Source of the DNA: Alkalinema sp. FACHB-956
GTDB lineage: Bacteria > Cyanobacteriota > Cyanobacteriia > Leptolyngbyales > Leptolyngbyaceae
Assembly: GCF_014697025.1 (NCBI RefSeq)
Contig: NZ_JACJRC010000005.1
Coordinates: 62,001 to 126,000 of the forward strand
Direction of reading: 5' to 3'
Length of the DNA: 64,000 nucleotides
The notes below the pieces were generated by a model. That model saw only the letters and a program-made list of their open reading frames with translations, was not told the DNA's origin and made no database searches. Positions 1-64,000 of this stretch are shown one piece after another (within the stretch, counting starts at the first letter, position 1; each line of letters opens with the position of its first letter). Both the position numbers and the translations under genes were made by a program.

Positions 1-2
1 TG

Positions 3-143
3 GGATCGGATGCACGGATGAACTACCCAGGGAAACCGGAAGGCAATTGGGGATGGTGCTATCGAGAAGAGGCGATTCAAACGGACTGGATTCGCGATCG
101 CCTGCGGCGGATGACTGAGCGGTTTGGCCGGTTGCCCTATTAG
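3..143 (+). CDS. malQ: 4-alpha-glucanotransferase, C-terminal end (partial)
   Basis: Only the last 46 codons lie in the window. The frame starting at base 3 reads GSDARMNYPGKPEGNWGW and continues to FGRLPY and a TAG stop. The R-M-N-x-P-G-x-x-x-G-N-W-x-W signature is the conserved C-terminal motif of family 77 glycoside hydrolases (amylomaltase/disproportionating enzyme), which transfer alpha-1,4-glucan segments in glycogen and maltodextrin metabolism. The last 24 bases of the gene, including the stop, are duplicated in tandem just downstream. The family call rests on this short motif only. Confidence 0.8.
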   Translation, partial: GSDARMNYPGKPEGNWGWCYREEAIQTDWIRDRLRRMTERFGRLPY

Positions 144-166
144 CGGTTTGACTGGTTGCCCTATAA
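119..166. repeat. 24-bp tandem duplication across the malQ stop codon
   Basis: Bases 119-142 and 143-166 are two near-identical 24-base units beginning GCGGTTTG and ending GGTTGCCCTAT. The first contains the final malQ codons and part of its stop. The second lies in the spacer. It resembles a recent slippage duplication. Confidence 0.8.
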
Positions 167-310
167 TTTAGCGGGTTAGCCCACTTGCGAGGCGAGGCAA
201 GACCCATCCAGGCGACTTGGGGAATCTCTTGGGGGATCTCATCCGATCGCCTTTCAGGAAAGGGCTTAGGTTAGGATGTAGTCGAAGCAATTGTGACGCT
301 CTTGCATCCT

Positions 311-655
311 ATGGCCCGCTTTCTCAGTCAATTGGTTGGTTTTGCACTCATCATTGCTGGCGTTTATTTTCTAAGCCAGAATATTATTTTTACGACCCAG
401 ACAGCCGGTTACTGGTGGAAGGCGATTCCCGCAACGGGATCGATTCTGACGGTGCTTTCTGGGATTTTTTTCTTGGTGTCGGCCCGATCGAGTAACCGGG
501 AAATTGGCTGGATTCTAGTGGGGCTGGGCATTGTGCTTGCGTTTCTCAGTGGTGGCATTATTGTTAAGCCCACGTCGCTTTGGACGTTTTTTGTGTCTGC
601 GTTAGCGTTTGTGACGGGCTATAAGTTCGTGACAACTGGGCGCTGGCGTTGGTAG
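311..655 (+). CDS. Small hydrophobic membrane protein, unknown function
   Basis: A 114-residue protein with about four hydrophobic segments: near the N-terminus (FLSQLVGFALIIAGVYFL), around residues 40-56, 65-85 and 90-105. It ends in a basic tail (TTGRWRW). No catalytic motif is visible and I do not recognise the family. I chose the ATG at 311 because the longer reading begins with GTG at 293 and adds only MTLLHP. There is no clear Shine-Dalgarno sequence for either start. Confidence 0.6.
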   Translation: MARFLSQLVGFALIIAGVYFLSQNIIFTTQTAGYWWKAIPATGSILTVLSGIFFLVSARSSNREIGWILVGLGIVLAFLSGGIIVKPTSLWTFFVSALAFVTGYKFVTTGRWRW

Positions 656-689
656 CACTTTCGGCATTCCTTCAACCCGTATGTACAAA

Positions 690-1154
690 TTACATTGCAA
701 GCCAGGGAATAGGGATCTTTGCTGAAAAATACAATGTAATAGTGTAGAGAAGTATCATGAGCAGGGCAACAATAGAAATCATGTAGTTGCCTTGCTTAAG
801 TTGATATAAATGATCAATAAAAACATTGCCTACAATAACGAAAAGTACAGCAGCAATGAAAATACTGAGACAGGATACGGATGGATGGACGATCGGAGCG
901 ATCTGAAATATCAAGTCGAAGAGCTTCCCCATAGCGATCAGCCAGACTAGTAGCCCGATCGGGGTTCCGTAGATAAAACCTGTGGTAATACCAAAGGAAC
1001 GCAGAAAACCCGGTGAATCTGGATTACTGCCACCCATAATCGCGATGTAAAAGGTGAGGCATAAGGTGAGCGGAGAGAGTAGCAGGTTCAGAATGATCAA
1101 GCCTTTCAATAGTTCTGAGACGGCAATCATAGACATTAAAATCTCTTGGATCAT
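690..1154 (-). CDS. Multi-pass membrane protein, unknown function
   Basis: A 154-residue protein made almost entirely of hydrophobic stretches: roughly residues 10-45, 52-75, 85-112 and 124-148, suggesting four transmembrane helices. It has no recognisable catalytic motif. It ends at TAA near 690 and lies tail-to-tail with the preceding small membrane gene. The start ATG at 1154 lacks a good ribosome-binding site, so in-frame ATG codons at 1136 or 1130 are alternatives. Codon use is more AT-rich than that of the neighbours. Confidence 0.55.
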   Translation of the reverse strand: MIQEILMSMIAVSELLKGLIILNLLLSPLTLCLTFYIAIMGGSNPDSPGFLRSFGITTGFIYGTPIGLLVWLIAMGKLFDLIFQIAPIVHPSVSCLSIFIAAVLFVIVGNVFIDHLYQLKQGNYMISIVALLMILLYTITLYFSAKIPIPWLAM

Positions 1155-1201
1155 GTTGAGTTGGGATCATGGGAGCGGTTCTGGATCGTCTCTACGATAT
1201 T

Positions 1202-2413
1202 TCATGCATTTGATTTTCGCCCACCCTCCAGATAAGCGAAGCGATCGCGTCCATCATGCTTAGCGAGGTAGAGAGCTTCGTCGGCAGATTGAAGCAATTG
1301 ATCAGGCAACATGTGCGGGCTGGGAATGACCCAAGCCACACCCACACTAATCGTCACCCGACCATGAATCGATCCTTCGTGAGGAATGTCTAAAGACCGC
1401 ACTGCTTGACAGATTATCTCAGCGATCGTGATTGCACCTTCTTTTCCTGTATTGGGTAAAATGATTCCAAATTCCTCGCCTCCATAACGCGCCACAAGAT
1501 CACCATCTCTTTTTAGACTTTTTTCAATAACGCCTGCTACTTGCTTCAGGCATTGATCTCCTGCTAGATGTCCATAGGTATCATTAAAGCGTTTGAAAAA
1601 ATCCACGTCGCAAAGTAACACACCTAAAAAGGTATTGGAGCGTCCAAGCTGCTGCCAAAGCCGATCTAAGTGGAGGTCAAATAGTCGTCGATTGGCAATT
1701 TGAGTGAGTCCGTCTAGATTCACCAACAAATTCAATCTAGTATTGGTATCCCTTAATATTTCAGCCTGTTGCTCAATAGTACGCCGATTGACAAAATTTG
1801 ATACTATTGAATCAAACAGAGAAGTTGCAATAATTAAAGCAAAACCTGTGGATAAAGCTCCAGAAAGATAGGCTACTACACAGTTGGCAACAGAGAAATC
1901 AACACTAAAAATAGAAATGTAGTATACATAGAACAAGAAATTGAGAAGATAAATGACAAGATTAATCTTAATAGGTCTATAAAAAAGTGAAGCATAAATA
2001 AAGAGCCCAACTATATAAGGAGAATTTAATCCTGTATTTGTCCAAGTAATTGCGAACACTCCATCAAAAAGAATAACTAAACTAATCAAATAGATATTGG
2101 TTGCTTGAATATTCCTGGGTTGCAAGTCTCCAGGAGATCGCACAGCTTTATTGCTAAACAGTAAATAAGCAGAAACGGCAAAAATTCCAACACCTAATGG
2201 GGGCATTAATGCAAGGGCATGGGAAAAACTAGTCTCAGGAATAAAAAAATCTTTAGAAACAATCAGTGGAATGGTAAAAACTGGGTAGATTAGGGTAATC
2301 CAAGCCACTGCCCGAGCCCTGAGGTAGCGAATATGGTGCCACTCTGCTAGAAAATCCTGCCGCCATTCCAAGGGTATTGCAGTAGTTGAGCGAAACCATG
2401 TTGAAATTTTCAT
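1202..2413 (-). CDS. Membrane-anchored diguanylate cyclase (GGDEF domain)
   Basis: The protein has 403 residues. Residues about 30-215 hold five or six hydrophobic segments, forming an N-terminal membrane sensor module that I cannot assign to a named MASE type. A linker helix near 220-235 leads into a GGDEF domain from about 238 to 395. The active-site loop reads RYGGEEF (GGEEF at about 311-315), a functional variant of GGDEF, and DVDFFKRFND carries the metal and substrate residues. An RDGD sequence sits at the normal spacing upstream as the inhibitory I-site. The protein should make c-di-GMP from two GTP at the cytoplasmic face and be product-inhibited. No EAL domain is present. The ligand of the membrane part is unknown. 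Confidence 0.9.
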   Translation of the reverse strand: MKISTWFRSTTAIPLEWRQDFLAEWHHIRYLRARAVAWITLIYPVFTIPLIVSKDFFIPETSFSHALALMPPLGVGIFAVSAYLLFSNKAVRSPGDLQPRNIQATNIYLISLVILFDGVFAITWTNTGLNSPYIVGLFIYASLFYRPIKINLVIYLLNFLFYVYYISIFSVDFSVANCVVAYLSGALSTGFALIIATSLFDSIVSNFVNRRTIEQQAEILRDTNTRLNLLVNLDGLTQIANRRLFDLHLDRLWQQLGRSNTFLGVLLCDVDFFKRFNDTYGHLAGDQCLKQVAGVIEKSLKRDGDLVARYGGEEFGIILPNTGKEGAITIAEIICQAVRSLDIPHEGSIHGRVTISVGVAWVIPSPHMLPDQLLQSADEALYLAKHDGRDRFAYLEGGRKSNA

Positions 2414-2665
2414 GTTTAAGATTAAAGCGTGAGATACTCACTAATTATTGAGTTGAGATTTATGTCGGCTGTGCAGTTAGACCGCGCCTCACCGATCGTT
2501 GCTAAATGGGGTCACAACGCCTCAATCTTAACAGTACCAGCCTCAATGGGATCCACCTGTAATCGAAACCATAGAGTAACGACATTTCAAGTCGTAGCCC
2601 TGTGAAATACCCTGAAATAACACCAAAATTTGGATAAGGGGCTAAGAGTAGTACTTTTGTTCAGA
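2414..2665. other. Spacer upstream of the diguanylate cyclase gene
   Basis: About 250 bases between the cyclase start and the IS remnant. It contains no open frame worth calling, and I see no clear promoter or hairpin. The left edge of the decayed insertion sequence may lie in its last 50 bases. Confidence 0.4.
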
Positions 2666-2932
2666 ATGGAGGTCAAGATTATAGCAGGAACTCGTCGGCA
2701 ATTTATGGCAGAATTTAAAGCAAAAGTGGTCTTGCAATTGGTGAGCGGGAACAAACCGCCAGTGAGCTTTGTCGAACGCATAAGCTGAATCCAAACGTCC
2801 TGAATCGATGGCGCACGGAGATGGTAGAGAAAGCCAGCGTCTCGCAACTTTACGGAAACAGATGAACAGATAGAACAGTTTTGGGAAGACATGTGGAGTT
2901 GTTTATCCAATGTGCTGCGCTCAATCGTATGA
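2666..2932 (+). pseudogene. IS3-family transposase OrfA, frameshifted
   Basis: Frame 1 from ATG 2666 reads TRRQFMAEFKAKVVLQLVSG and stops at 2788. A second frame (about 2749-2865) continues as TASELCRTHKLNPNVLNRWR plus TEMVEKAS. The original frame then resumes with FTETDEQIEQF to 2932. Joined, this is the helix-turn-helix OrfA of IS3 elements (HTH_Tnp_1/IS911-like). Two compensating frameshifts disrupt it. Confidence 0.8.
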
Positions 2933-3015
2933 TTGGTATCACCAAATCCGATAGCTACAAGGTTGAAGCCTAATACCAAGACTTTCCAAAGGTGAATCTG
3001 ACTGTTTTTCTAATC

Positions 3016-3123
3016 ATGCAACAAAGCCAAGACGTTGACATGAAGAGAATGCATTCGTCGTTAGGTTATCTAACACTGGAGGAATACGAAAAGAATCTAA
3101 TGAACAACAAACAACAGAGGTAG
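3016..3123 (+). pseudogene. IS3-family transposase OrfB, C-terminal remnant
   Basis: The open frame ends with MKRMHSSLGYLTLEEYEKN and a TAG at 3121. The H-S-S-L-G-Y-x-T-x-x-E-Y-E signature is typical of the C-terminal end of IS3 OrfB integrase-type transposases. The catalytic D, D and most flanking sequence are absent. Confidence 0.8.
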
Positions 3124-3135
3124 CCATTTGGCAAA

Positions 3136-3152
3136 AAGGAGAAAAGCTCCTT
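3136..3152 (-). terminator. Possible weak terminator hairpin
   Basis: On the minus strand AAGGAG-CTTTT-CTCCTT is followed by TTT, a 6-bp stem with a short U-run. It lies about 190 bases after the stop of the GH15-like gene. It may instead belong to the end of the IS remnant. Confidence 0.3.
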
Positions 3153-3341
3153 AGATGTTGCCTTTTCGAGAAGGAAAGAGTCACTTCATGGTGCTGACTT
3201 GCTCCTTGCGGCTTTGCCATAGAAGTCACATAATCCCGTTACCCACCGAGTCGAATTAGCCAGAAATAGAAGGTGGTGCAGTCAGTCAATACACCACACC
3301 ACTACCTAGCACATCTGGAAGATCTTGTTTTACATGCTGAT

Positions 3342-6300
3342 TTAAATCCCGATCGCTTCTGCTTGTCCCAGATTGGTCAGGAACTTCATCGCACTTGCGA
3401 TCGCGTTAGCACAGTCATAGGGCGAACTTTGGTAGAACGCACTCCAAGCCGATGCCTTGTGCTCATCGTAGGAATGGGCGTGGTGGGGATACTTCTGCAA
3501 CCAAGCCAGACGCACCGCGTGACCAATCAACACATCCAACACCAGGTACTCTTCAATCTTGAAGTCCGGGTTCTTCTGCGCGATCGCCGCCAACTCCATC
3601 AACGCCTCAATATTCACTTGCCGATATTCCGGCGCTTGAATTTTGTTAATCAAGTGTTCCACCCGTAGCGCAAAATTCGTTTCCCCCGGCGTCATTTCAC
3701 TGATGAGCAATTCACTATCCAAGCGATTTCGCCGCTCTAGCTTGTCGCCAATCACCAACCCCTTACAGTGATTCAACACCTGCCAGACATTGCGGTAGAA
3801 GTCCCGAGGAATCGTACCCCGCCCTCCTTCCCGTTGGCGCATCCGTAGCCAATCTTGATCGCTTTCTCGATCGGTTTCCGTTGGCACGATCCAATCAATT
3901 TCCTGATCCTGAACCTTTAAGTGCAGTGACTCCTGACTGAATAAAGTCTGATTCAGCGTATCGTAACCTTCCAGAATGTGATGTAGCCGCTTGTAGATAT
4001 CATAGGGACTCAGTTGCAACAATGCCTCGTAGGCTTCATCCTGCGTCACTTGCAGTTCCCGCGCCAGATCGCTGGTGAGTAGAATAATGAGATACCCCAC
4101 CCGTGCAGTTAACAAGCCCTTCAACAGTGTCGGCTCCGCTTTAATCAACAGACTGAGATACACCAGAATTTCCTGGGTCAACACGCGATCGCGAATATCT
4201 TCCCGACAGAAGTGACGAATTTTATCCAACAGATCATGCAACGGCAACGGTTGCGTAATCACCGCGTCTTCACTGTAAGCACGACCGACCGAAATTTGCT
4301 TCTGACGAATCAGAATATCCGTCACCGCATCGGACAGCCCAATATCCACCTTATCCAACAGACCTGCCGCCCGTCGCACAATGCCCCAGTAGGGATTGCC
4401 CTGGGCATCGCCCCGGCTCGCCTTATTGTAAATCTCTTCAATCAGACGACCCACCACCACGGGCTGTCCTGGCCCCACCAATCCCGTATCAAAAATAATG
4501 CCCTTGAGGCGCAGTAACGTACTGAGAATCTCAATCTGTTCGTAGAGATTTTGGCTCTCCCGTAGCTTTTGCACTAGCAATGTCGTATCCGTTTCCTGCT
4601 CCAGCATAAATTCCTGGAAGCTGGATAGGGGCTGGGTTTGCGCCGGATCAAAACTCAGGTATTGCCGAAGGGAATTGAGATCCAAATAGGTCGTATTTTC
4701 CAACTCTGGCAAAAAGTCTAGTCTGGCTCGGCTGGCCGTCAACATCAACTGGTTTAAATTGCCCACAGTGACCGTCGCCTCACCACAGCGACCATCTTGC
4801 AACTCCTGCATCAGCCCCAACAACGCATCCTGGCCCCGCTCCAGCATGTCATGGGTCAGCAACAGGGTCACGATCGGTCGCCCCAACTGCCGCCAATGCC
4901 GATGGATGTAGGACAGTTCGCTCTTAATGTTGGACACCAGGAAGTGATAGTCCAAGGTCAGATAGAATTTCTGTTCATCCAAAAACGCTGGCAGGAAGAC
5001 CATCACCTGATCCCGCATTTGGAAGACCTTGGAAGTCGTCAAACTGCGCATCAGGCGAAAAGGCCGTCCCGACAAATTCAACTTATCGTTCTTGCCGACT
5101 TGAGTATAGGCTAACGATAAATCACGGGCTTGGCGGACTTGGATCGGCTCAATTTGGCTCAGGGTTTGGGTGGGAATGTTGTAGGCTGCTAGGCGATTTT
5201 GTAACTCCTCATCCTCCGCCAGTAGGGCAATCTGCACCGTGGCTTTGCGAATGTAGCCCACGCGGGTGTGGATGGCCAGGGGATCGATGTCGCCCACCGA
5301 TAGCAACCCCTCGTGGAGCAGTTGGGCCAGGTAATACAGGCTTTGCGCCCAAACCAGGGGCACGTTGTCATTGGGCAGACGGGGCTGGCTGCGGGGAGCT
5401 TGCTTTTCCGCCTCGATCGCCTCAGCGGGAACGTAGTAGACCTCCGGCAGCAGTTTGATGCCATCCCGATCGACGGCTAAGTCATTGAGTTTTTCTAGAT
5501 AGAAGGTCGTCTGCTGGCGATCGCCCCGGAACAGGCCATCCAGCGCCAGGTAGGTGAAAAAGAGCGGCCATTCGCACTCGATATGCTCAAACTGCTTCAG
5601 TTCCGTCGGTTCGTAGTGCAGGCGGCTGGTGTCTTCAATCACCGTTTGGTGGCCGTCCCGAAGAAAGCGCTTGCAGCCGTAGTTGCCTTGCAGCAGATCG
5701 ATAATTTTTTGGCGGGTGCGTTCTACAAGATCGGGATCTTCGATCGCGAAGGCCGGAAAACTAATCACGCTCAGCAGCGCCGAATCCACTTCCTTCGACA
5801 ACGATTCCCGAGGTAGGAGCGACTTCAGGGTAATGCGGCAACGGGCAATTTCATCGGGCAGAACGTGAATGACTGAAACTTTGCTGCCCTTAGTGCCAAA
5901 CAGGTTGAGGCCGTTCATAGCTTCCAGGGCGGCCTTGGCCATACCGATCGAACTCGCGTTCAGTTCTACGCTACCGTGGTTAATTTTATTGCCCCGCTCC
6001 CAAATGCCATAGTCTGGGGTGCGGTAGGCGCGGCCAATGTAGTAGACGAGATTCTGGACAAAATCGACTTCATCCTGGGTGTAAACAATTTCCAAGCCCG
6101 AGCTGGTCATCTGCGCCAGCATCAGCAGAAAAATGGAGGTGGCATCTACCTGCAAGTGGCCCCAACCATCATCGGGAACGACAGTATCGCCGCTGGTGGT
6201 GCTGTACTTGGCATGGAGGGAATCCATGGGCGATTGGGTCTGTTTGAAGCGTTCGACCTTGTGGCACTGGCGCATCATGGCAAACAGCAAGCCGCGCATC

Positions 6301-6563
6301 AGCTTGATGACGGCATGTTCCAGTTCGTAGGTGCGGCCTTGGTCGAGATCAATTTTGCGGTAGGACAGCGCCAAGCCCCACACCGCCAGAATGCTGTAGA
6401 CGTTATCCCGCACCCAGGCATCGGTATAGTCGCCGTGGGCATTGACCGCCGTACTCGCCGGCAGTAGACCCGTGATGGGATTTTGCCGCGAAAGGATAAC
6501 CGTCTGAATTTCCTGGTAGTAGCGATCGAGACGTGCTTCCAAATCCGAAGATACAAAAACCAT
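3342..6563 (-). CDS. GH15 / phosphorylase b kinase alpha-beta-like protein
   Basis: This 1073-residue protein matches the large cyanobacterial family with a glycoside hydrolase 15-like (alpha/alpha)6 barrel related to the regulatory subunits of eukaryotic phosphorylase kinase. Residues about 8-110 (DAWVRDNVYSILAVWGLA) and 125-200 (DDGWGHLQVDATSIFLL) carry the barrel motifs seen in both GH15 glucoamylases and phosphorylase kinase alpha/beta. The C-terminal half, about 650-1073, is a kinase-subunit-like extension. A role in glycogen breakdown or its control is plausible. There is no signal peptide, so it should be cytosolic. Catalytic acidic residues cannot be assigned by eye. The N-terminus MVFVSSDLEARLDRYY starts at ATG 6563, with no strong ribosome-binding site. 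It is monocistronic. Confidence 0.8.
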   Translation of the reverse strand: MVFVSSDLEARLDRYYQEIQTVILSRQNPITGLLPASTAVNAHGDYTDAWVRDNVYSILAVWGLALSYRKIDLDQGRTYELEHAVIKLMRGLLFAMMRQCHKVERFKQTQSPMDSLHAKYSTTSGDTVVPDDGWGHLQVDATSIFLLMLAQMTSSGLEIVYTQDEVDFVQNLVYYIGRAYRTPDYGIWERGNKINHGSVELNASSIGMAKAALEAMNGLNLFGTKGSKVSVIHVLPDEIARCRITLKSLLPRESLSKEVDSALLSVISFPAFAIEDPDLVERTRQKIIDLLQGNYGCKRFLRDGHQTVIEDTSRLHYEPTELKQFEHIECEWPLFFTYLALDGLFRGDRQQTTFYLEKLNDLAVDRDGIKLLPEVYYVPAEAIEAEKQAPRSQPRLPNDNVPLVWAQSLYYLAQLLHEGLLSVGDIDPLAIHTRVGYIRKATVQIALLAEDEELQNRLAAYNIPTQTLSQIEPIQVRQARDLSLAYTQVGKNDKLNLSGRPFRLMRSLTTSKVFQMRDQVMVFLPAFLDEQKFYLTLDYHFLVSNIKSELSYIHRHWRQLGRPIVTLLLTHDMLERGQDALLGLMQELQDGRCGEATVTVGNLNQLMLTASRARLDFLPELENTTYLDLNSLRQYLSFDPAQTQPLSSFQEFMLEQETDTTLLVQKLRESQNLYEQIEILSTLLRLKGIIFDTGLVGPGQPVVVGRLIEEIYNKASRGDAQGNPYWGIVRRAAGLLDKVDIGLSDAVTDILIRQKQISVGRAYSEDAVITQPLPLHDLLDKIRHFCREDIRDRVLTQEILVYLSLLIKAEPTLLKGLLTARVGYLIILLTSDLARELQVTQDEAYEALLQLSPYDIYKRLHHILEGYDTLNQTLFSQESLHLKVQDQEIDWIVPTETDRESDQDWLRMRQREGGRGTIPRDFYRNVWQVLNHCKGLVIGDKLERRNRLDSELLISEMTPGETNFALRVEHLINKIQAPEYRQVNIEALMELAAIAQKNPDFKIEEYLVLDVLIGHAVRLAWLQKYPHHAHSYDEHKASAWSAFYQSSPYDCANAIASAMKFLTNLGQAEAIGI

Positions 6564-7019
6564 GCCAGTAGGGTTGGGGATAGAGAATGGGGGTTAGGGA
6601 ATTATGAATGGAGAAGGTGTAGTTAAATCTAGAATTCAAACAAACGGTGATTCCGATAAATGGTCATTTAATCGTGTAATGAAACCAGAGGTAAAAGTCC
6701 AGAGGCAAAAAAGTGAAATTGCAATCCTCCAAAAGTTACCCTCATTTTTACGTCATGACTAGGGGGCATTGGCGATACTGGATATCCACACTTCCGACTC
6801 TCCGGATACATCACAATTTATTGACATTCTATTGACATTGCCAGATTGTTCAGGAGTTCAAAACCCGTTACAGATGGACTGGCTGAGACGATCGTTTAAG
6901 TCCCACCCTTCACCATTTACTTCTCCTAAAAAATGAAGAAAAGATTAAGATTGGCTTTTTTATTGTAGATCGAAGCGTGTAGATCCCAGCGATCGAACAC
7001 CCATCCACCGGAGGTTTTT
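6564..7019. other. Divergent intergenic region, 456 bp
   Basis: It separates the minus-strand GH15-like gene from a plus-strand small gene. A direct repeat ATTGACATT occurs at 6821-6829 and 6832-6840, providing two TTGACA hexamers, but no convincing -10 is correctly spaced. No protein-coding frame is supported. Confidence 0.4.
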
Positions 7020-7154
7020 ATGGCACGTCGTTATAATGAACAGCAAGCTCCCCTAGTAAAGATCGTCTATTCCAAAATGATGGTTAAGGGTAGAACAGAA
7101 TTGATTCCCATGGAACTCTATGCCGACGGTACGGTTAAGCGCAGTATCTATTGA
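7020..7154 (+). CDS. 44-residue basic small protein
   Basis: The frame runs from ATG 7020 to TGA 7152-7154 and reads MARRYNEQQAPLVKIVYSKM through to GTVKRSIY. A strong Shine-Dalgarno GGAGG lies 7 bases upstream, which is the best argument that it is translated. The peptide is basic at both ends, has no membrane segment and ends in a lysine/arginine-rich strand. I do not recognise a function. The gene stands alone between two divergent or convergent neighbours, with a spacer of its own. Confidence 0.65.
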   Translation: MARRYNEQQAPLVKIVYSKMMVKGRTELIPMELYADGTVKRSIY

Positions 7155-7232
7155 GAAGAACCTGGTCAGTGAGAAGAATTTGAACTGCAAGCTGATGGAA
7201 TTCCGATAGCATCTTTATAAGGCGCTATGGCC

Positions 7233-7844
7233 CTAGGGGGTGGGAATGGATTGATTAGGATTCAAATGGGTCTGCTGAATTCGATCGTAGGGCGGTTCGC
7301 AGCGCTGGCTGTAGTAGAGTGTTGCATCTCCAAGCAGGAATTGGTTGGCACCCCCGATCGTGTAGGCTGTCGCCACACCATCCCCTAAGCAATCAACGTG
7401 GTCATGAATGGTTTCATTGCCTGTGAAGCGATCGAACAAAGGTTGATGAATCGCTGGACGATAGCCAAAAACAAATTGAAAAAATTTCGCAGCATCGGAT
7501 GTGCTGTAGGTGAATTCCTGAGCATTATTGTTATCATCCATTGTCAAATGAATGGATTGGGCCCGATCGTCTGCAAAAATCACAAAAAACTTGGCTTGGG
7601 GATAACTAGAAAAAATGCGACGTAGTTTACTGGGGTTATAGGTATACGTCACACGAGTAATTCCATCGGGATCACGGTGGGTTAATTTTGTCCAGTAGCG
7701 CCCAAAGGCTTTTTCGATCGTGGCAGGGGATTGATTCAGCACCGCCCGTCCAGCAAAGGCAGGATCGATCCCGATGGCAAGGCTGCCGGTTAACCCAAGG
7801 GCAATGGCGATCCTGAACCAGCATTTTGTGCTTCCTAACTGCAT
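7233..7844 (-). CDS. Exported protein, unknown function
   Basis: The protein has 203 residues with a clear signal peptide (positive start, hydrophobic IAIALGLTGSLAIG, cleavage around AFA-G at about 31). The mature part has no domain I recognise. A two-cysteine pair (DCLGDG and QRCEPP) could form a disulfide. An AGGAGG ribosome-binding site lies 8 bases before ATG 7844. It is followed on the same strand, in gene order before it, by a second small exported protein at 7901-8350, so the two may be cotranscribed. Confidence 0.7.
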   Translation of the reverse strand: MQLGSTKCWFRIAIALGLTGSLAIGIDPAFAGRAVLNQSPATIEKAFGRYWTKLTHRDPDGITRVTYTYNPSKLRRIFSSYPQAKFFVIFADDRAQSIHLTMDDNNNAQEFTYSTSDAAKFFQFVFGYRPAIHQPLFDRFTGNETIHDHVDCLGDGVATAYTIGGANQFLLGDATLYYSQRCEPPYDRIQQTHLNPNQSIPTP

Positions 7845-7900
7845 AGAAAGACCTCCTGCTAGTCATCATAGCGGGAGATTCCTGGGATCTGAACCGAGGA

Positions 7901-8350
7901 TTAGGATTTCACCTTTTGCAAGCGCTCCACCATCAACCGAAAGGGGCCACCCGCCGTTTCTCCAAAGGACTGCACGCGGATGATGTATTCCCCAGGTTTG
8001 GTAATGCGCATGAAGAGTAACGAGTTCGGCGTTCCGTCGGGGCCATCGTCATTTTCACCAATCTTGCTGCCATCCTGGGTCATCAACACCACCATGGGAT
8101 CAAAGACATCGGACACGAGGTCGATCGCAATTTGATCCCCAGCCTTCAACACCACCAGATAATCCCGAGCAAATCCGCCCTGCCCCGTGGGAATATCCCG
8201 ATCGGTTAAGCTATCCCGGATTTCCTGCCCCGGCGTGAGGCGAATGGGAACATAGACCCGATTTTCTGCCAATGCAGGCCGGATTGCAGCGACGCCGATC
8301 GCCGCTAGGGACAAACTCGACACGATCGCGCTTTTCAGGAAATGCCGCAT
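7901..8350 (-). CDS. Exported PPC-domain-like protein
   Basis: From ATG 8350 the protein has 149 residues: a signal peptide (FLKSAIVSSLSLAAIGVAAI, cleavage after ALA), then a single beta-rich domain. The pattern DYLVVLKAGDQIAIDLVS, DPMVVLM, then NDDGPDGTPNSLLFM and GEYIIRVQSFG is the classical layout of the bacterial pre-peptidase C-terminal (PPC) domain. Normally PPC is attached to a secreted peptidase, but here it stands alone, as in many cyanobacterial periplasmic proteins. A longer in-frame reading to 8413 would run through the 11-bp tandem repeats and is not credible as protein. Confidence 0.75.
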   Translation of the reverse strand: MRHFLKSAIVSSLSLAAIGVAAIRPALAENRVYVPIRLTPGQEIRDSLTDRDIPTGQGGFARDYLVVLKAGDQIAIDLVSDVFDPMVVLMTQDGSKIGENDDGPDGTPNSLLFMRITKPGEYIIRVQSFGETAGGPFRLMVERLQKVKS

Positions 8351-8369
8351 AGGGAACCACCGAAACTCA

Positions 8370-8413
8370 ACATCCAACAAACATCCAACAAACATCCAAT
8401 GAACATCCAACAA
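8370..8413. repeat. Four tandem copies of an 11-bp unit
   Basis: ACATCCAACAA is repeated at 8370, 8381, 8392 (as ACATCCAATGA) and 8403. It fills the spacer between the PPC-domain gene and the DsbA-like gene and lies in the 5' leader of the former. Confidence 0.9.
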
Positions 8414-8423
8414 ACAGAGCCAG

Positions 8424-9221
8424 TTACTGCCCTTGATTCATTCTCTTTTCAAGTTCAGCCAAGGGAACACCGCCAGAAAAGGCTTGACCATTCATGATGA
8501 AGAAGGGCGTGCCATCAATGCCCAACTGATCCCCCAGGGCTTGGTCTTTGGCCACCGCAGCGGCGGCAGCAGCACTGGTACGATCGCGTTCAAATTTGGC
8601 CAGATCCAGCTTCAACGACGTGGCAATGGCGGAATAGGTTGCTGAGTTGAGGGATTTCTGTTGGGCGAAGAGGGCGTCGTGGTATTCCCAGAACTTGCCC
8701 TGTTGTTGCGCGGCCCAGGAAGCTTTGGCCGCATTGACTGCTTCCGGATGGATGGAGCTGAGGGGGAAATGCTTGTAGACGAGGGTGACTTTGTCGGGAT
8801 ATTTTTTGACAAATTCCTTGAGGGTTGGGATGACACCAGCGCAATAGGGACATTGAAAATCGGAGAACTCAAAGAGCACCACTTTGCCCAAGGGTGCACC
8901 CAGGGTTGGGGAGGATCCGATCGCGGCTTTGGGGTTAGTTTTAAGCTGATCGAGCAGGGCTTGTTGGGCTTGTTGGGCCTGCTTGGCCTGATCTTGCTGG
9001 TATTTGCGCACGGATTCCAAAATCACTTCAGGATGCTTGCGCAAGACTTCTAGAACCTGCTGCTCGAACTGGGGATCGATTTTGGTTTCAGCTTGGACGG
9101 GCACTTTGGAACAACTGAAGAGGGCAATGCAAACTGCTAAAAGTCCCGCGATCGCGGTTTTCCGACTCACCCAGTTCTTTTTGACCCAGCTATTTTTGCC
9201 CAACCACGAATTTTTCACCAT
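8424..9221 (-). CDS. DsbA-family thiol oxidoreductase, membrane or lipid anchored
   Basis: From ATG 9221 the protein has 265 residues. An N-terminal hydrophobic segment (TAIAGLLAVCIALFSC) ends in a lipobox-like LFSC, suggesting a lipoprotein or a signal anchor. A glutamine-rich helix near residues 75-100 follows. The thioredoxin-fold domain begins around 115 with FEFSDFQCPYCAGVIP, containing the CPYC active site. The cis-proline loop is GIDGTPFFIMNG. This is the periplasmic DsbA/BdbD type that forms or isomerises disulfides. A longer reading to a TTG at 9287 is possible but lacks signal logic. Cyanobacterial relatives are often annotated simply as thioredoxin-domain proteins. Confidence 0.85.
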   Translation of the reverse strand: MVKNSWLGKNSWVKKNWVSRKTAIAGLLAVCIALFSCSKVPVQAETKIDPQFEQQVLEVLRKHPEVILESVRKYQQDQAKQAQQAQQALLDQLKTNPKAAIGSSPTLGAPLGKVVLFEFSDFQCPYCAGVIPTLKEFVKKYPDKVTLVYKHFPLSSIHPEAVNAAKASWAAQQQGKFWEYHDALFAQQKSLNSATYSAIATSLKLDLAKFERDRTSAAAAAAVAKDQALGDQLGIDGTPFFIMNGQAFSGGVPLAELEKRMNQGQ

Positions 9222-9374
9222 CGTCTTGTTCTCAAGCAGCTTTTTCAGTATAGGCAACCGGGTATAGGTTGAAAATGAACTTTGCAATTTTGGCGTTGCA
9301 ATTTCAGCTTTAGGGCTACTTGAGAAGGATGAAACTACTTGAGAACAATGATCCCCGGAGATGGAAGCTGAGGT

Positions 9375-9941
9375 TTAGGCGATAGGCTCGATGTGGAGGA
9401 GGTTTTGCACGTCCCTTAAGGGCAGATGCCAGATCGCCTCCGGTTGCCAATTGCCAACGTCCAAACGGGAGGCATGGCCTCGCTGGTAGGCGGTGCGGAG
9501 CCGCTGCTGGAGCTGCTGGGGGGAGGTTTGGAGGGCGCGGCGGTGGTGGTGAATTATCCGCAGGAGGCCCAAACCGATGATGACGTGGGCCAGCCGAAAC
9601 TGGGCCCCTAGGAGGAAGGCTTGGACTTCGGCTTCGCCGATCGGGTTGGTGCCGTAGCCTGTGAGAACGTGGACAATGTCGTGGAGTTGTTTGCGGCGTG
9701 GCCCAGTCGTGAGGGGTTGCAGGTGGTGCTGTTCCAAAAATTCAACGACGCAGTAGCCCAGGGTTCCGGCGGGAAGCTGGCTCAGTTCTTCTAGGCAAAT
9801 GACGGTGGGAACGTTGATGCCTAAACGATCGCCGATGCGATCGACGCGGTCTAAAAAGGTGGGAACGGAGAAGAGTTTGCCTAAGCCAGCATTGGATAGG
9901 GGTGGGAGAGTGGAAGGGTGGGAGGAATCGATCGATTGCAT
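9375..9941 (-). CDS. Coq4-family protein
   Basis: 188 residues from ATG 9941, which has GAGG eight bases upstream. A longer reading starts at ATG 10013. The centre carries HDIVHVLTGYGTNPIGE, an H-D-x2-H-x11-E metal-binding motif diagnostic of the Coq4 family. In eukaryotes Coq4 acts on the ring C1 position during ubiquinone synthesis and binds the Coq complex. Cyanobacteria make plastoquinone rather than ubiquinone, so the substrate here is unknown. No signal or membrane segment is present. It lies between a DsbA-like gene and a histidine kinase gene on the same strand, without obvious functional linkage. Confidence 0.8.
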   Translation of the reverse strand: MQSIDSSHPSTLPPLSNAGLGKLFSVPTFLDRVDRIGDRLGINVPTVICLEELSQLPAGTLGYCVVEFLEQHHLQPLTTGPRRKQLHDIVHVLTGYGTNPIGEAEVQAFLLGAQFRLAHVIIGLGLLRIIHHHRRALQTSPQQLQQRLRTAYQRGHASRLDVGNWQPEAIWHLPLRDVQNLLHIEPIA

Positions 9942-10068
9942 CAGAGGAACCTCGTGATTGGGATTCAGTTCGAGTGGGTTGATGCTGCGATCGTAGGGGA
10001 TCGGCCAGGGCATAGGCTTGAAGCGAAAGTCCTATTTGGGGCAAGGTTCGGTGGCAGATGACCTAGGA

Positions 10069-11352
10069 CTAAAGTCGGATGGGAATTTCGATGACGAATT
10101 TGGAGCCTTGGCCAGGGGTGGAGTCGCACCAAAGTTTCCCCTGATGTTTTTCCGTCACTATTTGGTAGCTGATAGATAACCCAAGACCCGTTCCTTTGCC
10201 GATCGGCTTGGTGGTGAAGAAAGGATCAAAAATTCGCGATCGTAGAGCTTCCGGAATTCCTGTACCGTTGTCTTTGATGACAACTTCAACACATTGGTTA
10301 GCATTGACTTTTGTAGAGATCCAAATGGTGGGAGATAGGGGGGGTTGACGATTCTTATTTCGTTGTCTTTCCGAGTTTTCTAATGCATCAATTGAGTTAC
10401 TAATTAAGCTCATAAAGACTTGATTGATTTGTCCTGGATAGCATGCAATCAACGGCAATTCTCCGTAGTCTTTGACCACTTGAATGGCTGTCAAGTTGGG
10501 CATCTCCAAGAGGCGATGCTGCAAAATCAGGAGGGTACTATCGATGCCTTGGTGTAAATCTACGGTCTTGAATTCTGCCTCATCTAAACGAGAAAAGTTC
10601 CGTAGAGATAATACAATCTGCTGAATTCGTTCCGTTCCCGTCTGCATTGACCGCAGAATTTTGCTGCAATCTTGTTCAACAAATGCGAGATCGATGTCAT
10701 CCAAATTGGCCTGAAGGACTGCGGGAGGCTCTGGGTAGAAAAGTTGATAGGCTTGTACGACTTCTAGGAGATCTCGTACATAGCGATCGAGATGTTTGAT
10801 GTTGCCATGGATGAAGCTGACTGGGTTATTGATTTCGTGGGCAATTCCCGCGACCAATTGCCCTAGGGATGTCATTTTTTCGTTTTGAATAATTTGAACT
10901 TGCGTCGCGTGCAGTTGTTGCAGTAATGATTCAAGTTCACGATTTTTGAGGCTGAGTTCTTGAGTGCGATCGGCAACTTTTTGTTCGAGCTTTTGATTAT
11001 ATTCCTGGAGTTGTTCTGCTTGGGTTTGCAATTGTTGAGCCGATCGTCGGAGTTCTTGCTCAACGAATTCCCGTTGTTGATTTTCAGTTCTTAAGGGTTT
11101 ATAGGTAAAGTAGTAGAGCGCAGGGGATATCAGCAGTGATAGGCCAGTTGCATCGACAACCGCTTCGAGCAATCCAGGCATGGAGGGAAGTAGCGTAAAG
11201 CCCAGCATGATCAATAGTTCGGCAATAAATACCGACAAGGCAACTGCAATGAAGAAAAATTTAGGGGACTTGCTCTTTGACAACTTAACCCACCATTGAG
11301 GCAACCATTGAAACGATAAAAGCGGAAGAGACCCAATTGAACGTTGCTTCAT
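10069..11352 (-). CDS. Membrane sensor histidine kinase
   Basis: 427 residues from ATG 11352 (a GTG at 11379 would extend it). Two transmembrane segments lie near residues 33-58 and 65-88, with almost no periplasmic loop. A long coiled coil (about 95-155) leads to the dimerisation/phosphoacceptor helix with the H box [16 protein letters not shown]1 (DNGTGIP), F and G2 (GKGTGLGLS) boxes of the ATPase domain follow. The phosphorylated residue is the His in AHEINNP. With no sizeable extracellular domain it likely senses a membrane or cytoplasmic signal. No response regulator gene is adjacent. Confidence 0.9.
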
Positions 11353-11474
11353 TCTTGCTGACAGCAACCCCTGTGCCACTGACTTGTAAACTTGCTCTGG
11401 CTTACTATGCCCTTTTTTTCAGCGGATCTAACGATCGCACTCTACCATTCCAACTGTGCCAGTTATGGGCCAGT

Positions 11475-11687
11475 CTAGTCTTCCAGAATTTCCATCAGGT
11501 CTTCGATCGACACTTCAAAGACCTGCGCAATCTTGTAAACAGTGGATAAGTCAACCGTGTTGAGGGCACCTCGCTGGACATAGCTTTTCAGGGTGCTGTA
11601 GTTGACCCCTGCCCGATCGGCGGCTTCTTTGAGCGTCCAGCCTCTTGCGTTTGCGAGTTCCCGAATTCGTAGTCTAACCAGCCCCAT
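11475..11687 (-). CDS. Small Cro/C1-type helix-turn-helix regulator
   Basis: 70 residues from ATG 11687 (MGLVRLRIRELANARGW). The sequence LKEAADRAGVNYSTLKSYVQ is a typical XRE-family helix-turn-helix, followed by LSTVYKIAQVFEVSIEDLM, the fourth and fifth helices. It should bind DNA as a dimer, with no sensor domain. An upstream extension to 11783 is open but not homologous. It is transcribed away from an 84-residue protein of unknown function; the shared 127-base spacer could hold an operator for both. Confidence 0.85.
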   Translation of the reverse strand: MGLVRLRIRELANARGWTLKEAADRAGVNYSTLKSYVQRGALNTVDLSTVYKIAQVFEVSIEDLMEILED

Positions 11688-11791
11688 GAGCAACTTGACA
11701 AAGACGCAGATGCATCTTTTAATAGGTGGTACGTTATCAAACGCGATCGCTCCCTTGCCTGGAAAACTCGTGAGCGATCGCACTTCCTACC

Positions 11792-11802
11792 CCCGTTACG
11801 GG
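11792..11802. promoter_or_regulatory. Candidate operator palindrome
   Basis: CCCGTTACGGG is an 11-base perfect inverted repeat directly before the ribosome-binding region of the gene starting at 11815, in the spacer shared with the XRE regulator. A TTGACA hexamer lies at 11695-11700. Binding is inferred only from position. Confidence 0.3.
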
Positions 11803-11814
11803 AGTGATTCACCT

Positions 11815-12069
11815 ATGATACCAGTCTCTCAGCCGTTCAACGCGGCCCAGTTTTGCTATGAATTAGCCTCCGATCGAGATGCCCGATCGGGCCAGTCTTA
11901 CCGTGATTTATTATCACCTTGGTGCATTGTGCAGCATTTACCCAATTGCCAACGCCTCACCGTCGCCCGATTCCGCAAACGCAATGATGCCTCGGAACAT
12001 TTGAAAGTTTTGCGGAGATTAAATCCCCTAGGGGATTATGAAATCGTCTTTGAAGCACCGATAGGTTGA
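11815..12069 (+). CDS. 84-residue protein, unknown function
   Basis: Starts MIPVSQPFNAAQFCYELASD and ends DYEIVFEAPIG. GGGAG lies about 9 bases before ATG 11815. The sequence has the composition of a compact soluble protein (QSYRDLLSPWCIVQHL, RLTVARFRKRNDASEH). I do not recognise the family. It diverges from the small XRE regulator and meets the hepT gene tail-to-tail. A longer open frame back to 11602 overlaps the XRE gene antisense and is not credible. Confidence 0.6.
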   Translation: MIPVSQPFNAAQFCYELASDRDARSGQSYRDLLSPWCIVQHLPNCQRLTVARFRKRNDASEHLKVLRRLNPLGDYEIVFEAPIG

Positions 12070-12079
12070 TGAAATTTGC

Positions 12080-12415
12080 TCAATTCAACGCTCTCAAAAT
12101 TACTTCAATACATTCCTTCAAACTGGGTAATTCTTGCTCTACAACTAACCAAACAATCTCCAGATCAATTTCAAAATAATTGTGAGCCAGAATATTTCGC
12201 ATCCCGATCATCTTCGTCCAAGGAACCTCTGGATGCTGATTTCTAATCACCGCAGATAGCGATCGGGCTGCTTCACCAATAATTTGAAGATTTTGAGTAA
12301 ACCAAACTTGAATCAATTCATTTCGTTCAAATTCCGGTCTTCCCTGCAACGCATAACGATTGATTCGATCGATCGCCTCTAGAATATCTTGCAGCTTCTC
12401 GCGATCGTCCCTCAT
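12080..12415 (-). CDS. hepT: HepT-like ribonuclease toxin (HEPN, DUF86)
   Basis: 111 residues of all-helical HEPN fold. The catalytic RNase motif R-x4-H-x-Y is present as RNILAHNY. In the HepT/MntA family the tyrosine of this motif is the residue that the antitoxin modifies with AMP. It follows the mntA-like gene with a 4-base ATGA overlap, the classical translational coupling of this toxin-antitoxin type. It is complete, with its ATG in the end of the upstream gene. Confidence 0.88.
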   Translation of the reverse strand: MRDDREKLQDILEAIDRINRYALQGRPEFERNELIQVWFTQNLQIIGEAARSLSAVIRNQHPEVPWTKMIGMRNILAHNYFEIDLEIVWLVVEQELPSLKECIEVILRALN

Positions 12416-12702
12416 AGCGGCACTGCCTCACTAAGCACCCGATCGCGAATCCTTTCCCGCAACCCCTTTTCCGTCACCACATCCACCGAACACCCCAACA
12501 ACTCCTGAAGCGCCATCAACAACCCACCCAAATCCAGCAAACTATATCCAGGCTCCACTTCCACCAAAAAATCCACATCACTGTCTGCATCCGCCTCGCC
12601 CCGCGCCACCGATCCAAACACCCGGACATTGTACGCCCCATACTGCGCCGCCAACCCCAAAATGGCTTCCCGATTTGCCCAGAGACGCTCCCCAAGCTCC
12701 AT
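12412..12702 (-). CDS. mntA: MntA-like nucleotidyltransferase antitoxin
   Basis: 96 residues from ATG 12702 (MELGERLWANREAIL). An open extension to 12780 looks non-coding. The minimal nucleotidyltransferase signature G-S-x10-D-x-D is present: GSVARGEADADSDVDFLVEV. Proteins of this group add AMP to the HepT tyrosine and so neutralise it. The gene is transcribed first and overlaps hepT by four bases. It diverges from recQ across about 155 bases. Confidence 0.88.
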   Translation of the reverse strand: MELGERLWANREAILGLAAQYGAYNVRVFGSVARGEADADSDVDFLVEVEPGYSLLDLGGLLMALQELLGCSVDVVTEKGLRERIRDRVLSEAVPL

Positions 12703-12857
12703 TTTACCAAGCTCCTCAAAACGATTCCTGTAAGGATTCCTGCAAAGACTACCAGCAATTCTTGCCCCCACATCCCCCATTATAAGATTCTCGTGATCAA
12801 GCCCATCAGATACGCTACCCTAGCCTCAGTGCAACCTCCAGGTCTATCTCTAGGTCT

Positions 12858-15182
12858 ATGGCAGTTTCTCCCTCCTCCGCCACCACCGAACTTTTGGAAC
12901 AGTACCTCAAACACTACTTTGGGTACGATAGCTTCCGTCCCGGCCAACGGGAAATCATCGAAGCCGCCCTCAACGGCCAAGATGTCCTCGTCCTCATCCC
13001 CACCGGCGGTGGCAAATCCCTCTGCTTCCAACTGCCTGCCCTCCTCAGCCCCGGCCTAACGATCGTCGTTTCGCCGTTGATCGCCCTCATGCAAGACCAA
13101 GTGCAACTGCTGCAAAACAACGGCATCCTCGCCACCTTCCTTAACAGCAGCCTCAGCCCAGACGAAGCCCGATCGCGCACCCAAGACATCCTCAACGGCA
13201 AAATCAAACTCCTCTACGTCGCCCCAGAACGCCTCCTCAGCGACGAATTTCTCTTCTCCTTCCTACCCCAAATTCAATCCACGATCGGCATTGCCGCCTT
13301 CGCGATCGACGAAGCCCACTGCGTTTCCGAATGGGGCCACGACTTCCGCCCAGAATATCGCCAACTGGCCTACCTGCGATCGACCTACTCCCAAGTCCCC
13401 ATCTGGGCCCTCACCGCCACCGCCACCGAACGGGTTCGCACCGACATCATGACCCAACTGGGCCTGCGCAACCCCTTTGTTCAAGTCAGCAGCTTCAATC
13501 GGCCCAATCTCTACTACGAAGTCCGGCCCAAAAGCCGCAACACCTACGCCGACATGCTAGAACAAATCCGCCAAGCCGAGGGATCGGGCATTGTCTACTG
13601 CCTCAGTCGCAAGAACGTCGAAGAAGTGGCTGCCAAACTCTGCAAAGATGGCATTAAAGCACTGCCCTACCACGCAGGACTGAACGCTGAAACTCGAACA
13701 AAAAATCAACTTAGCTTCATTCGAGATGACGTACAAGTAATTGTGGCAACCATCGCCTTTGGCATGGGAATCAACAAGCCTGACGTTCGGTTCGTCATTC
13801 ACTACAGCTTACCCAAAAATATCGAAGGCTATTACCAGGAATCTGGACGGGCAGGCCGGGATGGGGAACCCGCTGTCTGCACGCTCTACTACAGCATGGG
13901 CGATGTCAAAACGATCGACTTCATCATCAGCCAAAAATGCGATCCCACAACTGGCGAACCTCTGGAAGAAGAACAACGCATCGCCCAACAACAACTCCGC
14001 CGCGTCATCAACTACGCTGAAGCCTTGGAATGTCGGCGCACCGTGCAACTCGGCTACTTTGGCGAAAGTTTTCCTGGCCATTGCGACAACTGTGATAACT
14101 GCCGTTTCCCTAAACCGATCGAAGATTGGACGATCGACGCCCAGAAGTTTCTGTCCTGTGTCGCACGGTTTGCCCAACGGGGTCAGCACTACGGCATCAA
14201 TTACGCGATCGACGTGCTGCGCGGTTCGAAGGAAAAACGCATCTTGCAGAATAACCACGATCAACTCTCCACCTATGGCATCGGCAAAGATAAAACAACC
14301 GAGCAATGGAAATTACTGGCCCGTTCGATCGTGCACCAAGGCTTAGTGGACGAAGCCACCGACGGCTACGCTGTGCTGAAATTGAATGATCTGAGTTGGG
14401 AAGTCCTGCGCGGTCAGCGACAAGTCATGGTGGCCGTAGAACCGCAGCGATCGGATGTAACGCTTCAACGCAGCGATATGGGCAATGAACAAGTCGAAGA
14501 ACTCTACGATCGCCTCCGCAAATTGCGCAAACAGATCGCCGATGATGAGGGCAACCCACCCTACGCCGTCTTCTCCAACGCGACCCTGCGGGAAATGGCA
14601 GAACAGCAACCCCTCGATCGCAAACAATTTCTGAAACTATCCGGGGTGGGCAATCGCAAATTAGATAAATATGGCGATATTTTTCTTCAAGAGATTAGCG
14701 ATTTTCGGACAGAACACGGATTAACCACCACGCCCCCTCCATCCCTCTCCCTCGCCACGCCCTCTCAGACATCGTCTAAGTTAATTCCCTTCCCGACAAC
14801 ATCCCGATCGGGAACCCCACCCCCAAAATTCGCCAGCCAGAAGGTTAACCAGCGGAACCCTTCCTCCACGGCCAACGTCAGCTCTACCCACCTACAAACG
14901 CTTTCTCTCCATCAAGAGGGATATACACCTGCGGACATTGCAGAAGCCCGAAACCTCCGTTTGGGAACGGTTTGGGAGCATCTCGTGGTGTTATTGGAGC
15001 GGGGCCATGGGGTTCAGGTCGATCGCCTCATTGCGGACGATCGGCGAGCCGTCATTGCCCAAGCCATCCAGCAGCTTCGAAGTGAGTCGCTAACGGCCAT
15101 TCGTGAAGTCGTCGGTGAGACCTATGGGTTTGATGAAATTCGCTTGGTTCGAGCTTGGATGCGATCGCAATCACAGTTCTAA
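12858..15182 (+). CDS. recQ: ATP-dependent DNA helicase RecQ
   Basis: 774 residues. The DEAH-type SF2 helicase core shows motif 0 (FGYDSFRPGQREII), Walker A (PTGGGKS), DEAH in the form IDEAHCVSEWGHDFRPEY, and motif VI (QESGRAGRDG). The RecQ zinc site follows: CRRTVQLGYFGE then CDNCDNC. An HRDC domain lies at about residues 550-620 (LPRE-like REMAEQQPLDRKQFLKLSGVG). A C-terminal helix-turn-helix of the HTH_40 helicase-associated type (EGYTPADIAEARNLRLGTVWEHL) ends the protein. It unwinds DNA 3'-5' in recombination and fork repair. A proline/serine-rich linker of about 60 residues joins HRDC to the HTH. Confidence 0.95.
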   Translation: MAVSPSSATTELLEQYLKHYFGYDSFRPGQREIIEAALNGQDVLVLIPTGGGKSLCFQLPALLSPGLTIVVSPLIALMQDQVQLLQNNGILATFLNSSLSPDEARSRTQDILNGKIKLLYVAPERLLSDEFLFSFLPQIQSTIGIAAFAIDEAHCVSEWGHDFRPEYRQLAYLRSTYSQVPIWALTATATERVRTDIMTQLGLRNPFVQVSSFNRPNLYYEVRPKSRNTYADMLEQIRQAEGSGIVYCLSRKNVEEVAAKLCKDGIKALPYHAGLNAETRTKNQLSFIRDDVQVIVATIAFGMGINKPDVRFVIHYSLPKNIEGYYQESGRAGRDGEPAVCTLYYSMGDVKTIDFIISQKCDPTTGEPLEEEQRIAQQQLRRVINYAEALECRRTVQLGYFGESFPGHCDNCDNCRFPKPIEDWTIDAQKFLSCVARFAQRGQHYGINYAIDVLRGSKEKRILQNNHDQLSTYGIGKDKTTEQWKLLARSIVHQGLVDEATDGYAVLKLNDLSWEVLRGQRQVMVAVEPQRSDVTLQRSDMGNEQVEELYDRLRKLRKQIADDEGNPPYAVFSNATLREMAEQQPLDRKQFLKLSGVGNRKLDKYGDIFLQEISDFRTEHGLTTTPPPSLSLATPSQTSSKLIPFPTTSRSGTPPPKFASQKVNQRNPSSTANVSSTHLQTLSLHQEGYTPADIAEARNLRLGTVWEHLVVLLERGHGVQVDRLIADDRRAVIAQAIQQLRSESLTAIREVVGETYGFDEIRLVRAWMRSQSQF

Positions 15183-15225
15183 CCAAAGTTACATCACAAA
15201 CTATTCAGGGTGACGTTGGTAGGAT

Positions 15226-15771
15226 ATGTTCACTCGGTTAAAAGCTGATATGACAAGTTCTCCTTTCCATCTGCCCGCGACAGCAGTTGCCTGTCTGTTA
15301 GCAATTAGTTTCTATCATTTACCCAGTAAAGCGCAAATCTCCGCTCCGGCCAAGCCGACGGTGATTGCAGCGGCCACGTCAGCGGATTTCCAAACGGAAC
15401 TGTTGCGATTGACCAATGCAGAGCGCAAGAAAGCGGGGCTGGCTCCCCTGAAATTATCGTCACTTCTCAACCAAGCAGCGCAGTCCCATGTGCAAGACAT
15501 GGTACAAAAGCAGTTCTTCAGCCACAAAGGTTCCAATGGTTCTTCCGTGGCCGATCGCGTCAAAGCAGTAGGCTACAAGTACTCCTATGTCGGTGAGAAC
15601 ATCGCTGCGGGCAATGCCACGGCATCCAGTACTGTTCAACAATGGATGAAGAGTCCTGGACACCGGGCCAATATCCTGAATCGTAACTATAAAGAGATTG
15701 GATTTGGCTATGCGAAATCCGATGATCAATATGGTCATTACTGGGTACAGGTTTTCGGAAGTAGTCGCTAG
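15226..15771 (+). CDS. Secreted CAP-domain (SCP-like) protein
   Basis: 181 residues with a signal peptide (TAVACLLAISFYHLPSKA), then a CAP domain from about 52. Family landmarks are LTNAERKKAGLAPLKL, HVQDMVQKQFFSH, GENIAAG, and WMKSPGHRANILN. The last two segments carry the conserved histidine/glutamate cavity residues. The substrate of bacterial CAP proteins is not settled. ATG 15226 has AGGAT very close, and ATG 15250 is an alternative. It is followed by a strong terminator. Confidence 0.85.
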   Translation: MFTRLKADMTSSPFHLPATAVACLLAISFYHLPSKAQISAPAKPTVIAAATSADFQTELLRLTNAERKKAGLAPLKLSSLLNQAAQSHVQDMVQKQFFSHKGSNGSSVADRVKAVGYKYSYVGENIAAGNATASSTVQQWMKSPGHRANILNRNYKEIGFGYAKSDDQYGHYWVQVFGSSR

Positions 15772-15873
15772 ATTCCACAGGATCTAACGCTATCTTTTGA
15801 AAACTCTGGCCTCTACAGATGACCGCCTTTAATTAAGACTATTCAATGTTTCAGCAATTTTCATCCCTAAGAC

Positions 15874-15897
15874 AAGGAGTCGATCGACTCCTTTTTT
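15874..15897 (+). terminator. Rho-independent terminator after the CAP gene
   Basis: A perfect 20-base palindrome AAGGAGTCGATCGACTCCTT at 15874-15893 is followed by a run of T (TTTT, then ATT). It lies about 100 bases past the CAP-domain stop. Confidence 0.8.
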
Positions 15898-15905
15898 ATT
15901 GACAA

Positions 15906-15969
15906 CAGAATCCCGACGTTTCTGTATTCCCCCTACAATTTGGGCGCTCTCGAAAAAGTCGGGATTCTG
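15906..15969. repeat. 12-bp inverted repeat with 40-base loop
   Basis: CAGAATCCCGAC at 15906-15917 and its exact complement GTCGGGATTCTG at 15958-15969. It lies in the convergent spacer between the CAP gene and murE. It could be part of murE transcription termination, although no T-run follows on the minus strand. Confidence 0.6.
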
Positions 15970-16057
15970 GGCTTTAGTCGCCTTCACTGAATTTCCTACA
16001 ACTAGCCATCCTGACGTTTCTAGATGTTTGCATCATTCGAACCAGTCGGAAGTCTGG

Positions 16058-17542
16058 CTAGGCATAACGCTCAGCTAGGGCATTACGGGCCTGTTCCCGA
16101 TCGTCAAAGTGGATCTTTTCTGTCCCCAGAATTTGGTAATCTTCGTGGCCTTTACCTGCAATCAGTACCCCATCGCCTGGTTGAGCCGACAGAATCGCCT
16201 GCCGAATCGCCGCCGCCCGATCGGCCATCACCGTGGGATTCGCCCCTGCATCGATACCCGCCAAAATATCCTGCAAAATTTGCTCTGGATCCTCCGTGCG
16301 GGGATTATCGGAAGTCACAACCGCGTGATCCGCTAGCCGAGCTGCAATCCCCCCCATCAAAGGCCGTTTCGTACGATCGCGATCGCCCCCACAGCCAAAC
16401 ACACAGATCATCTGCCCCGCAATAAACGGACGGGATGCCTTTAAGAGATTTTCCAAACTATCCGGCGTGTGGGCATAGTCCACAATCACGCTGATGTCTT
16501 GCTCCGGTTGCACCTGAACCCGCTCCATGCGTCCCGGCACGCCGACAAATTCCGGCAGGGCATTCACCATGGTTGGCAAATCCAGCCCCAGCAGTAAACC
16601 CGCCCCGATCGCCGCTAGCATATTAGCCAGATTGAACTGTCCTACCAATGGGGAGGTAAAGGGTGCACTGCCCAAGGGCGTATGCACAATCCCGCTCACC
16701 CCAGTAGCCGTATACACCACATCACTGAGGTACAGATCCGCTTCGCCTTCCGTGCTGTAAGACCAAGCGCGATCGCCCAGCCGCTCAATCAGTCGCCGAC
16801 CATAGCTGTCATCACAATTAACGATCGCCCGTCCCCGCAGATATTTCTCGCTAAACAGCAGCGCCTTCGCCTCGAAGTAGTCCTCCATATCCCGGTGGTA
16901 GTCGAGGTGATCCTGGGTCAGGTTCGTAAACACCGCCACATCGTACTGACAGCCCAGCACCCGCCCTTGGGCCAAGGCATGGGAACTGACTTCCATCACC
17001 GCCTGCTGGCAGCCCGCCGCCACCCCCGTCGCCAATTGCTTTTGCAAATCTACAGGAAACGGCGTGGTGTGCATAGCGACCTCATGGTAGCCCTCCCAGC
17101 GCACGTAGAGTGTCCCCATCAGCATCGGTTTCCGCTGCGATCGCTGGAGCAGAAATTCAATCAAATGGGTCGTCGTCGTTTTGCCATTGGTACCCGTGAC
17201 GCCAACCATTTGCAGCGCTTGGGTGGGGTAGTCATAAAAGGCAGCGGCTAGGTTAGCAGACGCCTGGGCCATATCGATCGCGGGAATGACACACTGCCCC
17301 GGTTGCAGATCCGTCTTGGCTTTTTCGGCAGCTTGGGGAGACACGACCGCCGCCACAGCCCCCGCCGCGATCGCGCTCTGCCAAAAATCACCGCCATCCA
17401 CCCGCGTCCCCGGCATCCCGATGAATAGATCTCCCGACTGGACCTTGTGGGAATTGGTGGTTAATCCTTTGACTTCGGCATTGAGTCCCGGATGATCCAC
17501 CGCAGCAAGTCCAGCCTTGTCAAATAGCTCTTTTAGCAGCAT
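16058..17542 (-). CDS. murE: UDP-N-acetylmuramoyl-L-alanyl-D-glutamate--2,6-diaminopimelate ligase
   Basis: 494 residues, the usual size of MurE. The ATP-binding loop is GVTGTNGKTTTTHLIE (about residues 116-131). The Mur-ligase signature lysine region is EDYFEAKALLF, and the C-terminal substrate loop carries DNPRTEDP, the DNPR motif that selects meso-diaminopimelate. The enzyme adds the third amino acid to the peptidoglycan stem in the cytoplasm. AGGAGG lies 8 bases before ATG 17542. It is a single gene here, not in a dcw cluster, as is usual in cyanobacteria. Confidence 0.96.
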   Translation of the reverse strand: MLLKELFDKAGLAAVDHPGLNAEVKGLTTNSHKVQSGDLFIGMPGTRVDGGDFWQSAIAAGAVAAVVSPQAAEKAKTDLQPGQCVIPAIDMAQASANLAAAFYDYPTQALQMVGVTGTNGKTTTTHLIEFLLQRSQRKPMLMGTLYVRWEGYHEVAMHTTPFPVDLQKQLATGVAAGCQQAVMEVSSHALAQGRVLGCQYDVAVFTNLTQDHLDYHRDMEDYFEAKALLFSEKYLRGRAIVNCDDSYGRRLIERLGDRAWSYSTEGEADLYLSDVVYTATGVSGIVHTPLGSAPFTSPLVGQFNLANMLAAIGAGLLLGLDLPTMVNALPEFVGVPGRMERVQVQPEQDISVIVDYAHTPDSLENLLKASRPFIAGQMICVFGCGGDRDRTKRPLMGGIAARLADHAVVTSDNPRTEDPEQILQDILAGIDAGANPTVMADRAAAIRQAILSAQPGDGVLIAGKGHEDYQILGTEKIHFDDREQARNALAERYA

Positions 17543-17642
17543 GTTAAGGTTCCTCCTGGCTATCCAATGGGATGTCGAATGGGTCTGAAGTCCGGTGGGA
17601 TCGCGAGCGATCGTTCCGGTTAGCGCCCATTGTCAGAGATCT

Positions 17643-17912
17643 TTAGCAATTTGACGAGATATATTTCTGTAACATCTGCTCCACCTGCGCCACAGAAGCA
17701 CGGGGAGACAGGCGGGGAATGGGGATAGCCGTTTCGCCTTGGAGCCAGTAAAGGACGGGAATTTCGTACTGGTAGGCTTGGAACCAGTCATCTCGGGTAG
17801 TAATGTCGCGAATCTCAATTTGCAGCGGTAGATTGACGATCGATCGCAGTTTTTCTTCCAAGCCTTCGCAGAGGTGACAGCCCGGTTTGCTGTAGAGAAT
17901 CAAGTGGTGCAT
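17643..17912 (-). CDS. Glutaredoxin-like protein (DUF836 type)
   Basis: 89 residues with a thioredoxin fold: LILYSKPGCHLCEGLEEKL holds a CxxC motif (CHLC), and YEIPVLYW is the cis-proline loop. Such proteins are small redox carriers with an unknown partner. It is transcribed toward murE with a gap of 100 bases. Its 5' end faces the Uma2 gene. Confidence 0.8.
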   Translation of the reverse strand: MHHLILYSKPGCHLCEGLEEKLRSIVNLPLQIEIRDITTRDDWFQAYQYEIPVLYWLQGETAIPIPRLSPRASVAQVEQMLQKYISSNC

Positions 17913-18110
17913 AGCTGTGTAGTCGCAGGTTATCGCTGGGGAATCGTAGACGATCGGTCTAAAATGGAATTACCAGCAATGGGATCCTTAGAACCGAGTT
18001 TAGTCAGTGTACCGTTTTCAGTCTTGCTCTGGTCGTCGATCGCCGGATTACGATTGCGAGTCTGCAACCCAGTCCATCTGAGTGCTAATTCGAGTACTAA
18101 TTTAAGTGCC

Positions 18111-18788
18111 ATGACTCTTTCCCTAGAATCGCCCTTAAACATTCCCCGATCGCGCCCCGCCCCCCTTTGGGAAGATTACCTTGCCGTGCGGGATGACCCT
18201 GCCTATGGAGATTGCAAGGTTGCGTTTTATCAAGGGTGGTTGTGGGTTGAGATGGGCAAAGAAGGCATTAATCACGCAAGCTTCAGTGATTTGTTAACCA
18301 TGTTGTTCGGGTTTTGGGCATTTTTACACCCAGAAGAAACCTATGCATCCCTAGGCCGCTGTCTGGTTGAGCAGGTCAACACCCACGCCTGTGCACCGGA
18401 TTTGGTGGTCTACAAAGGACAGAACATTCCCCAATGGCAGACAGGGGAACCCCGCAAAATCGAAATTCCACGCCATCGCATCCCGGATTTGGTCGGGGAA
18501 ATTGCCGATACCAGCCTCAGCCAGGATTTAGATGAACAAAAACATCTCTACGCCAGTTTAGGGATCCCTGAATATTGGGTGATTGATGTTAAGGGCTTAC
18601 GAGTGTTTGCATTTACGTTGCAGGAGTCGGGGGAATATCAACGCTGTACGGAATCCCAAGTATTCACCGGGCTGCCGATCGATCTGATCGAGCAAACGTT
18701 AGCCAAGATGACAACGAGTACCAACACCGCTGCTGCCACTTGGTTCATGCAACAGTTGCAAGCTGGCATTCAAGACACAGCCAGTTGA
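18111..18788 (+). CDS. Uma2-family (DUF820) restriction-fold protein
   Basis: 225 residues from ATG 18111 (MTLSLESPLNIPRSRPAPLW). The PD-(D/E)xK-type core of Uma2 proteins is visible: CAPDLVVYKGQ, IPDLVGEIADTSLSQDLDEQKHLYASLGIPEYWVIDV. The family is highly expanded in cyanobacteria and is predicted to be nuclease-like with no settled biological role. The open frame extends upstream to 17874 through sequence antisense to the glutaredoxin gene, which I exclude. Neighbours do not clarify its role. Confidence 0.85.
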   Translation: MTLSLESPLNIPRSRPAPLWEDYLAVRDDPAYGDCKVAFYQGWLWVEMGKEGINHASFSDLLTMLFGFWAFLHPEETYASLGRCLVEQVNTHACAPDLVVYKGQNIPQWQTGEPRKIEIPRHRIPDLVGEIADTSLSQDLDEQKHLYASLGIPEYWVIDVKGLRVFAFTLQESGEYQRCTESQVFTGLPIDLIEQTLAKMTTSTNTAAATWFMQQLQAGIQDTAS

Positions 18789-18806
18789 TACCGTGTCCCC
18801 ATACCA

Positions 18807-19289
18807 CTAAGGCTCCAGCAACCAAGGCACCCATCTTAACCAGCAACGATCGCCATGTTGCTCAGTAATCTCTGCACCTAACCGTTGATAAAATTGGAGC
18901 CCCCGAAGATTACGAGCATCGGCATTCCAGGCAAGATGACTGCAATCATTGTCTTGGGCAACCTTTGCCAAGTGCTGCATCAAAGCCGTTCCCGCGCCTT
19001 GACTACGCTGGGCTTCAACCACATACAAATCATCTAACCAAAGGCTTGGCTGCCCAACGAAGGAAGAATACCGGAATGCATAAAAAGCAAACCCGATCGC
19101 CCGCTGTTCCAATTCTGCAAAGAGAACATAGGCAAAGGGGTCACGATTAAACAAAGTTCGGCGAAGTTTAGCTTCAGAAACTTGCAAGGTGCCAGTGAAC
19201 GCACCGATCGCGCGATCGAAGTCAGCTTTCCGTTGAATAAACGAAAAAATTAATGCAATATCGTTGGATGTAGCAGCTCTAATTTGCAT
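18807..19289 (-). CDS. GNAT-family N-acetyltransferase
   Basis: 160 residues from ATG 19289 (MQIRAATSNDIALIFSFI). The acetyl-CoA binding motif A is LWLDDLYVVEAQRSQGAGTAL, and motif B is ARNLRGLQFYQRLGAE. It resembles diamine/thialysine acetyltransferase-type members (the WLDDLYV motif). The actual acceptor is unknown. It is convergent with the Uma2 gene, with an 18-base gap. Confidence 0.85.
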   Translation of the reverse strand: MQIRAATSNDIALIFSFIQRKADFDRAIGAFTGTLQVSEAKLRRTLFNRDPFAYVLFAELEQRAIGFAFYAFRYSSFVGQPSLWLDDLYVVEAQRSQGAGTALMQHLAKVAQDNDCSHLAWNADARNLRGLQFYQRLGAEITEQHGDRCWLRWVPWLLEP

Positions 19290-19363
19290 GACGGATAGTA
19301 GCCCATGATAGAAAAAACTGGATAGCAACCGACCACACACAAGCGCTCAAGCGGGGTTATCCA

Positions 19364-19849
19364 CTAGACAGGATAGGGCGTTCCATCTTTGTGCAGAAAC
19401 TGCCATTTACCATCTTGCAGAACCGCCTGTAAATCATCATCGGGATAGGAACCTGCATCACCGGGCGTCCGATCGCCCATTTCCAGGTAAATAACCACTT
19501 CCGCTGTTTCATTGATCAAATGGTGGGCATTACCCGTTCCCGCCTTGAACCCTGCACACATTCCCGGAGCCAAGACTGTTCGGCCTGCATCGGTACACAG
19601 GGTTGGATGACCTTGCAGGATATAGATCAATTCATCTTGGCGGGTGTGGGCATGGCGCAGGGCAGAAATTGCTTGGGGCGCGAGGCGCGTTAAATTCACC
19701 CCGAAATTGCTTAAGCCAAACCAATCCCCCAGCGATCGCTTTTCGCGACCCGCCATTCGTGAGGCAAAGGGTTCGGGATAATTGCTGGGTTTGTTGCGCA
19801 CAGGGGCATCCAGAGCAGAAATCGCGATCGGGAAATTGTGATCAGTCAC
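19364..19849 (-). CDS. Cupin-domain protein
   Basis: 161 residues if translation begins at GTG 19849 (VTDHNFPIAISALDAPVRN), which has GAGG seven bases upstream. A longer open frame to 20089 overlaps other signals. The cupin motif 1 is LRHAHTRQDELIYILQG and motif 2 is GNAHHLINETAEVVIYLEMG, with histidines and a glutamate able to bind a metal. The substrate is unknown. It is the last gene of a minus-strand run containing the peroxiredoxin and the thioredoxin-reductase-like gene. Confidence 0.8.
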   Translation of the reverse strand: MTDHNFPIAISALDAPVRNKPSNYPEPFASRMAGREKRSLGDWFGLSNFGVNLTRLAPQAISALRHAHTRQDELIYILQGHPTLCTDAGRTVLAPGMCAGFKAGTGNAHHLINETAEVVIYLEMGDRTPGDAGSYPDDDLQAVLQDGKWQFLHKDGTPYPV

Positions 19850-19916
19850 AGCAACCTCATTTAGCAATTCGATAATTACAACACTGGAAATGACACGATC
19901 GAGAACACATATGAGA

Positions 19917-19966
19917 AACCCTACAATTTCTAAGAAATCAAAATTCCTCAGAGTCATTGTAGGGTT
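19917..19966. repeat. 11-bp perfect inverted repeat
   Basis: AACCCTACAAT (19917-19927) and ATTGTAGGGTT (19956-19966), separated by 28 bases, between the flavoprotein and cupin genes. In RNA it would form a hairpin. No U-run follows, so it may be a processing or attenuation structure rather than a terminator. Confidence 0.6.
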
Positions 19967-20001
19967 GACCGATGGATCGAGGTGCAAAATCGCTTGCGAA
20001 T

Positions 20002-21018
20002 TTAAGATTCTGCTGCACCTGTCTGAGAAGCCTGGGCGATATTGTCTTCCCATTTGCGGGGCGCACTGGCCCGACGAATGTTCCGCCAAATTTGCGTGGC
20101 CGCTAAAGTACCATCAGCCACCGCCACGGAAACCTGGTTTAACCCCTGCTTCAAATCCCCCAAAGCAAAAATGCGAGGATGACTGGTTTGGCACATGTTG
20201 TTGGTGACTAAATTCTCGCCGTCGTATTCCAACCCTGCAATGCCTTTGAGGTATTGGTTATGGTAGATCGATCCCATGTTGACTAAGCCCGTCGTCGCTT
20301 CCACGATCGTGCCATCGGCCAACTTCACCCCACTCATTTTGTGGTTCTCGCCGAGGAACTCCGCGATCGGTTGCTCGTAGAGAGGATAGCCGTGATCCGC
20401 CAGTTTTTGCTTCATTTCATCGCTGACTTGCAGGCCATTGGTCAGCACAGAAATGTAGGGAGTAAACCAATTCAACACAAAGGCTGCATTAATCTGGCCT
20501 TCCGTTTTCGCCAACAGAACCGCCTTTTGATCCCACATGTCAAAGCCATCGCAAATCATGCAGACATGCAGGGTATAACCCGCATAGTCAAACACATTTT
20601 GCATGTTTTCCAATTCTGGTAATAGGTCAATGATTCCGGTAGCGGCAATGACATATTGACTGCGGAACGTAACACCCGTGGTATCACCTTTACCAACCTT
20701 AACTTTCACCGTAAAGGTATCGCCTTCGTCAATCACTTCTTCAACGAAGCCCCGTAGGAAATCCGCACCCCATTCGATCGCTTGATTAGTGGCATGTTGC
20801 AAAATCGTGCGTCCGGGGGTGTCAGGATCAAGACCAACGTAATTGCGCAAATCCTGCATCCAGAAGGAGCGGCCCCGACCTTTTTCGATCACCAAGCATT
20901 TCAAGCCATAGCGAGCCAGGTAAATGGCAGCGGATAAACCACCCATGCCACCCCCCACAACGATCGCGTCGTACACCGTATCCCGACGAGTGTCTAGATT
21001 TTTGCTTGAAAGTTTCAT
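20002..21018 (-). CDS. Thioredoxin-reductase-like FAD oxidoreductase lacking the NADPH motif
   Basis: 338 residues. The FAD-binding Rossmann motif is VVGGGMGGLSAAIYLARYG (about residues 20-38), and the C-terminal FAD motif is IFALGDLKQG. A redox CxxC is present as HVCMICDGFD (about 180), where bacterial NADPH thioredoxin reductases have CATCDG. In contrast, the pyridine-nucleotide Rossmann motif (GGGDSAxE) expected soon after is replaced by LLAKTEGQINAAF. This resembles the cyanobacterial NADPH-independent relatives (ferredoxin-flavin thioredoxin reductase or DDOR-like proteins). Its electron donor is therefore uncertain. GGTAGGAAAAG precedes ATG 21018. The peroxiredoxin gene lies 113 bases upstream in the same direction. 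Confidence 0.85.
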   Translation of the reverse strand: MKLSSKNLDTRRDTVYDAIVVGGGMGGLSAAIYLARYGLKCLVIEKGRGRSFWMQDLRNYVGLDPDTPGRTILQHATNQAIEWGADFLRGFVEEVIDEGDTFTVKVKVGKGDTTGVTFRSQYVIAATGIIDLLPELENMQNVFDYAGYTLHVCMICDGFDMWDQKAVLLAKTEGQINAAFVLNWFTPYISVLTNGLQVSDEMKQKLADHGYPLYEQPIAEFLGENHKMSGVKLADGTIVEATTGLVNMGSIYHNQYLKGIAGLEYDGENLVTNNMCQTSHPRIFALGDLKQGLNQVSVAVADGTLAATQIWRNIRRASAPRKWEDNIAQASQTGAAES

Positions 21019-21131
21019 CTTTTCCTACCCAGCCCTACAAGACGTGATCCTCTAACAGCCAATGGGGAACCTAGTTCCCTTCACAAGATTCCCCATTCCT
21101 GGCGATTGAGAGACCGCTTCCCAAAGATACC

Positions 21132-21704
21132 CTAACCTACGAATTCCAGACGAGGGGAAGTAACGCCCTCAGACTGGGTTCCCTTCAAGTACGCCAACAT
21201 GGTATCGGCATCGGAGACTTCAAAGGGATCGATCGGGCAGTTATCGCCAAAGTCAGGTTCGGTGAAGATTTTTTCGATATTGCCGTCATTGACCAGCATG
21301 GAATAGCGCCAGGAACGCATCCCAAACCCGAGGTTGGACTTATCAACGAGCATCCCCATCTTGCGGGTGAACTCACCATTGCCATCGGGTAACAGGAACA
21401 CATTTTTCGCGCCGATCTGCTTGCCCCATTGGAACATAACAAAGGCATCATTCACAGAGATACAGATAATTTGATCAACGCCTTGGGCTTTGAATTCTTC
21501 GTAGAGTTCTTCGTAGCGGGGCAAGTGGTTGGAGGAGCAGGTGGGCGTGAAGGCTCCGGGCAACGAGAAGATAACAACTTTCTTACCGGCGAAGATTTCG
21601 TCAGTGGTCAGATCTTGCCAACGGTAGGGGTTAGGCCCAGGCACGGACTCGTCACGGACACGGGTTTTGAAGGTCACACTGGGGACACGATCGATCACAG
21701 CCAT
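21132..21704 (-). CDS. Type II (Prx5-like) peroxiredoxin
   Basis: 190 residues. The peroxidatic cysteine sits in [19 protein letters not shown], the P-x3-T-x2-C signature of the Prx5 subgroup. The conserved arginine is in [14 protein letters not shown] further Cys (FGDNCPIDP, near residue 158) could resolve or glutathionylate. It reduces hydrogen peroxide and organic peroxides using thioredoxin or glutaredoxin. There is no fused glutaredoxin domain. AGAGGAT precedes ATG 21704. It diverges from a Fur/PerR-type regulator gene across an AT-rich spacer with palindromes, which suggests peroxide control. Confidence 0.92.
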
Positions 21705-21767
21705 GAATCTATCCTCTGCTAAACAAATGAACTAAATCAACCGAACAAACGGGCAACCATCGCCAAT

Positions 21768-21835
21768 CCAGTCTGCGAGCTAATCCAGTCTGCGAACCAA
21801 TCCAGTTTGCGAGCTAATCCAGTTTGCAAGTTTTG
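21768..21835. repeat. Four tandem copies of a 17-bp unit
   Basis: CCAGTCTGCGAGCTAAT and variants at 21768, 21785, 21802 and 21819, in the prx-perR spacer. A 13-base doublet CCTTAAGATTGGT follows nearby at about 21848-21875. Confidence 0.9.
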
Positions 21836-21893
21836 CTAGCTGGCAAGCCTTAAGATTGGTCGCCTTAAGATTGGTTGTCGGTTGATATAAGTC

Positions 21894-21938
21894 AGAATAA
21901 TTCTAATCTAGTAATTATTCAATAAGTAGAACTACTTA
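21894..21938. promoter_or_regulatory. Candidate Fur/PerR operator region
   Basis: The AT-rich spacer holds AGAATAATTCT (21894-21904, perfect palindrome), TAATTATTCAATAA, and TAAGTAGAACTACTTA (21923-21938, 7-bp arms). AT-rich interrupted palindromes of this kind are the usual targets of Fur-family repressors. The position between the peroxiredoxin and regulator genes supports joint control, although no exact consensus match is claimed. Confidence 0.45.
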
Positions 21939-22039
21939 ATTAAAGAAATTATTTTGACTTACTGTTGATTCTAGAACTGGAATGATATGCTGGAGATAAA
22001 ACATTAAGACAAGCAGATCAGAAGAAGGTGGAAGTGCCC

Positions 22040-22459
22040 ATGCGGCAACAAGATGCGATCGTTCAACGACTGAAGGAGAAAGGCCTACGAGTCACGCCGC
22101 AGCGGTTTGCGGTTTATGCAAATTTGCTCGATCGCTGCGATCATCCCACAGCGGAACAGGTGCTCCAGGATTTAAATCAACATGCACCGACTTCCTCCCA
22201 AGCCACGGTGTACAGTTCCCTGCAAGCGCTGTGTGAAGTGGGACTCGTGCGGGAAGTCTTATTAGAGGAAGGGGTGTGCCGATATGATGCCAATGTGGCC
22301 CCGCACCATCATTTCCGGTGTCGTTGCTGTGGCGCGATCGAAGATATTGCCTGGGATGCCTTGCACAGCATCCAGATCGATCGGGTGCGATCGGGATTAA
22401 AAGTCGAGTCCTACGAAGTCACCCTGCATGGGGTTTGCGACCACTGCCAACCGGGTTAG
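22040..22459 (+). CDS. Fur-family regulator, PerR-like
   Basis: 139 residues from ATG 22040, with AAGGTGG eight bases upstream. GTG codons at 22028 and 22034 are less likely. The winged-helix part reads KGLRVTPQRFAVYANLLDRC and SSQATVYSSLQALCEVGLVRE. The metal region has APHHHFRCRCCGAIEDI and a C-terminal VCDHC, giving the two CxxC pairs that hold structural zinc, plus the HHH regulatory site. Position opposite a peroxiredoxin gene favours a peroxide sensor (PerR) rather than an iron regulator. Confidence 0.88.
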   Translation: MRQQDAIVQRLKEKGLRVTPQRFAVYANLLDRCDHPTAEQVLQDLNQHAPTSSQATVYSSLQALCEVGLVREVLLEEGVCRYDANVAPHHHFRCRCCGAIEDIAWDALHSIQIDRVRSGLKVESYEVTLHGVCDHCQPG

Positions 22460-22711
22460 ATCACAGCTCCTTGAGACCCACTGCCCATCCAGCACAGTCC
22501 CCCAGCAGGAGACGGTAGAATTTGCTGTGCCCAGAAATTTTGTGGGAGTGCCATCCGGTTTTTGGGAACGTTGAAGTGTAGTGAGAAGTGTGGATTCGTA
22601 ACTCACTCAGCAACTATCAGGAACGGATGAGCAGTGATTCAAACTTACAGGGATCACCTCCGTTGTCTTGCGATACGACGTAGGGGCATTTTATGGGCAA
22701 TGGGGTAAGGC
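22460..22711. other. Spacer between the PerR-like and AEC transporter genes
   Basis: About 250 bases. No supported coding frame, no T-run terminator and no clear promoter were seen. Confidence 0.4.
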
Positions 22712-23836
22712 ATGGCTGACTTAGTTCTCCCGAAGGCGATCGCGCTTTTTCTACTCATCGTCGTGGGCTATTTGCTCAAGGGAAAATTCTCTGATGCCGC
22801 CTCTGTGGCCACCTTTCGGGTCTTTATCCTCACCGTTGCCTTACCCGCCACTATTTTCCTATCAACGATCGATATCAATACGGAACTCAATCTCTGGTTG
22901 TTGCCCTCCTTTGCCCTGGGCGTGAACTTGAGCCTGATGCTGGCTGGGACTGGCTTAACCTGGCTCTTGCTGCGATCGCTCAAGAGTCCCAAAGCCCGCG
23001 CCTTAATTTTGCTCTTTCCCTCCTTGGCACCGGGGTTAACGGTCTATCCCTTCATTGAACAGTTCCTCGGGCGATCGGGCTTAGCGTGGGTCGCCTTGGC
23101 TGATATGGGTAATAAAATCTTCGTGCTCATTGGCCTGTATGCCTTCGCGATTTACTGGTTCCAGCAAGAAGCCCTACTTCCCAACACCAGACCGCCCGCC
23201 CAATGGAAAACGATCGGACAGTTTTTGTTTACGGAGCCGGTTAACGCCGCGATCGTCGTGGGTTTGGTATTAGCCAGCTTACACATTGGCACGGCAGATT
23301 TGCCGCTAGCGGTTTTAGATGTCTTGCAAAAACTGGCCCTGTGTTCCACACCCTTAATTTTGTTCTATGTCGGTGTGTCGTTGAACTTGAAAAAACTACA
23401 GTTTGGCACCTTACTCTTAGCATTGCTGGCCCGGGCAGGTATCGGCTTTTTAATTAGTGCAGCGGCGATCGCGCTCCTCCGACCAAGCACCGTGGAAGAA
23501 ATTGCACTGTTTACGGCCTTGCCCCAAGCCTCCTGTAGTTTATGGCCATTGCTCCACGCCACAAAAATCAACCAGCAAAATCAGGCGGAATCGGCGGTTC
23601 CCTTTTTCGATCTCGATTTTGCAACGGCATTACTAGCATTGTCGTTTCCATTTTCCATTTTGATGTTGTTGATTATCTTTACAGGAGGATCGTTCTTTTA
23701 TAATCCATTCCATTTAACAGCCAGCGGAACAGGCTTAATTATCCTGTTCTTGGGGTTGTTGATCACGAAGAATACCCTTAAGGCTCGCTATGGTTCCCTA
23801 CCTGGCACCCTACTGGCCCGTCGGGTTGATCCCTAA
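22712..23836 (+). CDS. AEC-family (auxin efflux carrier-type) transporter
   Basis: 374 residues with about ten hydrophobic segments in two halves. The first helix (LPKAIALFLLIVVGYLLKG), the VFILTVALPATIFLS segment and the PQASCSLWPL region are typical of the AEC family, which exports or imports organic anions by secondary transport. The substrate cannot be told from sequence. It lies 21 bases upstream of the hybrid kinase gene on the same strand, so cotranscription is likely. Confidence 0.85.
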   Translation: MADLVLPKAIALFLLIVVGYLLKGKFSDAASVATFRVFILTVALPATIFLSTIDINTELNLWLLPSFALGVNLSLMLAGTGLTWLLLRSLKSPKARALILLFPSLAPGLTVYPFIEQFLGRSGLAWVALADMGNKIFVLIGLYAFAIYWFQQEALLPNTRPPAQWKTIGQFLFTEPVNAAIVVGLVLASLHIGTADLPLAVLDVLQKLALCSTPLILFYVGVSLNLKKLQFGTLLLALLARAGIGFLISAAAIALLRPSTVEEIALFTALPQASCSLWPLLHATKINQQNQAESAVPFFDLDFATALLALSFPFSILMLLIIFTGGSFFYNPFHLTASGTGLIILFLGLLITKNTLKARYGSLPGTLLARRVDP

Positions 23837-23857
23837 CTGTCATTCCTCCCTGATTCT

Positions 23858-26794
23858 ATGGTTTCCCTTCCTTGGCAAAAAGCAGCTCAATCTCGCTCAG
23901 GTCCTCGCACACGTAACAGTAAAGTGTGGTCTTCCCTAGCCTTGGGAGCCTCGATCGTGACCGTAGGGGCCGTCGCCTTTGGCAGCTATTGGGTCGTGCG
24001 CGATTTGATTTTGGATCGCTTAAAAGAGAATGCATTGCTGAAGGTGCAAAAAGCGGAACAGGAAATTGATACTTGGCTCGCCGGACGCTTGGGAGAAGTG
24101 ACCACCTTAGCCAACAGTCCAGCCAGCCGATCGCAGGATTGGACGATCGCAGAACCCTATTTGCAATTAGAGCAGGATCGGCTGTCGGATTTTTGGATGT
24201 TCATTTGGGTCAAGCCCGATGGCAGTTATTACACGACCCGCAACGGTTTTGCGACTGGAAAAAATCTCAGCGATCGGGCCTACTTCCAAACCGCCCTGCA
24301 GGGACAAGCCAACGTGTCGGATATGATTATTTCCCGCACAACGGGGAAGCGACAGATTAATATTGCCGCCCCGATTTGGTCTTTCCCCCCCGCCAATTAC
24401 CAGCAAGTACCCGCCGATCGCCGGGAAAGCCGCGATCGGGCCCTAGCCGCCTATAACTTCCCCACTGAACCAGACCAGAAGCCAACCGTGGTGGGAATTC
24501 TGTCAGGTAATATCGCCGTTTCCCATGTAACCAATGTGGTGAATCGCACCCAGGAAGGCAAGGGAAGCTATGCCTTTGCCTTAGATTCCCAGGGGGTTCC
24601 CATTGCCCACCCCAATTCAGGCTTACTGAATGGCATCAGTAGTTTACTGGACTCCCCCAATCCCGATCTGGCACGGATTGCCCGAGCCATGGTGAAGAAT
24701 CAGCAGAACGTAGAATTGATGCAACTGGATGGGCAATGGGTCTATGTGGCCTATTCACCGTTGCAGCAGGCGAAATGGTCAGTGGCGTTGGTCATTCCCC
24801 GCGCTAACTTAGAACAGCATTTGCATGCCCTCAATGTGCTGGCAACCATGGTGGGGGGCATGGTGCTGATTGCAACCCTGATTGCGATTCGGCAAATTCG
24901 TCTGTTTGAGCAAACCCGCGATCGGGCAGAACAGGAAGCCCTGTTAAATCACCAACTCCAGGAAACCAGCACCCAGCTTCAGGATGCCCTGGCCTATCTG
25001 ACAGCGATCATTGATAATTTGGCCGATGGCTTGTTGGTGATTGATCGCAATGGCCTAGTCAGTCGTTACAACCCGGCGCTGTGCCAACTGTTTGGCCTCG
25101 GTGCGCTGGATATCCAGAACCAAGACAGTCGGAAAATTTTTAATCAAGCCCTGCTGGAGTTAATTCACCAAGCCAATCAGCAGCCCCAACAGGTTGTGAC
25201 CGCCGAGATTCCCCTGGGGGGCGATCGCCTGGGCAAAGCCGTGATTACCCAGGTGTATAAAGCTAATCAATCAACAGAGCCAACGGACGCGGATGCGATC
25301 GCCACGGTAATTCTGATTCGGGATATTACCGCTGAGAAAGAAGTGGATCAGATGAAAACGGATTTCATTTCCACGGTCTCCCACGAACTGCGCACCCCCC
25401 TGACCTCAGTCCTAGGCTTTGCCAAATTGATTAAAAAGCGGCTGGATGAGGTGATCTTTCCTGCAGTGCCCCAGGATGAGAAGAAGATGCAACGGGCCGT
25501 GCGCCAAGTGGAAGACAACATCGACATCATTGTGGCAGAAGGGTTACGGCTAACGGCACTGATTAACGACGTGCTCGATATTGCCAAGATGGAAGCGGGC
25601 AAAGTGGAATGGAAAATGGAAGCGCTCCAGGTTGAAGAGATTGTCGATCGCGCATTGGCAGCGACAGATGCGTTGTTCCAGGCGAAGCAATTGGAATTGC
25701 GATCGGTGATTGAGCCCCATTTACCAAGGATTCTAGGCGATCGCGATCGTTTGATTCAGGTCGTGATTAACCTGCTGTCCAATGCAGTGAAATTCACAGA
25801 CCAAGGTTCAGTCACCTGCGAAGTCACGCGCCAAGGCGATGGGATTACCATTCGAATTATCGATACCGGGAGCGGCATTGCACCGGAAGATCAACAATTC
25901 GTGTTTGAAAAATTCAAGCAGGTGGGCAATACGCTAACGGATAAGCCCAAGGGCACGGGGCTAGGCTTGCCCATTTGTAAGCAAATTGTGGAACATCACA
26001 GCGGCAGAATTTGGGTGGAGAGTGCATTGGGCCAAGGCAGCACCTTTGCATTTACCCTCCCGATCGCGGCGCAGGACTCCACCCAAGTGCGGGAAATGGA
26101 TCTGAAAACGCTGGTGCAACAACTCAAAGCCCAAGTGCAACCACAACCAGCAGAAGCGCGATCGCAAAAACAGATTTTAGTAGTGGATGATGAAGCCCCC
26201 ATTCGGAAACTACTGCGGCAACAGTTTGAAGCAGAAGGGTACCAGGTCATTGAGGCGGAAGATGGCCGCAAGGCGATGCAGCAGGTGAAAACCCAGCGAC
26301 CAGATCTGATTGTTTTGGATCTGATGATGCCGGATATGAATGGCTTTGATACGGCAGCGGTGCTCAAAAATGATCCGGAAACGATGGGAATTCCGCTAGT
26401 CATTCTCTCGATTTTGGCGGAGGAAGAACGGGCCAAACGATTGGGCGATTGTTGCCTGACGAAGCCGATTAACGCGGAATTATTACTACAGGAAGTCGAA
26501 TCCCTGATTTCCCAAGGGACGTCGCACCGCAAGGTGTTGGTGGTGGATGAAAACGAACATACGGTAAAAACGCTGGTGGAAGTGTTAAAAACGAAGGGAT
26601 TTACCGTGGTGGAGGCCATTAACGATGCGGAATTGCTGGAAAAAACAGCCACAACGCAGCCGGATATGGTGATTGCCAATGCCCAGTTCTGGCATCATTC
26701 CACGGCGGTACAAGCGTTGAAACTGGAAAAGGGACTCGAAAACATTCTCCTGCTGTTGATTGCGGATGACCACCATGCTGCCTCTGAATCTTAA
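23858..26794 (+). CDS. Hybrid sensor histidine kinase with Cache, PAS and two receiver domains
   Basis: 978 residues. Transmembrane segments at about 24-50 and 325-347 flank a periplasmic dCache-like sensor. A PAS domain lies at about 378-495 and the HisKA H box at SHELRTPLTSVLG, with His509. The ATPase domain has NLLSNAVKF, DTGSGI and GKGTGLGLP-like boxes. Receiver 1 (about 768-880) has ILVVDDEAPIRK and VLDLMMPDMNG with an intact acceptor Asp. Receiver 2 (from about 888, VLVVDENEHTVKTL) has VIANAQF where the acceptor Asp should be, so Asn replaces Asp, and it stops early. The gene overlaps the next cyclase gene, implying one signalling operon. Confidence 0.92.
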   Translation: MVSLPWQKAAQSRSGPRTRNSKVWSSLALGASIVTVGAVAFGSYWVVRDLILDRLKENALLKVQKAEQEIDTWLAGRLGEVTTLANSPASRSQDWTIAEPYLQLEQDRLSDFWMFIWVKPDGSYYTTRNGFATGKNLSDRAYFQTALQGQANVSDMIISRTTGKRQINIAAPIWSFPPANYQQVPADRRESRDRALAAYNFPTEPDQKPTVVGILSGNIAVSHVTNVVNRTQEGKGSYAFALDSQGVPIAHPNSGLLNGISSLLDSPNPDLARIARAMVKNQQNVELMQLDGQWVYVAYSPLQQAKWSVALVIPRANLEQHLHALNVLATMVGGMVLIATLIAIRQIRLFEQTRDRAEQEALLNHQLQETSTQLQDALAYLTAIIDNLADGLLVIDRNGLVSRYNPALCQLFGLGALDIQNQDSRKIFNQALLELIHQANQQPQQVVTAEIPLGGDRLGKAVITQVYKANQSTEPTDADAIATVILIRDITAEKEVDQMKTDFISTVSHELRTPLTSVLGFAKLIKKRLDEVIFPAVPQDEKKMQRAVRQVEDNIDIIVAEGLRLTALINDVLDIAKMEAGKVEWKMEALQVEEIVDRALAATDALFQAKQLELRSVIEPHLPRILGDRDRLIQVVINLLSNAVKFTDQGSVTCEVTRQGDGITIRIIDTGSGIAPEDQQFVFEKFKQVGNTLTDKPKGTGLGLPICKQIVEHHSGRIWVESALGQGSTFAFTLPIAAQDSTQVREMDLKTLVQQLKAQVQPQPAEARSQKQILVVDDEAPIRKLLRQQFEAEGYQVIEAEDGRKAMQQVKTQRPDLIVLDLMMPDMNGFDTAAVLKNDPETMGIPLVILSILAEEERAKRLGDCCLTKPINAELLLQEVESLISQGTSHRKVLVVDENEHTVKTLVEVLKTKGFTVVEAINDAELLEKTATTQPDMVIANAQFWHHSTAVQALKLEKGLENILLLLIADDHHAASES

Positions 26795-28184
26795 ACGTCT
26801 CCTCTCTAAAAAAGATACGATCGCGCTGATCCATCAAATGGTTGCGATCGTGCCAACGCCGATCGCGATTTGTGATGCGGCAGGAAACGTGTTAGTCGGC
26901 GAGGGGAGTGCTGCATCGGGTCAGAATTATCCAGTTACGGTGGAGGGAACGGAGATCGGCTGCGTGAAGGGTCATCCGCAGGCCCAAGCGATCGCGAATT
27001 TACTGAACTACCTGGCCAGTAAGGAACTGGAAAAACGCACCCTGGCCCAGGAAACCCTCGATCGCTACAAAGAAATTACGCTGCTTTACGATCTGTCGGA
27101 CAAGATCAGTGCCAATTTAGATTTACCGAAGGTGGCGGAGTTGGTGCTGCATGAGGCGCAGCGCTTGATTCCCGGCAGCAGTGGCGCGGTGATTTTAATC
27201 CATCCAGAGTCGCAGCAGGTGGAGACGATCGCGGCCTTTGGCTCCTTGCATTTTGCGATGCAGCCCTACCAGGGCATTTTGGGGAAGGTGTTGCATACCC
27301 GTAATGGCGAAATTATTAATGATGTGGCGCAGGATGACCGGGCGGATGGCGGCGAAACGAGTTTTAGTTCGTTGATTGTGGCTCCGTTAAATCGACAGGA
27401 TCAGGCGATCGGGTTGCTGTGCTTGGGCAGCGAGACGCCGATTACCTATACTGCGGCGGATTTGAAGTTGGTGAATGCGTTGGCATCCCAGGCCGCAGCG
27501 GCGATCGAAAATGCCTTGTTACAAGAAAACAAGGTCCAGGAAGCCCGGATTAAAAGTAATTTGGAACGCTATGTGCCGACGCAATTGGTACAGGCGATTT
27601 TGGATTCCCAGGGGGAGATTTCCCTGGCTCCCGTGCGCAAGAATATTTCCATTTTGTTTTCTGATATTCGCAATTTCACCAGCCAGTGTGAGGAGTTACC
27701 CCCGGAAACGATCGTGAATCACTTGAATGAATACTTTACCCACATGGTGGATGTCATTTTCCATCACCAGGGCACGGTCAATAAGTTCGTGGGGGATATG
27801 ATTGTGGCACTGTTTGGGGCCCCGTCGTTCCCGGAAAATAGCGAAGTACGGGCGATCGAAGCGGCGATCGCGATGCAACGGCGGATTCAAACCCATCCAG
27901 TGACTTGGATTCGCGAGCATTTCCATACGGGCATTGGCATTAGTTCGGGCTCGGTGATTGTGGGCAATATCGGTTCGCCGCAGCACATGGACTATACGGC
28001 GATCGGAGATCAGGTGAATACAGCGTCGCGGTTGCAATCGTTGGCCAAGGGGGGACAAATTTTGGTCAGTCGCAGTATCTATGAAGCGACGCGCGATCGC
28101 TTTGAGTTTAAGGAAATGGGTCAGTTAACGGTGAAGGGTAAACGGAATGCAGTGGATGTGATGGAAGTTATTTATGATATTTAA
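26766..28184 (+). CDS. GAF-domain class III adenylate cyclase
   Basis: 472 residues from ATG 26766, overlapping the kinase gene by 29 bases (ATG 26775 also possible). An N-terminal sensor-like segment is followed by a GAF domain (about 115-250). A catalytic CHD domain runs from about 285 to the end: FSDIRNFT holds a metal Asp, NKFVGDMIVALFG the second Asp and a specificity Lys, and YTAIGDQVNTASRL the transition-state Asn/Arg and a Thr. The Lys/Thr pair is that of bacterial adenylate rather than guanylate cyclases. It should make cAMP, probably downstream of the coupled kinase. Confidence 0.92.
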   Translation: MTTMLPLNLKRLLSKKDTIALIHQMVAIVPTPIAICDAAGNVLVGEGSAASGQNYPVTVEGTEIGCVKGHPQAQAIANLLNYLASKELEKRTLAQETLDRYKEITLLYDLSDKISANLDLPKVAELVLHEAQRLIPGSSGAVILIHPESQQVETIAAFGSLHFAMQPYQGILGKVLHTRNGEIINDVAQDDRADGGETSFSSLIVAPLNRQDQAIGLLCLGSETPITYTAADLKLVNALASQAAAAIENALLQENKVQEARIKSNLERYVPTQLVQAILDSQGEISLAPVRKNISILFSDIRNFTSQCEELPPETIVNHLNEYFTHMVDVIFHHQGTVNKFVGDMIVALFGAPSFPENSEVRAIEAAIAMQRRIQTHPVTWIREHFHTGIGISSGSVIVGNIGSPQHMDYTAIGDQVNTASRLQSLAKGGQILVSRSIYEATRDRFEFKEMGQLTVKGKRNAVDVMEVIYDI

Positions 28185-28264
28185 GGCAACTGCCAATGGG
28201 AGAGATCGATTAGTTGAATCATTAAAACTGAACCAGCTTGAATTACAAGAGGATTTTTAAACAA

Positions 28265-28672
28265 ATGTCTACAACAATTTCTACACTAATGTCTAAGAAA
28301 ATTCTGATTGTGGATGATGAACCCCATATTCGGTTATTGCTGGAGCAAACACTGGAGGAATTGGAAGATGATGATGTCGAGCTTTTGACGGCTTGCAATG
28401 GCCAGGAAGCGCTGGAAACCATTCAGACAGAGTCCCCGCAGTTGGTCTTTTTGGATGTGATGATGCCGTTGCTGAATGGGTTTGATGTGTGCCGCACGGT
28501 GAAGCGGGAGTTGTCGCTGTCGGAGGTGTACATCATTATGCTGACCGCCAAGGGGCAGGAGTTTGATAAGCAGCAGGGTAATGCAGTGGGGGCGGATTTG
28601 TACATGACGAAGCCGTTTGATCCCGATGAGGTGGTGGATAAGGCGCGTCAGGTACTGGGGTTGGTGGAATAG
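28265..28672 (+). CDS. Single-domain response regulator (CheY-like)
   Basis: 135 residues from ATG 28265; ATG 28289 is another option. A single receiver domain: KKILIVDDEPHIRLLLEQ (acidic pocket), LVFLDVMMPLLNG (acceptor Asp), MLTAKGQE (Thr) and YMTKPFDPDE (Lys). No output domain is present, so it works by protein contact or as a phosphorelay intermediate. It is the third gene of the run with the hybrid kinase and adenylate cyclase, 80 bases after the cyclase stop, and is a likely partner of that kinase. Confidence 0.9.
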   Translation: MSTTISTLMSKKILIVDDEPHIRLLLEQTLEELEDDDVELLTACNGQEALETIQTESPQLVFLDVMMPLLNGFDVCRTVKRELSLSEVYIIMLTAKGQEFDKQQGNAVGADLYMTKPFDPDEVVDKARQVLGLVE

Positions 28673-28814
28673 CCGATCGCCCGGTTTGAATCACTCAGAG
28701 CGATCGCCATGGGTCGGCTCCTAGAAGACGATACTTTGGCCAATGGCAAGTGAATAGATACTTCCGTGATGAGTGCTTAATGATACCCGATCGATTTTTG
28801 TAAATACGGATTGA

Positions 28815-28977
28815 CAGCGAGGGGGTTTGTCCGTAGGCTAGTTTTTCATAGCAGCTCCATGAACATCCTTCTTTCACTTGATGGTTCGGCATGAAGCATG
28901 GGTCTGCTGGGATCCTAAAAATTTAGGGCACTACTCGGGATTGCGGTCACAACCCCAAGTAGCTAACCCCCTCGCTG
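28815..28977. other. Candidate structured RNA or folded DNA element
   Basis: A perfect 13-bp closing inverted repeat, CAGCGAGGGGGTT (28815-28827) with AACCCCCTCGCTG (28965-28977), encloses three more complementary pairs. AGCAG..CCATG (28850-28861) pairs with CATGG..CTGCT (28897-28908), CCTAAA with TTTAGG (28914-28927), and CTACT.GGG.TTG with CAA.CCC.AGTAG (28931-28962). The result is a closed multibranch fold of about 163 nt. The strand is undecided because G-U asymmetry is minimal. I match it to no known RNA family. Confidence 0.45.
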
Positions 28978-29020
28978 CACTACCAGCAAGGAGGCTTGTT
29001 GAGAATTTTAACATTCGATC

Positions 29021-29066
29021 GAGCCACTCTTGTTTGTGATGTCAAACGGGGTGGCTCTAAATTTTT
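29021..29066 (+). terminator. Terminator-like hairpin
   Basis: GAGCCACTC ... GGGTGGCTC with an inner GTTTG/CAAAC stem spans 29021-29057, followed by TAAATTTTT. It could end transcription coming from the structured element or response regulator, or attenuate the gene at 29171. Confidence 0.5.
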
Positions 29067-29170
29067 GGGCTTCTTTAGACCCTCATCCCCAGACCTTCTT
29101 CCACAAACAGGAGCAGGGGGAAAGATTGTATCAGGGATGGGGTTCACTACACCAAGGAGAAGCTCACATT

Positions 29171-29389
29171 ATGGCAAAAGGTTCTAGCGATCGCAGCGAT
29201 CGTGCAGTTCAACCTGAGAAACAACGCTTGCAGATCCACTTGATCGGTCACAAGGAGTTCGTGCAGGATACGATTAATCAATTCCATGCCCATCGGATTG
29301 CGGACAGGATTCACTGGAGTCAACCGATGAAGATCGTCCATTCCGACGGGCAATACATCAGCATATTGAGTCGCGAACGGCAACGTTAA
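29171..29389 (+). CDS. 72-residue basic protein, unknown function
   Basis: Starts MAKGSSDRSDRAVQPEKQRL and contains LQIHLIGHKEFVQDTINQFH then PMKIVHSDGQYISILSR. AAGGAG lies 11 bases before ATG 29171. The second half looks like a compact alpha/beta fold. I do not recognise the family. It is preceded by a terminator-like hairpin, so it probably has its own promoter or is attenuated. Confidence 0.55.
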   Translation: MAKGSSDRSDRAVQPEKQRLQIHLIGHKEFVQDTINQFHAHRIADRIHWSQPMKIVHSDGQYISILSRERQR

Positions 29390-29515
29390 CGGCTAAAGCA
29401 TTGGTATCCCGCAGGTTGCGTTGATTGTTGGGCAATCTGTGGGAGCTACAATTAATCAGGAATTCACCCCCGATCGGGGTTCATTGGATTTTCGGAGGCG
29501 GAGAACGATCGTGAC

Positions 29516-29893
29516 TTACGTTTGCTCTGCTTGGGATTGTAACTGCTGAACTTGTTCGATCGTGAGACCCGTCAGCCACGAGATTTGTTCTACAGGAAGA
29601 TTATCCTTCAGCATATTCAGGGCGATCGCGTTGCGCTCATCTTCCCTTGCTTCTTTGTAGACTCTGGTTTCTTCAAGCTTAGTTCCTAGCATCACATTAA
29701 TTTCCTTTCGCGATAAAGTTGTAAGCCTGTACGTAATAATCGTGATCACTATATCTATTATGACTTGTTTGATAGGTAACCCAGGCTCTTCCTGCGTTAC
29801 CTGATTAATCAGCATTCTCGCCTTTTCTGGAGCCTCGGAGTCACTCACGATCGTTAACATCATCGCCGCAACCCCTAACGACAAATCCTCCAT
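29516..29893 (-). pseudogene. Rpn/PD-(D/E)xK transposase-like protein, C-terminal remnant
   Basis: 125 codons from ATG 29893. The C-terminal part (AREDERNAIALNMLKDNLPV then EQISWLTGLTIEQVQQLQ) is the characteristic tail of the Rpn/YhgA-like and related cyanobacterial PD-(D/E)xK nuclease families. The N-terminal nuclease domain, normally about 150 residues, is missing, and an in-frame TAA lies just upstream. The gene is therefore a truncated relic, although the remaining frame is intact. Confidence 0.65.
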
Positions 29894-29941
29894 TTCGCCC
29901 AACTCGTTCAAGATCGCTTACAGATCTTCTTTTCTTTGAGC

Positions 29942-30595
29942 TTATTTCACTCTAACAAAAATGTCATTCTGTATCGATTGCTCATCATAAGTTGTGACTT
30001 TACCATCTGGCCTAGTCATGGAATAGTGCCAACGACCAACTTCTAAAACGTATTGTTTTAGAACAGAATGCTCAGGATGCTGCTGAAGTATGTCGAGAGC
30101 AGCATCATAAAATAACTTTGATGGAACAGCGTTAGATAGCGAAATACGAGAACTCAATTTTTGAGCGCACACAAACACAGCAGCACGCACGCGAGCATCT
30201 AATGGCTTCAGAGACAACAAAGGCAAAATAACGCTACCAACCACCTCTCTCAGTTGATCTTTATCAAGGTTTGGCAGAATAGATAGAACATCATCTAAAG
30301 CTTGAGCATTAGTAGGATCATTAGAAAGTTGCTGCAAATTTTGTTCTAGTTGATTTACTAATTGAGCAGCAGCAAGCTTAGCACGTCTTGCATCAGCTTC
30401 TCGCTTCTCTTTCTTAGCTTTAGCTTTAACTTCACTCTCTTCTATTGCGGTCTTCCCGGCAGAGGTTTTAGACCATAAAGTAAATACAACACAAGAAAGT
30501 AGAAATATTAAAAAGGCCCATATAAAATTCACGAACAGAGCAAGAAGCGCGATAATGATCAGAATGAGCCCTATCCAAAGAAGTAAATCTGCCAT
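29942..30595 (-). CDS. Membrane-anchored coiled-coil protein, unknown function
   Basis: 217 residues from ATG 30595 (MADLLLWIGLILIIIALLAL). Two adjacent transmembrane segments (about 3-20 and 22-42) are followed by a charged Lys/Glu/Ala coiled coil (about 58-100) and then a soluble helical domain with a HEAT-like look (LDARVRAAVFVCAQKLSSR). No enzyme motif is visible. Base composition is AT-richer than the neighbours and the surrounding genes are decayed, so lateral acquisition is possible. Confidence 0.6.
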   Translation of the reverse strand: MADLLLWIGLILIIIALLALFVNFIWAFLIFLLSCVVFTLWSKTSAGKTAIEESEVKAKAKKEKREADARRAKLAAAQLVNQLEQNLQQLSNDPTNAQALDDVLSILPNLDKDQLREVVGSVILPLLSLKPLDARVRAAVFVCAQKLSSRISLSNAVPSKLFYDAALDILQQHPEHSVLKQYVLEVGRWHYSMTRPDGKVTTYDEQSIQNDIFVRVK

Positions 30596-30912
30596 AGCTT
30601 TGTACCTTAGATCAAATCCAAGACGAATGCATGAGTTAAGTACAACGTAGTACAAAAAACAAGTAAAAGTTAAGTGCAGCGGATTAGAAAACTGTAAAAA
30701 ACAAACAACTTACTAACAGCGACTTTATCACCTGATACTGTATCAATAAAATTATAAAAATTCATGCAAGTATGCTTATTAATAGTAAATATTATGTATA
30801 AATTTATCAAGCAGTTTACTGATAAATTAATCAAAGAAAACTAGCCGAATTTTATCCTTATTAATTTTGTGTCCTAACATAACTATTGTGTACACCATAT
30901 TTTCTCATCCCC
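30596..30912. other. AT-rich spacer, 317 bp
   Basis: Much richer in A and T than the flanks, especially 30720-30880. No coding frame was seen. It lies upstream of the minus-strand membrane gene, so it should carry that gene's promoter, but several equally weak -10 candidates prevent a choice. Confidence 0.4.
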
Positions 30913-31875
30913 CTAATCATTCTCCGGCTTAACTAACAGAACCGACTTCACTGGCCGACTGGCCGATCGCCCATTTTCATCCAATTTCCCTTCAAACTTC
31001 CGGCCTTGAAAATAGAGCGCCGATGACGTGCCCCCATCCAAATTCAACGCCCGATCGGCCCCCAACGATCGCAGCACCTCCGCCAACGATCGCAACGACA
31101 AGCCGCCCGCTGGAGCCCCCTGCGCCACCATCACCAACCAGACCCTGCCATCCGCAGCCAACCCGATCGCACTGCGCGCATTCTGAGCCTCAACCCCGAT
31201 CGGATCGTGAATCACCTGTCCCTGCCGCTCCACCCAAAAGCCTTCTTCCGTCGCCGTCAACTGCGGTAACAACTGCGGCCCCGCCCCGATCGCCTCCACC
31301 AGCTCGCACCCTGCCGGAACCGCCGCCCCATGGCGCACAATCTCATAGCGCGTCTCAGCATTGCAGACATAGCGCCGCAACTCACTGCGATCGAGAATTT
31401 GCGGCAAATAGGGTTGCAACGCCGGATTCTCCATCAACCGCCGATTCTGCCTCGGATCGGCCACCCACCGCCGACCCCGCATGACAAACGAAGTCGAACC
31501 CTGATTCTCCGGATCAAAAAACCCCGCATTAATCGCCGCGATCGCCCCTGGTTGCTGCTTCACAAAATCTTCGATCGGCTGCACCGTCTCCGCCACCGCC
31601 GGACTGACCACCCAGCCTCGACCCGCCGGAACCTCCACCACATGCACGATCGCCCCCGCGATCGTCCGTGTAGAATACCGCACGATCGTTGGATCACTCG
31701 GCCCAGGAGCACCAGACTTCACCATGGCAGACCTCGGAGCAGCGTCTAATTTGGCCTTGGAGCTAGGCTGTACATCACTAGACTGCATCGAACAGCCCAC
31801 CAGCCAGCCTAAGACCCCGATCGCCCCCAGCCTAACGAACCCCCGCGATCGCGTCCACACCTGTGGAACTCCCAT
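30913..31875 (-). CDS. Phosphodiester glycosidase-family lipoprotein (NAGPA domain)
   Basis: 320 residues from ATG 31875. The N-terminus is a lipoprotein signal ending GWLVGCS, with the Cys as lipid site. The NAGPA domain follows: IAAINAGFFD, EAIGAGPQLLPQ, NARSAIGLAADGRVWLVMV, and LNLDGGTSSALYFQG are the conserved motifs of the family that includes the uncovering enzyme of lysosomal mannose-6-phosphate tagging. Bacterial members are extracytoplasmic with unknown substrates. A longer reading to 31914 overlaps the upstream gene's end. The two genes are 10 bases apart and are probably cotranscribed. Confidence 0.85.
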   Translation of the reverse strand: MGVPQVWTRSRGFVRLGAIGVLGWLVGCSMQSSDVQPSSKAKLDAAPRSAMVKSGAPGPSDPTIVRYSTRTIAGAIVHVVEVPAGRGWVVSPAVAETVQPIEDFVKQQPGAIAAINAGFFDPENQGSTSFVMRGRRWVADPRQNRRLMENPALQPYLPQILDRSELRRYVCNAETRYEIVRHGAAVPAGCELVEAIGAGPQLLPQLTATEEGFWVERQGQVIHDPIGVEAQNARSAIGLAADGRVWLVMVAQGAPAGGLSLRSLAEVLRSLGADRALNLDGGTSSALYFQGRKFEGKLDENGRSASRPVKSVLLVKPEND

Positions 31876-31885
31876 CCGTCTGTGA

Positions 31886-34684
31886 CTAAAACCCAAAATC
31901 ATCGAAGGACACATCGGGCAAATTGGGCGGCACCACGGGTAATGAAGCCGACGTTTTATAACTTTCTCGCTTGGTCGCTGTTTCGATCGTAATCGCTTCC
32001 AACTGAATCTCCAAACTCCCCAGGGGCACCGTCAACTGTGTCGTCGATTCCAACTCCCCTTGGGCATTGGGCACAAAATCCACCAAATAGCGCGGCCCAT
32101 CCAACAGCGTCCGGGTCTGCCGATCGTTAATCCACAGCTTGACATACAGTTTCGGTAGCAAATTCGGCAGCTTCACCTTCACTAGCAACGGTTGCCCCGC
32201 CACCACTTCCGCCACCGCTTCCACTTCCAACTGCGGCACGGGTACCGCTTCATTTTCCGGCAACTTCAGCGGATTTTCCGGCGTATCCGTGCCCAGGGAT
32301 GGCACCGCAAAAATCGGCAGGTCATCCATCACCACCGATTCACTCACCGCCTCAGGATTCCCCAGGGATGGCGTCACGAAGGGATTGATCGGGCCGGGGG
32401 GTTCCGGGGGGGTAGCCGCTGCATCCTCCGCCCGCGTTTCCTCCGCAAAATTCGACAACCGATTCATAAACCGATCGTCCAAATTCAGCGCTTCAAACTC
32501 ATCGGGCAAGCGAGCTGCCGTCACCTCGATCGTATTGGCTTCCTCAAAGGCATCCAACTCATCCAGACTGTCAAACCCTTCCAGATGGGTCGCATCCTCC
32601 ACATCCTCCCAACCCTGGAACGTGCCCCCAAAGGCATCCTCAGCGTCCACCGCTAAAGACTCCGCAAAGGGATGATCAAATGTCACGGCGGCCCCATCCC
32701 CCGATCGATCCGCCGGGGCCGTTTGGAACAACTCCTCCGTCAACAGTTGATCCAAATCTTCATCCGGCAACCCTTCTACGCCTGTCGGAGTCCGATCGAA
32801 CTCCGCAAAAAATTCGGGGGGTGGCGTCACCAATTCCACTTGGGGCACGGCAGAGTCACTCACACCAAAATCGATTTCTTCTTCTGCGTCGATCTCCGTC
32901 GTTGCGGTGAAATCGCCCAAATCTCCATCCAAGCCTTCCCCATCAAAGCCTTCTACAGAAAAGGACTCAAAGGATAGGTCATCATCAAAGAGATTCAAAA
33001 TATCATCGGGTTCCGCCGTCTCAGCAGCAGGGTTCACGGGCTGCGGCAGGGGCGGCAATTCGATCGCTTTGCGTTCACTGGATTCGCGATCGCTGGGTTG
33101 CTTGAGTTGGGGCGGCAGGGTTTGTCCCGGACTAGCCGTCAAATCGGGCACCGTTGGCCCCTGATTCACCAAACCCAAAAACGCCAAATCCAAATCCGGC
33201 CCGCTGGGTTCCGGCGCGATCGTCGGTTCCAACAGGTCGGGCGTAATTTCCGGGGCGATCGACGCCAGCAGATCTTCTAACGCCGCTGTTACTGTAAAGC
33301 TTTGCGTCGCCACGGGCATTTGGCTGGTCCGATCGCGCAACACCACTTCCCCGAGCAACAACTGCGCCGACAAGGACGTTGGCATCGGCACCGTTAACTG
33401 GAAATCCTGGGGCACCGTTTCCATGGGCAATGCCGTTGCCCAATTCACCACCGTTTCGCCCGTTTGAGGATCTCGCAGGATCACTTGCGCATCCACCGTC
33501 GCCAGCGGGGTCGCCAGCGCGATCGTCTCCGATCGATCGTCGGTCATCGGTTCCGGGAGGATTTGGCCAGCCAGAACCAGACTTTGCCCAGCACTCCTTT
33601 CATAGGTATCCGGGTGCAGACGAATTTCCACCTGCGGCAGCGCTGGTACATTGCCCCTATTCGCAGTCTCAGCCATACCAGCCGTAATCTCAGCGGACTC
33701 CGCCAAAATCGTACTCTCAGCGATCTCATCGCTAGCAATCTTATCTCCAGCGATCGCGCCCTCAGCGGTCACCGCCGCCGGCCCATCGGCCCACACGTCA
33801 CTTCCCACATCGTCTAAATCGAAATCCCCCAGATCGAGATCTATCGGTAATTCCAGCCCTGAACTTTCCCCTACGGCCACGGGCTCAAGGGAGGTTCGAT
33901 CGGGCGTAGCCATCTCGTCTAAGGGCGCAAATTCCAGCTCATCCAGCAAACTTTCTAGATTGGGTTCCGGGCTAACCTCATCCTCAACTTCAGCCCCTAA
34001 ATCCAGCTCTAATCCCAAATCTGGCTCTAATCCCAAATCCAGTTCCAAGCTAGGCAATTCTGCGGCGATCGCTTGCTCTGCCTCCCAGTCCTCAGCCAAC
34101 AAATCTGTCCCAGTCTGGCCTAACCGATCGTCAAGATCCTCAACCTCCGGCAAGCCCAATTCCGCCAGCAGCGCCGATTCCTCATCCAGCACCTCATCAT
34201 CGATCTCATCTCTATCGATCGCAGCCCTATCGATCGCCCCGGACTGCACCTCAGACTGCACCGGAGCCACCGCAGCAGCGGGCCGACTCCAATCCGGTTC
34301 CCACTCCCCGCTGACTTCCGATTCCTTCGGCAGCACATGCAACTGGACGGAATACTGACAGGTTGCCCCAATCAAATCCGTCATCAGCCCACTACCGCAA
34401 TGGAGTTCCCACACCCCCGGTTGCAGCATCGTAAAGGGCATCACCACCATCAGACCATCGGCATTGGTGCGACTCTGACGGCGCTGGGTACGGCGCTTAG
34501 GCGGATCCTCCTCCGTTGCTTCGTGGGTAATCCGCAGTTCAATATCAGCATTTTTTAAGCCCGATCGCACCAAGACCCGATAGCGCCCCTCCAGAATCTC
34601 TACATCCGGCGATTCCAGGGGTAACCACGATCGATCACCCTCCTGCTGCAACAAAAAGTCCCACTTTATTTCTTGCCCAGCCAT
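31886..34684 (-). CDS. Large acidic protein with low-complexity centre
   Basis: 932 residues. A beta-rich N-terminal domain (about 1-122, starting MAGQEIKWDFLLQQEGDRSW) and a C-terminal beta-sandwich-like domain (about 810-915, VEVVAGQPLLVKVKLPN-type strands) flank a long centre extremely rich in Asp, Glu, Leu and Pro. That centre contains short quasi-repeats such as LDLGLEPDLGLELDLG near residues 215-230. Another folded strand set lies near 350-470. There is no signal peptide or membrane helix. The function is unknown. The arrangement suggests a scaffold, and similar long acidic proteins occur in cyanobacteria. It is transcribed immediately ahead of the NAGPA lipoprotein gene. Confidence 0.7.
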   Translation of the reverse strand: MAGQEIKWDFLLQQEGDRSWLPLESPDVEILEGRYRVLVRSGLKNADIELRITHEATEEDPPKRRTQRRQSRTNADGLMVVMPFTMLQPGVWELHCGSGLMTDLIGATCQYSVQLHVLPKESEVSGEWEPDWSRPAAAVAPVQSEVQSGAIDRAAIDRDEIDDEVLDEESALLAELGLPEVEDLDDRLGQTGTDLLAEDWEAEQAIAAELPSLELDLGLEPDLGLELDLGAEVEDEVSPEPNLESLLDELEFAPLDEMATPDRTSLEPVAVGESSGLELPIDLDLGDFDLDDVGSDVWADGPAAVTAEGAIAGDKIASDEIAESTILAESAEITAGMAETANRGNVPALPQVEIRLHPDTYERSAGQSLVLAGQILPEPMTDDRSETIALATPLATVDAQVILRDPQTGETVVNWATALPMETVPQDFQLTVPMPTSLSAQLLLGEVVLRDRTSQMPVATQSFTVTAALEDLLASIAPEITPDLLEPTIAPEPSGPDLDLAFLGLVNQGPTVPDLTASPGQTLPPQLKQPSDRESSERKAIELPPLPQPVNPAAETAEPDDILNLFDDDLSFESFSVEGFDGEGLDGDLGDFTATTEIDAEEEIDFGVSDSAVPQVELVTPPPEFFAEFDRTPTGVEGLPDEDLDQLLTEELFQTAPADRSGDGAAVTFDHPFAESLAVDAEDAFGGTFQGWEDVEDATHLEGFDSLDELDAFEEANTIEVTAARLPDEFEALNLDDRFMNRLSNFAEETRAEDAAATPPEPPGPINPFVTPSLGNPEAVSESVVMDDLPIFAVPSLGTDTPENPLKLPENEAVPVPQLEVEAVAEVVAGQPLLVKVKLPNLLPKLYVKLWINDRQTRTLLDGPRYLVDFVPNAQGELESTTQLTVPLGSLEIQLEAITIETATKRESYKTSASLPVVPPNLPDVSFDDFGF

Positions 34685-34781
34685 AGGTCGTATCCATGCG
34701 ATAGGGGTAGCTTGGTCTACAGTCTACCGTAGGGAACGAATGTGGGATAAAACAATCAGCTCAGACACCCCCATCTGGCAT

Positions 34782-34817
34782 AAAAATAGAGGTTTGACTT
34801 GATGACAAGTCAAACCT
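34782..34817 (-). terminator. Rho-independent terminator of psaL
   Basis: Perfect 12-bp arms AGGTTTGACTTG (34790-34801) and CAAGTCAAACCT (34806-34817) with a four-base loop. On the minus strand the stem is followed by CTATTTTTA. It lies 30 bases after the psaL stop. Confidence 0.85.
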
Positions 34818-34846
34818 CAACACTTTCATCCAATTGACGAGTGGCT

Positions 34847-35317
34847 TTAGTAGTTCACTACGCCCTTCAGGATGTCATCGATCGTGCCAATGTTGGCCAA
34901 CAGCAGATAAGCACAGAATGCACCACCCATTGCACCGATGAAGAATCCACCGGAGAACTTACTCCAACCTTGGGCACTTTGCAGTTCACTGGAGCTACCA
35001 GAGTCATCATTCTGGAAACGAGCCAACCCATGGGCAGATAGAGCCATCGTGGCAATAATAATGAGACCCATTGCACTCACCAGACCACCAAAAGCAGCCA
35101 AATCAGAGTCGCGCAGGGGACCAAGCTTCGTCCAGGGTCCTACGATGAAATAGCCGTGTGCCATCCCAACTTCGAGACCACGCAGCAGCGGAGACAGCCC
35201 CTTACGGTAAGCGGGCAGGTTTCCGATAAACGCGCGGGTAAAATCGGAGTCGCTGACGGGCGTGGAGAGGTGCCCAACGAAGGGATCGTCGTTGTAAGCC
35301 TTGACAAATTGAGCCAT
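34847..35317 (-). CDS. psaL: Photosystem I reaction centre subunit XI
   Basis: 156 residues from ATG 35317 ([20 protein letters not shown]). The N-terminal [15 protein letters not shown] and the [24 protein letters not shown]-type segment (here [18 protein letters not shown]) are unmistakable for PsaL. Hydrophobic helices lie at about 78-98 and 125-147. PsaL holds the trimer or tetramer interface of photosystem I in the thylakoid membrane. An open frame upstream to 35374 is leader. It is monocistronic, with its own terminator and a possible -10 (TATAAC, minus strand) at 35439-35444. Confidence 0.97.
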
Positions 35318-35682
35318 AGCTAGATGATTCCTAACAGTTTTCTGAAAAGGGAGAATGAACTCGCCTTCAATCATACGGGTTGAGCATCGGTAGATTCTCA
35401 GGATCGGGGGAATGCTTCAGAAAAGTTCATGGCGAAACGTTATAAAAGTTCACGCTTCTGCAAAACATGTCATTTTGTTAAGCAATGTTGCGCTCTCAGC
35501 CTGTTCAATCTCTGTGCCCAATCCCCCCAATCACAATTCGATCCCCCAGGCTCCACCCCCTTAGGACACTTCATAAACAGCCCAACAAACCGGATAAACA
35601 GCCCAACAAACCGGGAACTATAGAGAACTGTTCCCTTCTAAACTATCCAATACGGGAAGCTTGATCTGGATAGGAAATCTTG
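35318..35682. other. psaL leader and divergent spacer
   Basis: 365 bases between divergent psaL and a GNAT gene. It includes TATAAC (minus strand, 35439-35444) as a possible -10 for psaL and a 21-bp tandem duplicate at 35573-35614. No clear HLR1 (RpaB) motif was found. Confidence 0.45.
35573..35614. repeat. Perfect 21-bp tandem duplication
   Basis: ATAAACAGCCCAACAAACCGG at 35573-35593 is repeated exactly at 35594-35614. Confidence 0.95.
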
Positions 35683-36384
35683 ATGCGTGATTCTGCCTTG
35701 CCCCAGGAATTTATCATTCGTCCGGCCTGCCGTCGGGATGCGAGATCGATCGGTCAACTCACCCGCGAACTCGCAAACCTCGCCTTCAGCAAACCCGCCA
35801 GTTCAACCGCCCGCCCCCCAGTGACCTTTGTCCAAGTTTATAAAGCTTTTCAGCAGATTCACCCCCATCCCCATCCATCATTCCAGGGCAGAGCCTGGTG
35901 GGGCTATTTTGGCTGGGGAGTCACGATCGCGATCGGCCTTTACTACCTGCAAACCCTACCTGAACCCACTGGAGTGATCCTAGCTTGGCTGATTTTCGGC
36001 CTGAGCCTGGTGATGTTGGCAATCCTTCTGATTCCCTGGATCAACTGGTCAGACTACTGGGTCATTGAATACCAGGGCACTGTGGTGGCCTGCGCCAAAC
36101 TCTACCTCAATCCAACCCATTCAGAAGTCTACGATGTCTTTGTGCATCCCGATTGGCGCGGTCAGGGGCTGGGGGCTGCGCTGCTGCAAACCCTGATCCA
36201 GAAAGCCACAATCCCGATTTACCTTGCCAGTCTGCCCACCACCATTTCGTTTTATCAAAAGCTGGGGTTCGCCCCGATCGAACCTTGGGATTTGGAACCT
36301 CAGCTCAGAACCCGTCTCAGCATCAACAATCCCAAGTTTCGCTACCGAGGACTGACTGCCATGGTGCTGACCTGCCGAGGTTAG
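35683..36384 (+). CDS. Membrane-inserted GNAT-family acetyltransferase
   Basis: 233 residues from ATG 35683. A GNAT fold is split by two hydrophobic segments (about 66-84 and 88-112). N-terminal strand EFIIRPACRRDARSIGQLT is beta1/alpha1. After the membrane hairpin the acetyl-CoA motif is VYDVFVHPDWRGQGLGAALL, and ISFYQKLGFAPIEPW is motif B. A membrane hairpin inserted in a GNAT domain is unusual but occurs in cyanobacterial members. The acceptor is unknown. Confidence 0.8.
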   Translation: MRDSALPQEFIIRPACRRDARSIGQLTRELANLAFSKPASSTARPPVTFVQVYKAFQQIHPHPHPSFQGRAWWGYFGWGVTIAIGLYYLQTLPEPTGVILAWLIFGLSLVMLAILLIPWINWSDYWVIEYQGTVVACAKLYLNPTHSEVYDVFVHPDWRGQGLGAALLQTLIQKATIPIYLASLPTTISFYQKLGFAPIEPWDLEPQLRTRLSINNPKFRYRGLTAMVLTCRG

Positions 36385-36492
36385 GCAGCAGGTGATTAGA
36401 CGGGATGCTTAGACTCGTTACTACTGGACTCTGACACTGGATGATGACACTGGCCCCTGGGCCATCAGTTGCATTGAGCCTTAGGCTATCAG

Positions 36493-37773
36493 TTACATCG
36501 TGCCCTGGGCCATCAGTCGCCGCCAATCGTCACAGTACTGGGCAATATCCGCCTGCTGGATTTCGCTTTGATCGCCCGTGGTCAACCACTTGAGCTGCAC
36601 GGTGCGCTTCTCCGCTTCCGCATCTCCCAAAATCAGACAGGCCGCTGCCCCCGATCGATCGGCTCGCTTGAACTGTTTGCCAAAGGCACTGCCACTGAGA
36701 TCCAGTTCCGCCTTAAACCCTGCCTGTCGCAGTTGTTGGGCAATGCGTAACGCCTGCGCCTCCGCCTTTTCCCCTCGGGAGACGAGGTAGAAATCCGTTT
36801 TGACGATCGGAGCCGCTTGCACCTTTTGCAGTAGTAAAATCAACCGCTCCAAGCCCATGGCCCAGCCCACCGCTGGCGTTTCTGGGCCGCCCAACTCTGC
36901 CACCAGACCGTCATAGCGTCCCCCCGCACAGACCGTAGCCTGGGCTCCCAAATCATCGGACTGGATTTCAAACACCGTGTGGGTGTAGTAGTCCAGACCC
37001 CGCACGAGCCGAGGATTGACCTTACAAGCAATGCCCAAATCCGCCAACAGTTGCTGCACCCGATCGAAGCGGGCTTTAGACGCTGGGCTCAGGTGATCCA
37101 AAATGCTGGGTGCGCCATCCAGAATGCGCTGGGTGTTTTGATCCTTGGAGTCCAAAATGCGCAGGGGATTGCGGTTCAGGCGATCCTGGGAATCCGGATC
37201 CAAGTCAGTTTTGTAGGGCGTTAGATAGTCCACCAGCGCCGATCGAAAGGCTTGACGATCGGTCCCGTCGCCAATGGAATTTAAATCAAACTTCAAATCC
37301 TTCAGTCCCAAGGCTTGCAGGATATCGGTCGCGACCGCGATCGCTTCCACATCCGCCCGCTCATCGCCACTACCGAGCAACTCCAAGCCCAGCTGGTGGA
37401 ACTGCCGCTGCCGTCCAGCCTGGGGTCGTTCGTAGCGGAACATCGGCCCCACATACCACAGCCGTTGCGGGCCACCCTGAGCCTGTAACCCATGCTCAAT
37501 GTACGATCGCACCGCCCCCGCCGTTCCCTCCGGACGCAGGGTTAACGATCGCTCCCCCCGATCGAGGAAGGTATACATTTCCTTACTGACAACATCGGTG
37601 GCTTCTCCCATCCCCCGCGCAAACAAATCCGTCTGCTCAAAAATGGGGGTGCGAATTTCCCGAAAAGCCGCACGGTTGAGAATCTCCCGCGCCGTTGCTT
37701 CCACAAACTGCCAAGTGCTGACCTCGTCGGGCAGAATGTCTCGTGTCCCGCGAATTGCCTGAATAGAACCCAT
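36493..37773 (-). CDS. hisS: Histidyl-tRNA synthetase
   Basis: 426 residues, class II synthetase. Motif 1 lies in FREIRTPIFEQTDLFARGMG, motif 2 in MFRYERPQAGRQRQFHQLG, the histidine-specific signature LVRGLDYYTHTVFEI at about 255-270, and motif 3 in GWAMGLERLIL. The C-terminal anticodon-binding domain begins near 325. It charges tRNA-His with histidine in the cytoplasm. The start MGSIQAIRGTRDILPDE at ATG 37773 is typical. The following 110 bases hold imperfect GGGCCATCAGT-type repeats. Confidence 0.97.
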   Translation of the reverse strand: MGSIQAIRGTRDILPDEVSTWQFVEATAREILNRAAFREIRTPIFEQTDLFARGMGEATDVVSKEMYTFLDRGERSLTLRPEGTAGAVRSYIEHGLQAQGGPQRLWYVGPMFRYERPQAGRQRQFHQLGLELLGSGDERADVEAIAVATDILQALGLKDLKFDLNSIGDGTDRQAFRSALVDYLTPYKTDLDPDSQDRLNRNPLRILDSKDQNTQRILDGAPSILDHLSPASKARFDRVQQLLADLGIACKVNPRLVRGLDYYTHTVFEIQSDDLGAQATVCAGGRYDGLVAELGGPETPAVGWAMGLERLILLLQKVQAAPIVKTDFYLVSRGEKAEAQALRIAQQLRQAGFKAELDLSGSAFGKQFKRADRSGAAACLILGDAEAEKRTVQLKWLTTGDQSEIQQADIAQYCDDWRRLMAQGTM

Positions 37774-37877
37774 GATGTCTCAGTCTCTGATTACCGTGCC
37801 GTAAGACGTTATCTAGTCAAAGCTATCTAGGCGAAGCTATCTGGTGATAAGCCGTTTGGTTACAACGAGATGCCCAG

Positions 37878-38129
37878 CTAGCTGCAACGCTCCCACGCGC
37901 CATAGCGATCGCCATAGTACGCCAAAATGTGATCAACCTGGTGTTGAGCCTCCGGTCGATCGGGTAGTTCAATCTGTAAGCCCCCCAATTGGCTTTGCAG
38001 ATAGTCAAATTGCCGAGACGTTTGGGGCAAACACTGCACCGTTACCCCGTCAACCTGTTCTAGATGCGCCGCAATTTCTCGGTAAACCGCGAGAGGAACC
38101 GAATCATTCTTCACAGAAAACACTATCAT
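37878..38129 (-). CDS. 83-residue protein, unknown function
   Basis: Starts MIVFSVKNDSVPLAVYREIA and contains AHLEQVDGVTVQCLPQTSRQ then DHILAYYGDRYGAWERCS. The pattern suggests a small alpha/beta protein. I do not recognise it. Its ATG lies 8 bases after the stop of the PedR-like regulator gene, so the two are likely cotranscribed. Confidence 0.65.
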   Translation of the reverse strand: MIVFSVKNDSVPLAVYREIAAHLEQVDGVTVQCLPQTSRQFDYLQSQLGGLQIELPDRPEAQHQVDHILAYYGDRYGAWERCS

Positions 38130-38137
38130 GCCTACAA

Positions 38138-38413
38138 CTAAGCCCCTTCTCCCTGTTTATAGGCTGGTAACGTGCAGCAGTTCACCTCATCTAGACAAAC
38201 TTTGCCCCATTGCAATGCCCACCGAACCAAAGCAACTCGGTTCTCGGTCTCGGTTTTTGTCAGAATATTGCTAATGTGGTTGTCTACGGTGCGCTTGCTG
38301 ATATCCAGCTTTTCAGCAATCTCCTGATTGGTCAAACCAGCCGCTACCAGCTCAATGACCTGAAGTTCTCGATCGGATAGCGGGGCTTGAGCTTGAGAAT
38401 CACTTTCTGCCAT
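38138..38413 (-). CDS. pedR: LuxR-type DNA-binding regulator, PedR-like
   Basis: 91 residues from ATG 38413 (ATG 38440 would add nine). It consists of a LuxR/GerE helix-turn-helix only: LSDRELQVIELVAAGLTNQE, IAEKLDISKRTVDNHISNIL, then NRVALVRWALQWGK and a short tail with VCLDEVNCC. The size, lack of receiver domain and C-terminal cysteines match PedR, the cyanobacterial regulator that responds to photosynthetic electron transport through a thioredoxin-sensitive cysteine. The PedR assignment is from memory of the family. It diverges from the phosphatase gene at 38544. Confidence 0.7.
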   Translation of the reverse strand: MAESDSQAQAPLSDRELQVIELVAAGLTNQEIAEKLDISKRTVDNHISNILTKTETENRVALVRWALQWGKVCLDEVNCCTLPAYKQGEGA

Positions 38414-38543
38414 AGAGGTCTCAACACCAAATGCGTACATATGCTTATGCTCATTGTAGTTCTAGGAAGCGATAGGCGAAACTGACTGTTAACGCTTTGA
38501 AGTTTCTTTTTGAAAAGTTTCTGTTCACGCGATCGCATCAACC

Positions 38544-40871
38544 ATGGCCAAAGACGCTTCCATCCAATGTCCCAACCCATTCTGTAAAGCGCCCAACCCA
38601 GATGATCACGTCTTCTGCGATCGCTGTCAGACGTTTATTCCTCAACACTATCTTTGGGCGACGGGGGGCGGAGCGGAACATTTGGCCGTGGGAACGTTAG
38701 TTGCGGATCGCTATCGTGTCCTTGCCCCTCAGGTTTTACTGGACACGACCCCCGGACTGCTGCCAGATCTGCCCCTGGAAATTTCCCTCAAACTGGAAAC
38801 CTATTTACGACTGCTGGCCCATCGGCCCAGAACCCCCCAAGTCTACGGTATTATCCGCAACCATGACACAGAACCGATTATTCTGCTGGAAGAGGGAGGG
38901 GTCTATGGTGCACACACCTTGAGCACCACGGGAGAATCCTTAGCGGGATGCGTCATGCCAGAACTGATTGAGCGCTGGGAAACCGCATCCCATTTACAAC
39001 AAGTGAATTGGATCCTCCAGTTGGCAGAACTCTGGAAACCCCTCTCTTTAGTCAAAGCTTCGGCTACGCTGTTGCAACCAGAACTGATCAGAATTAACGG
39101 GGGAATGGTTCACCTGTTAGAAGTGCTGTACCAGCCCAATCTAGAAGTGACCCTGCCCCACCTGGGAGAATTTTGGCGAGAGCTTGCTGATACCAGTGCC
39201 AATCCTAAGTTTTGGATTAGTCTCAGCGATCGTTTGATCCAGAAGGAGATTAGTGAATTTGATCAATTAATTAATCTTCTGGATCACGAGATTAGTCAAA
39301 CTTCCCAGTCAGGGGGACGTGTTTTCATCACTACCCAAACCGATCAAGGGCCTAATCGCCAACGCAATGAAGATTCCTGCTATCCCGTTCCTGGAACATT
39401 TACTGAGTTGCCTTTGACGAATTCTGCCCAATCTTTGGTCTTGGTTTGTGACGGAATTGGTGGCCATGAAGGCGGCAATGTTGCATCCAATTTGGCGATC
39501 GAAACGGCTCTAGAAACGGTCAGTAAGAAAACAATTTCCAGTTTTGACGGGGCGAGACGGGCGCTGGCCAAGGCTATCCGCCAAGCCAATGATGCCATCT
39601 GTGCTCGGAATGACCAGGAAGAACGGACAGAACGCCAACGCATGGGAACGACGATCGTGGCGGGCTTGATCTATGGCAACCAGCTTTGTATTGCCCACAT
39701 TGGGGATAGTCGTGCCTATCGGATTACGCGCCAAGGCTGCTACCAAGTCACGATCGATGATGACATTGCATCGCGGGATGTGCGCCAGGGGTATACGCTC
39801 TACCGGGAAGCGATTCAACATTCCAGCTCGGGGGCTCTGACCCAAGCCCTTGGCATGGTTCCTTCTTCGCTGCTGTATCCCCACACGAAGCGGTTTGTGT
39901 TTGACGAGGATTGTATCTATCTTCTTTGTTCCGATGGGTTAAGTGATTTCGATCGCATTGAAGAAGCTTGGGCGCTGGAGTTACTGCCGGTGCTGGACGG
40001 CAAAGCCGACTTGACTGAAGCTTGTCAGCGGTTGCTAGAAATTGCTAATGTTCGCAATGGCCACGACAACGTGACGATAGCGCTACTACAGTATCAAGCT
40101 GCCAATCAACCGATAACGGAGCCTCTCACCCAACCCCCTAAGGCAGAATCGATTGCCGATCAGGATACCGCAGAGTTACGATCGACCAGGGTCAGTTCTC
40201 GGTTGAGAACCCGGCTAGTCAAGCCTTCTAGCCCCTCCCCTCGCCCTTGGGTGCTCTGGTTTTTGTTTCTGAGTCTAACGCTGTCGGCGGTAGGCGTAGC
40301 CTGGGTTTTGCTGGGGGGTAATACAGGACTGTTTTCCCGATCGTCCTCAGCCCCTCGTCCTGACTCTTCCCTGCGGGAATTTTCCCTAGGACAATTGATT
40401 AAGGTAAAACCGGATGCCCGATCGCCCCAGGGTCTGTCGCTCTTGCCCCAACCTACTAAACAGACCGCTGGGGGGATTCCCCTGAAAGTTGGGGAGGTAG
40501 GAGCGGGATCAATCCTCCAAGTGTTACAGGTTGAAACTTCCAGTGATGCCTCGGTCGAACCGTGGGTTAAGTTAAAGCTCTGTTCAGGGCCAGGGACACC
40601 GAATCCCACCAGTTCGGGTTCTCCCAGCCCCTCAACTTCTCCCAGTCCCACGGCCAAAGCTTCGCCTGCATCGATCGCGCCGTCCCAGCAACCCCCATCT
40701 CAAACCTCTGCTCCCGCTCCGCCAGCCGAGTCAGTGTTAGCTGGGGTGGAGGGTTGGCAGCAGGCGGGGCTGCTGAGTCGTGCTACGGAGTCCCTGCCGG
40801 TGATGCCCAACGCCTCGATCGGCGCTTGTACCCTGCCGCCTTCGTCACCTCTGCCGCCTAGCCCTCAATAG
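38544..40871 (+). CDS. Zinc-ribbon / pseudokinase / PP2C phosphatase with membrane anchor
   Basis: 775 residues. An N-terminal zinc ribbon has Cys9, 14, 25 and 28 (CPNPFC and CDRC). Residues about 47-245 follow the outline of a eukaryotic-like protein kinase (ADRYRVLAPQVLL, IILLEEGG) but lack the HRD and DFG motifs, so this looks like a dead kinase. A PP2C domain spans about 255-520: RNED at 274-277, Asp303 in VCDGIGGHEGG, GDSRAY, Asp464 in CSDGLSD and Asp508 in GHDNV, so the metal ligands are intact. A transmembrane helix at 569-590 and a Pro/Ser-rich tail follow. It should dephosphorylate Ser/Thr proteins. The CHAT-FHA gene lies 85 bases downstream. Confidence 0.85.
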   Translation: MAKDASIQCPNPFCKAPNPDDHVFCDRCQTFIPQHYLWATGGGAEHLAVGTLVADRYRVLAPQVLLDTTPGLLPDLPLEISLKLETYLRLLAHRPRTPQVYGIIRNHDTEPIILLEEGGVYGAHTLSTTGESLAGCVMPELIERWETASHLQQVNWILQLAELWKPLSLVKASATLLQPELIRINGGMVHLLEVLYQPNLEVTLPHLGEFWRELADTSANPKFWISLSDRLIQKEISEFDQLINLLDHEISQTSQSGGRVFITTQTDQGPNRQRNEDSCYPVPGTFTELPLTNSAQSLVLVCDGIGGHEGGNVASNLAIETALETVSKKTISSFDGARRALAKAIRQANDAICARNDQEERTERQRMGTTIVAGLIYGNQLCIAHIGDSRAYRITRQGCYQVTIDDDIASRDVRQGYTLYREAIQHSSSGALTQALGMVPSSLLYPHTKRFVFDEDCIYLLCSDGLSDFDRIEEAWALELLPVLDGKADLTEACQRLLEIANVRNGHDNVTIALLQYQAANQPITEPLTQPPKAESIADQDTAELRSTRVSSRLRTRLVKPSSPSPRPWVLWFLFLSLTLSAVGVAWVLLGGNTGLFSRSSSAPRPDSSLREFSLGQLIKVKPDARSPQGLSLLPQPTKQTAGGIPLKVGEVGAGSILQVLQVETSSDASVEPWVKLKLCSGPGTPNPTSSGSPSPSTSPSPTAKASPASIAPSQQPPSQTSAPAPPAESVLAGVEGWQQAGLLSRATESLPVMPNASIGACTLPPSSPLPPSPQ

Positions 40872-40956
40872 TCTCTAGTAAGTCTCTAAGTAGGCAGTTG
40901 TGGGGGGCGGATAGTTCAGTTCAGTCGTTCGGAACAAGATTTAGGAACAAGTTAGC

Positions 40957-42630
40957 ATGGGTTCTTCGGACATTCCCTGTCTCAATTTGGCCATCGATCG
41001 TCTGCGGGCGACGGGGGCAAATCACTTTGCGATCCATGTTATCCATGCCCCCTACCGGGCGGGATACGTTTTGCATGATGGTCTGTGGTCGGAGTCGCTT
41101 TCCCAGGTTTGGACTTCTTGGCAGGAAATGTTTGCGGTGCGATCGGTGCCGACGGTGCCCTTCGTCTCGGAAGCGGGACTGCCCCCCTCCAAACCCCCAG
41201 TCATGGAAACGGGGACGGCACCCTCTGGACAGGCGGTTCCCTATAGTGTGCGATTGATGCAAACTTTAGGGATTAATCTATGGCAATGGCTGTTTACTGG
41301 GCCGATCCAGACTTGTCTCAGTCAGAGTCAAGGGATTGCCATGGGCCAAAATAAGCCGTTACGGCTGCGGTTGGATATTCGGGATCCCGATTTGATTGCG
41401 GTGCCCTGGGAAATTATGCAAAGTCAGGCGGGTAAGCCCGCGATTTCCCTTGGCCAACAGGTTTTGTTCAGCCGGACAACCAGTGATGTGGAAGATTTGC
41501 CGCTGCTGCGAACGGAGCAGATGCTGAATGTGTTGCTGGTGTTGGGCCAAGATTCTGCGCCTAATCTTGATCTGAATCCTGGATCAGCGTTTAGTGACGT
41601 GACGCAGCAACATCTGGAACCCGACGATCGCCTGAAGTTGGATCAAGAGGCAGAAGCCCTCTCGCGGGTGTTGCGTAACTCGAGTCGCTTTGGCAATGCG
41701 GCACTCTGTAATGTGGATGTGTTGGTGCAACCGTCGCCCGCAGAATTGATTGCCCGCTTGGAAACGCAGCAATACAATGTTCTGTTCTATGCAGGCCATG
41801 GGATTCCGGCTCCCGATGGGGGACTCTTGTTCCTGCGATCGGATATGGCGATGAATGGTACGGAATTGGCGCAGGTATTGCGACGGGGGCGGGTCAAGCT
41901 GGCGGTGTTTAATGCTTGCTGGGGTGCGCAACCCGATCACCAGGGGGGCCAGACGATCCCCCGCAGCAGTTTGGCGGAGGTGTTGCTGCACCATGGAGTT
42001 CCGGCTGTACTCGCGATGCGGGATTCGATTACGGATCAGGAAGCGTTGGCATTTATTCAAGCATTTTCCCAGGCGTTGGCGGAACGGTTGTCGATCGACC
42101 AGGCGATGGCGGTGGCGCGGCAGAATTTGCTGACGTTGTTTAAGTTTAATCAGCAGGCTTGGACGTTGCCGGTGCTCTACATGCATCCGGAGTTTGATGG
42201 GGAGTTGATTAAACCCTTAGATGAAAGTTTGACGCAAATCCCTAGTAATCCGAGCCAATTTGGTCGCAAGATGCCGATCGCCTCACTGCGATCGTTAATC
42301 ACCTCGCGGATGTGGACGATTCGGGGTGGGCTGATGCGGGTGGGCATTAGCGAAGATAATGATCTGGTACTGCGGGGAGAACCGGGGGTGTCTCGAAAAC
42401 ATGCCGAAATTTTCTGCCGCAATGCCTTTAATGGAGATGAAGCGCTGACCTATCATTTGCGGGATTTTTCGCGCTATGGCACTTGGGTCTTGGGATCGCA
42501 GGGCTGGCAAAAGATTAATCACCAAGAGGTGCAGCTTTACCCTGGAACGCAACTCAAGTTTGGGGGATCGCAAAATTCAGTCTTGGAGTTTGTCGTGACC
42601 GATCCGGAGGGGGCTGAGTGGACGTACTAG
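40957..42630 (+). CDS. CHAT-domain protease fused to an FHA domain
   Basis: 557 residues. Residues 1-150 have no named domain (it includes LRLDIRDPDLIAVPWEIM, a segment typical before CHAT cores). The CHAT caspase-like domain has catalytic His281 (FYAGHG) and Cys321 (VFNACWGA), both intact. A forkhead-associated domain occupies about 445-545: Arg461 in MRVGISEDNDL, SRKH at 479-482, and DFSRYGTWVLG, where Tyr replaces the usual Asn. FHA domains bind phosphothreonine. A phospho-dependent protease activity is inferred. It is downstream of the PP2C gene on the same strand. There is no signal or membrane segment. Confidence 0.85.
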   Translation: MGSSDIPCLNLAIDRLRATGANHFAIHVIHAPYRAGYVLHDGLWSESLSQVWTSWQEMFAVRSVPTVPFVSEAGLPPSKPPVMETGTAPSGQAVPYSVRLMQTLGINLWQWLFTGPIQTCLSQSQGIAMGQNKPLRLRLDIRDPDLIAVPWEIMQSQAGKPAISLGQQVLFSRTTSDVEDLPLLRTEQMLNVLLVLGQDSAPNLDLNPGSAFSDVTQQHLEPDDRLKLDQEAEALSRVLRNSSRFGNAALCNVDVLVQPSPAELIARLETQQYNVLFYAGHGIPAPDGGLLFLRSDMAMNGTELAQVLRRGRVKLAVFNACWGAQPDHQGGQTIPRSSLAEVLLHHGVPAVLAMRDSITDQEALAFIQAFSQALAERLSIDQAMAVARQNLLTLFKFNQQAWTLPVLYMHPEFDGELIKPLDESLTQIPSNPSQFGRKMPIASLRSLITSRMWTIRGGLMRVGISEDNDLVLRGEPGVSRKHAEIFCRNAFNGDEALTYHLRDFSRYGTWVLGSQGWQKINHQEVQLYPGTQLKFGGSQNSVLEFVVTDPEGAEWTY

Positions 42631-42650
42631 CCCCAGCAATTCACTGAATG

Positions 42651-42680
42651 AATCTCTATGAATCTCTATGAATCCCTATG
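42651..42680. repeat. Three tandem copies of a 10-bp unit
   Basis: AATCTCTATG at 42651 and 42661, AATCCCTATG at 42671, just after the CHAT-FHA gene. Confidence 0.85.
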
Positions 42681-42805
42681 AATCCACCTATGGGCTACAT
42701 AAATGATTTGGGGCAAAGCCGATCAATATTCGTAAACCAACGGAGAGAGCTTGAAGATGTCAGGGTTGGAGCAGTGGATTGTACGGAATGCGGGTTGATG
42801 CAACT

Positions 42806-42890
42806 TGGGCTAGGTTAAAATCTGCGCAATCTGGGCTAAGTCTAAATCTGGGCTAGGTTAGAATCTGGGCTAGGTTAAATCTGGGCTTAG
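42806..42890. repeat. Imperfect tandem repeats of about 17 bp
   Basis: TGGGCTAGGTTAAAATC and variants recur about four to five times (including TGGGCTAAGTCTAAATC and TGGGCTAGGTTAGAATC). They occupy the spacer before the gene at 42943. Confidence 0.8.
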
Positions 42891-42942
42891 CTTGGGATGC
42901 GTGACTGTTTTTCAGTGGTGTTTTTCCAGTTAGGATGGAGCG

Positions 42943-43212
42943 ATGGTGAAGTTACTTGCAGGGCTATTGATCCTAGGCGCGTTGGGATTGTTGGTCTATT
43001 CTGTTTTGCAGGATCGCCGCCGATCGGGGAGTGGTCGGGGCTTGAGCGGCAAGATTGATAGCAAATTGTTGAAAGCGACGAAGGGCGATCGGGCTTTGGC
43101 AGAACGATTGCTCCGGGGGGCACAGTTGAAGTATCCTGGCAAATCCGATCGGTGGTATGTGGAAAAAGTCCTCTATGACTTACAACGAGATGGAGCAGGC
43201 CCGGTGCGTTAG
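42943..43212 (+). CDS. Small single-pass membrane protein
   Basis: 89 residues. One transmembrane helix (LLAGLLILGALGLLVYSVL) is followed by a basic cytoplasmic domain (SKLLKATKGDRALAERLLRG, YPGKSDRWYVEKVLYDLQRD). The pattern resembles widely occurring cyanobacterial small anchored proteins. I do not know a function. It has no clear link with the neighbouring CHAT gene beyond strand. Confidence 0.7.
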   Translation: MVKLLAGLLILGALGLLVYSVLQDRRRSGSGRGLSGKIDSKLLKATKGDRALAERLLRGAQLKYPGKSDRWYVEKVLYDLQRDGAGPVR

Positions 43213-43386
43213 AACGGATCATGCCGGAGAACGGATCAGCCATAGTCTTTTCTGGACAAGCAATAGAAAATCAACGTTTGTTGAATAAATAAACAATTGC
43301 TTCAAACAATACACAATTGTTAAATCCAGGGGGAAAGTTAAGAAACTGTCCTGACAATGGGAAGTGAAGCATTCAAGTCTTAGGCT

Positions 43387-44067
43387 ATGCCGTATCTCTG
43401 TGAATTAAATAACGGGCAACGAATTTATCTCGAGAATCATGGTCAGCAGACGACCATGACGATCGCTGCTTCCCAGCCCGGTCAGCAACAGCAATCGGGG
43501 ACTAGTTTTACCACCGGAGCCTGGGTCGCGCCGCCGGAAGCGTTTCAATTCTCGAATGGCGTGGTGATTAAACTGCGGACAGAGCAGGGCGAACTCGCGA
43601 TCCAAGTGCAGGGATCGAGTGCAGCTATGGTGCAAGGTTTTCCGGCGGGTAGCCAGGGGCAGGCGCTGCAAATGCAACAGACCGCAACTATGCCGGGAAT
43701 GCAGCCCATGCCAGAAATGAAATCTATGCCAGAAATGAAATCTATGCCAGAAATGAAATCTATGCAACCGATGCAGCCCCTGCGGATGGGGGATATGCAG
43801 ATGAGCCTGAATCCGATGGAAATGCGAATGGGGAATATGGAAATGAAAATGGGCACTCCAACTGTGTCTTCGGCAGCGGCTTCTAGTGTTGCTTCTAGCA
43901 ATGTATCAAATGTAAGTTCTAACGTTAGTTCTAATGTTAGTTCTAATGTTGTTTCTGGTAGTAATTCTACCGTGGTTCCTAATGCTAGGCGATTTTGTAC
44001 ACAGTGTGGGAATGCGGTTCAAGCCACCGATCGCTTCTGTGCCAGTTGTGGTCATCAGTTGAGCTAG
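43387..44067 (+). CDS. Methionine-rich protein with C-terminal zinc ribbon
   Basis: 226 residues. The N-terminal domain (MPYLCELNNGQRIYLENHGQ to about residue 85) is beta-rich. The centre (about 93-158) is extremely Met-rich, with MPEMKS three times and MxM pairs such as MRMGNMEMKM. A Ser/Val/Asn repeat follows (SNVSSNVSSNVSSNV). The C-terminus is a zinc ribbon with CTQC and CASC. There is no signal peptide. Met-x-Met clusters can bind Cu(I), but no evidence here shows that role. The repeat region is clearly variable DNA. Confidence 0.7.
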   Translation: MPYLCELNNGQRIYLENHGQQTTMTIAASQPGQQQQSGTSFTTGAWVAPPEAFQFSNGVVIKLRTEQGELAIQVQGSSAAMVQGFPAGSQGQALQMQQTATMPGMQPMPEMKSMPEMKSMPEMKSMQPMQPLRMGDMQMSLNPMEMRMGNMEMKMGTPTVSSAAASSVASSNVSNVSSNVSSNVSSNVVSGSNSTVVPNARRFCTQCGNAVQATDRFCASCGHQLS

Positions 44068-44201
44068 GGGTGGCTGAATGGTTGACTGCTGGACTGACGA
44101 TCGCTGGGCGAGCGGCTGCAAAGATGATCAGGAGGCTTAACGGATTTTGATAAACTTGCCTGGTTCCGCTTGAGAGAGGGTGATCGGTTCGGCTAGTTGG
44201 A

Positions 44202-45677
44202 TTAATTGACCAGTAAAGGATTCGATCGAGCCGCTGCCGTTGTCCGTTGTTGTTGCTTCTTAGCCTGCCAATCTGCCTGGGTAAACGACTCATGGTAAGA
44301 CCGCTCCGTGTTCACCTCCCACAGGTCATGGGATTCGCCAAACAGGTTCCGCGCCGCCAACACCGCCGTCAGCATGGAATGATCCTGATTGTTGTAACGG
44401 TGCATGCCATTGCGCCCGATCGTTTGCAGATTTTCGATCGTGCCGAGAAAGTTTTGAATCACCTGCAAATGCTGGCGATAGTCGCGATCGTAGACCGGAT
44501 ACGCCTTCGGTTGCCGGATCACCGTTCCATCCTCCACCGCTTCCACCGGAGCCAAGCCCAACGCTGCCACCTCACGGGTCGCCAAATCCAGCAACTCCGT
44601 GTCGGACATTTCCCACAGAGCATCGCCCTCAGAACAGAAATACTCCATGCCCAAACAGGTCTTACTCGGATCGGGCACCATTGCCGGACTCCAATTTTTA
44701 AAATTCTGAATCCGCCCCACCTTCACCTGCGGGCTGTGGATATAAATCCAGTTATCCGGGAACAGATCCGCCCGATCGATCACGATCGGAACAATAATAA
44801 AAGCACGGTAGTTCAGCGATCGAGCCGCTTCCAACACCTCCGGTGGCGCAGGCGGATTCAACCGCTGCACCAAGGCCGTCACTGGCATACTGGAAATAAA
44901 CTGTTCCGCCGGAATCTCCAGCGTTTCCCCAGCTTGGCGCGTCGTAATGCTGCAAATGCGATTACCCTTACGGTTGATCTGCACGACCCCCGTATTCATC
45001 GCCACCTGGCCACCCCGCGCTTCGATCGCCTGCTGGAAGCGCTCCCACATTTGCCCCGGCCCCAAGCGAGGATAATCAAATTCCTTAATCAAGGTCTTCG
45101 TATTATTGACCTTGAAAATGGCATTCATCACCGCCGTACGCAAAGATAGCCCCTTAATCCGTTGCGCTGCCCAATCCGCCTCAATTTTGTCGCATTCAAT
45201 GCCCCACACTTTTTCCGTATAGGTTTTAAAAAACGTGCGGAATAACCGACGCCCAAAGCGGTTGGTGACCCAATCTTCCAACGTCGCTTCCGCCTTAATC
45301 GGACGGGCTTTCACTTTGAGATAACTCAGCAGAATTTTGGCACTCTCACGAATCCCTAAATTGCCCAACGTATCCAACAATTCCAAGGGATAGTTAAAAA
45401 AGTCGCCATTGTAGTAAATCCGCGACAGACGGGGCACCTTGATGAACTCATCCCCCATGACCTCTTGCCACAGTTGATTGACCACATCCACCTTCGTAAA
45501 AAAGCGATGGCCGCCAATATCAAAGCGATAGCCCTTGTAAACCTCCGTGCGGGCAATCCCACCCACCTGATCCGATCGCTCCAGTACCAACGGCTTCACA
45601 CCGTTTTTCACCAATTCATAGGCCGCAGTCAGCCCAGCGGGGCCAGCCCCAATCACCACCACAGGATGTTGCTTCAC
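44202..45677 (-). CDS. UDP-galactopyranose-mutase-like FAD oxidoreductase
   Basis: 491 residues. The FAD-binding motif VVVIGAGPAGLTAAYELVK opens the protein. DIGGHRFFTKVDVVNQLW and the YTEKVWGIECDKIEADWA region are typical of a large flavoprotein family close to UDP-galactopyranose mutase and protoporphyrinogen oxidase. The C-terminus has GMHRYNNQDHSMLTAVLAARN. It probably acts on a nucleotide sugar or lipid-linked sugar in the adjacent polysaccharide locus. A glycosyltransferase gene lies 30 bases upstream on the same strand, so the two form an operon. Confidence 0.8.
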   Translation of the reverse strand: MKQHPVVVIGAGPAGLTAAYELVKNGVKPLVLERSDQVGGIARTEVYKGYRFDIGGHRFFTKVDVVNQLWQEVMGDEFIKVPRLSRIYYNGDFFNYPLELLDTLGNLGIRESAKILLSYLKVKARPIKAEATLEDWVTNRFGRRLFRTFFKTYTEKVWGIECDKIEADWAAQRIKGLSLRTAVMNAIFKVNNTKTLIKEFDYPRLGPGQMWERFQQAIEARGGQVAMNTGVVQINRKGNRICSITTRQAGETLEIPAEQFISSMPVTALVQRLNPPAPPEVLEAARSLNYRAFIIVPIVIDRADLFPDNWIYIHSPQVKVGRIQNFKNWSPAMVPDPSKTCLGMEYFCSEGDALWEMSDTELLDLATREVAALGLAPVEAVEDGTVIRQPKAYPVYDRDYRQHLQVIQNFLGTIENLQTIGRNGMHRYNNQDHSMLTAVLAARNLFGESHDLWEVNTERSYHESFTQADWQAKKQQQRTTAAARSNPLLVN

Positions 45678-45707
45678 CGTTCATACCTCCACGATGGAAA
45701 TCGCTGA

Positions 45708-46808
45708 TTATTTTTGCGTCATAAGACGAGAACTAGGCTGAGCAACCGCAAAACGGCGACTCCGATCGGCCCCACTTTCAGACCGTATCCAATAATTCAC
45801 AGTTCCCAGCACAAAGGCAATCCCACTGTAGGCATAGTAGAGCCAGTGCCAAGGGATAACTTGTAGGGCAAAGGGTAGACTCCGCTTATGGAGAAAGAAA
45901 CGGTAGACCGACGCATTCAACAATAGCAAAAATATGCTACAGAAAATCACACCATTAACGGCCCAAATACTGAAAGGAATACAGGCAAGACAAGCGACCA
46001 AACTATAAACTGCAATAACACTAAGACGGCTGTTGGTATCTAGATTTAAGTCATTCACCAACCTCCGATCGCGCCAAATCAGTTCCGTCCAAGGCAGGGC
46101 GCGGTAAAAGAAATCCGCCTTCAGCAGGGAGCGCACCCCCCAGCGCTTCAAATGCGTCACCTGTACTTGCTTACACAGGCCAATGGAATAGTGGTGCTGC
46201 TTGAGCCGATAACCCAGTTCAATGTCTTCGATCGACGGATAGCGATAGACTTCATCAAATCCGCCAACATCAAAGAAAACGGATTTACGAATCGCACCAC
46301 AAGCCCCCCAAAACGTAGAGGCTTCCTCGCGGGAAATTTGGTGGGTGTAGTGGTGCAATAAATTTTTGTATTGCGATAGGAAGTTCGCAGCTCCCGGCGT
46401 ATCGTCGTAGGACCCAATCAACGCATCCAGCGTCGGATTAGCCTCAAAGGCTAGGGCAACCTGGGTCAGCGTATCCCAGCGAATGGCCACATCTGCATCC
46501 ACAAAAAAGAGGAGCTCACCCTTAGCCGCCTGGGCCCCCGAATTACGTGCATAGGCTGGCCCCCGGTTACGATCGAGGCGAATCACCTTCGCGCCAAACG
46601 ATCGGGCCGCTTGTTCACAGGCATCACTGCCCCCGTCAATCACGACAATCACTTCTACCGTGGGGGGGACAAATTGTTCCAGACTGGCTAAACAGCGGCG
46701 AAAACTTTCACCCCCGTTGTAAACCGGAATGATGATGGAAATCTCTGACAGTAAAATCGAATGCGGGGCAAGCCTTTCGACCACCGCAGTGGAAGCAGTA
46801 CGGTTCAT
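45708..46808 (-). CDS. Family 2 glycosyltransferase, membrane-bound
   Basis: 366 residues from ATG 46808. The GT-A domain has ISIIIPVYNGGESFRRCLAS, GPAYARNSGAQAA and the metal DxD in FFVDADVAIRW. The acceptor motif GGFDEVYRYPSIEDIELGYR is the ED-x-(D/E)-LGYR type. Two or three hydrophobic segments near 255-330 anchor the C-terminus. It transfers a nucleotide-sugar residue to a membrane-bound acceptor of unknown nature. The next gene in its operon is the FAD oxidoreductase at 44202. Confidence 0.88.
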   Translation of the reverse strand: MNRTASTAVVERLAPHSILLSEISIIIPVYNGGESFRRCLASLEQFVPPTVEVIVVIDGGSDACEQAARSFGAKVIRLDRNRGPAYARNSGAQAAKGELLFFVDADVAIRWDTLTQVALAFEANPTLDALIGSYDDTPGAANFLSQYKNLLHHYTHQISREEASTFWGACGAIRKSVFFDVGGFDEVYRYPSIEDIELGYRLKQHHYSIGLCKQVQVTHLKRWGVRSLLKADFFYRALPWTELIWRDRRLVNDLNLDTNSRLSVIAVYSLVACLACIPFSIWAVNGVIFCSIFLLLLNASVYRFFLHKRSLPFALQVIPWHWLYYAYSGIAFVLGTVNYWIRSESGADRSRRFAVAQPSSRLMTQK

Positions 46809-47757
46809 AGCAGGACAATCTGATCTGAATCTGAACAGGATCTGAGTAGAACCGAATCCACCCGCAACGGCCCCCAATCATGCTCCTTGTCCCTGGACGA
46901 TCCCGATCTCCTTCCTAGGAAGTTAACTCAGAAAATAGGGGAAGTGACAACCAACACTCCCGTTAAGTTAGAAGCTTGATTGCACAACAGATCAAGAAGA
47001 ATGGAAGCTAGCGCATTACTGAGGTGAACCGGACAGTAGTGTAGATGTGACAGAAAGCACCACGTTATCGGAAATCACTTAAGCAATTCAACTGATGTAT
47101 TCTGCACCCCTTATATGCATCGCATAGTATTAGATCTGCCAGAACCTAAGCTACCGCCAATCATTGCTCTTCATTGACTCTTTGTAGGAATCCGAATTTT
47201 CCCCCAGAAATTACAAGTAAGTGTGAAGAATCCTGAATAGAGAGTGCGCTTTCTACGAGTTATCTAGGATTTTCAGGCTTTCCATGGGTTATAGATAGCA
47301 CGATCGCCAACTCCCTATTTCGGGTGATAGGCTGCATCGGGTGATACGGCTGCAATGGCTAGTGCAATGGCTAGAAGAGCAATTTCGAAGAGCAACTTCG
47401 GTGAAGCCTTGGTTCATTCCTGGATTCACGAAATAGAATCAATCAGGTGAAAACCCGCACTCGATTTGAATCTTTTGCAAATCTTTGATAAAACTCCCAT
47501 GAATTCAGCGTTCTAGACATTTACATCCCAGGATATGTCATCAGTATATTGACTAGGGCAGGATTGGTAAAACCATGACAATTGCCAACATGTTCTTCCC
47601 GGTCTACATCAAAATTTGACACAGTCCATTTCAGTACATTCTTGTGTAATACATTCAAATGAATAATTATTTGTGATTTGACAATTTAATTGGGAGATTC
47701 AAACCTCTTTGACTTGGGACTGATTAATTCTTTGTTCCAACTGCTTGATCTTCAGCA
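46809..47757. other. Long divergent spacer, 949 bp
   Basis: This separates the two arms of the polysaccharide locus. No coding frame is supported. Imperfect repeats (CGGGTGATAGGCTGCAT / CGGGTGATACGGCTGCAA, and doubled AATGGCTAG) lie near 47320-47370. It is long enough to hold promoters for both directions and a leader or small RNA, but no decisive signal was seen. Confidence 0.45.
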
Positions 47758-48813
47758 TTGACGAGTCAATCTGATGAGTCCATCTTCCGTAGATTTCTCT
47801 CTCGATGCATTCAATCCCTAGACTGCCACCCTTGCGCCGATGTGAACGCTAGTTTTCCGACTGTTCCTAGTTTTTCTGTAATTGTGCCGACCTACAATCG
47901 TCCCAGATTATTGCAGGCTTGTTTACAGGCGATCGCGCAGATGGATTATCCCCGCGATCGCTTGGAAGTGATTGTGGTGGATGATGGGGGTAGCCAGCCC
48001 TTGGACGAGATCGTGCAACCCTTCATCACGCCCCTCTCCCTGAAGCTGCTTCGGCAAGCCAACGCTGGCCCCGGAGCCGCCCGCAACCACGGCGCAACCG
48101 AGGCCCGAGGCGATTATTTGGCCTTTACCGACGATGATTGCCAACCCGATCGTCAGTGGTTACGAGCCTTGGCTAGCCAAGCGCAAACTCAGCCCACTGC
48201 CATGCTGGGGGGCGCGATTCACAATCAGCTGCACCGCAATCCCTTTGCCGAAGCCAGCCAACTGATCATCAGTTACCTCTATCAACACTTTGCAGACCAT
48301 CCCCAAGCCCCTCGTTTTTTTACCTCCAACAATCTAGCGGTCCCGCGCGATCGCTTCCTGGCTCTGGGCGGGTTTGATCAAGCTTTTCGCATTGCCTCGG
48401 AGGATCGGGAACTGTGCGATCGCTGGAGTCAGCAACCCGCAGCCTTGATCTATTGCCCAGCGGCACAGGTCTTCCACAGCCATGATCTCAATCTATTCAG
48501 CTTCTGGAAACAGCACTTTAACTATGGCCGAGGCGGTTTTGGGTTCCATCGCTTGCACGCCCAGCGCCAGACCCCGCAAATTAGCTCTGCCCCCGCCCCT
48601 TCCCCCCCTCGCCCCGATCGGCATCTCGATCGCCTGCGCTTCTACCGCAACTTGCTGAGCTATCCCTATCGCACCGTTGCCCCCAAAACCCTCCGGACGC
48701 GCCTCTGGGCCACGGGGCTAATGTTATTGATCCTGCTGGCTCAGGTGGCGACGGCCAGCGGCATGATTTTTGAATGGGGCCGATCGCGGCAGGAGGCAAG
48801 TAACACACCATGA
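47758..48813 (+). CDS. Family 2 glycosyltransferase
   Basis: 351 residues if started at TTG 47758; an in-frame GTG at 47842 would remove 28 unconserved residues. GT-A motifs are FSVIVPTYNRPRLLQACLQA, NAGPGAARNHGATEARGDYL, and the DxD site AFTDDDCQPDRQWL. The downstream ED motif is RIASEDRELCDRW. A C-terminal hydrophobic segment (LMLLILLAQVATASGMIF) is a probable anchor. Its stop overlaps the ATG of the next glycosyltransferase (ATGA), so the genes are translationally coupled. Confidence 0.85.
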   Translation: MTSQSDESIFRRFLSRCIQSLDCHPCADVNASFPTVPSFSVIVPTYNRPRLLQACLQAIAQMDYPRDRLEVIVVDDGGSQPLDEIVQPFITPLSLKLLRQANAGPGAARNHGATEARGDYLAFTDDDCQPDRQWLRALASQAQTQPTAMLGGAIHNQLHRNPFAEASQLIISYLYQHFADHPQAPRFFTSNNLAVPRDRFLALGGFDQAFRIASEDRELCDRWSQQPAALIYCPAAQVFHSHDLNLFSFWKQHFNYGRGGFGFHRLHAQRQTPQISSAPAPSPPRPDRHLDRLRFYRNLLSYPYRTVAPKTLRTRLWATGLMLLILLAQVATASGMIFEWGRSRQEASNTP

Positions 48814-49910
48814 ACCTAGAGCCTTCGATCGATCTACCTGCAACCCAACCCCGTTTCGAGATTCAGCCCATCGACCCGCCCTTGCCTAAGGACATTGCGG
48901 TGTCGATCGTAGTGGCCACCTACGATCGGCCCCAGGATTTGGCCGCCTGCCTGACGGGACTAGTGCAGCAAAACAGCGATCGCCCCGTGGAAATCATCGT
49001 AGTGGACAACCATCCGGCCTCGGGTATCACCCCCGCGATCGTGCAGCAGTTTCCCCAGGTGAAGCTAGTCCAGGAACCACGCCAGGGCAGTTCCTATGCC
49101 CGCAATGCCGGAATTTTGGTGAGTCGAGGGGCGATTATTGCCATGGTGGATGATGATGTGCGGGTGCCACCGGATTGGCTGGAGTCGTTACTGGCCCCCT
49201 TTAGCCGTCCAGAGGTGATCGCGGTAACCGGACACATTCTGCCGATCGAACTGGAAACCCGTGCCCAGAAACTGTTTGAACATCACTATGGCGGGTTGGG
49301 GCGGGGCTGGAACCGTCGGGAAGCCGATCGCCACTGGTTCCAGCAAACCCGCTGGTTTTCGCCCCCCACCTGGGAACTGGGAGCCACCGCCAATGCGGCC
49401 TTTCGGGCGACCTTATTCAACCATCCCCAAGTCGGGTTATTGAGCGAATTTCTGGGGGCCGGACTGCCGATCGGGGGCGGGGAGGACACCTATTTTCTCT
49501 ATCGAGTCCTGCGATCGGGCGGCACGTTGGTCTACGAACCGAGTGCTTGGGTGTGGCATTGCCATCGCCGGGACATGACAGCCCTCTGCCGACAGGTGTA
49601 TAACTATCGCAAAGGTCATGTGGGGCATCACTTAACAGCATTGTTGCAAACCGGAGAATGGCGAGGGTTGATGAATTTGCTCGTGGGCATTAATGTGCAT
49701 GACGCGCGGCGGATTTACCATCGCTTGCGGGGCTGGAGCGCCTATCCGATTCGGTTAGTCCTCTGGGAAATGCTGGGCACTTGGGTGGGGCCTTGGGCCT
49801 TGGGGCGATCGTACCTGCGGGTCAAGCGGCTCGGCTTCAGTCGTCAACCGCCGGTTAGCAAAGGCCGATCGTTAAGCGCTAGAGACTCGATCCCCCCTAG
49901 CCCGCCTTAA
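48810..49910 (+). CDS. Family 2 glycosyltransferase, paralogue of the next gene's second half
   Basis: 366 residues. GT-A motifs: VSIVVATYDRPQDLAACLTG, GSSYARNAGILVSRGAIIAM, VDDDVRVPPDWL (DxD) and GGGEDTYFLYRVLRSGGTLV (ED). The last residues (SARDSIPPSPP) are encoded by the beginning of a degenerate MITE-like repeat that supplies the stop codon, so the native C-terminus may have been different. It is strikingly similar to residues 575-840 of the protein encoded at 50019. Confidence 0.88.
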   Translation: MNLEPSIDLPATQPRFEIQPIDPPLPKDIAVSIVVATYDRPQDLAACLTGLVQQNSDRPVEIIVVDNHPASGITPAIVQQFPQVKLVQEPRQGSSYARNAGILVSRGAIIAMVDDDVRVPPDWLESLLAPFSRPEVIAVTGHILPIELETRAQKLFEHHYGGLGRGWNRREADRHWFQQTRWFSPPTWELGATANAAFRATLFNHPQVGLLSEFLGAGLPIGGGEDTYFLYRVLRSGGTLVYEPSAWVWHCHRRDMTALCRQVYNYRKGHVGHHLTALLQTGEWRGLMNLLVGINVHDARRIYHRLRGWSAYPIRLVLWEMLGTWVGPWALGRSYLRVKRLGFSRQPPVSKGRSLSARDSIPPSPP

Positions 49911-49999
49911 TAAGGGAACTAGATTGAATGCCTTTCTGTTGTCTTCGTTCATCATCTTCCGTTCACAGCTCCCCTTAATAGGGGGAGTTTAGGGGAATC
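49888..49999. repeat. Degenerate MITE-like repeat overlapping a gene end
   Basis: Begins CGATCCCCCCTAGCCCGCCT and ends TTTAGGGGAATC, matching the two terminal segments of the 140-bp repeats at 52831 and 52981 but with a divergent, shorter core. Its left end codes for the last seven residues and stop of the upstream gene. Confidence 0.65.
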
Positions 50000-50018
50000 C
50001 TTACTCAGATCCGACACC

Positions 50019-52751
50019 ATGTCCTACCGCCAAAAGTTTATTGACATCGAACTGAGCCAGCCTTTACCCACGCTGACAGGTTTGGGTAGCTATCACCAGG
50101 TGCAGGGTTTGGTACGCCTGAAAGGAGAAGTGCTGGGCTGGGTTTGGATTCCGGTGCAGAGTGGCGTCTGTTCCGCCGCCGCGATCGCCGAGGCCATCTT
50201 TCCCAAATACGCCCGTCTCGTGAGTCAAAAACTGCTGGCATGGCGGTTGCTCCAGCCTGATCTGACCAGTTGGCGCATCCAGGATTGGTTTGATCTACTG
50301 TCCCACGATCGCAGTCTGCCCGATCGATCGTCAACGGCTCTGCCCACCGGGCCATCGTTAACGGTCGTCGTCCCCGTTCTGCCGACGGAGGCCGATCGCG
50401 CCATAGAGGGATTACACGAAGGATTACAGGCACTCCAGCAGGCGGTTCAGCAGGCATTCTCGACAATGCCCACGGTACCGCTAGAGGTTCTCGTCGTCGA
50501 AATCACCCCCAGCCACGATCGGCTACAAACCCTGCTCCGCACCGAATATCCCAGCTTCCGCTACCACTCCACCCCCAGTCCCAGCGTCAACGCCGCACGG
50601 AATTTAGGGATTCAGAAAAGCCAAGGGGAAATTGTCGCTTTTACAACCCCGTTGGCGCAAGTCGATCGGACTTGGTTGACGACGATCGCCCAAACCTTTG
50701 TCCAGCATCCAAACCTCGCCCTGCTGACTGGCTTAGTTGTTCCCCTGACTGTCGAACGGGAGCGGCAACGGCGCTATGAAGTGGGTTACAGCTTGGAGCG
50801 GGGCCACGAACGGCACTGGTTCCACTGGTCGGATAATCCCCCTTGGCCGGAGTTGGGCCGGATGCAGATGGCCGCTCCTATGAATTTTGCAGCTCGTCGA
50901 TCGGCCTTGAGCGCGATCGGAGCCTTTGATCCGGCTTTGGATCTGCCTCAACTCACTGGGTTGGGCAGTGGCGTCTGGGAATTGTTCTGTCGGGGCCTAT
51001 TGGCGGGACAAACGGGACTGTATGATCCGGCGCTGCTGGTGCGGCATTCCTTACCAGAAACCCGGCGGGAGATGGCCCGATCGGCCCAGCAATTTGGACG
51101 GACTTTTTTCAGCTATGTCAGCGTGGGTCGTCGCCGCTATCCGGATCTGAAGGGACGGTTTTTCCTGTTGGGCTGCTGGAAGTTGACTTGGATCCTCATG
51201 TTGATTGTTGGGGGACGTTATATTCCACGGTTGTGGAAGTGGGCGGAACTGCGGGGGGCGATCGGCAGTTGGGGCAGCTATGGCAAAGCACTGAATCAAG
51301 TTGCCGCGCTGCCGCCCACCCCGTTGGCCTTGCAAGCGCCTGCGTTAACGCTGACCATGGCCGTGCGGGAATTGGATCTGGCCAACCCCTTACCCAAAGT
51401 CCTGGAAGCACCGGAGGCCAAGACTGTCCGCATTTTTATCAAATTGGGGCGTCGCTTAATGGGTTCCATTGACATTGCCCACGATGGCCAGCCAATTTCC
51501 CAGGCTCGATTGGCAACCGCGATCGCCGACCAGCTCACCCTGGAGTTACTGGCCTTACCCTACCAATCCGACACAGCCCAGGCTTGGAACAAAACCCAAC
51601 AGGCGATCGCTGAGCACTGGACACCCAAGGGAATGACGCAAATTCCCCAGACTGGCACGCGCTATGACCGACTGCCGCAGTCCGTGACGGTGAGTGTCAT
51701 CATTCCCACCTGCGATCGGCCCCAGGATCTAGTTCGCTGTTTGCAACATGTATTGGCGCAAAATACCGATCGGCCCTTTGAAGTGATCGTGGTGGATAAT
51801 CGCCCCCAGTCCGGCATCACTGCCCCGATCGTCGCCCAATTCCCCAGCATCAAATACATTCCCGAGACCCGCACAGGCAGTTCCTACGCCAGAAATACCG
51901 CCATTACCGCTAGCAGCGGGGAGATTGTAGCGATGGTGGATGATGATGTGGTGGTGCCACCTGATTGGTTGGAAATGTTGATTGCACCTATGGCACGGCC
52001 TGAGGTCATGGTCGTGACGGGGAATGTTTTGCCCCTGGAATTGGCGACGCCAGCCCAAGTGATGTTTGAAGATATGAAAGGGGGACTTAGCCCCGGATTT
52101 GTGCCCTTCGAAGTGGATAAAAGCTGGCTCGATTCGTTTGAAGGGTGTGCACCGCCGGTATGGGAGTTGGGTGTCTCGGCCAATGCGGCCTTTCGATCGA
52201 CGATTTTTTCCCATCCGACGATCGGGCTGATGGATGAAGTCCTTGGCCCTGGAACCCCCGCCTTGGGCGGCGAAGAGAACCATTTAATTTACAAAGTGCT
52301 GCGATCGGGGTTTACCCTGGTTTACGAACCCGATGCCTACGCTTGGCACCACCACCGTCAGAGCATCGCGAGCCTCTATCGCCAAACGGTGGGGCACATG
52401 CGCGGGGGGATGTGTTATCACATTTTGATGTGGCGGCAGGAACGAGATCGGCGGGGATTTCTGCAACTGTTTAAGGAAATGCCCCGGTATTTAACGGAAC
52501 GAATCCGCGATCGTATTCTAGGACGGCACAAAACTCCGTGGGGCCTATTACGCAGCGAAATTTGGGGTTATCTATCTTCGTTTTGGAGCTATTACCAAAG
52601 CCAAAAACGGGTGAAGCGCATCGGTCGGAGCCAACCCTATATTCCCAAGGATCAGCGATCGACCCAGTTGGAAGCAGATCCCGCAATTCCAGTTCAGTCT
52701 ACGCAATTGCTATCAAGTCAGCCCCCCCTTCCCGAAGCCCCACCGGGATAA
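50019..52751 (+). CDS. Tandem family 2 glycosyltransferase with decayed first domain
   Basis: 910 residues. Residues about 1-105 are a separate domain. A first GT-A-like domain (about 113-400) has SLTVVVPVLPTEADRA and NAARNLGIQKSQGEIVAF, but the DxD site is replaced by TTPLAQVDRTWL, so it is probably inactive. Residues about 430-560 are a linker. The second domain (about 575-840) is intact: VSVIIPTCDRPQDLVRCLQH, SSYARNTAITASSGEIVAMV, DDDVVVPPDWL and GGEENHLIYKVLRSG. The tail is basic, then Pro/Ser-rich. The second domain is closely related to the preceding gene. It is part of the polysaccharide locus. Confidence 0.85.
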   Translation: MSYRQKFIDIELSQPLPTLTGLGSYHQVQGLVRLKGEVLGWVWIPVQSGVCSAAAIAEAIFPKYARLVSQKLLAWRLLQPDLTSWRIQDWFDLLSHDRSLPDRSSTALPTGPSLTVVVPVLPTEADRAIEGLHEGLQALQQAVQQAFSTMPTVPLEVLVVEITPSHDRLQTLLRTEYPSFRYHSTPSPSVNAARNLGIQKSQGEIVAFTTPLAQVDRTWLTTIAQTFVQHPNLALLTGLVVPLTVERERQRRYEVGYSLERGHERHWFHWSDNPPWPELGRMQMAAPMNFAARRSALSAIGAFDPALDLPQLTGLGSGVWELFCRGLLAGQTGLYDPALLVRHSLPETRREMARSAQQFGRTFFSYVSVGRRRYPDLKGRFFLLGCWKLTWILMLIVGGRYIPRLWKWAELRGAIGSWGSYGKALNQVAALPPTPLALQAPALTLTMAVRELDLANPLPKVLEAPEAKTVRIFIKLGRRLMGSIDIAHDGQPISQARLATAIADQLTLELLALPYQSDTAQAWNKTQQAIAEHWTPKGMTQIPQTGTRYDRLPQSVTVSVIIPTCDRPQDLVRCLQHVLAQNTDRPFEVIVVDNRPQSGITAPIVAQFPSIKYIPETRTGSSYARNTAITASSGEIVAMVDDDVVVPPDWLEMLIAPMARPEVMVVTGNVLPLELATPAQVMFEDMKGGLSPGFVPFEVDKSWLDSFEGCAPPVWELGVSANAAFRSTIFSHPTIGLMDEVLGPGTPALGGEENHLIYKVLRSGFTLVYEPDAYAWHHHRQSIASLYRQTVGHMRGGMCYHILMWRQERDRRGFLQLFKEMPRYLTERIRDRILGRHKTPWGLLRSEIWGYLSSFWSYYQSQKRVKRIGRSQPYIPKDQRSTQLEADPAIPVQSTQLLSSQPPLPEAPPG

Positions 52752-52830
52752 GTTCAGGATCCCGCTCTGCTGAATTCATCACCGATTACATGTTGTATTT
52801 ATGCGTAGATTTCGATCTTTCCCAAGGAAT

Positions 52831-53120
52831 CGATCCCCCCTAGCCCCCCTTAAAAAGGGGGGGATTGGATTGCAAGTTTATTTTTTGCAATTGATGCACG
52901 ATCGATTAGTGCACGATCGACTATTCAAAGTCCCCCTTTTGAAGGGGGATTTAGGGGGATCGGCTTTTAGTTGGTGGATTCGATCCCCCCTAGCCCCCCT
53001 TAAAAAGGGGGGGATTAGATTGCAAGTTGATTCTTTGCAATTGATGCACGATCGATTAGTGCACGATCGACAGTTCAAAGTCCCCCTTTTGAAGGGGGAT
53101 TTAGGGGGATCGGCTTTTAG
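52831..53120. repeat. Two tandem 140-bp MITE-like repeats with inverted ends
   Basis: Units at 52831-52970 and 52981-53120, nearly identical and separated by 10 bases. Each starts CGATCCCCCCTAGCCCCCCT and ends with TTTAGGGGGATCGGCTTTTAG, so the ends are imperfect inverted repeats of about 30 bp. Each end is itself a small hairpin (CCCCCCTTAAAAAGGGGGG and CCCCCTTTTGAAGGGGG). The core contains a doubled GCACGATCGA motif. There is no coding capacity, consistent with a MITE or other cyanobacterial intergenic repeat. Confidence 0.9.
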
Positions 53121-53140
53121 TTCATCCCGACAATTCATTT

Positions 53141-53962
53141 ATGCATGATCTTCAATTACCCCCACCCTTAACCAAGGGAAGAATCAGATTGCGACGACGA
53201 CAGTTAATCTATTACCGAGATCTACTGTGGGAATTGGTTGTTCGCGATCTCAAACTGCTCTACAAGCGATCGCTGCTGGGGGTCGCTTGGACATTATTGA
53301 ATCCACTCCTTCAACTGGTTGTCTTTTCCTTCGTTTTTCGGGCAATTTTGCGGGGGTTGAACATTGAACATTACATTTCCTACGCCTTCAGTGGAATCCT
53401 GATTTGGACATGGACACAGACCGCCCTTTTCCATGCGACAGGATTAATTACTGGGAATCGCCCCTTAATTCGTCAACCCGGTTTTCCTGTAGCAATTTTA
53501 CCTATTGTAACTGTTACCACTGGATTGATTCATTTTCTATTAGCTTTACCTGCATTATGTATTTTTCTATTCATTGAACAAGTTCAGTTATCTACAAGTT
53601 TATTCCTATTTCCGATCGCGGTAATTCTGCAATTTCTGCTGACCCTCAGTCTAGCCTATCCGTTAGCAGCCTTAAACGTCACCTTCCGCGATACTCAACA
53701 TACATTAGGGGTACTATTGCAACTTCTATTTTACTTACTGCCCATTTTCTATACGATCGACCAAGTTCCCGCCGCATTCCGCACCTATTACCGTTGGAAT
53801 CCCTTAGTCATTCTCATTGATACCTACCGGGCAGTCTTGATCGATGGACAGTTTCCCCAATGGACTGCCCTATTCGGCTTAATTATCCTCTGCGCTTTAC
53901 TCTTACCGATCGGGTATCAGATTTTCAAACATCAAAGTGCACGGTTTGTCGAGGAGGTGTAG
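53141..53962 (+). CDS. wzm: ABC polysaccharide exporter, permease (Wzm/TagG type)
   Basis: 273 residues of the ABC-2 transporter type with six hydrophobic segments. The amphipathic N-terminal motif IYYRDLLWELVVRDLKLLYK then RSLLGVAWTLLNPLLQL is diagnostic of Wzm/TagG/RfbA permeases that move undecaprenyl-linked glycans across the inner membrane. The ATG at 53141 starts in sequence resembling a remnant of the adjacent repeat family (CCCCCACCCTTAACCAAGGG), so the first 15 or so residues look repeat-derived. The ATPase gene follows. Confidence 0.9.
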   Translation: MHDLQLPPPLTKGRIRLRRRQLIYYRDLLWELVVRDLKLLYKRSLLGVAWTLLNPLLQLVVFSFVFRAILRGLNIEHYISYAFSGILIWTWTQTALFHATGLITGNRPLIRQPGFPVAILPIVTVTTGLIHFLLALPALCIFLFIEQVQLSTSLFLFPIAVILQFLLTLSLAYPLAALNVTFRDTQHTLGVLLQLLFYLLPIFYTIDQVPAAFRTYYRWNPLVILIDTYRAVLIDGQFPQWTALFGLIILCALLLPIGYQIFKHQSARFVEEV

Positions 53963-53976
53963 TCGGACTGAATCTG

Positions 53977-54021
53977 GGTCATTTAGCTTTAGGTCATTTA
54001 GCTTTAGGTCATTTAGCTATT
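53977..54021. repeat. Three tandem copies of a 15-bp unit
   Basis: GGTCATTTAGCTTTA at 53977 and 53992, GGTCATTTAGCTATT at 54007, in the 73-base spacer between the permease and ATPase genes. Confidence 0.9.
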
Positions 54022-54035
54022 GTGGAAACTGGGTC

Positions 54036-55277
54036 ATGAAACCTGCCGTCGTTGCGCACAACCTGGGAAAACGCTATGCCCGTTACCACACGGAACGGCC
54101 CCGCACCATCATGGAAGCCGCGCTGGCGGGGTGGCGACGCATGGGCGCAACGGAAACCTTTTGGGCATTGCGAGCCGTGAGTTTTACGGTCATGCCGGGG
54201 CAAATGTTGGGCGTGATTGGCCACAACGGTGCAGGCAAATCGACTTTGCTGCAAGTGCTGAGCGGCATTGTGCGCCCCGATGAAGGTCAGGTACAGGTGT
54301 CAGGCCGCATGGGTGCCCTGTTGGATTTGGGCGCAGGTTTCCATCCCGATTTGACAGGCCGGGAGAACGCTCTGATTAGCGCGATCGTCGGGGGCCTCAC
54401 CCGCCAAGAAGCGCTTAAACGTTTTGACGCGATCGTGGAATTTGCCGAACTCGAAGCCTTTATTGATAATCCGTTACGCACCTTTAGCACGGGGATGCAG
54501 ATGCGGTTGGGGTTTGCGGTGGCGGTGCATACTCGGCCTGAGGTGTTGCTGGTCGATGAGTTTCTCTCGGTCGGCGATTTAGCCTTTCAAAAAAAGTGCC
54601 TCGATCGCATTATGGAACTGAAAAAACATGGTTGCGCGATCGTCCTGATTTCCCATAACACCGACCAAGTCAAGGAACTCTGCGATCAAACCCTATGGCT
54701 GGAACAAGGACAGGTCAAAGCCCACGGGGAAGCGGAATTGGTGGCCAGTCGCTATGCCGGAAAAATGGATCTCAAAGCCCACATGCGCCAACTCCACACC
54801 TTTTCCCAGGAAGTGGAGATCAAACAGGTTCAACTCACAACGCTTCAGGGGGAACGCATTTCAGAAGTGAATCAGATCGAGATTGCATCCGGTGAGGGTT
54901 TACGCATTGCAGTGGAATACGAAGGTCATCAGGAACTAGATAACGTGATTGTCAGTATTAGTATCAGTCACGAAGATGGACAAATCTATTTCAATACCAA
55001 TACGTCTACGCCTGGTTTGACGCTTTCCGTCACCCAAAATCGCAGCAGAATTTCCCTCCAGGTCGATCGCTTAGATTTGAGTGGCGGCAACTATTTCGTC
55101 AATGTGGGACTGTTTAGTTCTGATTGGAACCTGACCTACGATTACCACTGGCATCGCCACCCGTTCACAATCCAATGGACACCCAACGAACAAAGCTGGC
55201 TACATCCACCCCGCCACTGGACGATCGAAAAACCGGAAACTCAGCCAATGGCAATTGATCCCAGTCCCCCTGCATAA
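54036..55277 (+). CDS. wzt: ABC polysaccharide exporter, ATPase with carbohydrate-binding C-domain (Wzt/TagH type)
   Basis: 413 residues from ATG 54036. Walker A is GHNGAGKST, the signature motif is FSTGMQMRLGFAVAV, and Walker B is VLLVDEFLSVGD, the EFLSVGD form typical of Wzt. The nucleotide-binding domain ends near residue 245. The remaining 165 residues are a beta-sandwich-like Wzt C-terminal domain, which in O-antigen exporters binds the finished glycan end. It forms a complex with the permease at 53141. An open extension upstream to 53937 overlaps the repeats and is not used. Confidence 0.93.
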   Translation: MKPAVVAHNLGKRYARYHTERPRTIMEAALAGWRRMGATETFWALRAVSFTVMPGQMLGVIGHNGAGKSTLLQVLSGIVRPDEGQVQVSGRMGALLDLGAGFHPDLTGRENALISAIVGGLTRQEALKRFDAIVEFAELEAFIDNPLRTFSTGMQMRLGFAVAVHTRPEVLLVDEFLSVGDLAFQKKCLDRIMELKKHGCAIVLISHNTDQVKELCDQTLWLEQGQVKAHGEAELVASRYAGKMDLKAHMRQLHTFSQEVEIKQVQLTTLQGERISEVNQIEIASGEGLRIAVEYEGHQELDNVIVSISISHEDGQIYFNTNTSTPGLTLSVTQNRSRISLQVDRLDLSGGNYFVNVGLFSSDWNLTYDYHWHRHPFTIQWTPNEQSWLHPPRHWTIEKPETQPMAIDPSPPA

Positions 55278-55678
55278 GTTGAAGGGGCTTAGTGCTATTT
55301 GATCACCAGAGCCGATTCAATCAGTCATGCATCACCCCATTTTGCACCCGCACACCCTGATTGACTGACAGAAGTAACACAGCGACTGAAAGGAAGATTG
55401 GGCGGGAAGGGGAGCTGCGTTTAAGCTCAGAAGTTACGACACCAACCCGCAAAACGAGGACTCTGATGTTCCCACCTCTACAATGTGTTGAATGATGATC
55501 TGCATCAATGTGAGATCTTGTGGCAGGATACCCGTCACCTATTTTGGATTTATGTCAGTCAATTAGGTTCAATGCTCTCAACAAGTTCAATGTTCTCAAC
55601 GAATCAAGTTCAATTGCTCAATCAGTCACGTTCAAAAGAATAATTTGTCAAAAGCTGCTCAGAAACTTAACTTGAAAC
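55278..55678. other. Convergent spacer, 401 bp
   Basis: Between the ABC ATPase and the TonB-like gene. Short repeats of TTCAATG(C/T)TCTCAACAA occur near 55565-55610, and CAATCAG/CTGATTG inverted words near 55317-55360. No coding frame and no clear T-run terminator are seen. Confidence 0.4.
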
Positions 55679-56404
55679 TTAACTTTGAGCGTATTGTTCT
55701 AAAATTCGGGCTTCGACTTCTTCAGGCGTTTTTAATAAATCACTGTATTCTCCGCGTTGGTGAATACCGCTCGCCAAAGTGACAAAATGAGCGTAGGAAA
55801 TCTGTTGGGTGTCTCTGTGGATAAGTTTATAAACTTGCAATCTTTCTTGGCTGATTAACGGGTTGGACTCCATTAGATAGCCCTGAGCGGCATAGGCTTG
55901 TTGGTATTCCACGATCGAGGTCCCACCCTGGTTTGGCTGCTGGGGAGACTGCTGTTGTAAAGGATTAGGTTGACCTTGCTGTGGACTTTGCTCAGGGGCA
56001 TTATTAGTTTGAGAATTTGCTGTGGCATTCTCAGCCTTCTGCTCAGTTTTCTGCTCGATCGGTTTTTCTACAGGTTTTACTACGGGCTTTTCTGCGGGAT
56101 CAGGGGACTTGGCTTCCTGAATCACAGGTTGGACAGAAGTCTGGATCACTTTAGGCTGCACTGGTGGTTGAGGCTTCGCAGCCAGTTGCACAGGGGGCTT
56201 GCTTAGCGGCGGTGCGGCCACCTTGAGGGGCACCGGTGGGGCTACGGGAATCCCCGTTAGCGATATTTGCGTCTCAGATTTTTTTTGAGAATTTTTAGTA
56301 TCAAATGAACTCGCTGGAACTAAGGCGAAACCTACATGGAGCACGATCGCTACCGGTACCATGTGCCAAAGAGTCATTTGTTGCAATGGAAGGAGACGTT
56401 TCAC
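55679..56404 (-). CDS. TonB-like protein
   Basis: 241 residues with GTG start at 56404 (ATG 56377 alternative). One N-terminal transmembrane segment (MVPVAIVLHVGFALVP) with the H-residue typical of TonB is followed by a Pro/Gln/Lys-rich periplasmic linker (PVQLAAKPQPPVQPKVIQ, EKPVVKPVEKPIEQKTEQK) up to about residue 155, and then a C-terminal domain of about 75 residues. That C-terminal domain (GGTSIVEYQQAYAAQG, TQQISYAHFVTLASG) does not match the canonical TonB YP motif by eye. It diverges from an ExbD gene, so energy transfer to the outer membrane is plausible. Confidence 0.65.
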   Translation of the reverse strand: MKRLLPLQQMTLWHMVPVAIVLHVGFALVPASSFDTKNSQKKSETQISLTGIPVAPPVPLKVAAPPLSKPPVQLAAKPQPPVQPKVIQTSVQPVIQEAKSPDPAEKPVVKPVEKPIEQKTEQKAENATANSQTNNAPEQSPQQGQPNPLQQQSPQQPNQGGTSIVEYQQAYAAQGYLMESNPLISQERLQVYKLIHRDTQQISYAHFVTLASGIHQRGEYSDLLKTPEEVEARILEQYAQS

Positions 56405-56622
56405 GGGGTTTAGCAGAGGAGATGGACAAAGAAGCTATTTGCTTAAAGCTAGCAAAATTGTTGTTCTCAGCATAGATCTTTTTGACATTAAAATGCAACT
56501 AGCTCATAGCAGTAGCCAGGATGAAATTTAAGGAGGGGGGCGATCGCTGCCTAGAGTGAATGGGGATCTTCTATACTCTCCCTATACCCAAAAAACGATG
56601 TAACTTGTTTGATTTAGGGATT

Positions 56623-57027
56623 ATGCGTCTACCCGAAGAACCTGATACGCCCTTTCAGATCAACATCGTGCCGATGATTGATGTGGTATTTGCGATTCTG
56701 ACCTTTTTCATCATGTCATCGCTCTACCTAACCCGATCGGAGGGGCTTCCTGTCAATCTCCCCAGTGCGACAACTGCCAAGCTTCAGCAATCTGCCCCAG
56801 TCACCATCACGATCGACCCAAACGGCCAAATTGCCCTCAATCGTCAAGCGATCGACCTGGAGCAAATTAGCAATCAAGTCTCCAGCCAATTGGCAAATTC
56901 TGACAATAAGCTTGTCATTATTAATGCCGATGAGCAGGTCAGCCATGGTCAAGTCGTGGCCGTCATGGATCGAGTCCGGCAAGTGAATGGAGCTAGGATC
57001 GCGATCCAAACCCAGCGATCGCAGTAG
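56623..57027 (+). CDS. exbD: ExbD/TolR-family biopolymer transport protein
   Basis: 134 residues from ATG 56623 (ATG 56560 would add 21). The N-terminal NIVPMIDVVFAILTFFIMSS helix carries the functional aspartate in the PMID motif. The periplasmic domain (VNLPSATTAKLQQSAPVTI, LVIINADEQVSHGQVVAVMD) is typical of the family. With ExbB it forms the proton-driven motor that powers TonB. No ExbB gene is within this window. It diverges from the TonB-like gene and points toward the SLH porin gene. Confidence 0.92.
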   Translation: MRLPEEPDTPFQINIVPMIDVVFAILTFFIMSSLYLTRSEGLPVNLPSATTAKLQQSAPVTITIDPNGQIALNRQAIDLEQISNQVSSQLANSDNKLVIINADEQVSHGQVVAVMDRVRQVNGARIAIQTQRSQ

Positions 57028-57066
57028 CAGATCCACCGAAATTGAAGATACTGAACAAAAAAGAAA

Positions 57067-57093
57067 AGAGGAACTAGGTTCGCTAGCTCCTCT
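57067..57093 (-). terminator. Rho-independent terminator of the porin gene
   Basis: AGAGGAACTAG / CTAGCTCCTCT arms, one mismatch, flank GTTCG. On the minus strand a TTTTCTTTTTTG run follows. It lies 66 bases after the porin stop and may serve exbD in the other direction as well. Confidence 0.75.
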
Positions 57094-57158
57094 GAATTTG
57101 ATTGATTTAACCGATTGAACTGTGGTTTAGCCAAGGCGACTTAACCAGCCGGGAAGAT

Positions 57159-58832
57159 CTAGAACGTGAAGGTCGTCCGGAGCGTTCCCACGTAGATGGT
57201 GTCGTTGTTGCGGTTGTGCTCAGGATTGAAGATCACCAAGAACCCAGGGGTGATAGAGATCTTGTCGTTGATCTGATAGCGGTACAGCGCTTCCACGTGC
57301 AAGGAGGTGTCGGTATCTTCAGCCGCACCGTTGTCTGCATCGATGTTCTTAGGAGGCATACCTACGATCACTGCACCCAAGTTACCCTTCTTGCCCAAGT
57401 CGGGGAAGGACACCGCACCAGCCCAGTTCAGGATGGTGGAGTCTTGATTGTTCAGGCGGTTGTACGCACGGGTCAATCCACCCCAACCGGAGATAACGAC
57501 ACTGGGGTTCAGGCGGAAGCTAGCTTGAATCCCGAAGTTATCGCTAGCAGTTGCAACGTTTGCGCCAAAGGGACGGTTAGCCAGTACGCTACCTGTACCA
57601 CCTACAGCGTTGATGTTGCCGCCACGATCGTAACCACGAACATAGGTCAAACCAACACCCAAATCCTTGCTGGCTTGGAAGTTCAACTGGGCCAATGCAC
57701 CAAAGGACCCTGCAAATAAGCCCTTGTCGTTAGCGGGATCGTTAGCTTCATCGGCCAAGAAACCAACATCCAAGCTCAACTTATCCGAGAAATTGATGTT
57801 TGCAGTTGCCCCAGAACCACCTTGACCATAGCGGTAGATGGGGTTGAAACGACCGAAGCGGCTGATAGAGCCTTGGGAATCGCTGGCTACACCAGGGTTG
57901 TAGTTGTTGACGTTCCCGTAAAACTCACCCCCGATCGCATCAATAGTCAGACGGAGCTTATCGGAGGGTGAAAAGCGGTAATAGACCTTATCCACCGTCA
58001 CACTGGTATCGGTACCGTCGCCGTAGGACAGACGCGACATGTTGGTGCCGGTCGCGGTTTGGAAGTTGGGAACATTCCGCGCTTGCAGACGGGTGAAGAG
58101 TTGATCCTTCCCGGTGAAGCTGGTGGACAGACCAATCCGAACCCGTGTGCTTAAGGTGGTGTTTTCATCCACATCAGCTGTACCAGTCGGACGGGTAACG
58201 GTATCGGGTGCACCACCCACACCATCCACTCGACGACCGCTGACAGCCTTCTCATCACCCAGTGCGCCGGAAACGGAGAAGATGACTTCGCCGCGCAGCT
58301 TGGTGGTGGTGGAGAATTGTTGCTTCTCCAGGGTTGCAGTCTTGGCTTCCAGGGCATCGACCCGACCGCGCAGGGTTGCCAATTCAGCGGCAAACTCTTC
58401 TTGCAGTTTTTGCAGGGTAGCCAGGTCTTCCTTCTTAACCAGGTCAGCCGTGGCTGCTGCGATCAGTTCGTTGACGCGATCCATGCAAGCATTCAGACCA
58501 GCGGCAAACTCGTAGCGAGTCATGGCCCGGTTCCCACGGTAAGTCCGATCGGGGTAACCCGCGATGCAACCGTAGCGCTCAACTAAGGATTGCAGGGCTT
58601 GGAAGGCCCAGTCGGTGGGTTTGACATCCGACAGTTGGGAAACGGAGGTCACCTGAGACATCGCAGCTACACCATTGCTGCTATCGCTGTAGCTTTGAAC
58701 TTCGCTCAGGGAGACAGAATTCTTTTGGGTTGCTTGAGCAACTTCTGAAGCATTGGCTGCACCAGCCGTCGAAATAGCCAGAGTTGCACTCAACAGCGCC
58801 GTCAGACGCAGGTTCCACATTTGATTCAACAT
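57159..58832 (-). CDS. SLH-domain outer-membrane porin (iron-uptake porin type)
   Basis: 557 residues. The signal peptide ends around AGAANA (residue 28). An SLH domain at about 62-125 (LSDVKPTDWAFQALQSLVER, YPDRTYRGNRAMTRYEFAAG) anchors to the peptidoglycan, and a coiled coil (about 130-172, LATLQKLQEEFAAELATLRG) precedes a beta-barrel of the OprB/carbohydrate-selective type to the C-terminal phenylalanine (TLRTTFTF). This is the major outer-membrane porin architecture of cyanobacteria, and relatives carry iron and other small solutes. It has its own terminator. A TonB/ExbD pair lies next to it, although porins of this class are not themselves TonB-dependent. Confidence 0.93.
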   Translation of the reverse strand: MLNQMWNLRLTALLSATLAISTAGAANASEVAQATQKNSVSLSEVQSYSDSSNGVAAMSQVTSVSQLSDVKPTDWAFQALQSLVERYGCIAGYPDRTYRGNRAMTRYEFAAGLNACMDRVNELIAAATADLVKKEDLATLQKLQEEFAAELATLRGRVDALEAKTATLEKQQFSTTTKLRGEVIFSVSGALGDEKAVSGRRVDGVGGAPDTVTRPTGTADVDENTTLSTRVRIGLSTSFTGKDQLFTRLQARNVPNFQTATGTNMSRLSYGDGTDTSVTVDKVYYRFSPSDKLRLTIDAIGGEFYGNVNNYNPGVASDSQGSISRFGRFNPIYRYGQGGSGATANINFSDKLSLDVGFLADEANDPANDKGLFAGSFGALAQLNFQASKDLGVGLTYVRGYDRGGNINAVGGTGSVLANRPFGANVATASDNFGIQASFRLNPSVVISGWGGLTRAYNRLNNQDSTILNWAGAVSFPDLGKKGNLGAVIVGMPPKNIDADNGAAEDTDTSLHVEALYRYQINDKISITPGFLVIFNPEHNRNNDTIYVGTLRTTFTF

Positions 58833-59094
58833 AATTACACTCTCAGTTCACACCATCACAAAAGACACTTTAACCCAGAAAACCAGCTTAAAGTAAAGAA
58901 GTGCTATGAATTTTTTAGCTGCTGCAAATGCATGAAACGCACAGGCAAACGCTGGATAGATTCAATCAAATACCCATTCAATTAAATACCAACTGTTAGC
59001 AACTCTGCATATTTTGCACTAATCAACTGTTCGATTCCCTACAGCAGATTACTTAATTGTACCGCGAGACATAATTATCCCGACGTTTTCCCGG
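58833..59094. other. Porin leader and promoter region
   Basis: 262 bases between the porin start and the TldD/PmbA gene end. It is AT-rich and should contain the porin promoter, but I cannot pick a unique -10/-35 pair. No coding frame is supported. Confidence 0.4.
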
Positions 59095-60468
59095 TTACAC
59101 ATCTGATGTGCGCTCGGTTACAAAAAGCCCTCCGAGAACGATCGAAGGTGTCCGGCAGGATCCATTCCAATCGGCATCATTCCCCAGGGCGAGCACTTGT
59201 TTCAGTGCTGTATAAATGTTGCCAGCGACCATCGTATCCTTGACACGGCCTACAATCTGGCCATTTTTGACGCAGTAACCCAAATCGACATTAATGGAAA
59301 AATCGCCAGAAAGACCACCGCCACCGCCCAAGATTTGATCCAGAATGAGGCCATCTTCAATGTTGGCGATTAGATCTTTCAATGGTGTACTGCCAGCTTC
59401 GACAAGAAAGTTGACCAAGCTGGGGGAGGGATAGCTACCTAGCCCTGGCCGGAAACCATTTCCGGTTGTCGCAAGGTTTAAGGCTCGTCCGGTTTTGCGA
59501 TCGCAATAGAAGTTTTGCAATACCCCGGATTGAATGAGGGTTAACTCTTGGGTCGGCGTCCCTTCATCATCAAACGGGCAACTGTAGGGGCCTTGATTGG
59601 GGGCTTGGGTCAGGGTCAGGTGCTCGGAAAGCACCTGACTGCCTAGGCGATCGCTCCAAGGGGATGCTTTATCGAGCACCTGTTTGCCATTCAGGGCGGC
59701 CTGCACGGTGCCCCACAGCATATCAGCCGCTTTTGCAGTCAAGAGCACTGGAACTTTGCCTTGGGGCGCTTCAGTATTGTCCTGCGCCCAATCTAGGCGC
59801 TGTAAGACTTGGCTGGCGATCAATGCTGGATCGAGCGCTTGGCGTAGGGCTTGGCCATCGTAAATCGTCAGAAAGTCATCGCCCCGCACCAAGGTCGCTT
59901 CCAAATAGCCGCTCAGGGTGGTGTCGGTATAACTGCAATCGAGCCCCAGGGAGTTGATTAAGCGTGTGGTTTCGGTTTCACAGTCCCAACCGCCCCCGCA
60001 GAGAACATCGGGATAGGCTTGCCGCACTTGTTCGATCGCCGCATTGCCCCAGGTAATCAACTGTTCCACCGCCACCGGATCGCCCAAATCCTGGGGAGGA
60101 ATCCCATTCCGCTCCGTTAGCTCAATGTCTTCGGGATCATTCAATTCACTCAGCGCGATCGCCCGATCGACCAAGGCTTGGGGATCCGCTGCACCATAGG
60201 CCACGGCCAATCCGGGTCGCCCCTCCTTCCAGATCCGCAACGCGGTTCCATCGGCTTGGGAACTTTCCAACTGCTTGAGCCGATTGGCCTCGAAGGAAAC
60301 AGGATGGGCAAGGGATTCAGACCGGTAAACCTCGGCAGCTTCTGCACCTGCTTTGCGGGCAAGGTCTAGCAGTTCTTCAGCAAAGGTATCAGGAGCGGGA
60401 TGGGGCACGGTATCCACGGTGAATGGGGCAATGGTTGATGGGCAAGTTGGGAACGGAAGAGGGAGCAT
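59095..60468 (-). CDS. TldD/PmbA-family metalloprotease-like protein
   Basis: 457 residues from ATG 60468, which has TGAGGT seven bases upstream (ATG 60510 is the alternative). The N-terminal TIM-barrel-like TldD domain includes FAEELLDLARKAGAEAAEVY and VSFEANRLKQLESSQADGTA. The C-terminal region has FDDEGTPTQELTLIQSGVLQNF and a GGGGGLSGDFSINVDLGYCV segment close to PmbA (TldE). In bacteria, TldD/E heterodimers process modified peptides and CcdA. In this subunit the zinc motif of TldD (HExxxH) is not seen, consistent with PmbA/TldE. The partner gene is not in the window. Confidence 0.88.
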   Translation of the reverse strand: MLPLPFPTCPSTIAPFTVDTVPHPAPDTFAEELLDLARKAGAEAAEVYRSESLAHPVSFEANRLKQLESSQADGTALRIWKEGRPGLAVAYGAADPQALVDRAIALSELNDPEDIELTERNGIPPQDLGDPVAVEQLITWGNAAIEQVRQAYPDVLCGGGWDCETETTRLINSLGLDCSYTDTTLSGYLEATLVRGDDFLTIYDGQALRQALDPALIASQVLQRLDWAQDNTEAPQGKVPVLLTAKAADMLWGTVQAALNGKQVLDKASPWSDRLGSQVLSEHLTLTQAPNQGPYSCPFDDEGTPTQELTLIQSGVLQNFYCDRKTGRALNLATTGNGFRPGLGSYPSPSLVNFLVEAGSTPLKDLIANIEDGLILDQILGGGGGLSGDFSINVDLGYCVKNGQIVGRVKDTMVAGNIYTALKQVLALGNDADWNGSCRTPSIVLGGLFVTERTSDV

Positions 60469-60627
60469 CGTCAACCTCAGATCACAGACCAAGGCAAACA
60501 GATAAGGCAAACAGATTTAGACAATTACAGACTTCCGCAATCACAGGCTTAGGCAATCCCAGGATTCAAACGATTACAGCCTGCAAACGATTACAGACCT
60601 AGAATTCGTTTACTAGAATCCGTTTGT

Positions 60628-61491
60628 CTAGGCGATCGCGGCATCTAACAGCAGCCAAAACCCTGCAAAGGCGTCCGCATCGGGGCTGGATTGGATGGCG
60701 AGAAAGTGAATGCCTTGGGCCACTTTTTTTGCAGCTTCAAACCGTTGGGCTTCCGCTTGTAGTTCTGGCTTGGGCAAGGGCGTTAAAGTCCAGCGTTCAA
60801 TTACCCCCGTTTCCAGCACCAATTGCTGACCATCCTGGGTGTCATATTTCACAGTCGCCAGCTCCAGCCCAGACATCCAAGCGGCCATGGGCAAGGCTCG
60901 CGACGAATAAATAATCAAGCCAGGAATTTGTGCATCGGAAGCCAGCCCCTTGGCCTGGAGCGGGAAAGCTTCACCAAAGTCGATCGACCATTCCTGCATA
61001 TCTGCGAACGCTGAGGCTTCCAGGGAGACCAAACTCCATTTCTGACCTCGCAGGGCATCGGGGAGGGGTTGGGGCGGTGTCAGGGGGAAGGCCACGCTGG
61101 GGTTAGCTCCAGCTTGATAACCCGCTTCCTGGGGATAGACCGTTTCCATGCGATCGCTCAGCCATTGGTTCAGCGTAAAGGTACGGCGGCTCAACTGCGC
61201 CGGAATGCCCACATCCCCACAAGCTTTTGTCACCATGTTATTCATCGCCTGTCGGAAAAAACGTATCCGATCGGGGGGCACAGTAGCCTGGGCGATCGCC
61301 TTCTTCAACGCCTCCGCCAGCCAAAGGGAGTTCACCTGATTGTTGGGACAATATTCGGCATAGCGAAAAAGATTGGAAACATCGGCGTCCAGCGTCAGGG
61401 GACTTTCGCAGATCAAGACTTCCCAGACCTTTTTATTCTGTTCATCCACGATCGGACGCGAGTAAAAATCCAGTTCCCAAATCGTTGTCAT
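60628..61491 (-). CDS. Tab2/Atab2-family RNA-binding protein (DUF1092)
   Basis: 287 residues. The opening MTTIWELDFYSRPIVDEQNK and the RFFRQAMNNMVTKACGDVGI, RRTFTLNQWLSDRME and LIIYSSRALPMAAWMSGLE segments match the Tab2 family (DUF1092). In Chlamydomonas and plants Tab2 binds the psaB leader RNA and is needed for photosystem I translation. Cyanobacterial members are conserved but less studied. No membrane segment or signal is present. It lies between the TldD/PmbA-family gene and the S1-like gene on the same strand. Confidence 0.88.
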   Translation of the reverse strand: MTTIWELDFYSRPIVDEQNKKVWEVLICESPLTLDADVSNLFRYAEYCPNNQVNSLWLAEALKKAIAQATVPPDRIRFFRQAMNNMVTKACGDVGIPAQLSRRTFTLNQWLSDRMETVYPQEAGYQAGANPSVAFPLTPPQPLPDALRGQKWSLVSLEASAFADMQEWSIDFGEAFPLQAKGLASDAQIPGLIIYSSRALPMAAWMSGLELATVKYDTQDGQQLVLETGVIERWTLTPLPKPELQAEAQRFEAAKKVAQGIHFLAIQSSPDADAFAGFWLLLDAAIA

Positions 61492-61634
61492 AGAGATTTA
61501 TCGAGAGGGTTATCAAAGAAATTGAACCGGCAACAAAAAGCACCAAACCCGATTGTACGGCGGTTTGCGATCGCCTGGTCGGATTCGGTGCTGGGAAGAA
61601 TTGAATTGCTAGCTTGGCGAAACTTAGCCTAAAA

Positions 61635-62528
61635 CTAGCCTAAAACTGCTTTTCTAGCCCGTTCTTGACGATCGTCCGCTTCGGCAATTAGTTGATCCAG
61701 TTTTTCGATCGCTTCGCCGGGATAGGTTTCCAGAACTTTGGTGGAGAGCGAAATCCGGCCTTGGCCTTCATCAATATTGACAATCATCGCCTTGAGGGTT
61801 TTGCCCACGGTTAGCAAGCTGTCTAAGGATGCCACGGGGCGTTGGCTAATTTGGCTGACGTGCAGCAACCCAGTGCAGTTGTTAAATTCCACAAACGCGC
61901 CAAAGGGCTTGATGCTGGCGACAGTTCCTTCAATCAGTTGGCCCATTTCCAGTTGGCTGAGGCTGGCGACGCGAGACGCTAATCGATTGGATAGAACAAT
62001 TTTGCCCCGTTTGCGATCGAGTTCCAAGACAGAGGCGCTGAGGGTAGACCCAATCAAATTTTCTAAGTTATCCCGCTCATTGACGTGCGATCGGGGAATG
62101 AAGCCTCGCAAACCCAGAGCATTCACCGTAATGCCGCCCTTGTTGACATCCAAAACGCGCACTTGGATACTTTGCTTGCTCTCTTGCAAATCTCCCAGTT
62201 TTTCCCAAATCCGCCGTTCTTCCAGCCGTCGGATGGAGACTGTAACTTGGCCATCTTCGTTTTGATCGCGGATAATCAGGAATTCCCGTTCTTCTTGGAG
62301 CTGGATAACGGTCGTGATATCGCTAATTTTGTAGACACTCGCTTCATCCACAGGCAAAAAGGCAGGGGATTTACCACCAATATCAATCAAGGCTCCGTCA
62401 TTCTCATAGCTAAAAGCTTTCCCCGTGACGACTTGCCCTTTGGCAAATTCATAACCATGGGTTTCCAGGGCTTTTTCAAAGTCAGCCATGGAGAAAGCGG
62501 ATTGAGATTGAGTGTTCTTCTGAGCCAT
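61635..62528 (-). CDS. rps1b: Ribosomal protein S1-like RNA-binding protein
   Basis: 297 residues with three S1 (OB-fold) domains: about 29-98 (GYEFAKGQVVTGKAFSYEND), 115-182 (SIQVRVLDVNKGGITVNALG), and 197-268 (GQLIEGTVASIKPFGAFVEF). The last is the best match to the consensus, with STKVLE-type ending. Cyanobacteria carry two short S1 homologues (Rps1A with longer tail, and Rps1B). Its size fits Rps1B. It binds mRNA for translation initiation or is involved in RNA turnover. The gene symbol is a best fit by size only. Confidence 0.8.
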   Translation of the reverse strand: MAQKNTQSQSAFSMADFEKALETHGYEFAKGQVVTGKAFSYENDGALIDIGGKSPAFLPVDEASVYKISDITTVIQLQEEREFLIIRDQNEDGQVTVSIRRLEERRIWEKLGDLQESKQSIQVRVLDVNKGGITVNALGLRGFIPRSHVNERDNLENLIGSTLSASVLELDRKRGKIVLSNRLASRVASLSQLEMGQLIEGTVASIKPFGAFVEFNNCTGLLHVSQISQRPVASLDSLLTVGKTLKAMIVNIDEGQGRISLSTKVLETYPGEAIEKLDQLIAEADDRQERARKAVLG

Positions 62529-62640
62529 AACTATTCAAAGGTTTAGATACTGTCAGTGTAGTACGCGGATGCAGGTAAGTGTGACTGCAACATCCTAGGT
62601 CAAGCCCTGGGGGTGTAATCGAGGGAACACTCCGGACGAT

Positions 62641-63390
62641 CTAGACCGATCGCGCCATTTGGGCAAAGAGCTGCTTAATGTGTTCCCAGGCATCCGCAGC
62701 GGCGATCGAGTTATAGGATGCCCGTTGATCACAGAAAAAGCCATGGCCTGCATCATAGCGAAAGATTTTGTGATCGGTCCCCTGGGTTACAAGTTCGGCA
62801 GCGATCGCGTCTACTTGCTCGTTGGGAATCAGTGGATCCTGGTTACCAAAGAAGGCATAGACAGTCCCTTGAATCTCCGCTGTGCGGGTGAGCGTGGGTG
62901 CCCCACCACCGGGAGTCATCACCGCAATTCCACTGCCGTACAGCGTGGCCACAGCACGAATCTCCGGCAGCGTTCCCACGAGGTAGGCCATATGGCCCCC
63001 AAAGCAAAACCCGATCGTGCCAATGGGTTGCTGTTGTACATAGGGCTGCAATCGTAGGTAATCCATCACCGCTTGGGCATCGGCCAGAATCGTCTCAGCG
63101 GTCGTCTGATCCTTGTGGCTACGACCGAGGGCTAGGTCAGCATCGCCATAGCCTAGGTTCAACCCAGGAGCCGTGCGCTGGAACCAATTGGGCGAGATCG
63201 CCACATAGCCTTCCTGGGCAAGGCGATCGGTGACTGCTTGGATGTGGGCATTGACCCCAAATACTTCGTGAATCACAATCACGGCGGGAAATTGTTGAGA
63301 TTCGGGGCCTTGGGGAATCGCTTGGTAGGCATCGATCGTAATAGCTGGGCCAGGAATTTTGATCCACCTGGATTCAAGCTGATAGGGCAT
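62641..63390 (-). CDS. Dienelactone hydrolase-family protein
   Basis: 249 residues of alpha/beta-hydrolase fold. The nucleophile elbow is GFCFGGH (Cys nucleophile), the acid is in FGNQDPLIP, and the base is in DAGHGFFC, so the Cys-Asp-His triad of the dienelactone hydrolase family is complete. Original substrates are chlorocatechol-derived lactones, but most members, including cyanobacterial ones, have unknown substrates. No signal peptide. It is a single gene with its own spacer upstream. Confidence 0.88.
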   Translation of the reverse strand: MPYQLESRWIKIPGPAITIDAYQAIPQGPESQQFPAVIVIHEVFGVNAHIQAVTDRLAQEGYVAISPNWFQRTAPGLNLGYGDADLALGRSHKDQTTAETILADAQAVMDYLRLQPYVQQQPIGTIGFCFGGHMAYLVGTLPEIRAVATLYGSGIAVMTPGGGAPTLTRTAEIQGTVYAFFGNQDPLIPNEQVDAIAAELVTQGTDHKIFRYDAGHGFFCDQRASYNSIAAADAWEHIKQLFAQMARSV

Positions 63391-63442
63391 AGGAATAGAA
63401 GGTATTTACGTCGATTGGCTGAAGTTGCTGCGGTGAAACCAA

Positions 63443-63528
63443 GTTAGCGCAAGACTCGTTAGCGCAAGACTCAAGATTCGCGTTAGCGTAAAGGCCAACG
63501 TTCACGTTAACGCGAAAGCCAACGTTCA
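63443..63528. repeat. Two tandem-repeat doublets
   Basis: GTTAGCGCAAGACTC at 63443-63457 is repeated exactly at 63458-63472. CGTTAGCGTAAAGGCCAACGTTCA at 63481-63504 is repeated with three changes at 63505-63528. They are in the leader of the dienelactone hydrolase gene. Confidence 0.9.
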
Positions 63529-63961
63529 CCCCCAACCTAACGCAGAAGCCAGTCATGCTGAGCATCTGGAGGGGGCGATCGCTGGATGAATCTGCTAGAT
63601 GCCTAGGAATTATCCTGCATCTCTAACAAAGTCCAAGGTAAGCAAAGTTAAGTACAAGAAAGTTAAGCCTGAAAAACCATGATCTGCTCAATTTAGTCTG
63701 AAGAGCTTAGAATAACTGGGGGATTTGGATCATTATTTGAAGAAAACTTCAAGTTTAGAGATTTAAGCGAAATGGCTGAAATCCATCCAAAACCTTGACG
63801 AATGTCAGTAAAACCGTTTTTGGTTATTTTTCTGACTCCTCTCAAGTGTTTAGCTTCTGTAGGGGAATTTTAGAAAAAAATGTACTTACTGACTTCCTCG
63901 CGTAACATCATTAAGTGATGAACAGAGAACCGTTTTCTTTGCGAGACTCAGAGGACTGGGC
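63529..63961. other. Upstream region of the final gene, 433 bp
   Basis: A hairpin GTCAG..AAACC..GGTTT..CTGAC lies at 63804-63836. A palindrome CATCA-TTAAG-TGATG at 63906-63920, about 40 bases before the next start, may be an operator. No coding frame is supported. Confidence 0.4.
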
Positions 63962-64000
63962 ATGATCAGCTTCCATATCCAGCCAGATAGTGATATTCCG
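63962..64000 (+). CDS. Probable GntR-family regulator, N-terminal end (partial)
   Basis: Only 13 codons are inside: MISFHIQPDSDIP. This opening, with the F-x-I-x-P/S-x-S-x-I-P pattern, is the usual start of cyanobacterial GntR-type (YtrA-like) repressors. GAGGA lies 7 bases before the ATG. The assignment rests on the N-terminal motif alone. Confidence 0.5.
   Translation, partial: MISFHIQPDSDIP

Follow-up and report, generated by a model that had tools for sequence, protein, structure and literature searches.

To our knowledge, a partner is known for few of the CHAT proteases of bacteria. One such protease is Csx29, the TPR-CHAT protease of Craspase, which has catalytic residues H615 and C658 and cleaves Csx30 (PMC10028731). 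HetF is a divisome protein with a transmembrane segment and TPR (PMC8406250), and can cleave PatU3 (PMC12288457). Among phosphatases, PrpJ (all1731) of Anabaena is described as lying on the plasma membrane (a study cited in PMC6161253) and HltA is of the GAF-SpoIIE type (PMC9430166). We analysed a stretch of 64,000 nucleotides from Alkalinema sp. FACHB-956 (the window), in which a CHAT protein with an FHA domain (CHAT-FHA) is encoded beside a PP2C phosphatase. The features of this locus are as follows.

38544..40871, + strand: PP2C phosphatase gene, 775 aa (ORF list, Pfam)
38568..38627, + strand: zinc ribbon, residues 9-28 (four invariant Cys; DZR match)
38643..39329, + strand: region formerly called kinase-like, residues 34-262 (conserved; no kinase match in profile searches)
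39330..40103, + strand: PP2C catalytic domain, residues about 263-520 (Pfam 43.8 bits; motifs conserved in 36 proteins)
40260..40316, + strand: probable transmembrane segment, residues 573-591 (Kyte-Doolittle hydropathy)
40872..40956, + strand: intergenic gap, 85 nt (terminator scan lists no site inside)
40957..42630, + strand: CHAT-FHA gene, 557 aa (ORF list, Pfam)
40963..42219, + strand: pseudo-caspase plus active caspase unit, residues 3-421 (fold comparison; dyad in 56/56)
41797-41799, + strand: His281 codon, CHAT dyad
41917-41919, + strand: Cys321 codon, CHAT dyad
42262..42603, + strand: FHA domain, residues 436-549 (Z 15.3 to EmbR; residue tables)

The tandem, same-strand arrangement on which an earlier note had built its case was confirmed by the ORF coordinates, and the gene pair is both real and conserved. 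Among 112 CHAT genomes for which a PP2C position was listed, the phosphatase gene lay upstream of CHAT-FHA on the same strand and within 2.5 kb in 85, so the objection that the pair might lack conservation falls away. In the remaining 27 it was found on another contig (18, some perhaps reflecting assembly breaks) or elsewhere (9). Promoter (3 sites against 3.6 expected) and terminator scans (8 sites against 5.1 expected, sd 2.2) revealed nothing telling.

CHAT-FHA is predicted, from sequence and modelled structure, to be a caspase-like protease. It matched the Pfam CHAT model (PF12770) at 85.5 bits (cut-off 24), and the dyad reported as intact in the earlier note, His281/Cys321, was invariant in all 56 aligned proteins, which answers the objection that orthologues might have lost their catalytic residues. 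Structures were predicted for CHAT-FHA and for the third protein described below and compared by VIA-align. The CHAT-FHA model aligned with Craspase TPR-CHAT (8d9f_A) over 304 residues (Z 22.8, rmsd 3.5) and with human separase (7nj1_A) over 305 residues (Z 21.6). It thus resembles Csx29 in having a pseudo-caspase and an active caspase unit with a His/Cys dyad, and separase, the eukaryotic cohesin protease, in its double caspase fold. It differs from the former in carrying FHA rather than TPR; Pfam matches at E<=0.1 were confined to CHAT, FHA and a sub-threshold Peptidase_C14. Unlike separase, it is bacterial, shares only about 15% identity, and has no securin or cohesin known alongside.

Comparison across genomes identified a third gene, outside the window and missed in the earlier note, with a product of about 210 aa. 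It lay directly downstream of CHAT-FHA (+1, same strand) at 68 of 80 named loci. In a sample of 291 genomes from one cyanobacterial class, CHAT-FHA and the third gene were each present in 145; 143 genomes had both, 2 had CHAT alone, 2 the third gene alone and 144 neither; three of the four exceptions fall at contig ends and the fourth, G061, carries a decayed CHAT-FHA remnant. Phi with CHAT in this set, whose genomes are not independent samples and were counted uncorrected for kinship on a species tree, was 0.97 for the third gene, 0.48 for PP2C and 0.29 for FHA-PrsW. The data therefore do not support PP2C as an obligate partner, its association being moderate whereas that of the third gene is almost complete. 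Both CHAT-FHA and the third gene were kept in four genomes (G025, G294, G145 and G039) in which they lie far apart on one contig, and neither CHAT-FHA nor the third gene nor a close PP2C orthologue is present in G016 and G044, while their congeners G025 and G219 have all three. In the window genome the third gene is on another contig; the best match within the window (25710-25273, E 0.002, 20.7% identity) was not credible. Like Csx29, then, CHAT-FHA has a dedicated partner protein encoded nearby, but unlike Craspase it is widespread in a cyanobacterial class.

The partner differs from Csx30: it has about 210 aa, and no known fold resembled it convincingly. Foldseek against the PDB returned 131 matches at E<=10 and none at E<=0.001, and the best VIA-align match was to 3fbz_A (Z 5.8), with one of 704 rows reaching a Z of at least 5. 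A sequence profile search of the PDB yielded the designed helical bundle 4uos (E 0.0001, model positions 98-134) followed by ZorA (E 0.018), both of which we took for helix likeness. No Pfam family exceeded its cut-off in the four members scanned, at E<=0.1 any one NCBIfam family matched at most 2 of the 62 members, and PHROGs and PADLOC gave nothing for two members. A candidate CHAT-partner fusion at the G113 locus, suggested by a long open frame, resolved into separate ORFs. The best motif of the partner was ARPxAxAMR, in a predicted helix that ends at Arg175, a residue present in 62/62 members; this conservation may be purely structural. Craspase orthologues are reported to cleave a non-conserved site (PMC11106740), so conservation in the partner marks no cleavage site. 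Met174 was considered as a CHAT-dependent residue, having become Thr in G061, where the partner ORF is intact and CHAT-FHA is reduced to a remnant with stops. This substitution says little, because three genomes that retain CHAT-FHA sequence have Leu at this position: G017, with full-length CHAT-FHA; G010, where the CHAT frame is shifted; and G172, where a contig end leaves a CHAT fragment.

The reading that we tentatively prefer, at somewhat short of an even chance and by analogy with Craspase as well as from sequence and models, is that CHAT-FHA is a protease with a dedicated partner, likeliest its substrate, and modulated by PP2C. What supports this is the anatomy of the proteins, the conserved dyad, the gene order and the near-complete co-occurrence, together with the fold as predicted. 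Cleavage of Csx30 by Csx29 and of PatU3 by HetF are known parallels. Counting against it are the possibly structural nature of the partner's best motif and the non-conserved cut site of Craspase orthologues. A less probable but serious competitor is that the third protein is a securin-like inhibitor, chaperone or adaptor for the folding, silencing or targeting of CHAT-FHA, the true substrate being elsewhere. Near-obligate co-occurrence and conservation would suit a stoichiometric binding partner, and separase, whose inhibitor is securin, has been solved in complex with it. The intact third gene of G061 argues the other way, since a pure regulator of CHAT would be odd after CHAT-FHA itself had decayed, although this is one case and the decay may be recent.

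The phosphatase was in part as the earlier note described it. The 775-aa protein matched Pfam PP2C_2 at 43.8 bits (cut-off 24) with its metal-binding motifs intact, and the blocks DGIGGH, GDSRAY, SDGLSD and NGHDN were conserved among 36 aligned proteins. The N-terminal zinc ribbon was likewise borne out, Cys 9, 14, 25 and 28 being invariant in 31/31 aligned N-termini, all of which matched the DZR model when E up to 10 was allowed (weakly for the window protein, E 0.015). The kinase-like region proposed between these domains found no such backing. When residues 34-262 were compared with 13 kinase domains encoded by this genome, the hhalign probability was 0.8% (1.3% after swapping query and target), and four negative controls spanned these values (0.1, 0.4, 0.6 and 1.4%). 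No kinase-domain Pfam model matched any of the 31 N-termini, in a search in which the HMMER filters remove most hits with E over 0.1. We therefore rejected the pseudokinase assignment, though a deeply diverged Hanks-type pseudokinase may be present. Residues 573-591, absent from the earlier note, are probably transmembrane, with a mean Kyte-Doolittle value of 2.14 over 19 residues; from the N-terminus to the end of the PP2C domain the highest-scoring segment reaches 1.15. A segment of at least 1.6 follows the domain in 35/36 aligned proteins, one of which also has a segment of 1.67 before it. The C-terminal part of the phosphatase is Pro/Ser-rich. The protein resembles the bacterial PP2C phosphatases Stp1, PRK14559 and PrpJ in its PP2C domain, and PrpJ also in its probable membrane location; this last likeness is one of described location, and the NCBIfam curated cut-offs for PRK14559 (249/374 bits) and Stp1 (169/230 bits) were both missed. 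HltA is of a different type.

In the phospho-gated switch originally proposed for the pair, FHA would keep the protease bound to a partner bearing phosphothreonine, and PP2C would release or reset it. The C-terminal FHA fold itself stands, with a Pfam match (PF00498) of 42.2 bits (cut-off 20.7) and a VIA-align Z of 15.3 to EmbR (2fez). Canonical FHA domains bind phosphothreonine through an Arg and an Asn, and the window protein has Ile464 and Tyr507 at these positions. Both residues occur in 4 of 56 aligned proteins; the Arg is kept in 38, which is in keeping with the switch, as is the frequent PP2C adjacency, but missing in 18. A phosphothreonine tether is thus unsupported, because the window FHA lacks both key residues and 18/56 proteins lack the Arg. 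Furthermore, Arg retention showed no link with PP2C adjacency (45 loci, p = 0.33); at E<=1e-98, 53 genomes had PP2C but no CHAT and 24 had CHAT but no close PP2C; and the expected companion Ser/Thr kinase did not adjoin the pair, since of the 31 kinase domains in the genome that pass the Pfam cut-off none is on its contig. We consider this switch improbable.

Still less probable is that the proximity of PP2C and CHAT-FHA is inherited gene order only, and that CHAT-FHA is a HetF-like protease of cell division or differentiation. CHAT-FHA and HetF are both cyanobacterial, the CHAT region matches the HetF model (NF045509) over residues 97-423 (E 2.3e-46), PP2C lies apart in the 27 genomes noted above, and the divisome role and PatU3 cleavage reported for HetF lend the idea some appeal. 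However, the score of 158.5 bits is far under the HetF cut-off of 1200, an FHA domain is present and a TPR match absent, and gene order and strand are kept over several families. An anti-phage defence module is scarcely credible: CHAT domains are found in defence systems and a weak PADLOC SAVED_CHAT match was obtained (E 0.00095), but PADLOC matched nothing else in the four proteins that were scanned, and full-length orthologues, at 46-72% identity and in stable order, look vertical and core-like, an impression formed without a tree.

Returning to the preferred reading of a protease with its own substrate, CHAT-FHA would be a cysteine protease acting on its own, similar in build to separase and to the protease half of TPR-CHAT in Craspase, with FHA replacing TPR. 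The helical protein of about 210 aa would be its dedicated partner, encoded just downstream in most carriers and retained where unlinked. In the mechanism that we infer, activated CHAT-FHA would bind this partner and make a single cut, as TPR-CHAT (Csx29) does on co-encoded Csx30. The FHA domain would dock an activator or position the protease, in the Alkalinema species probably without reading phosphothreonine. In many lineages the zinc-ribbon PP2C, probably membrane-anchored, may determine whether some component upstream is phosphorylated, though the unit can dispense with it.

No description of CHAT-FHA with its intact dyad, of the partner or of the pair was found among the literature matches listed, a set outside which most subscription papers fall; the earlier note's view of the pair as undescribed holds to that extent, and CHAT-FHA with its partner is a promising candidate for a protein-cutting switch, apparently an undescribed one. 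A bolder and rather doubtful extension is a 'Craspase without CRISPR', in which a chromosomal, FHA-docked protease of separase type would have one dedicated client, the new helical protein, with a membrane PP2C feeding in and sometimes a flanking FHA-PrsW, a second FHA-carrying protease. This would form a proteolytic signalling pathway conserved in many cyanobacteria, the greater part of them perhaps filamentous. Comparative genomics names a partner for a CHAT protease found in about half of the genomes sampled from one cyanobacterial class, so that two proteins are enough for direct tests of activity, substrate and trigger. Should the partner prove to be the substrate, separase-like single-cut signalling would be old and common in cyanobacteria, beyond CRISPR or the cell cycle.

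The CHAT-FHA gene of the window was found to be paired across cyanobacterial genomes with a third gene, missed in the earlier note, which encodes a helical protein of about 210 aa (hereafter the partner). The earlier note had correctly placed the first two of the following features, with 85 nt between them.

Window, 38544-40871, + strand: PP2C phosphatase gene (775 aa)
Window, 40957-42630, + strand: CHAT-FHA gene (557 aa)
G000:C14:63052-63693 (window's genome): third gene, adjoining the FHA-PrsW gene
G000:C14:61303-62661 (L121): FHA-PrsW intramembrane protease gene, convergent with the third gene
G061:C16:56171-56344 (L122, L163): decayed CHAT-FHA remnant, between intact PP2C and intact third genes

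CHAT-FHA matches at E<=0.001 were present in 53 of 58 relatives; in five of those 53 (G016, G044, G052, G053 and G056) the best match reached no better than 7e-46, which is where other CHAT proteins score. Scored at E<=1e-60, CHAT-FHA was present in 37/146 genomes of the phylum and 145/291 genomes of one class. All 37 phylum carriers also possessed the third gene, as did two other genomes (G061 and G172). The class sample likewise contained 145 genomes with the third gene; 143 carried both and 144 neither, giving a phi of 0.97 from plain genome counts. PP2C and FHA-PrsW reached only 0.48 and 0.29 against CHAT in the same 291 genomes, and shared ancestry alone therefore does not readily give 0.97. 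Exceptions in the class were G237 and G313 (CHAT only) and G061 and G391 (third gene only). A piece of the third gene lay at the contig end in G237, and the gene was cut by the contig start in G391; the CHAT match in G313 stopped 138 bases before the contig end with no third gene on the piece read, and in G172 a contig ended in a fragment of CHAT-FHA. Because these exceptions sit at contig ends, G061 is the only clear split; there, what is left of the FHA part is interrupted by stops and directly precedes the third gene, which points to natural loss of CHAT. CHAT-FHA was also spread over more than one frame or carried stops in three drafts, L168 (G010), L169 (G354) and L170 (G008), for which sequencing errors or early decay would account.

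CHAT-FHA, the third gene and a close PP2C orthologue were all absent from G016 (100 % complete) and G044 (93 %), and present in G025 and G219 of the same genera. As the third gene lies 551 kb from CHAT in G025, the losses in G016 would have been separate events if its ancestor was arranged alike. The PP2C threshold (1e-98) splits close orthologues from paralogues by judgement, and the 24 CHAT genomes outside it, 11 of them in genus g147, may hold diverged copies.

Among the 80 named loci (the closest 80 of 209), neighbour clustering placed the third gene at +1 on the same strand in 68, with gaps of 16-416 nt to the longest ORF start and products, as called, of 151-249 aa. It was adjacent (downstream, same strand, <=1.5 kb) in 118 of the 143 class genomes with both genes; 21 had it on another contig and four elsewhere on the same contig, both genes still being kept. 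The window gave no credible match to a third gene remnant, and four members of the family scanned had no Pfam match above cut-off. FHA-PrsW occupied +2 to +4 on the opposite strand in 27 of the closest 80 loci. Its FHA residues Arg, Ser, His and Asn were kept in 27/27, as was the PrsW EExxK; being convergent with the third gene, it leaves the latter flanked by two FHA-carrying proteases in these loci. A gene resembling peptide deformylase came next in 24 of the 80 loci, and in 19 a small conserved protein (~110-127 aa; e.g. L053 and L122:6667-7050) was encoded upstream on the same strand. Downstream of the window pair, 43387-44067 encodes a 226-aa protein with a C-terminal zinc ribbon and Met-rich MPEMKS-like repeats.

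The search for conserved adjacency of PP2C and CHAT, suggested in the earlier note as a check, found the pair conserved. Of the 112 class CHAT genomes with a listed PP2C position, 85 had PP2C upstream of CHAT in the same orientation and no more than 2.5 kb away, and 27 did not (18 on other contigs, nine elsewhere on the same contig); the other 33 of the 145 CHAT genomes had no listed PP2C position. The named loci, biased to relatives as the closest 80 of 209, included 64 with at least 3 kb upstream, where PP2C adjoined CHAT in 35 and not in 29. All three genes formed one row in 70 class genomes. Many of the named carriers among L041-L120 belong to filamentous genera (Leptolyngbya, Phormidesmis, Microcoleus, Symploca and Oscillatoria); a link to that habit is only a lead, the sample being the nearest 80 matches with many MAGs.

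The phosphatase has a PP2C Pfam match above cut-off, motif blocks kept across 36 proteins and, as originally described, an N-terminal zinc ribbon, its cysteines invariant in 31/31 aligned N-termini. It is probably membrane-anchored, since 35/36 proteins have a hydrophobic stretch beyond the PP2C domain; by the same measure, such a stretch also occurs ahead of the domain end in one or more of the 36 (maximum 1.67). The kinase-like region claimed for it was not borne out: hhalign probability against 13 kinase domains drawn from the window's genome was 0.8 % (1.3 % reversed; four controls, 0.1, 0.4, 0.6 and 1.4 %), and 0/31 N-termini matched any kinase-domain Pfam model. A deeply diverged pseudokinase is possible, as the top alignment runs collinear with a kinase. 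A shorter paralogue, L159 (G000:C4:229958-231787; 38 % identity), shares the zinc ribbon and middle region and, judged by eye, has its own C-terminal hydrophobic segment.

By sequence and fold tests the window's CHAT-FHA protein is predicted to be a CHAT protease. Its CHAT and FHA Pfam matches both exceed cut-offs, and the reported His281 and Cys321 were invariant in 30/30 and then 56/56 aligned proteins, itself included in both. In the model (pLDDT 77.8, pTM 0.66, 56 sequences), approximately residues 3-421 aligned to Craspase TPR-CHAT at Z 22.8 (rmsd 3.5 over 304 residues) and to separase at Z 21.6 (rmsd 3.6 over 305 residues), while residues 436-549 aligned to FHA domains, EmbR among them (Z 15.3). 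The N-terminal part is likely the counterpart of CHAT1, given that Csx29 is described as combining a pseudo-caspase (CHAT1) with an active caspase (CHAT2) and as resembling separases (PMC10028731). CHAT-FHA could be equated neither with HetF, scoring 158.5 bits, far under 1200, nor with Craspase TPR-CHAT, whose double-caspase fold its model resembles but whose TPR match it lacks. Phosphothreonine-binding FHA domains usually carry Arg and Asn at two key places. The window's CHAT-FHA has Ile464 and Tyr507 there; across the 56 proteins Arg occurred in 38, Asn in four and both in four, and Ser479 and His482 in 56/56.

The partner model was mostly helical (pLDDT 78.8, pTM 0.59, 62 sequences), and no convincing likeness to any solved structure was found. 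ARPxAxAMR, the motif that stands out most in it, lies at the end of a predicted helix that stops at Arg175 and gives way to a loop; Arg168, Ala171 and Arg175 were kept in 62/62 sequences and Met174 in 61/62, with variants ATR in G061 and Met to Leu in G010, G017 and G172. Cleavage near Arg175 is conceivable; the conservation is no argument for it, as Craspases cut non-conserved sites (PMC11106740). The literature searched, with most subscription journals outside its scope, yielded no description of the CHAT-FHA architecture or the partner.

A role of the partner as substrate is weakly favoured over one as inhibitor, because of the strict pairing, a fold common to proteases that cut dedicated substrates and the survival in G061 of a partner ORF that is still intact. 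Among the CHAT proteases of cyanobacteria, the characterised HetF can cleave PatU3 (PMC12288457). CHAT-FHA would be a protease with a dedicated client, binding the helical partner and cutting it once triggered; the FHA domain would dock or position the protease, and the membrane PP2C may tune this pathway in many lineages.
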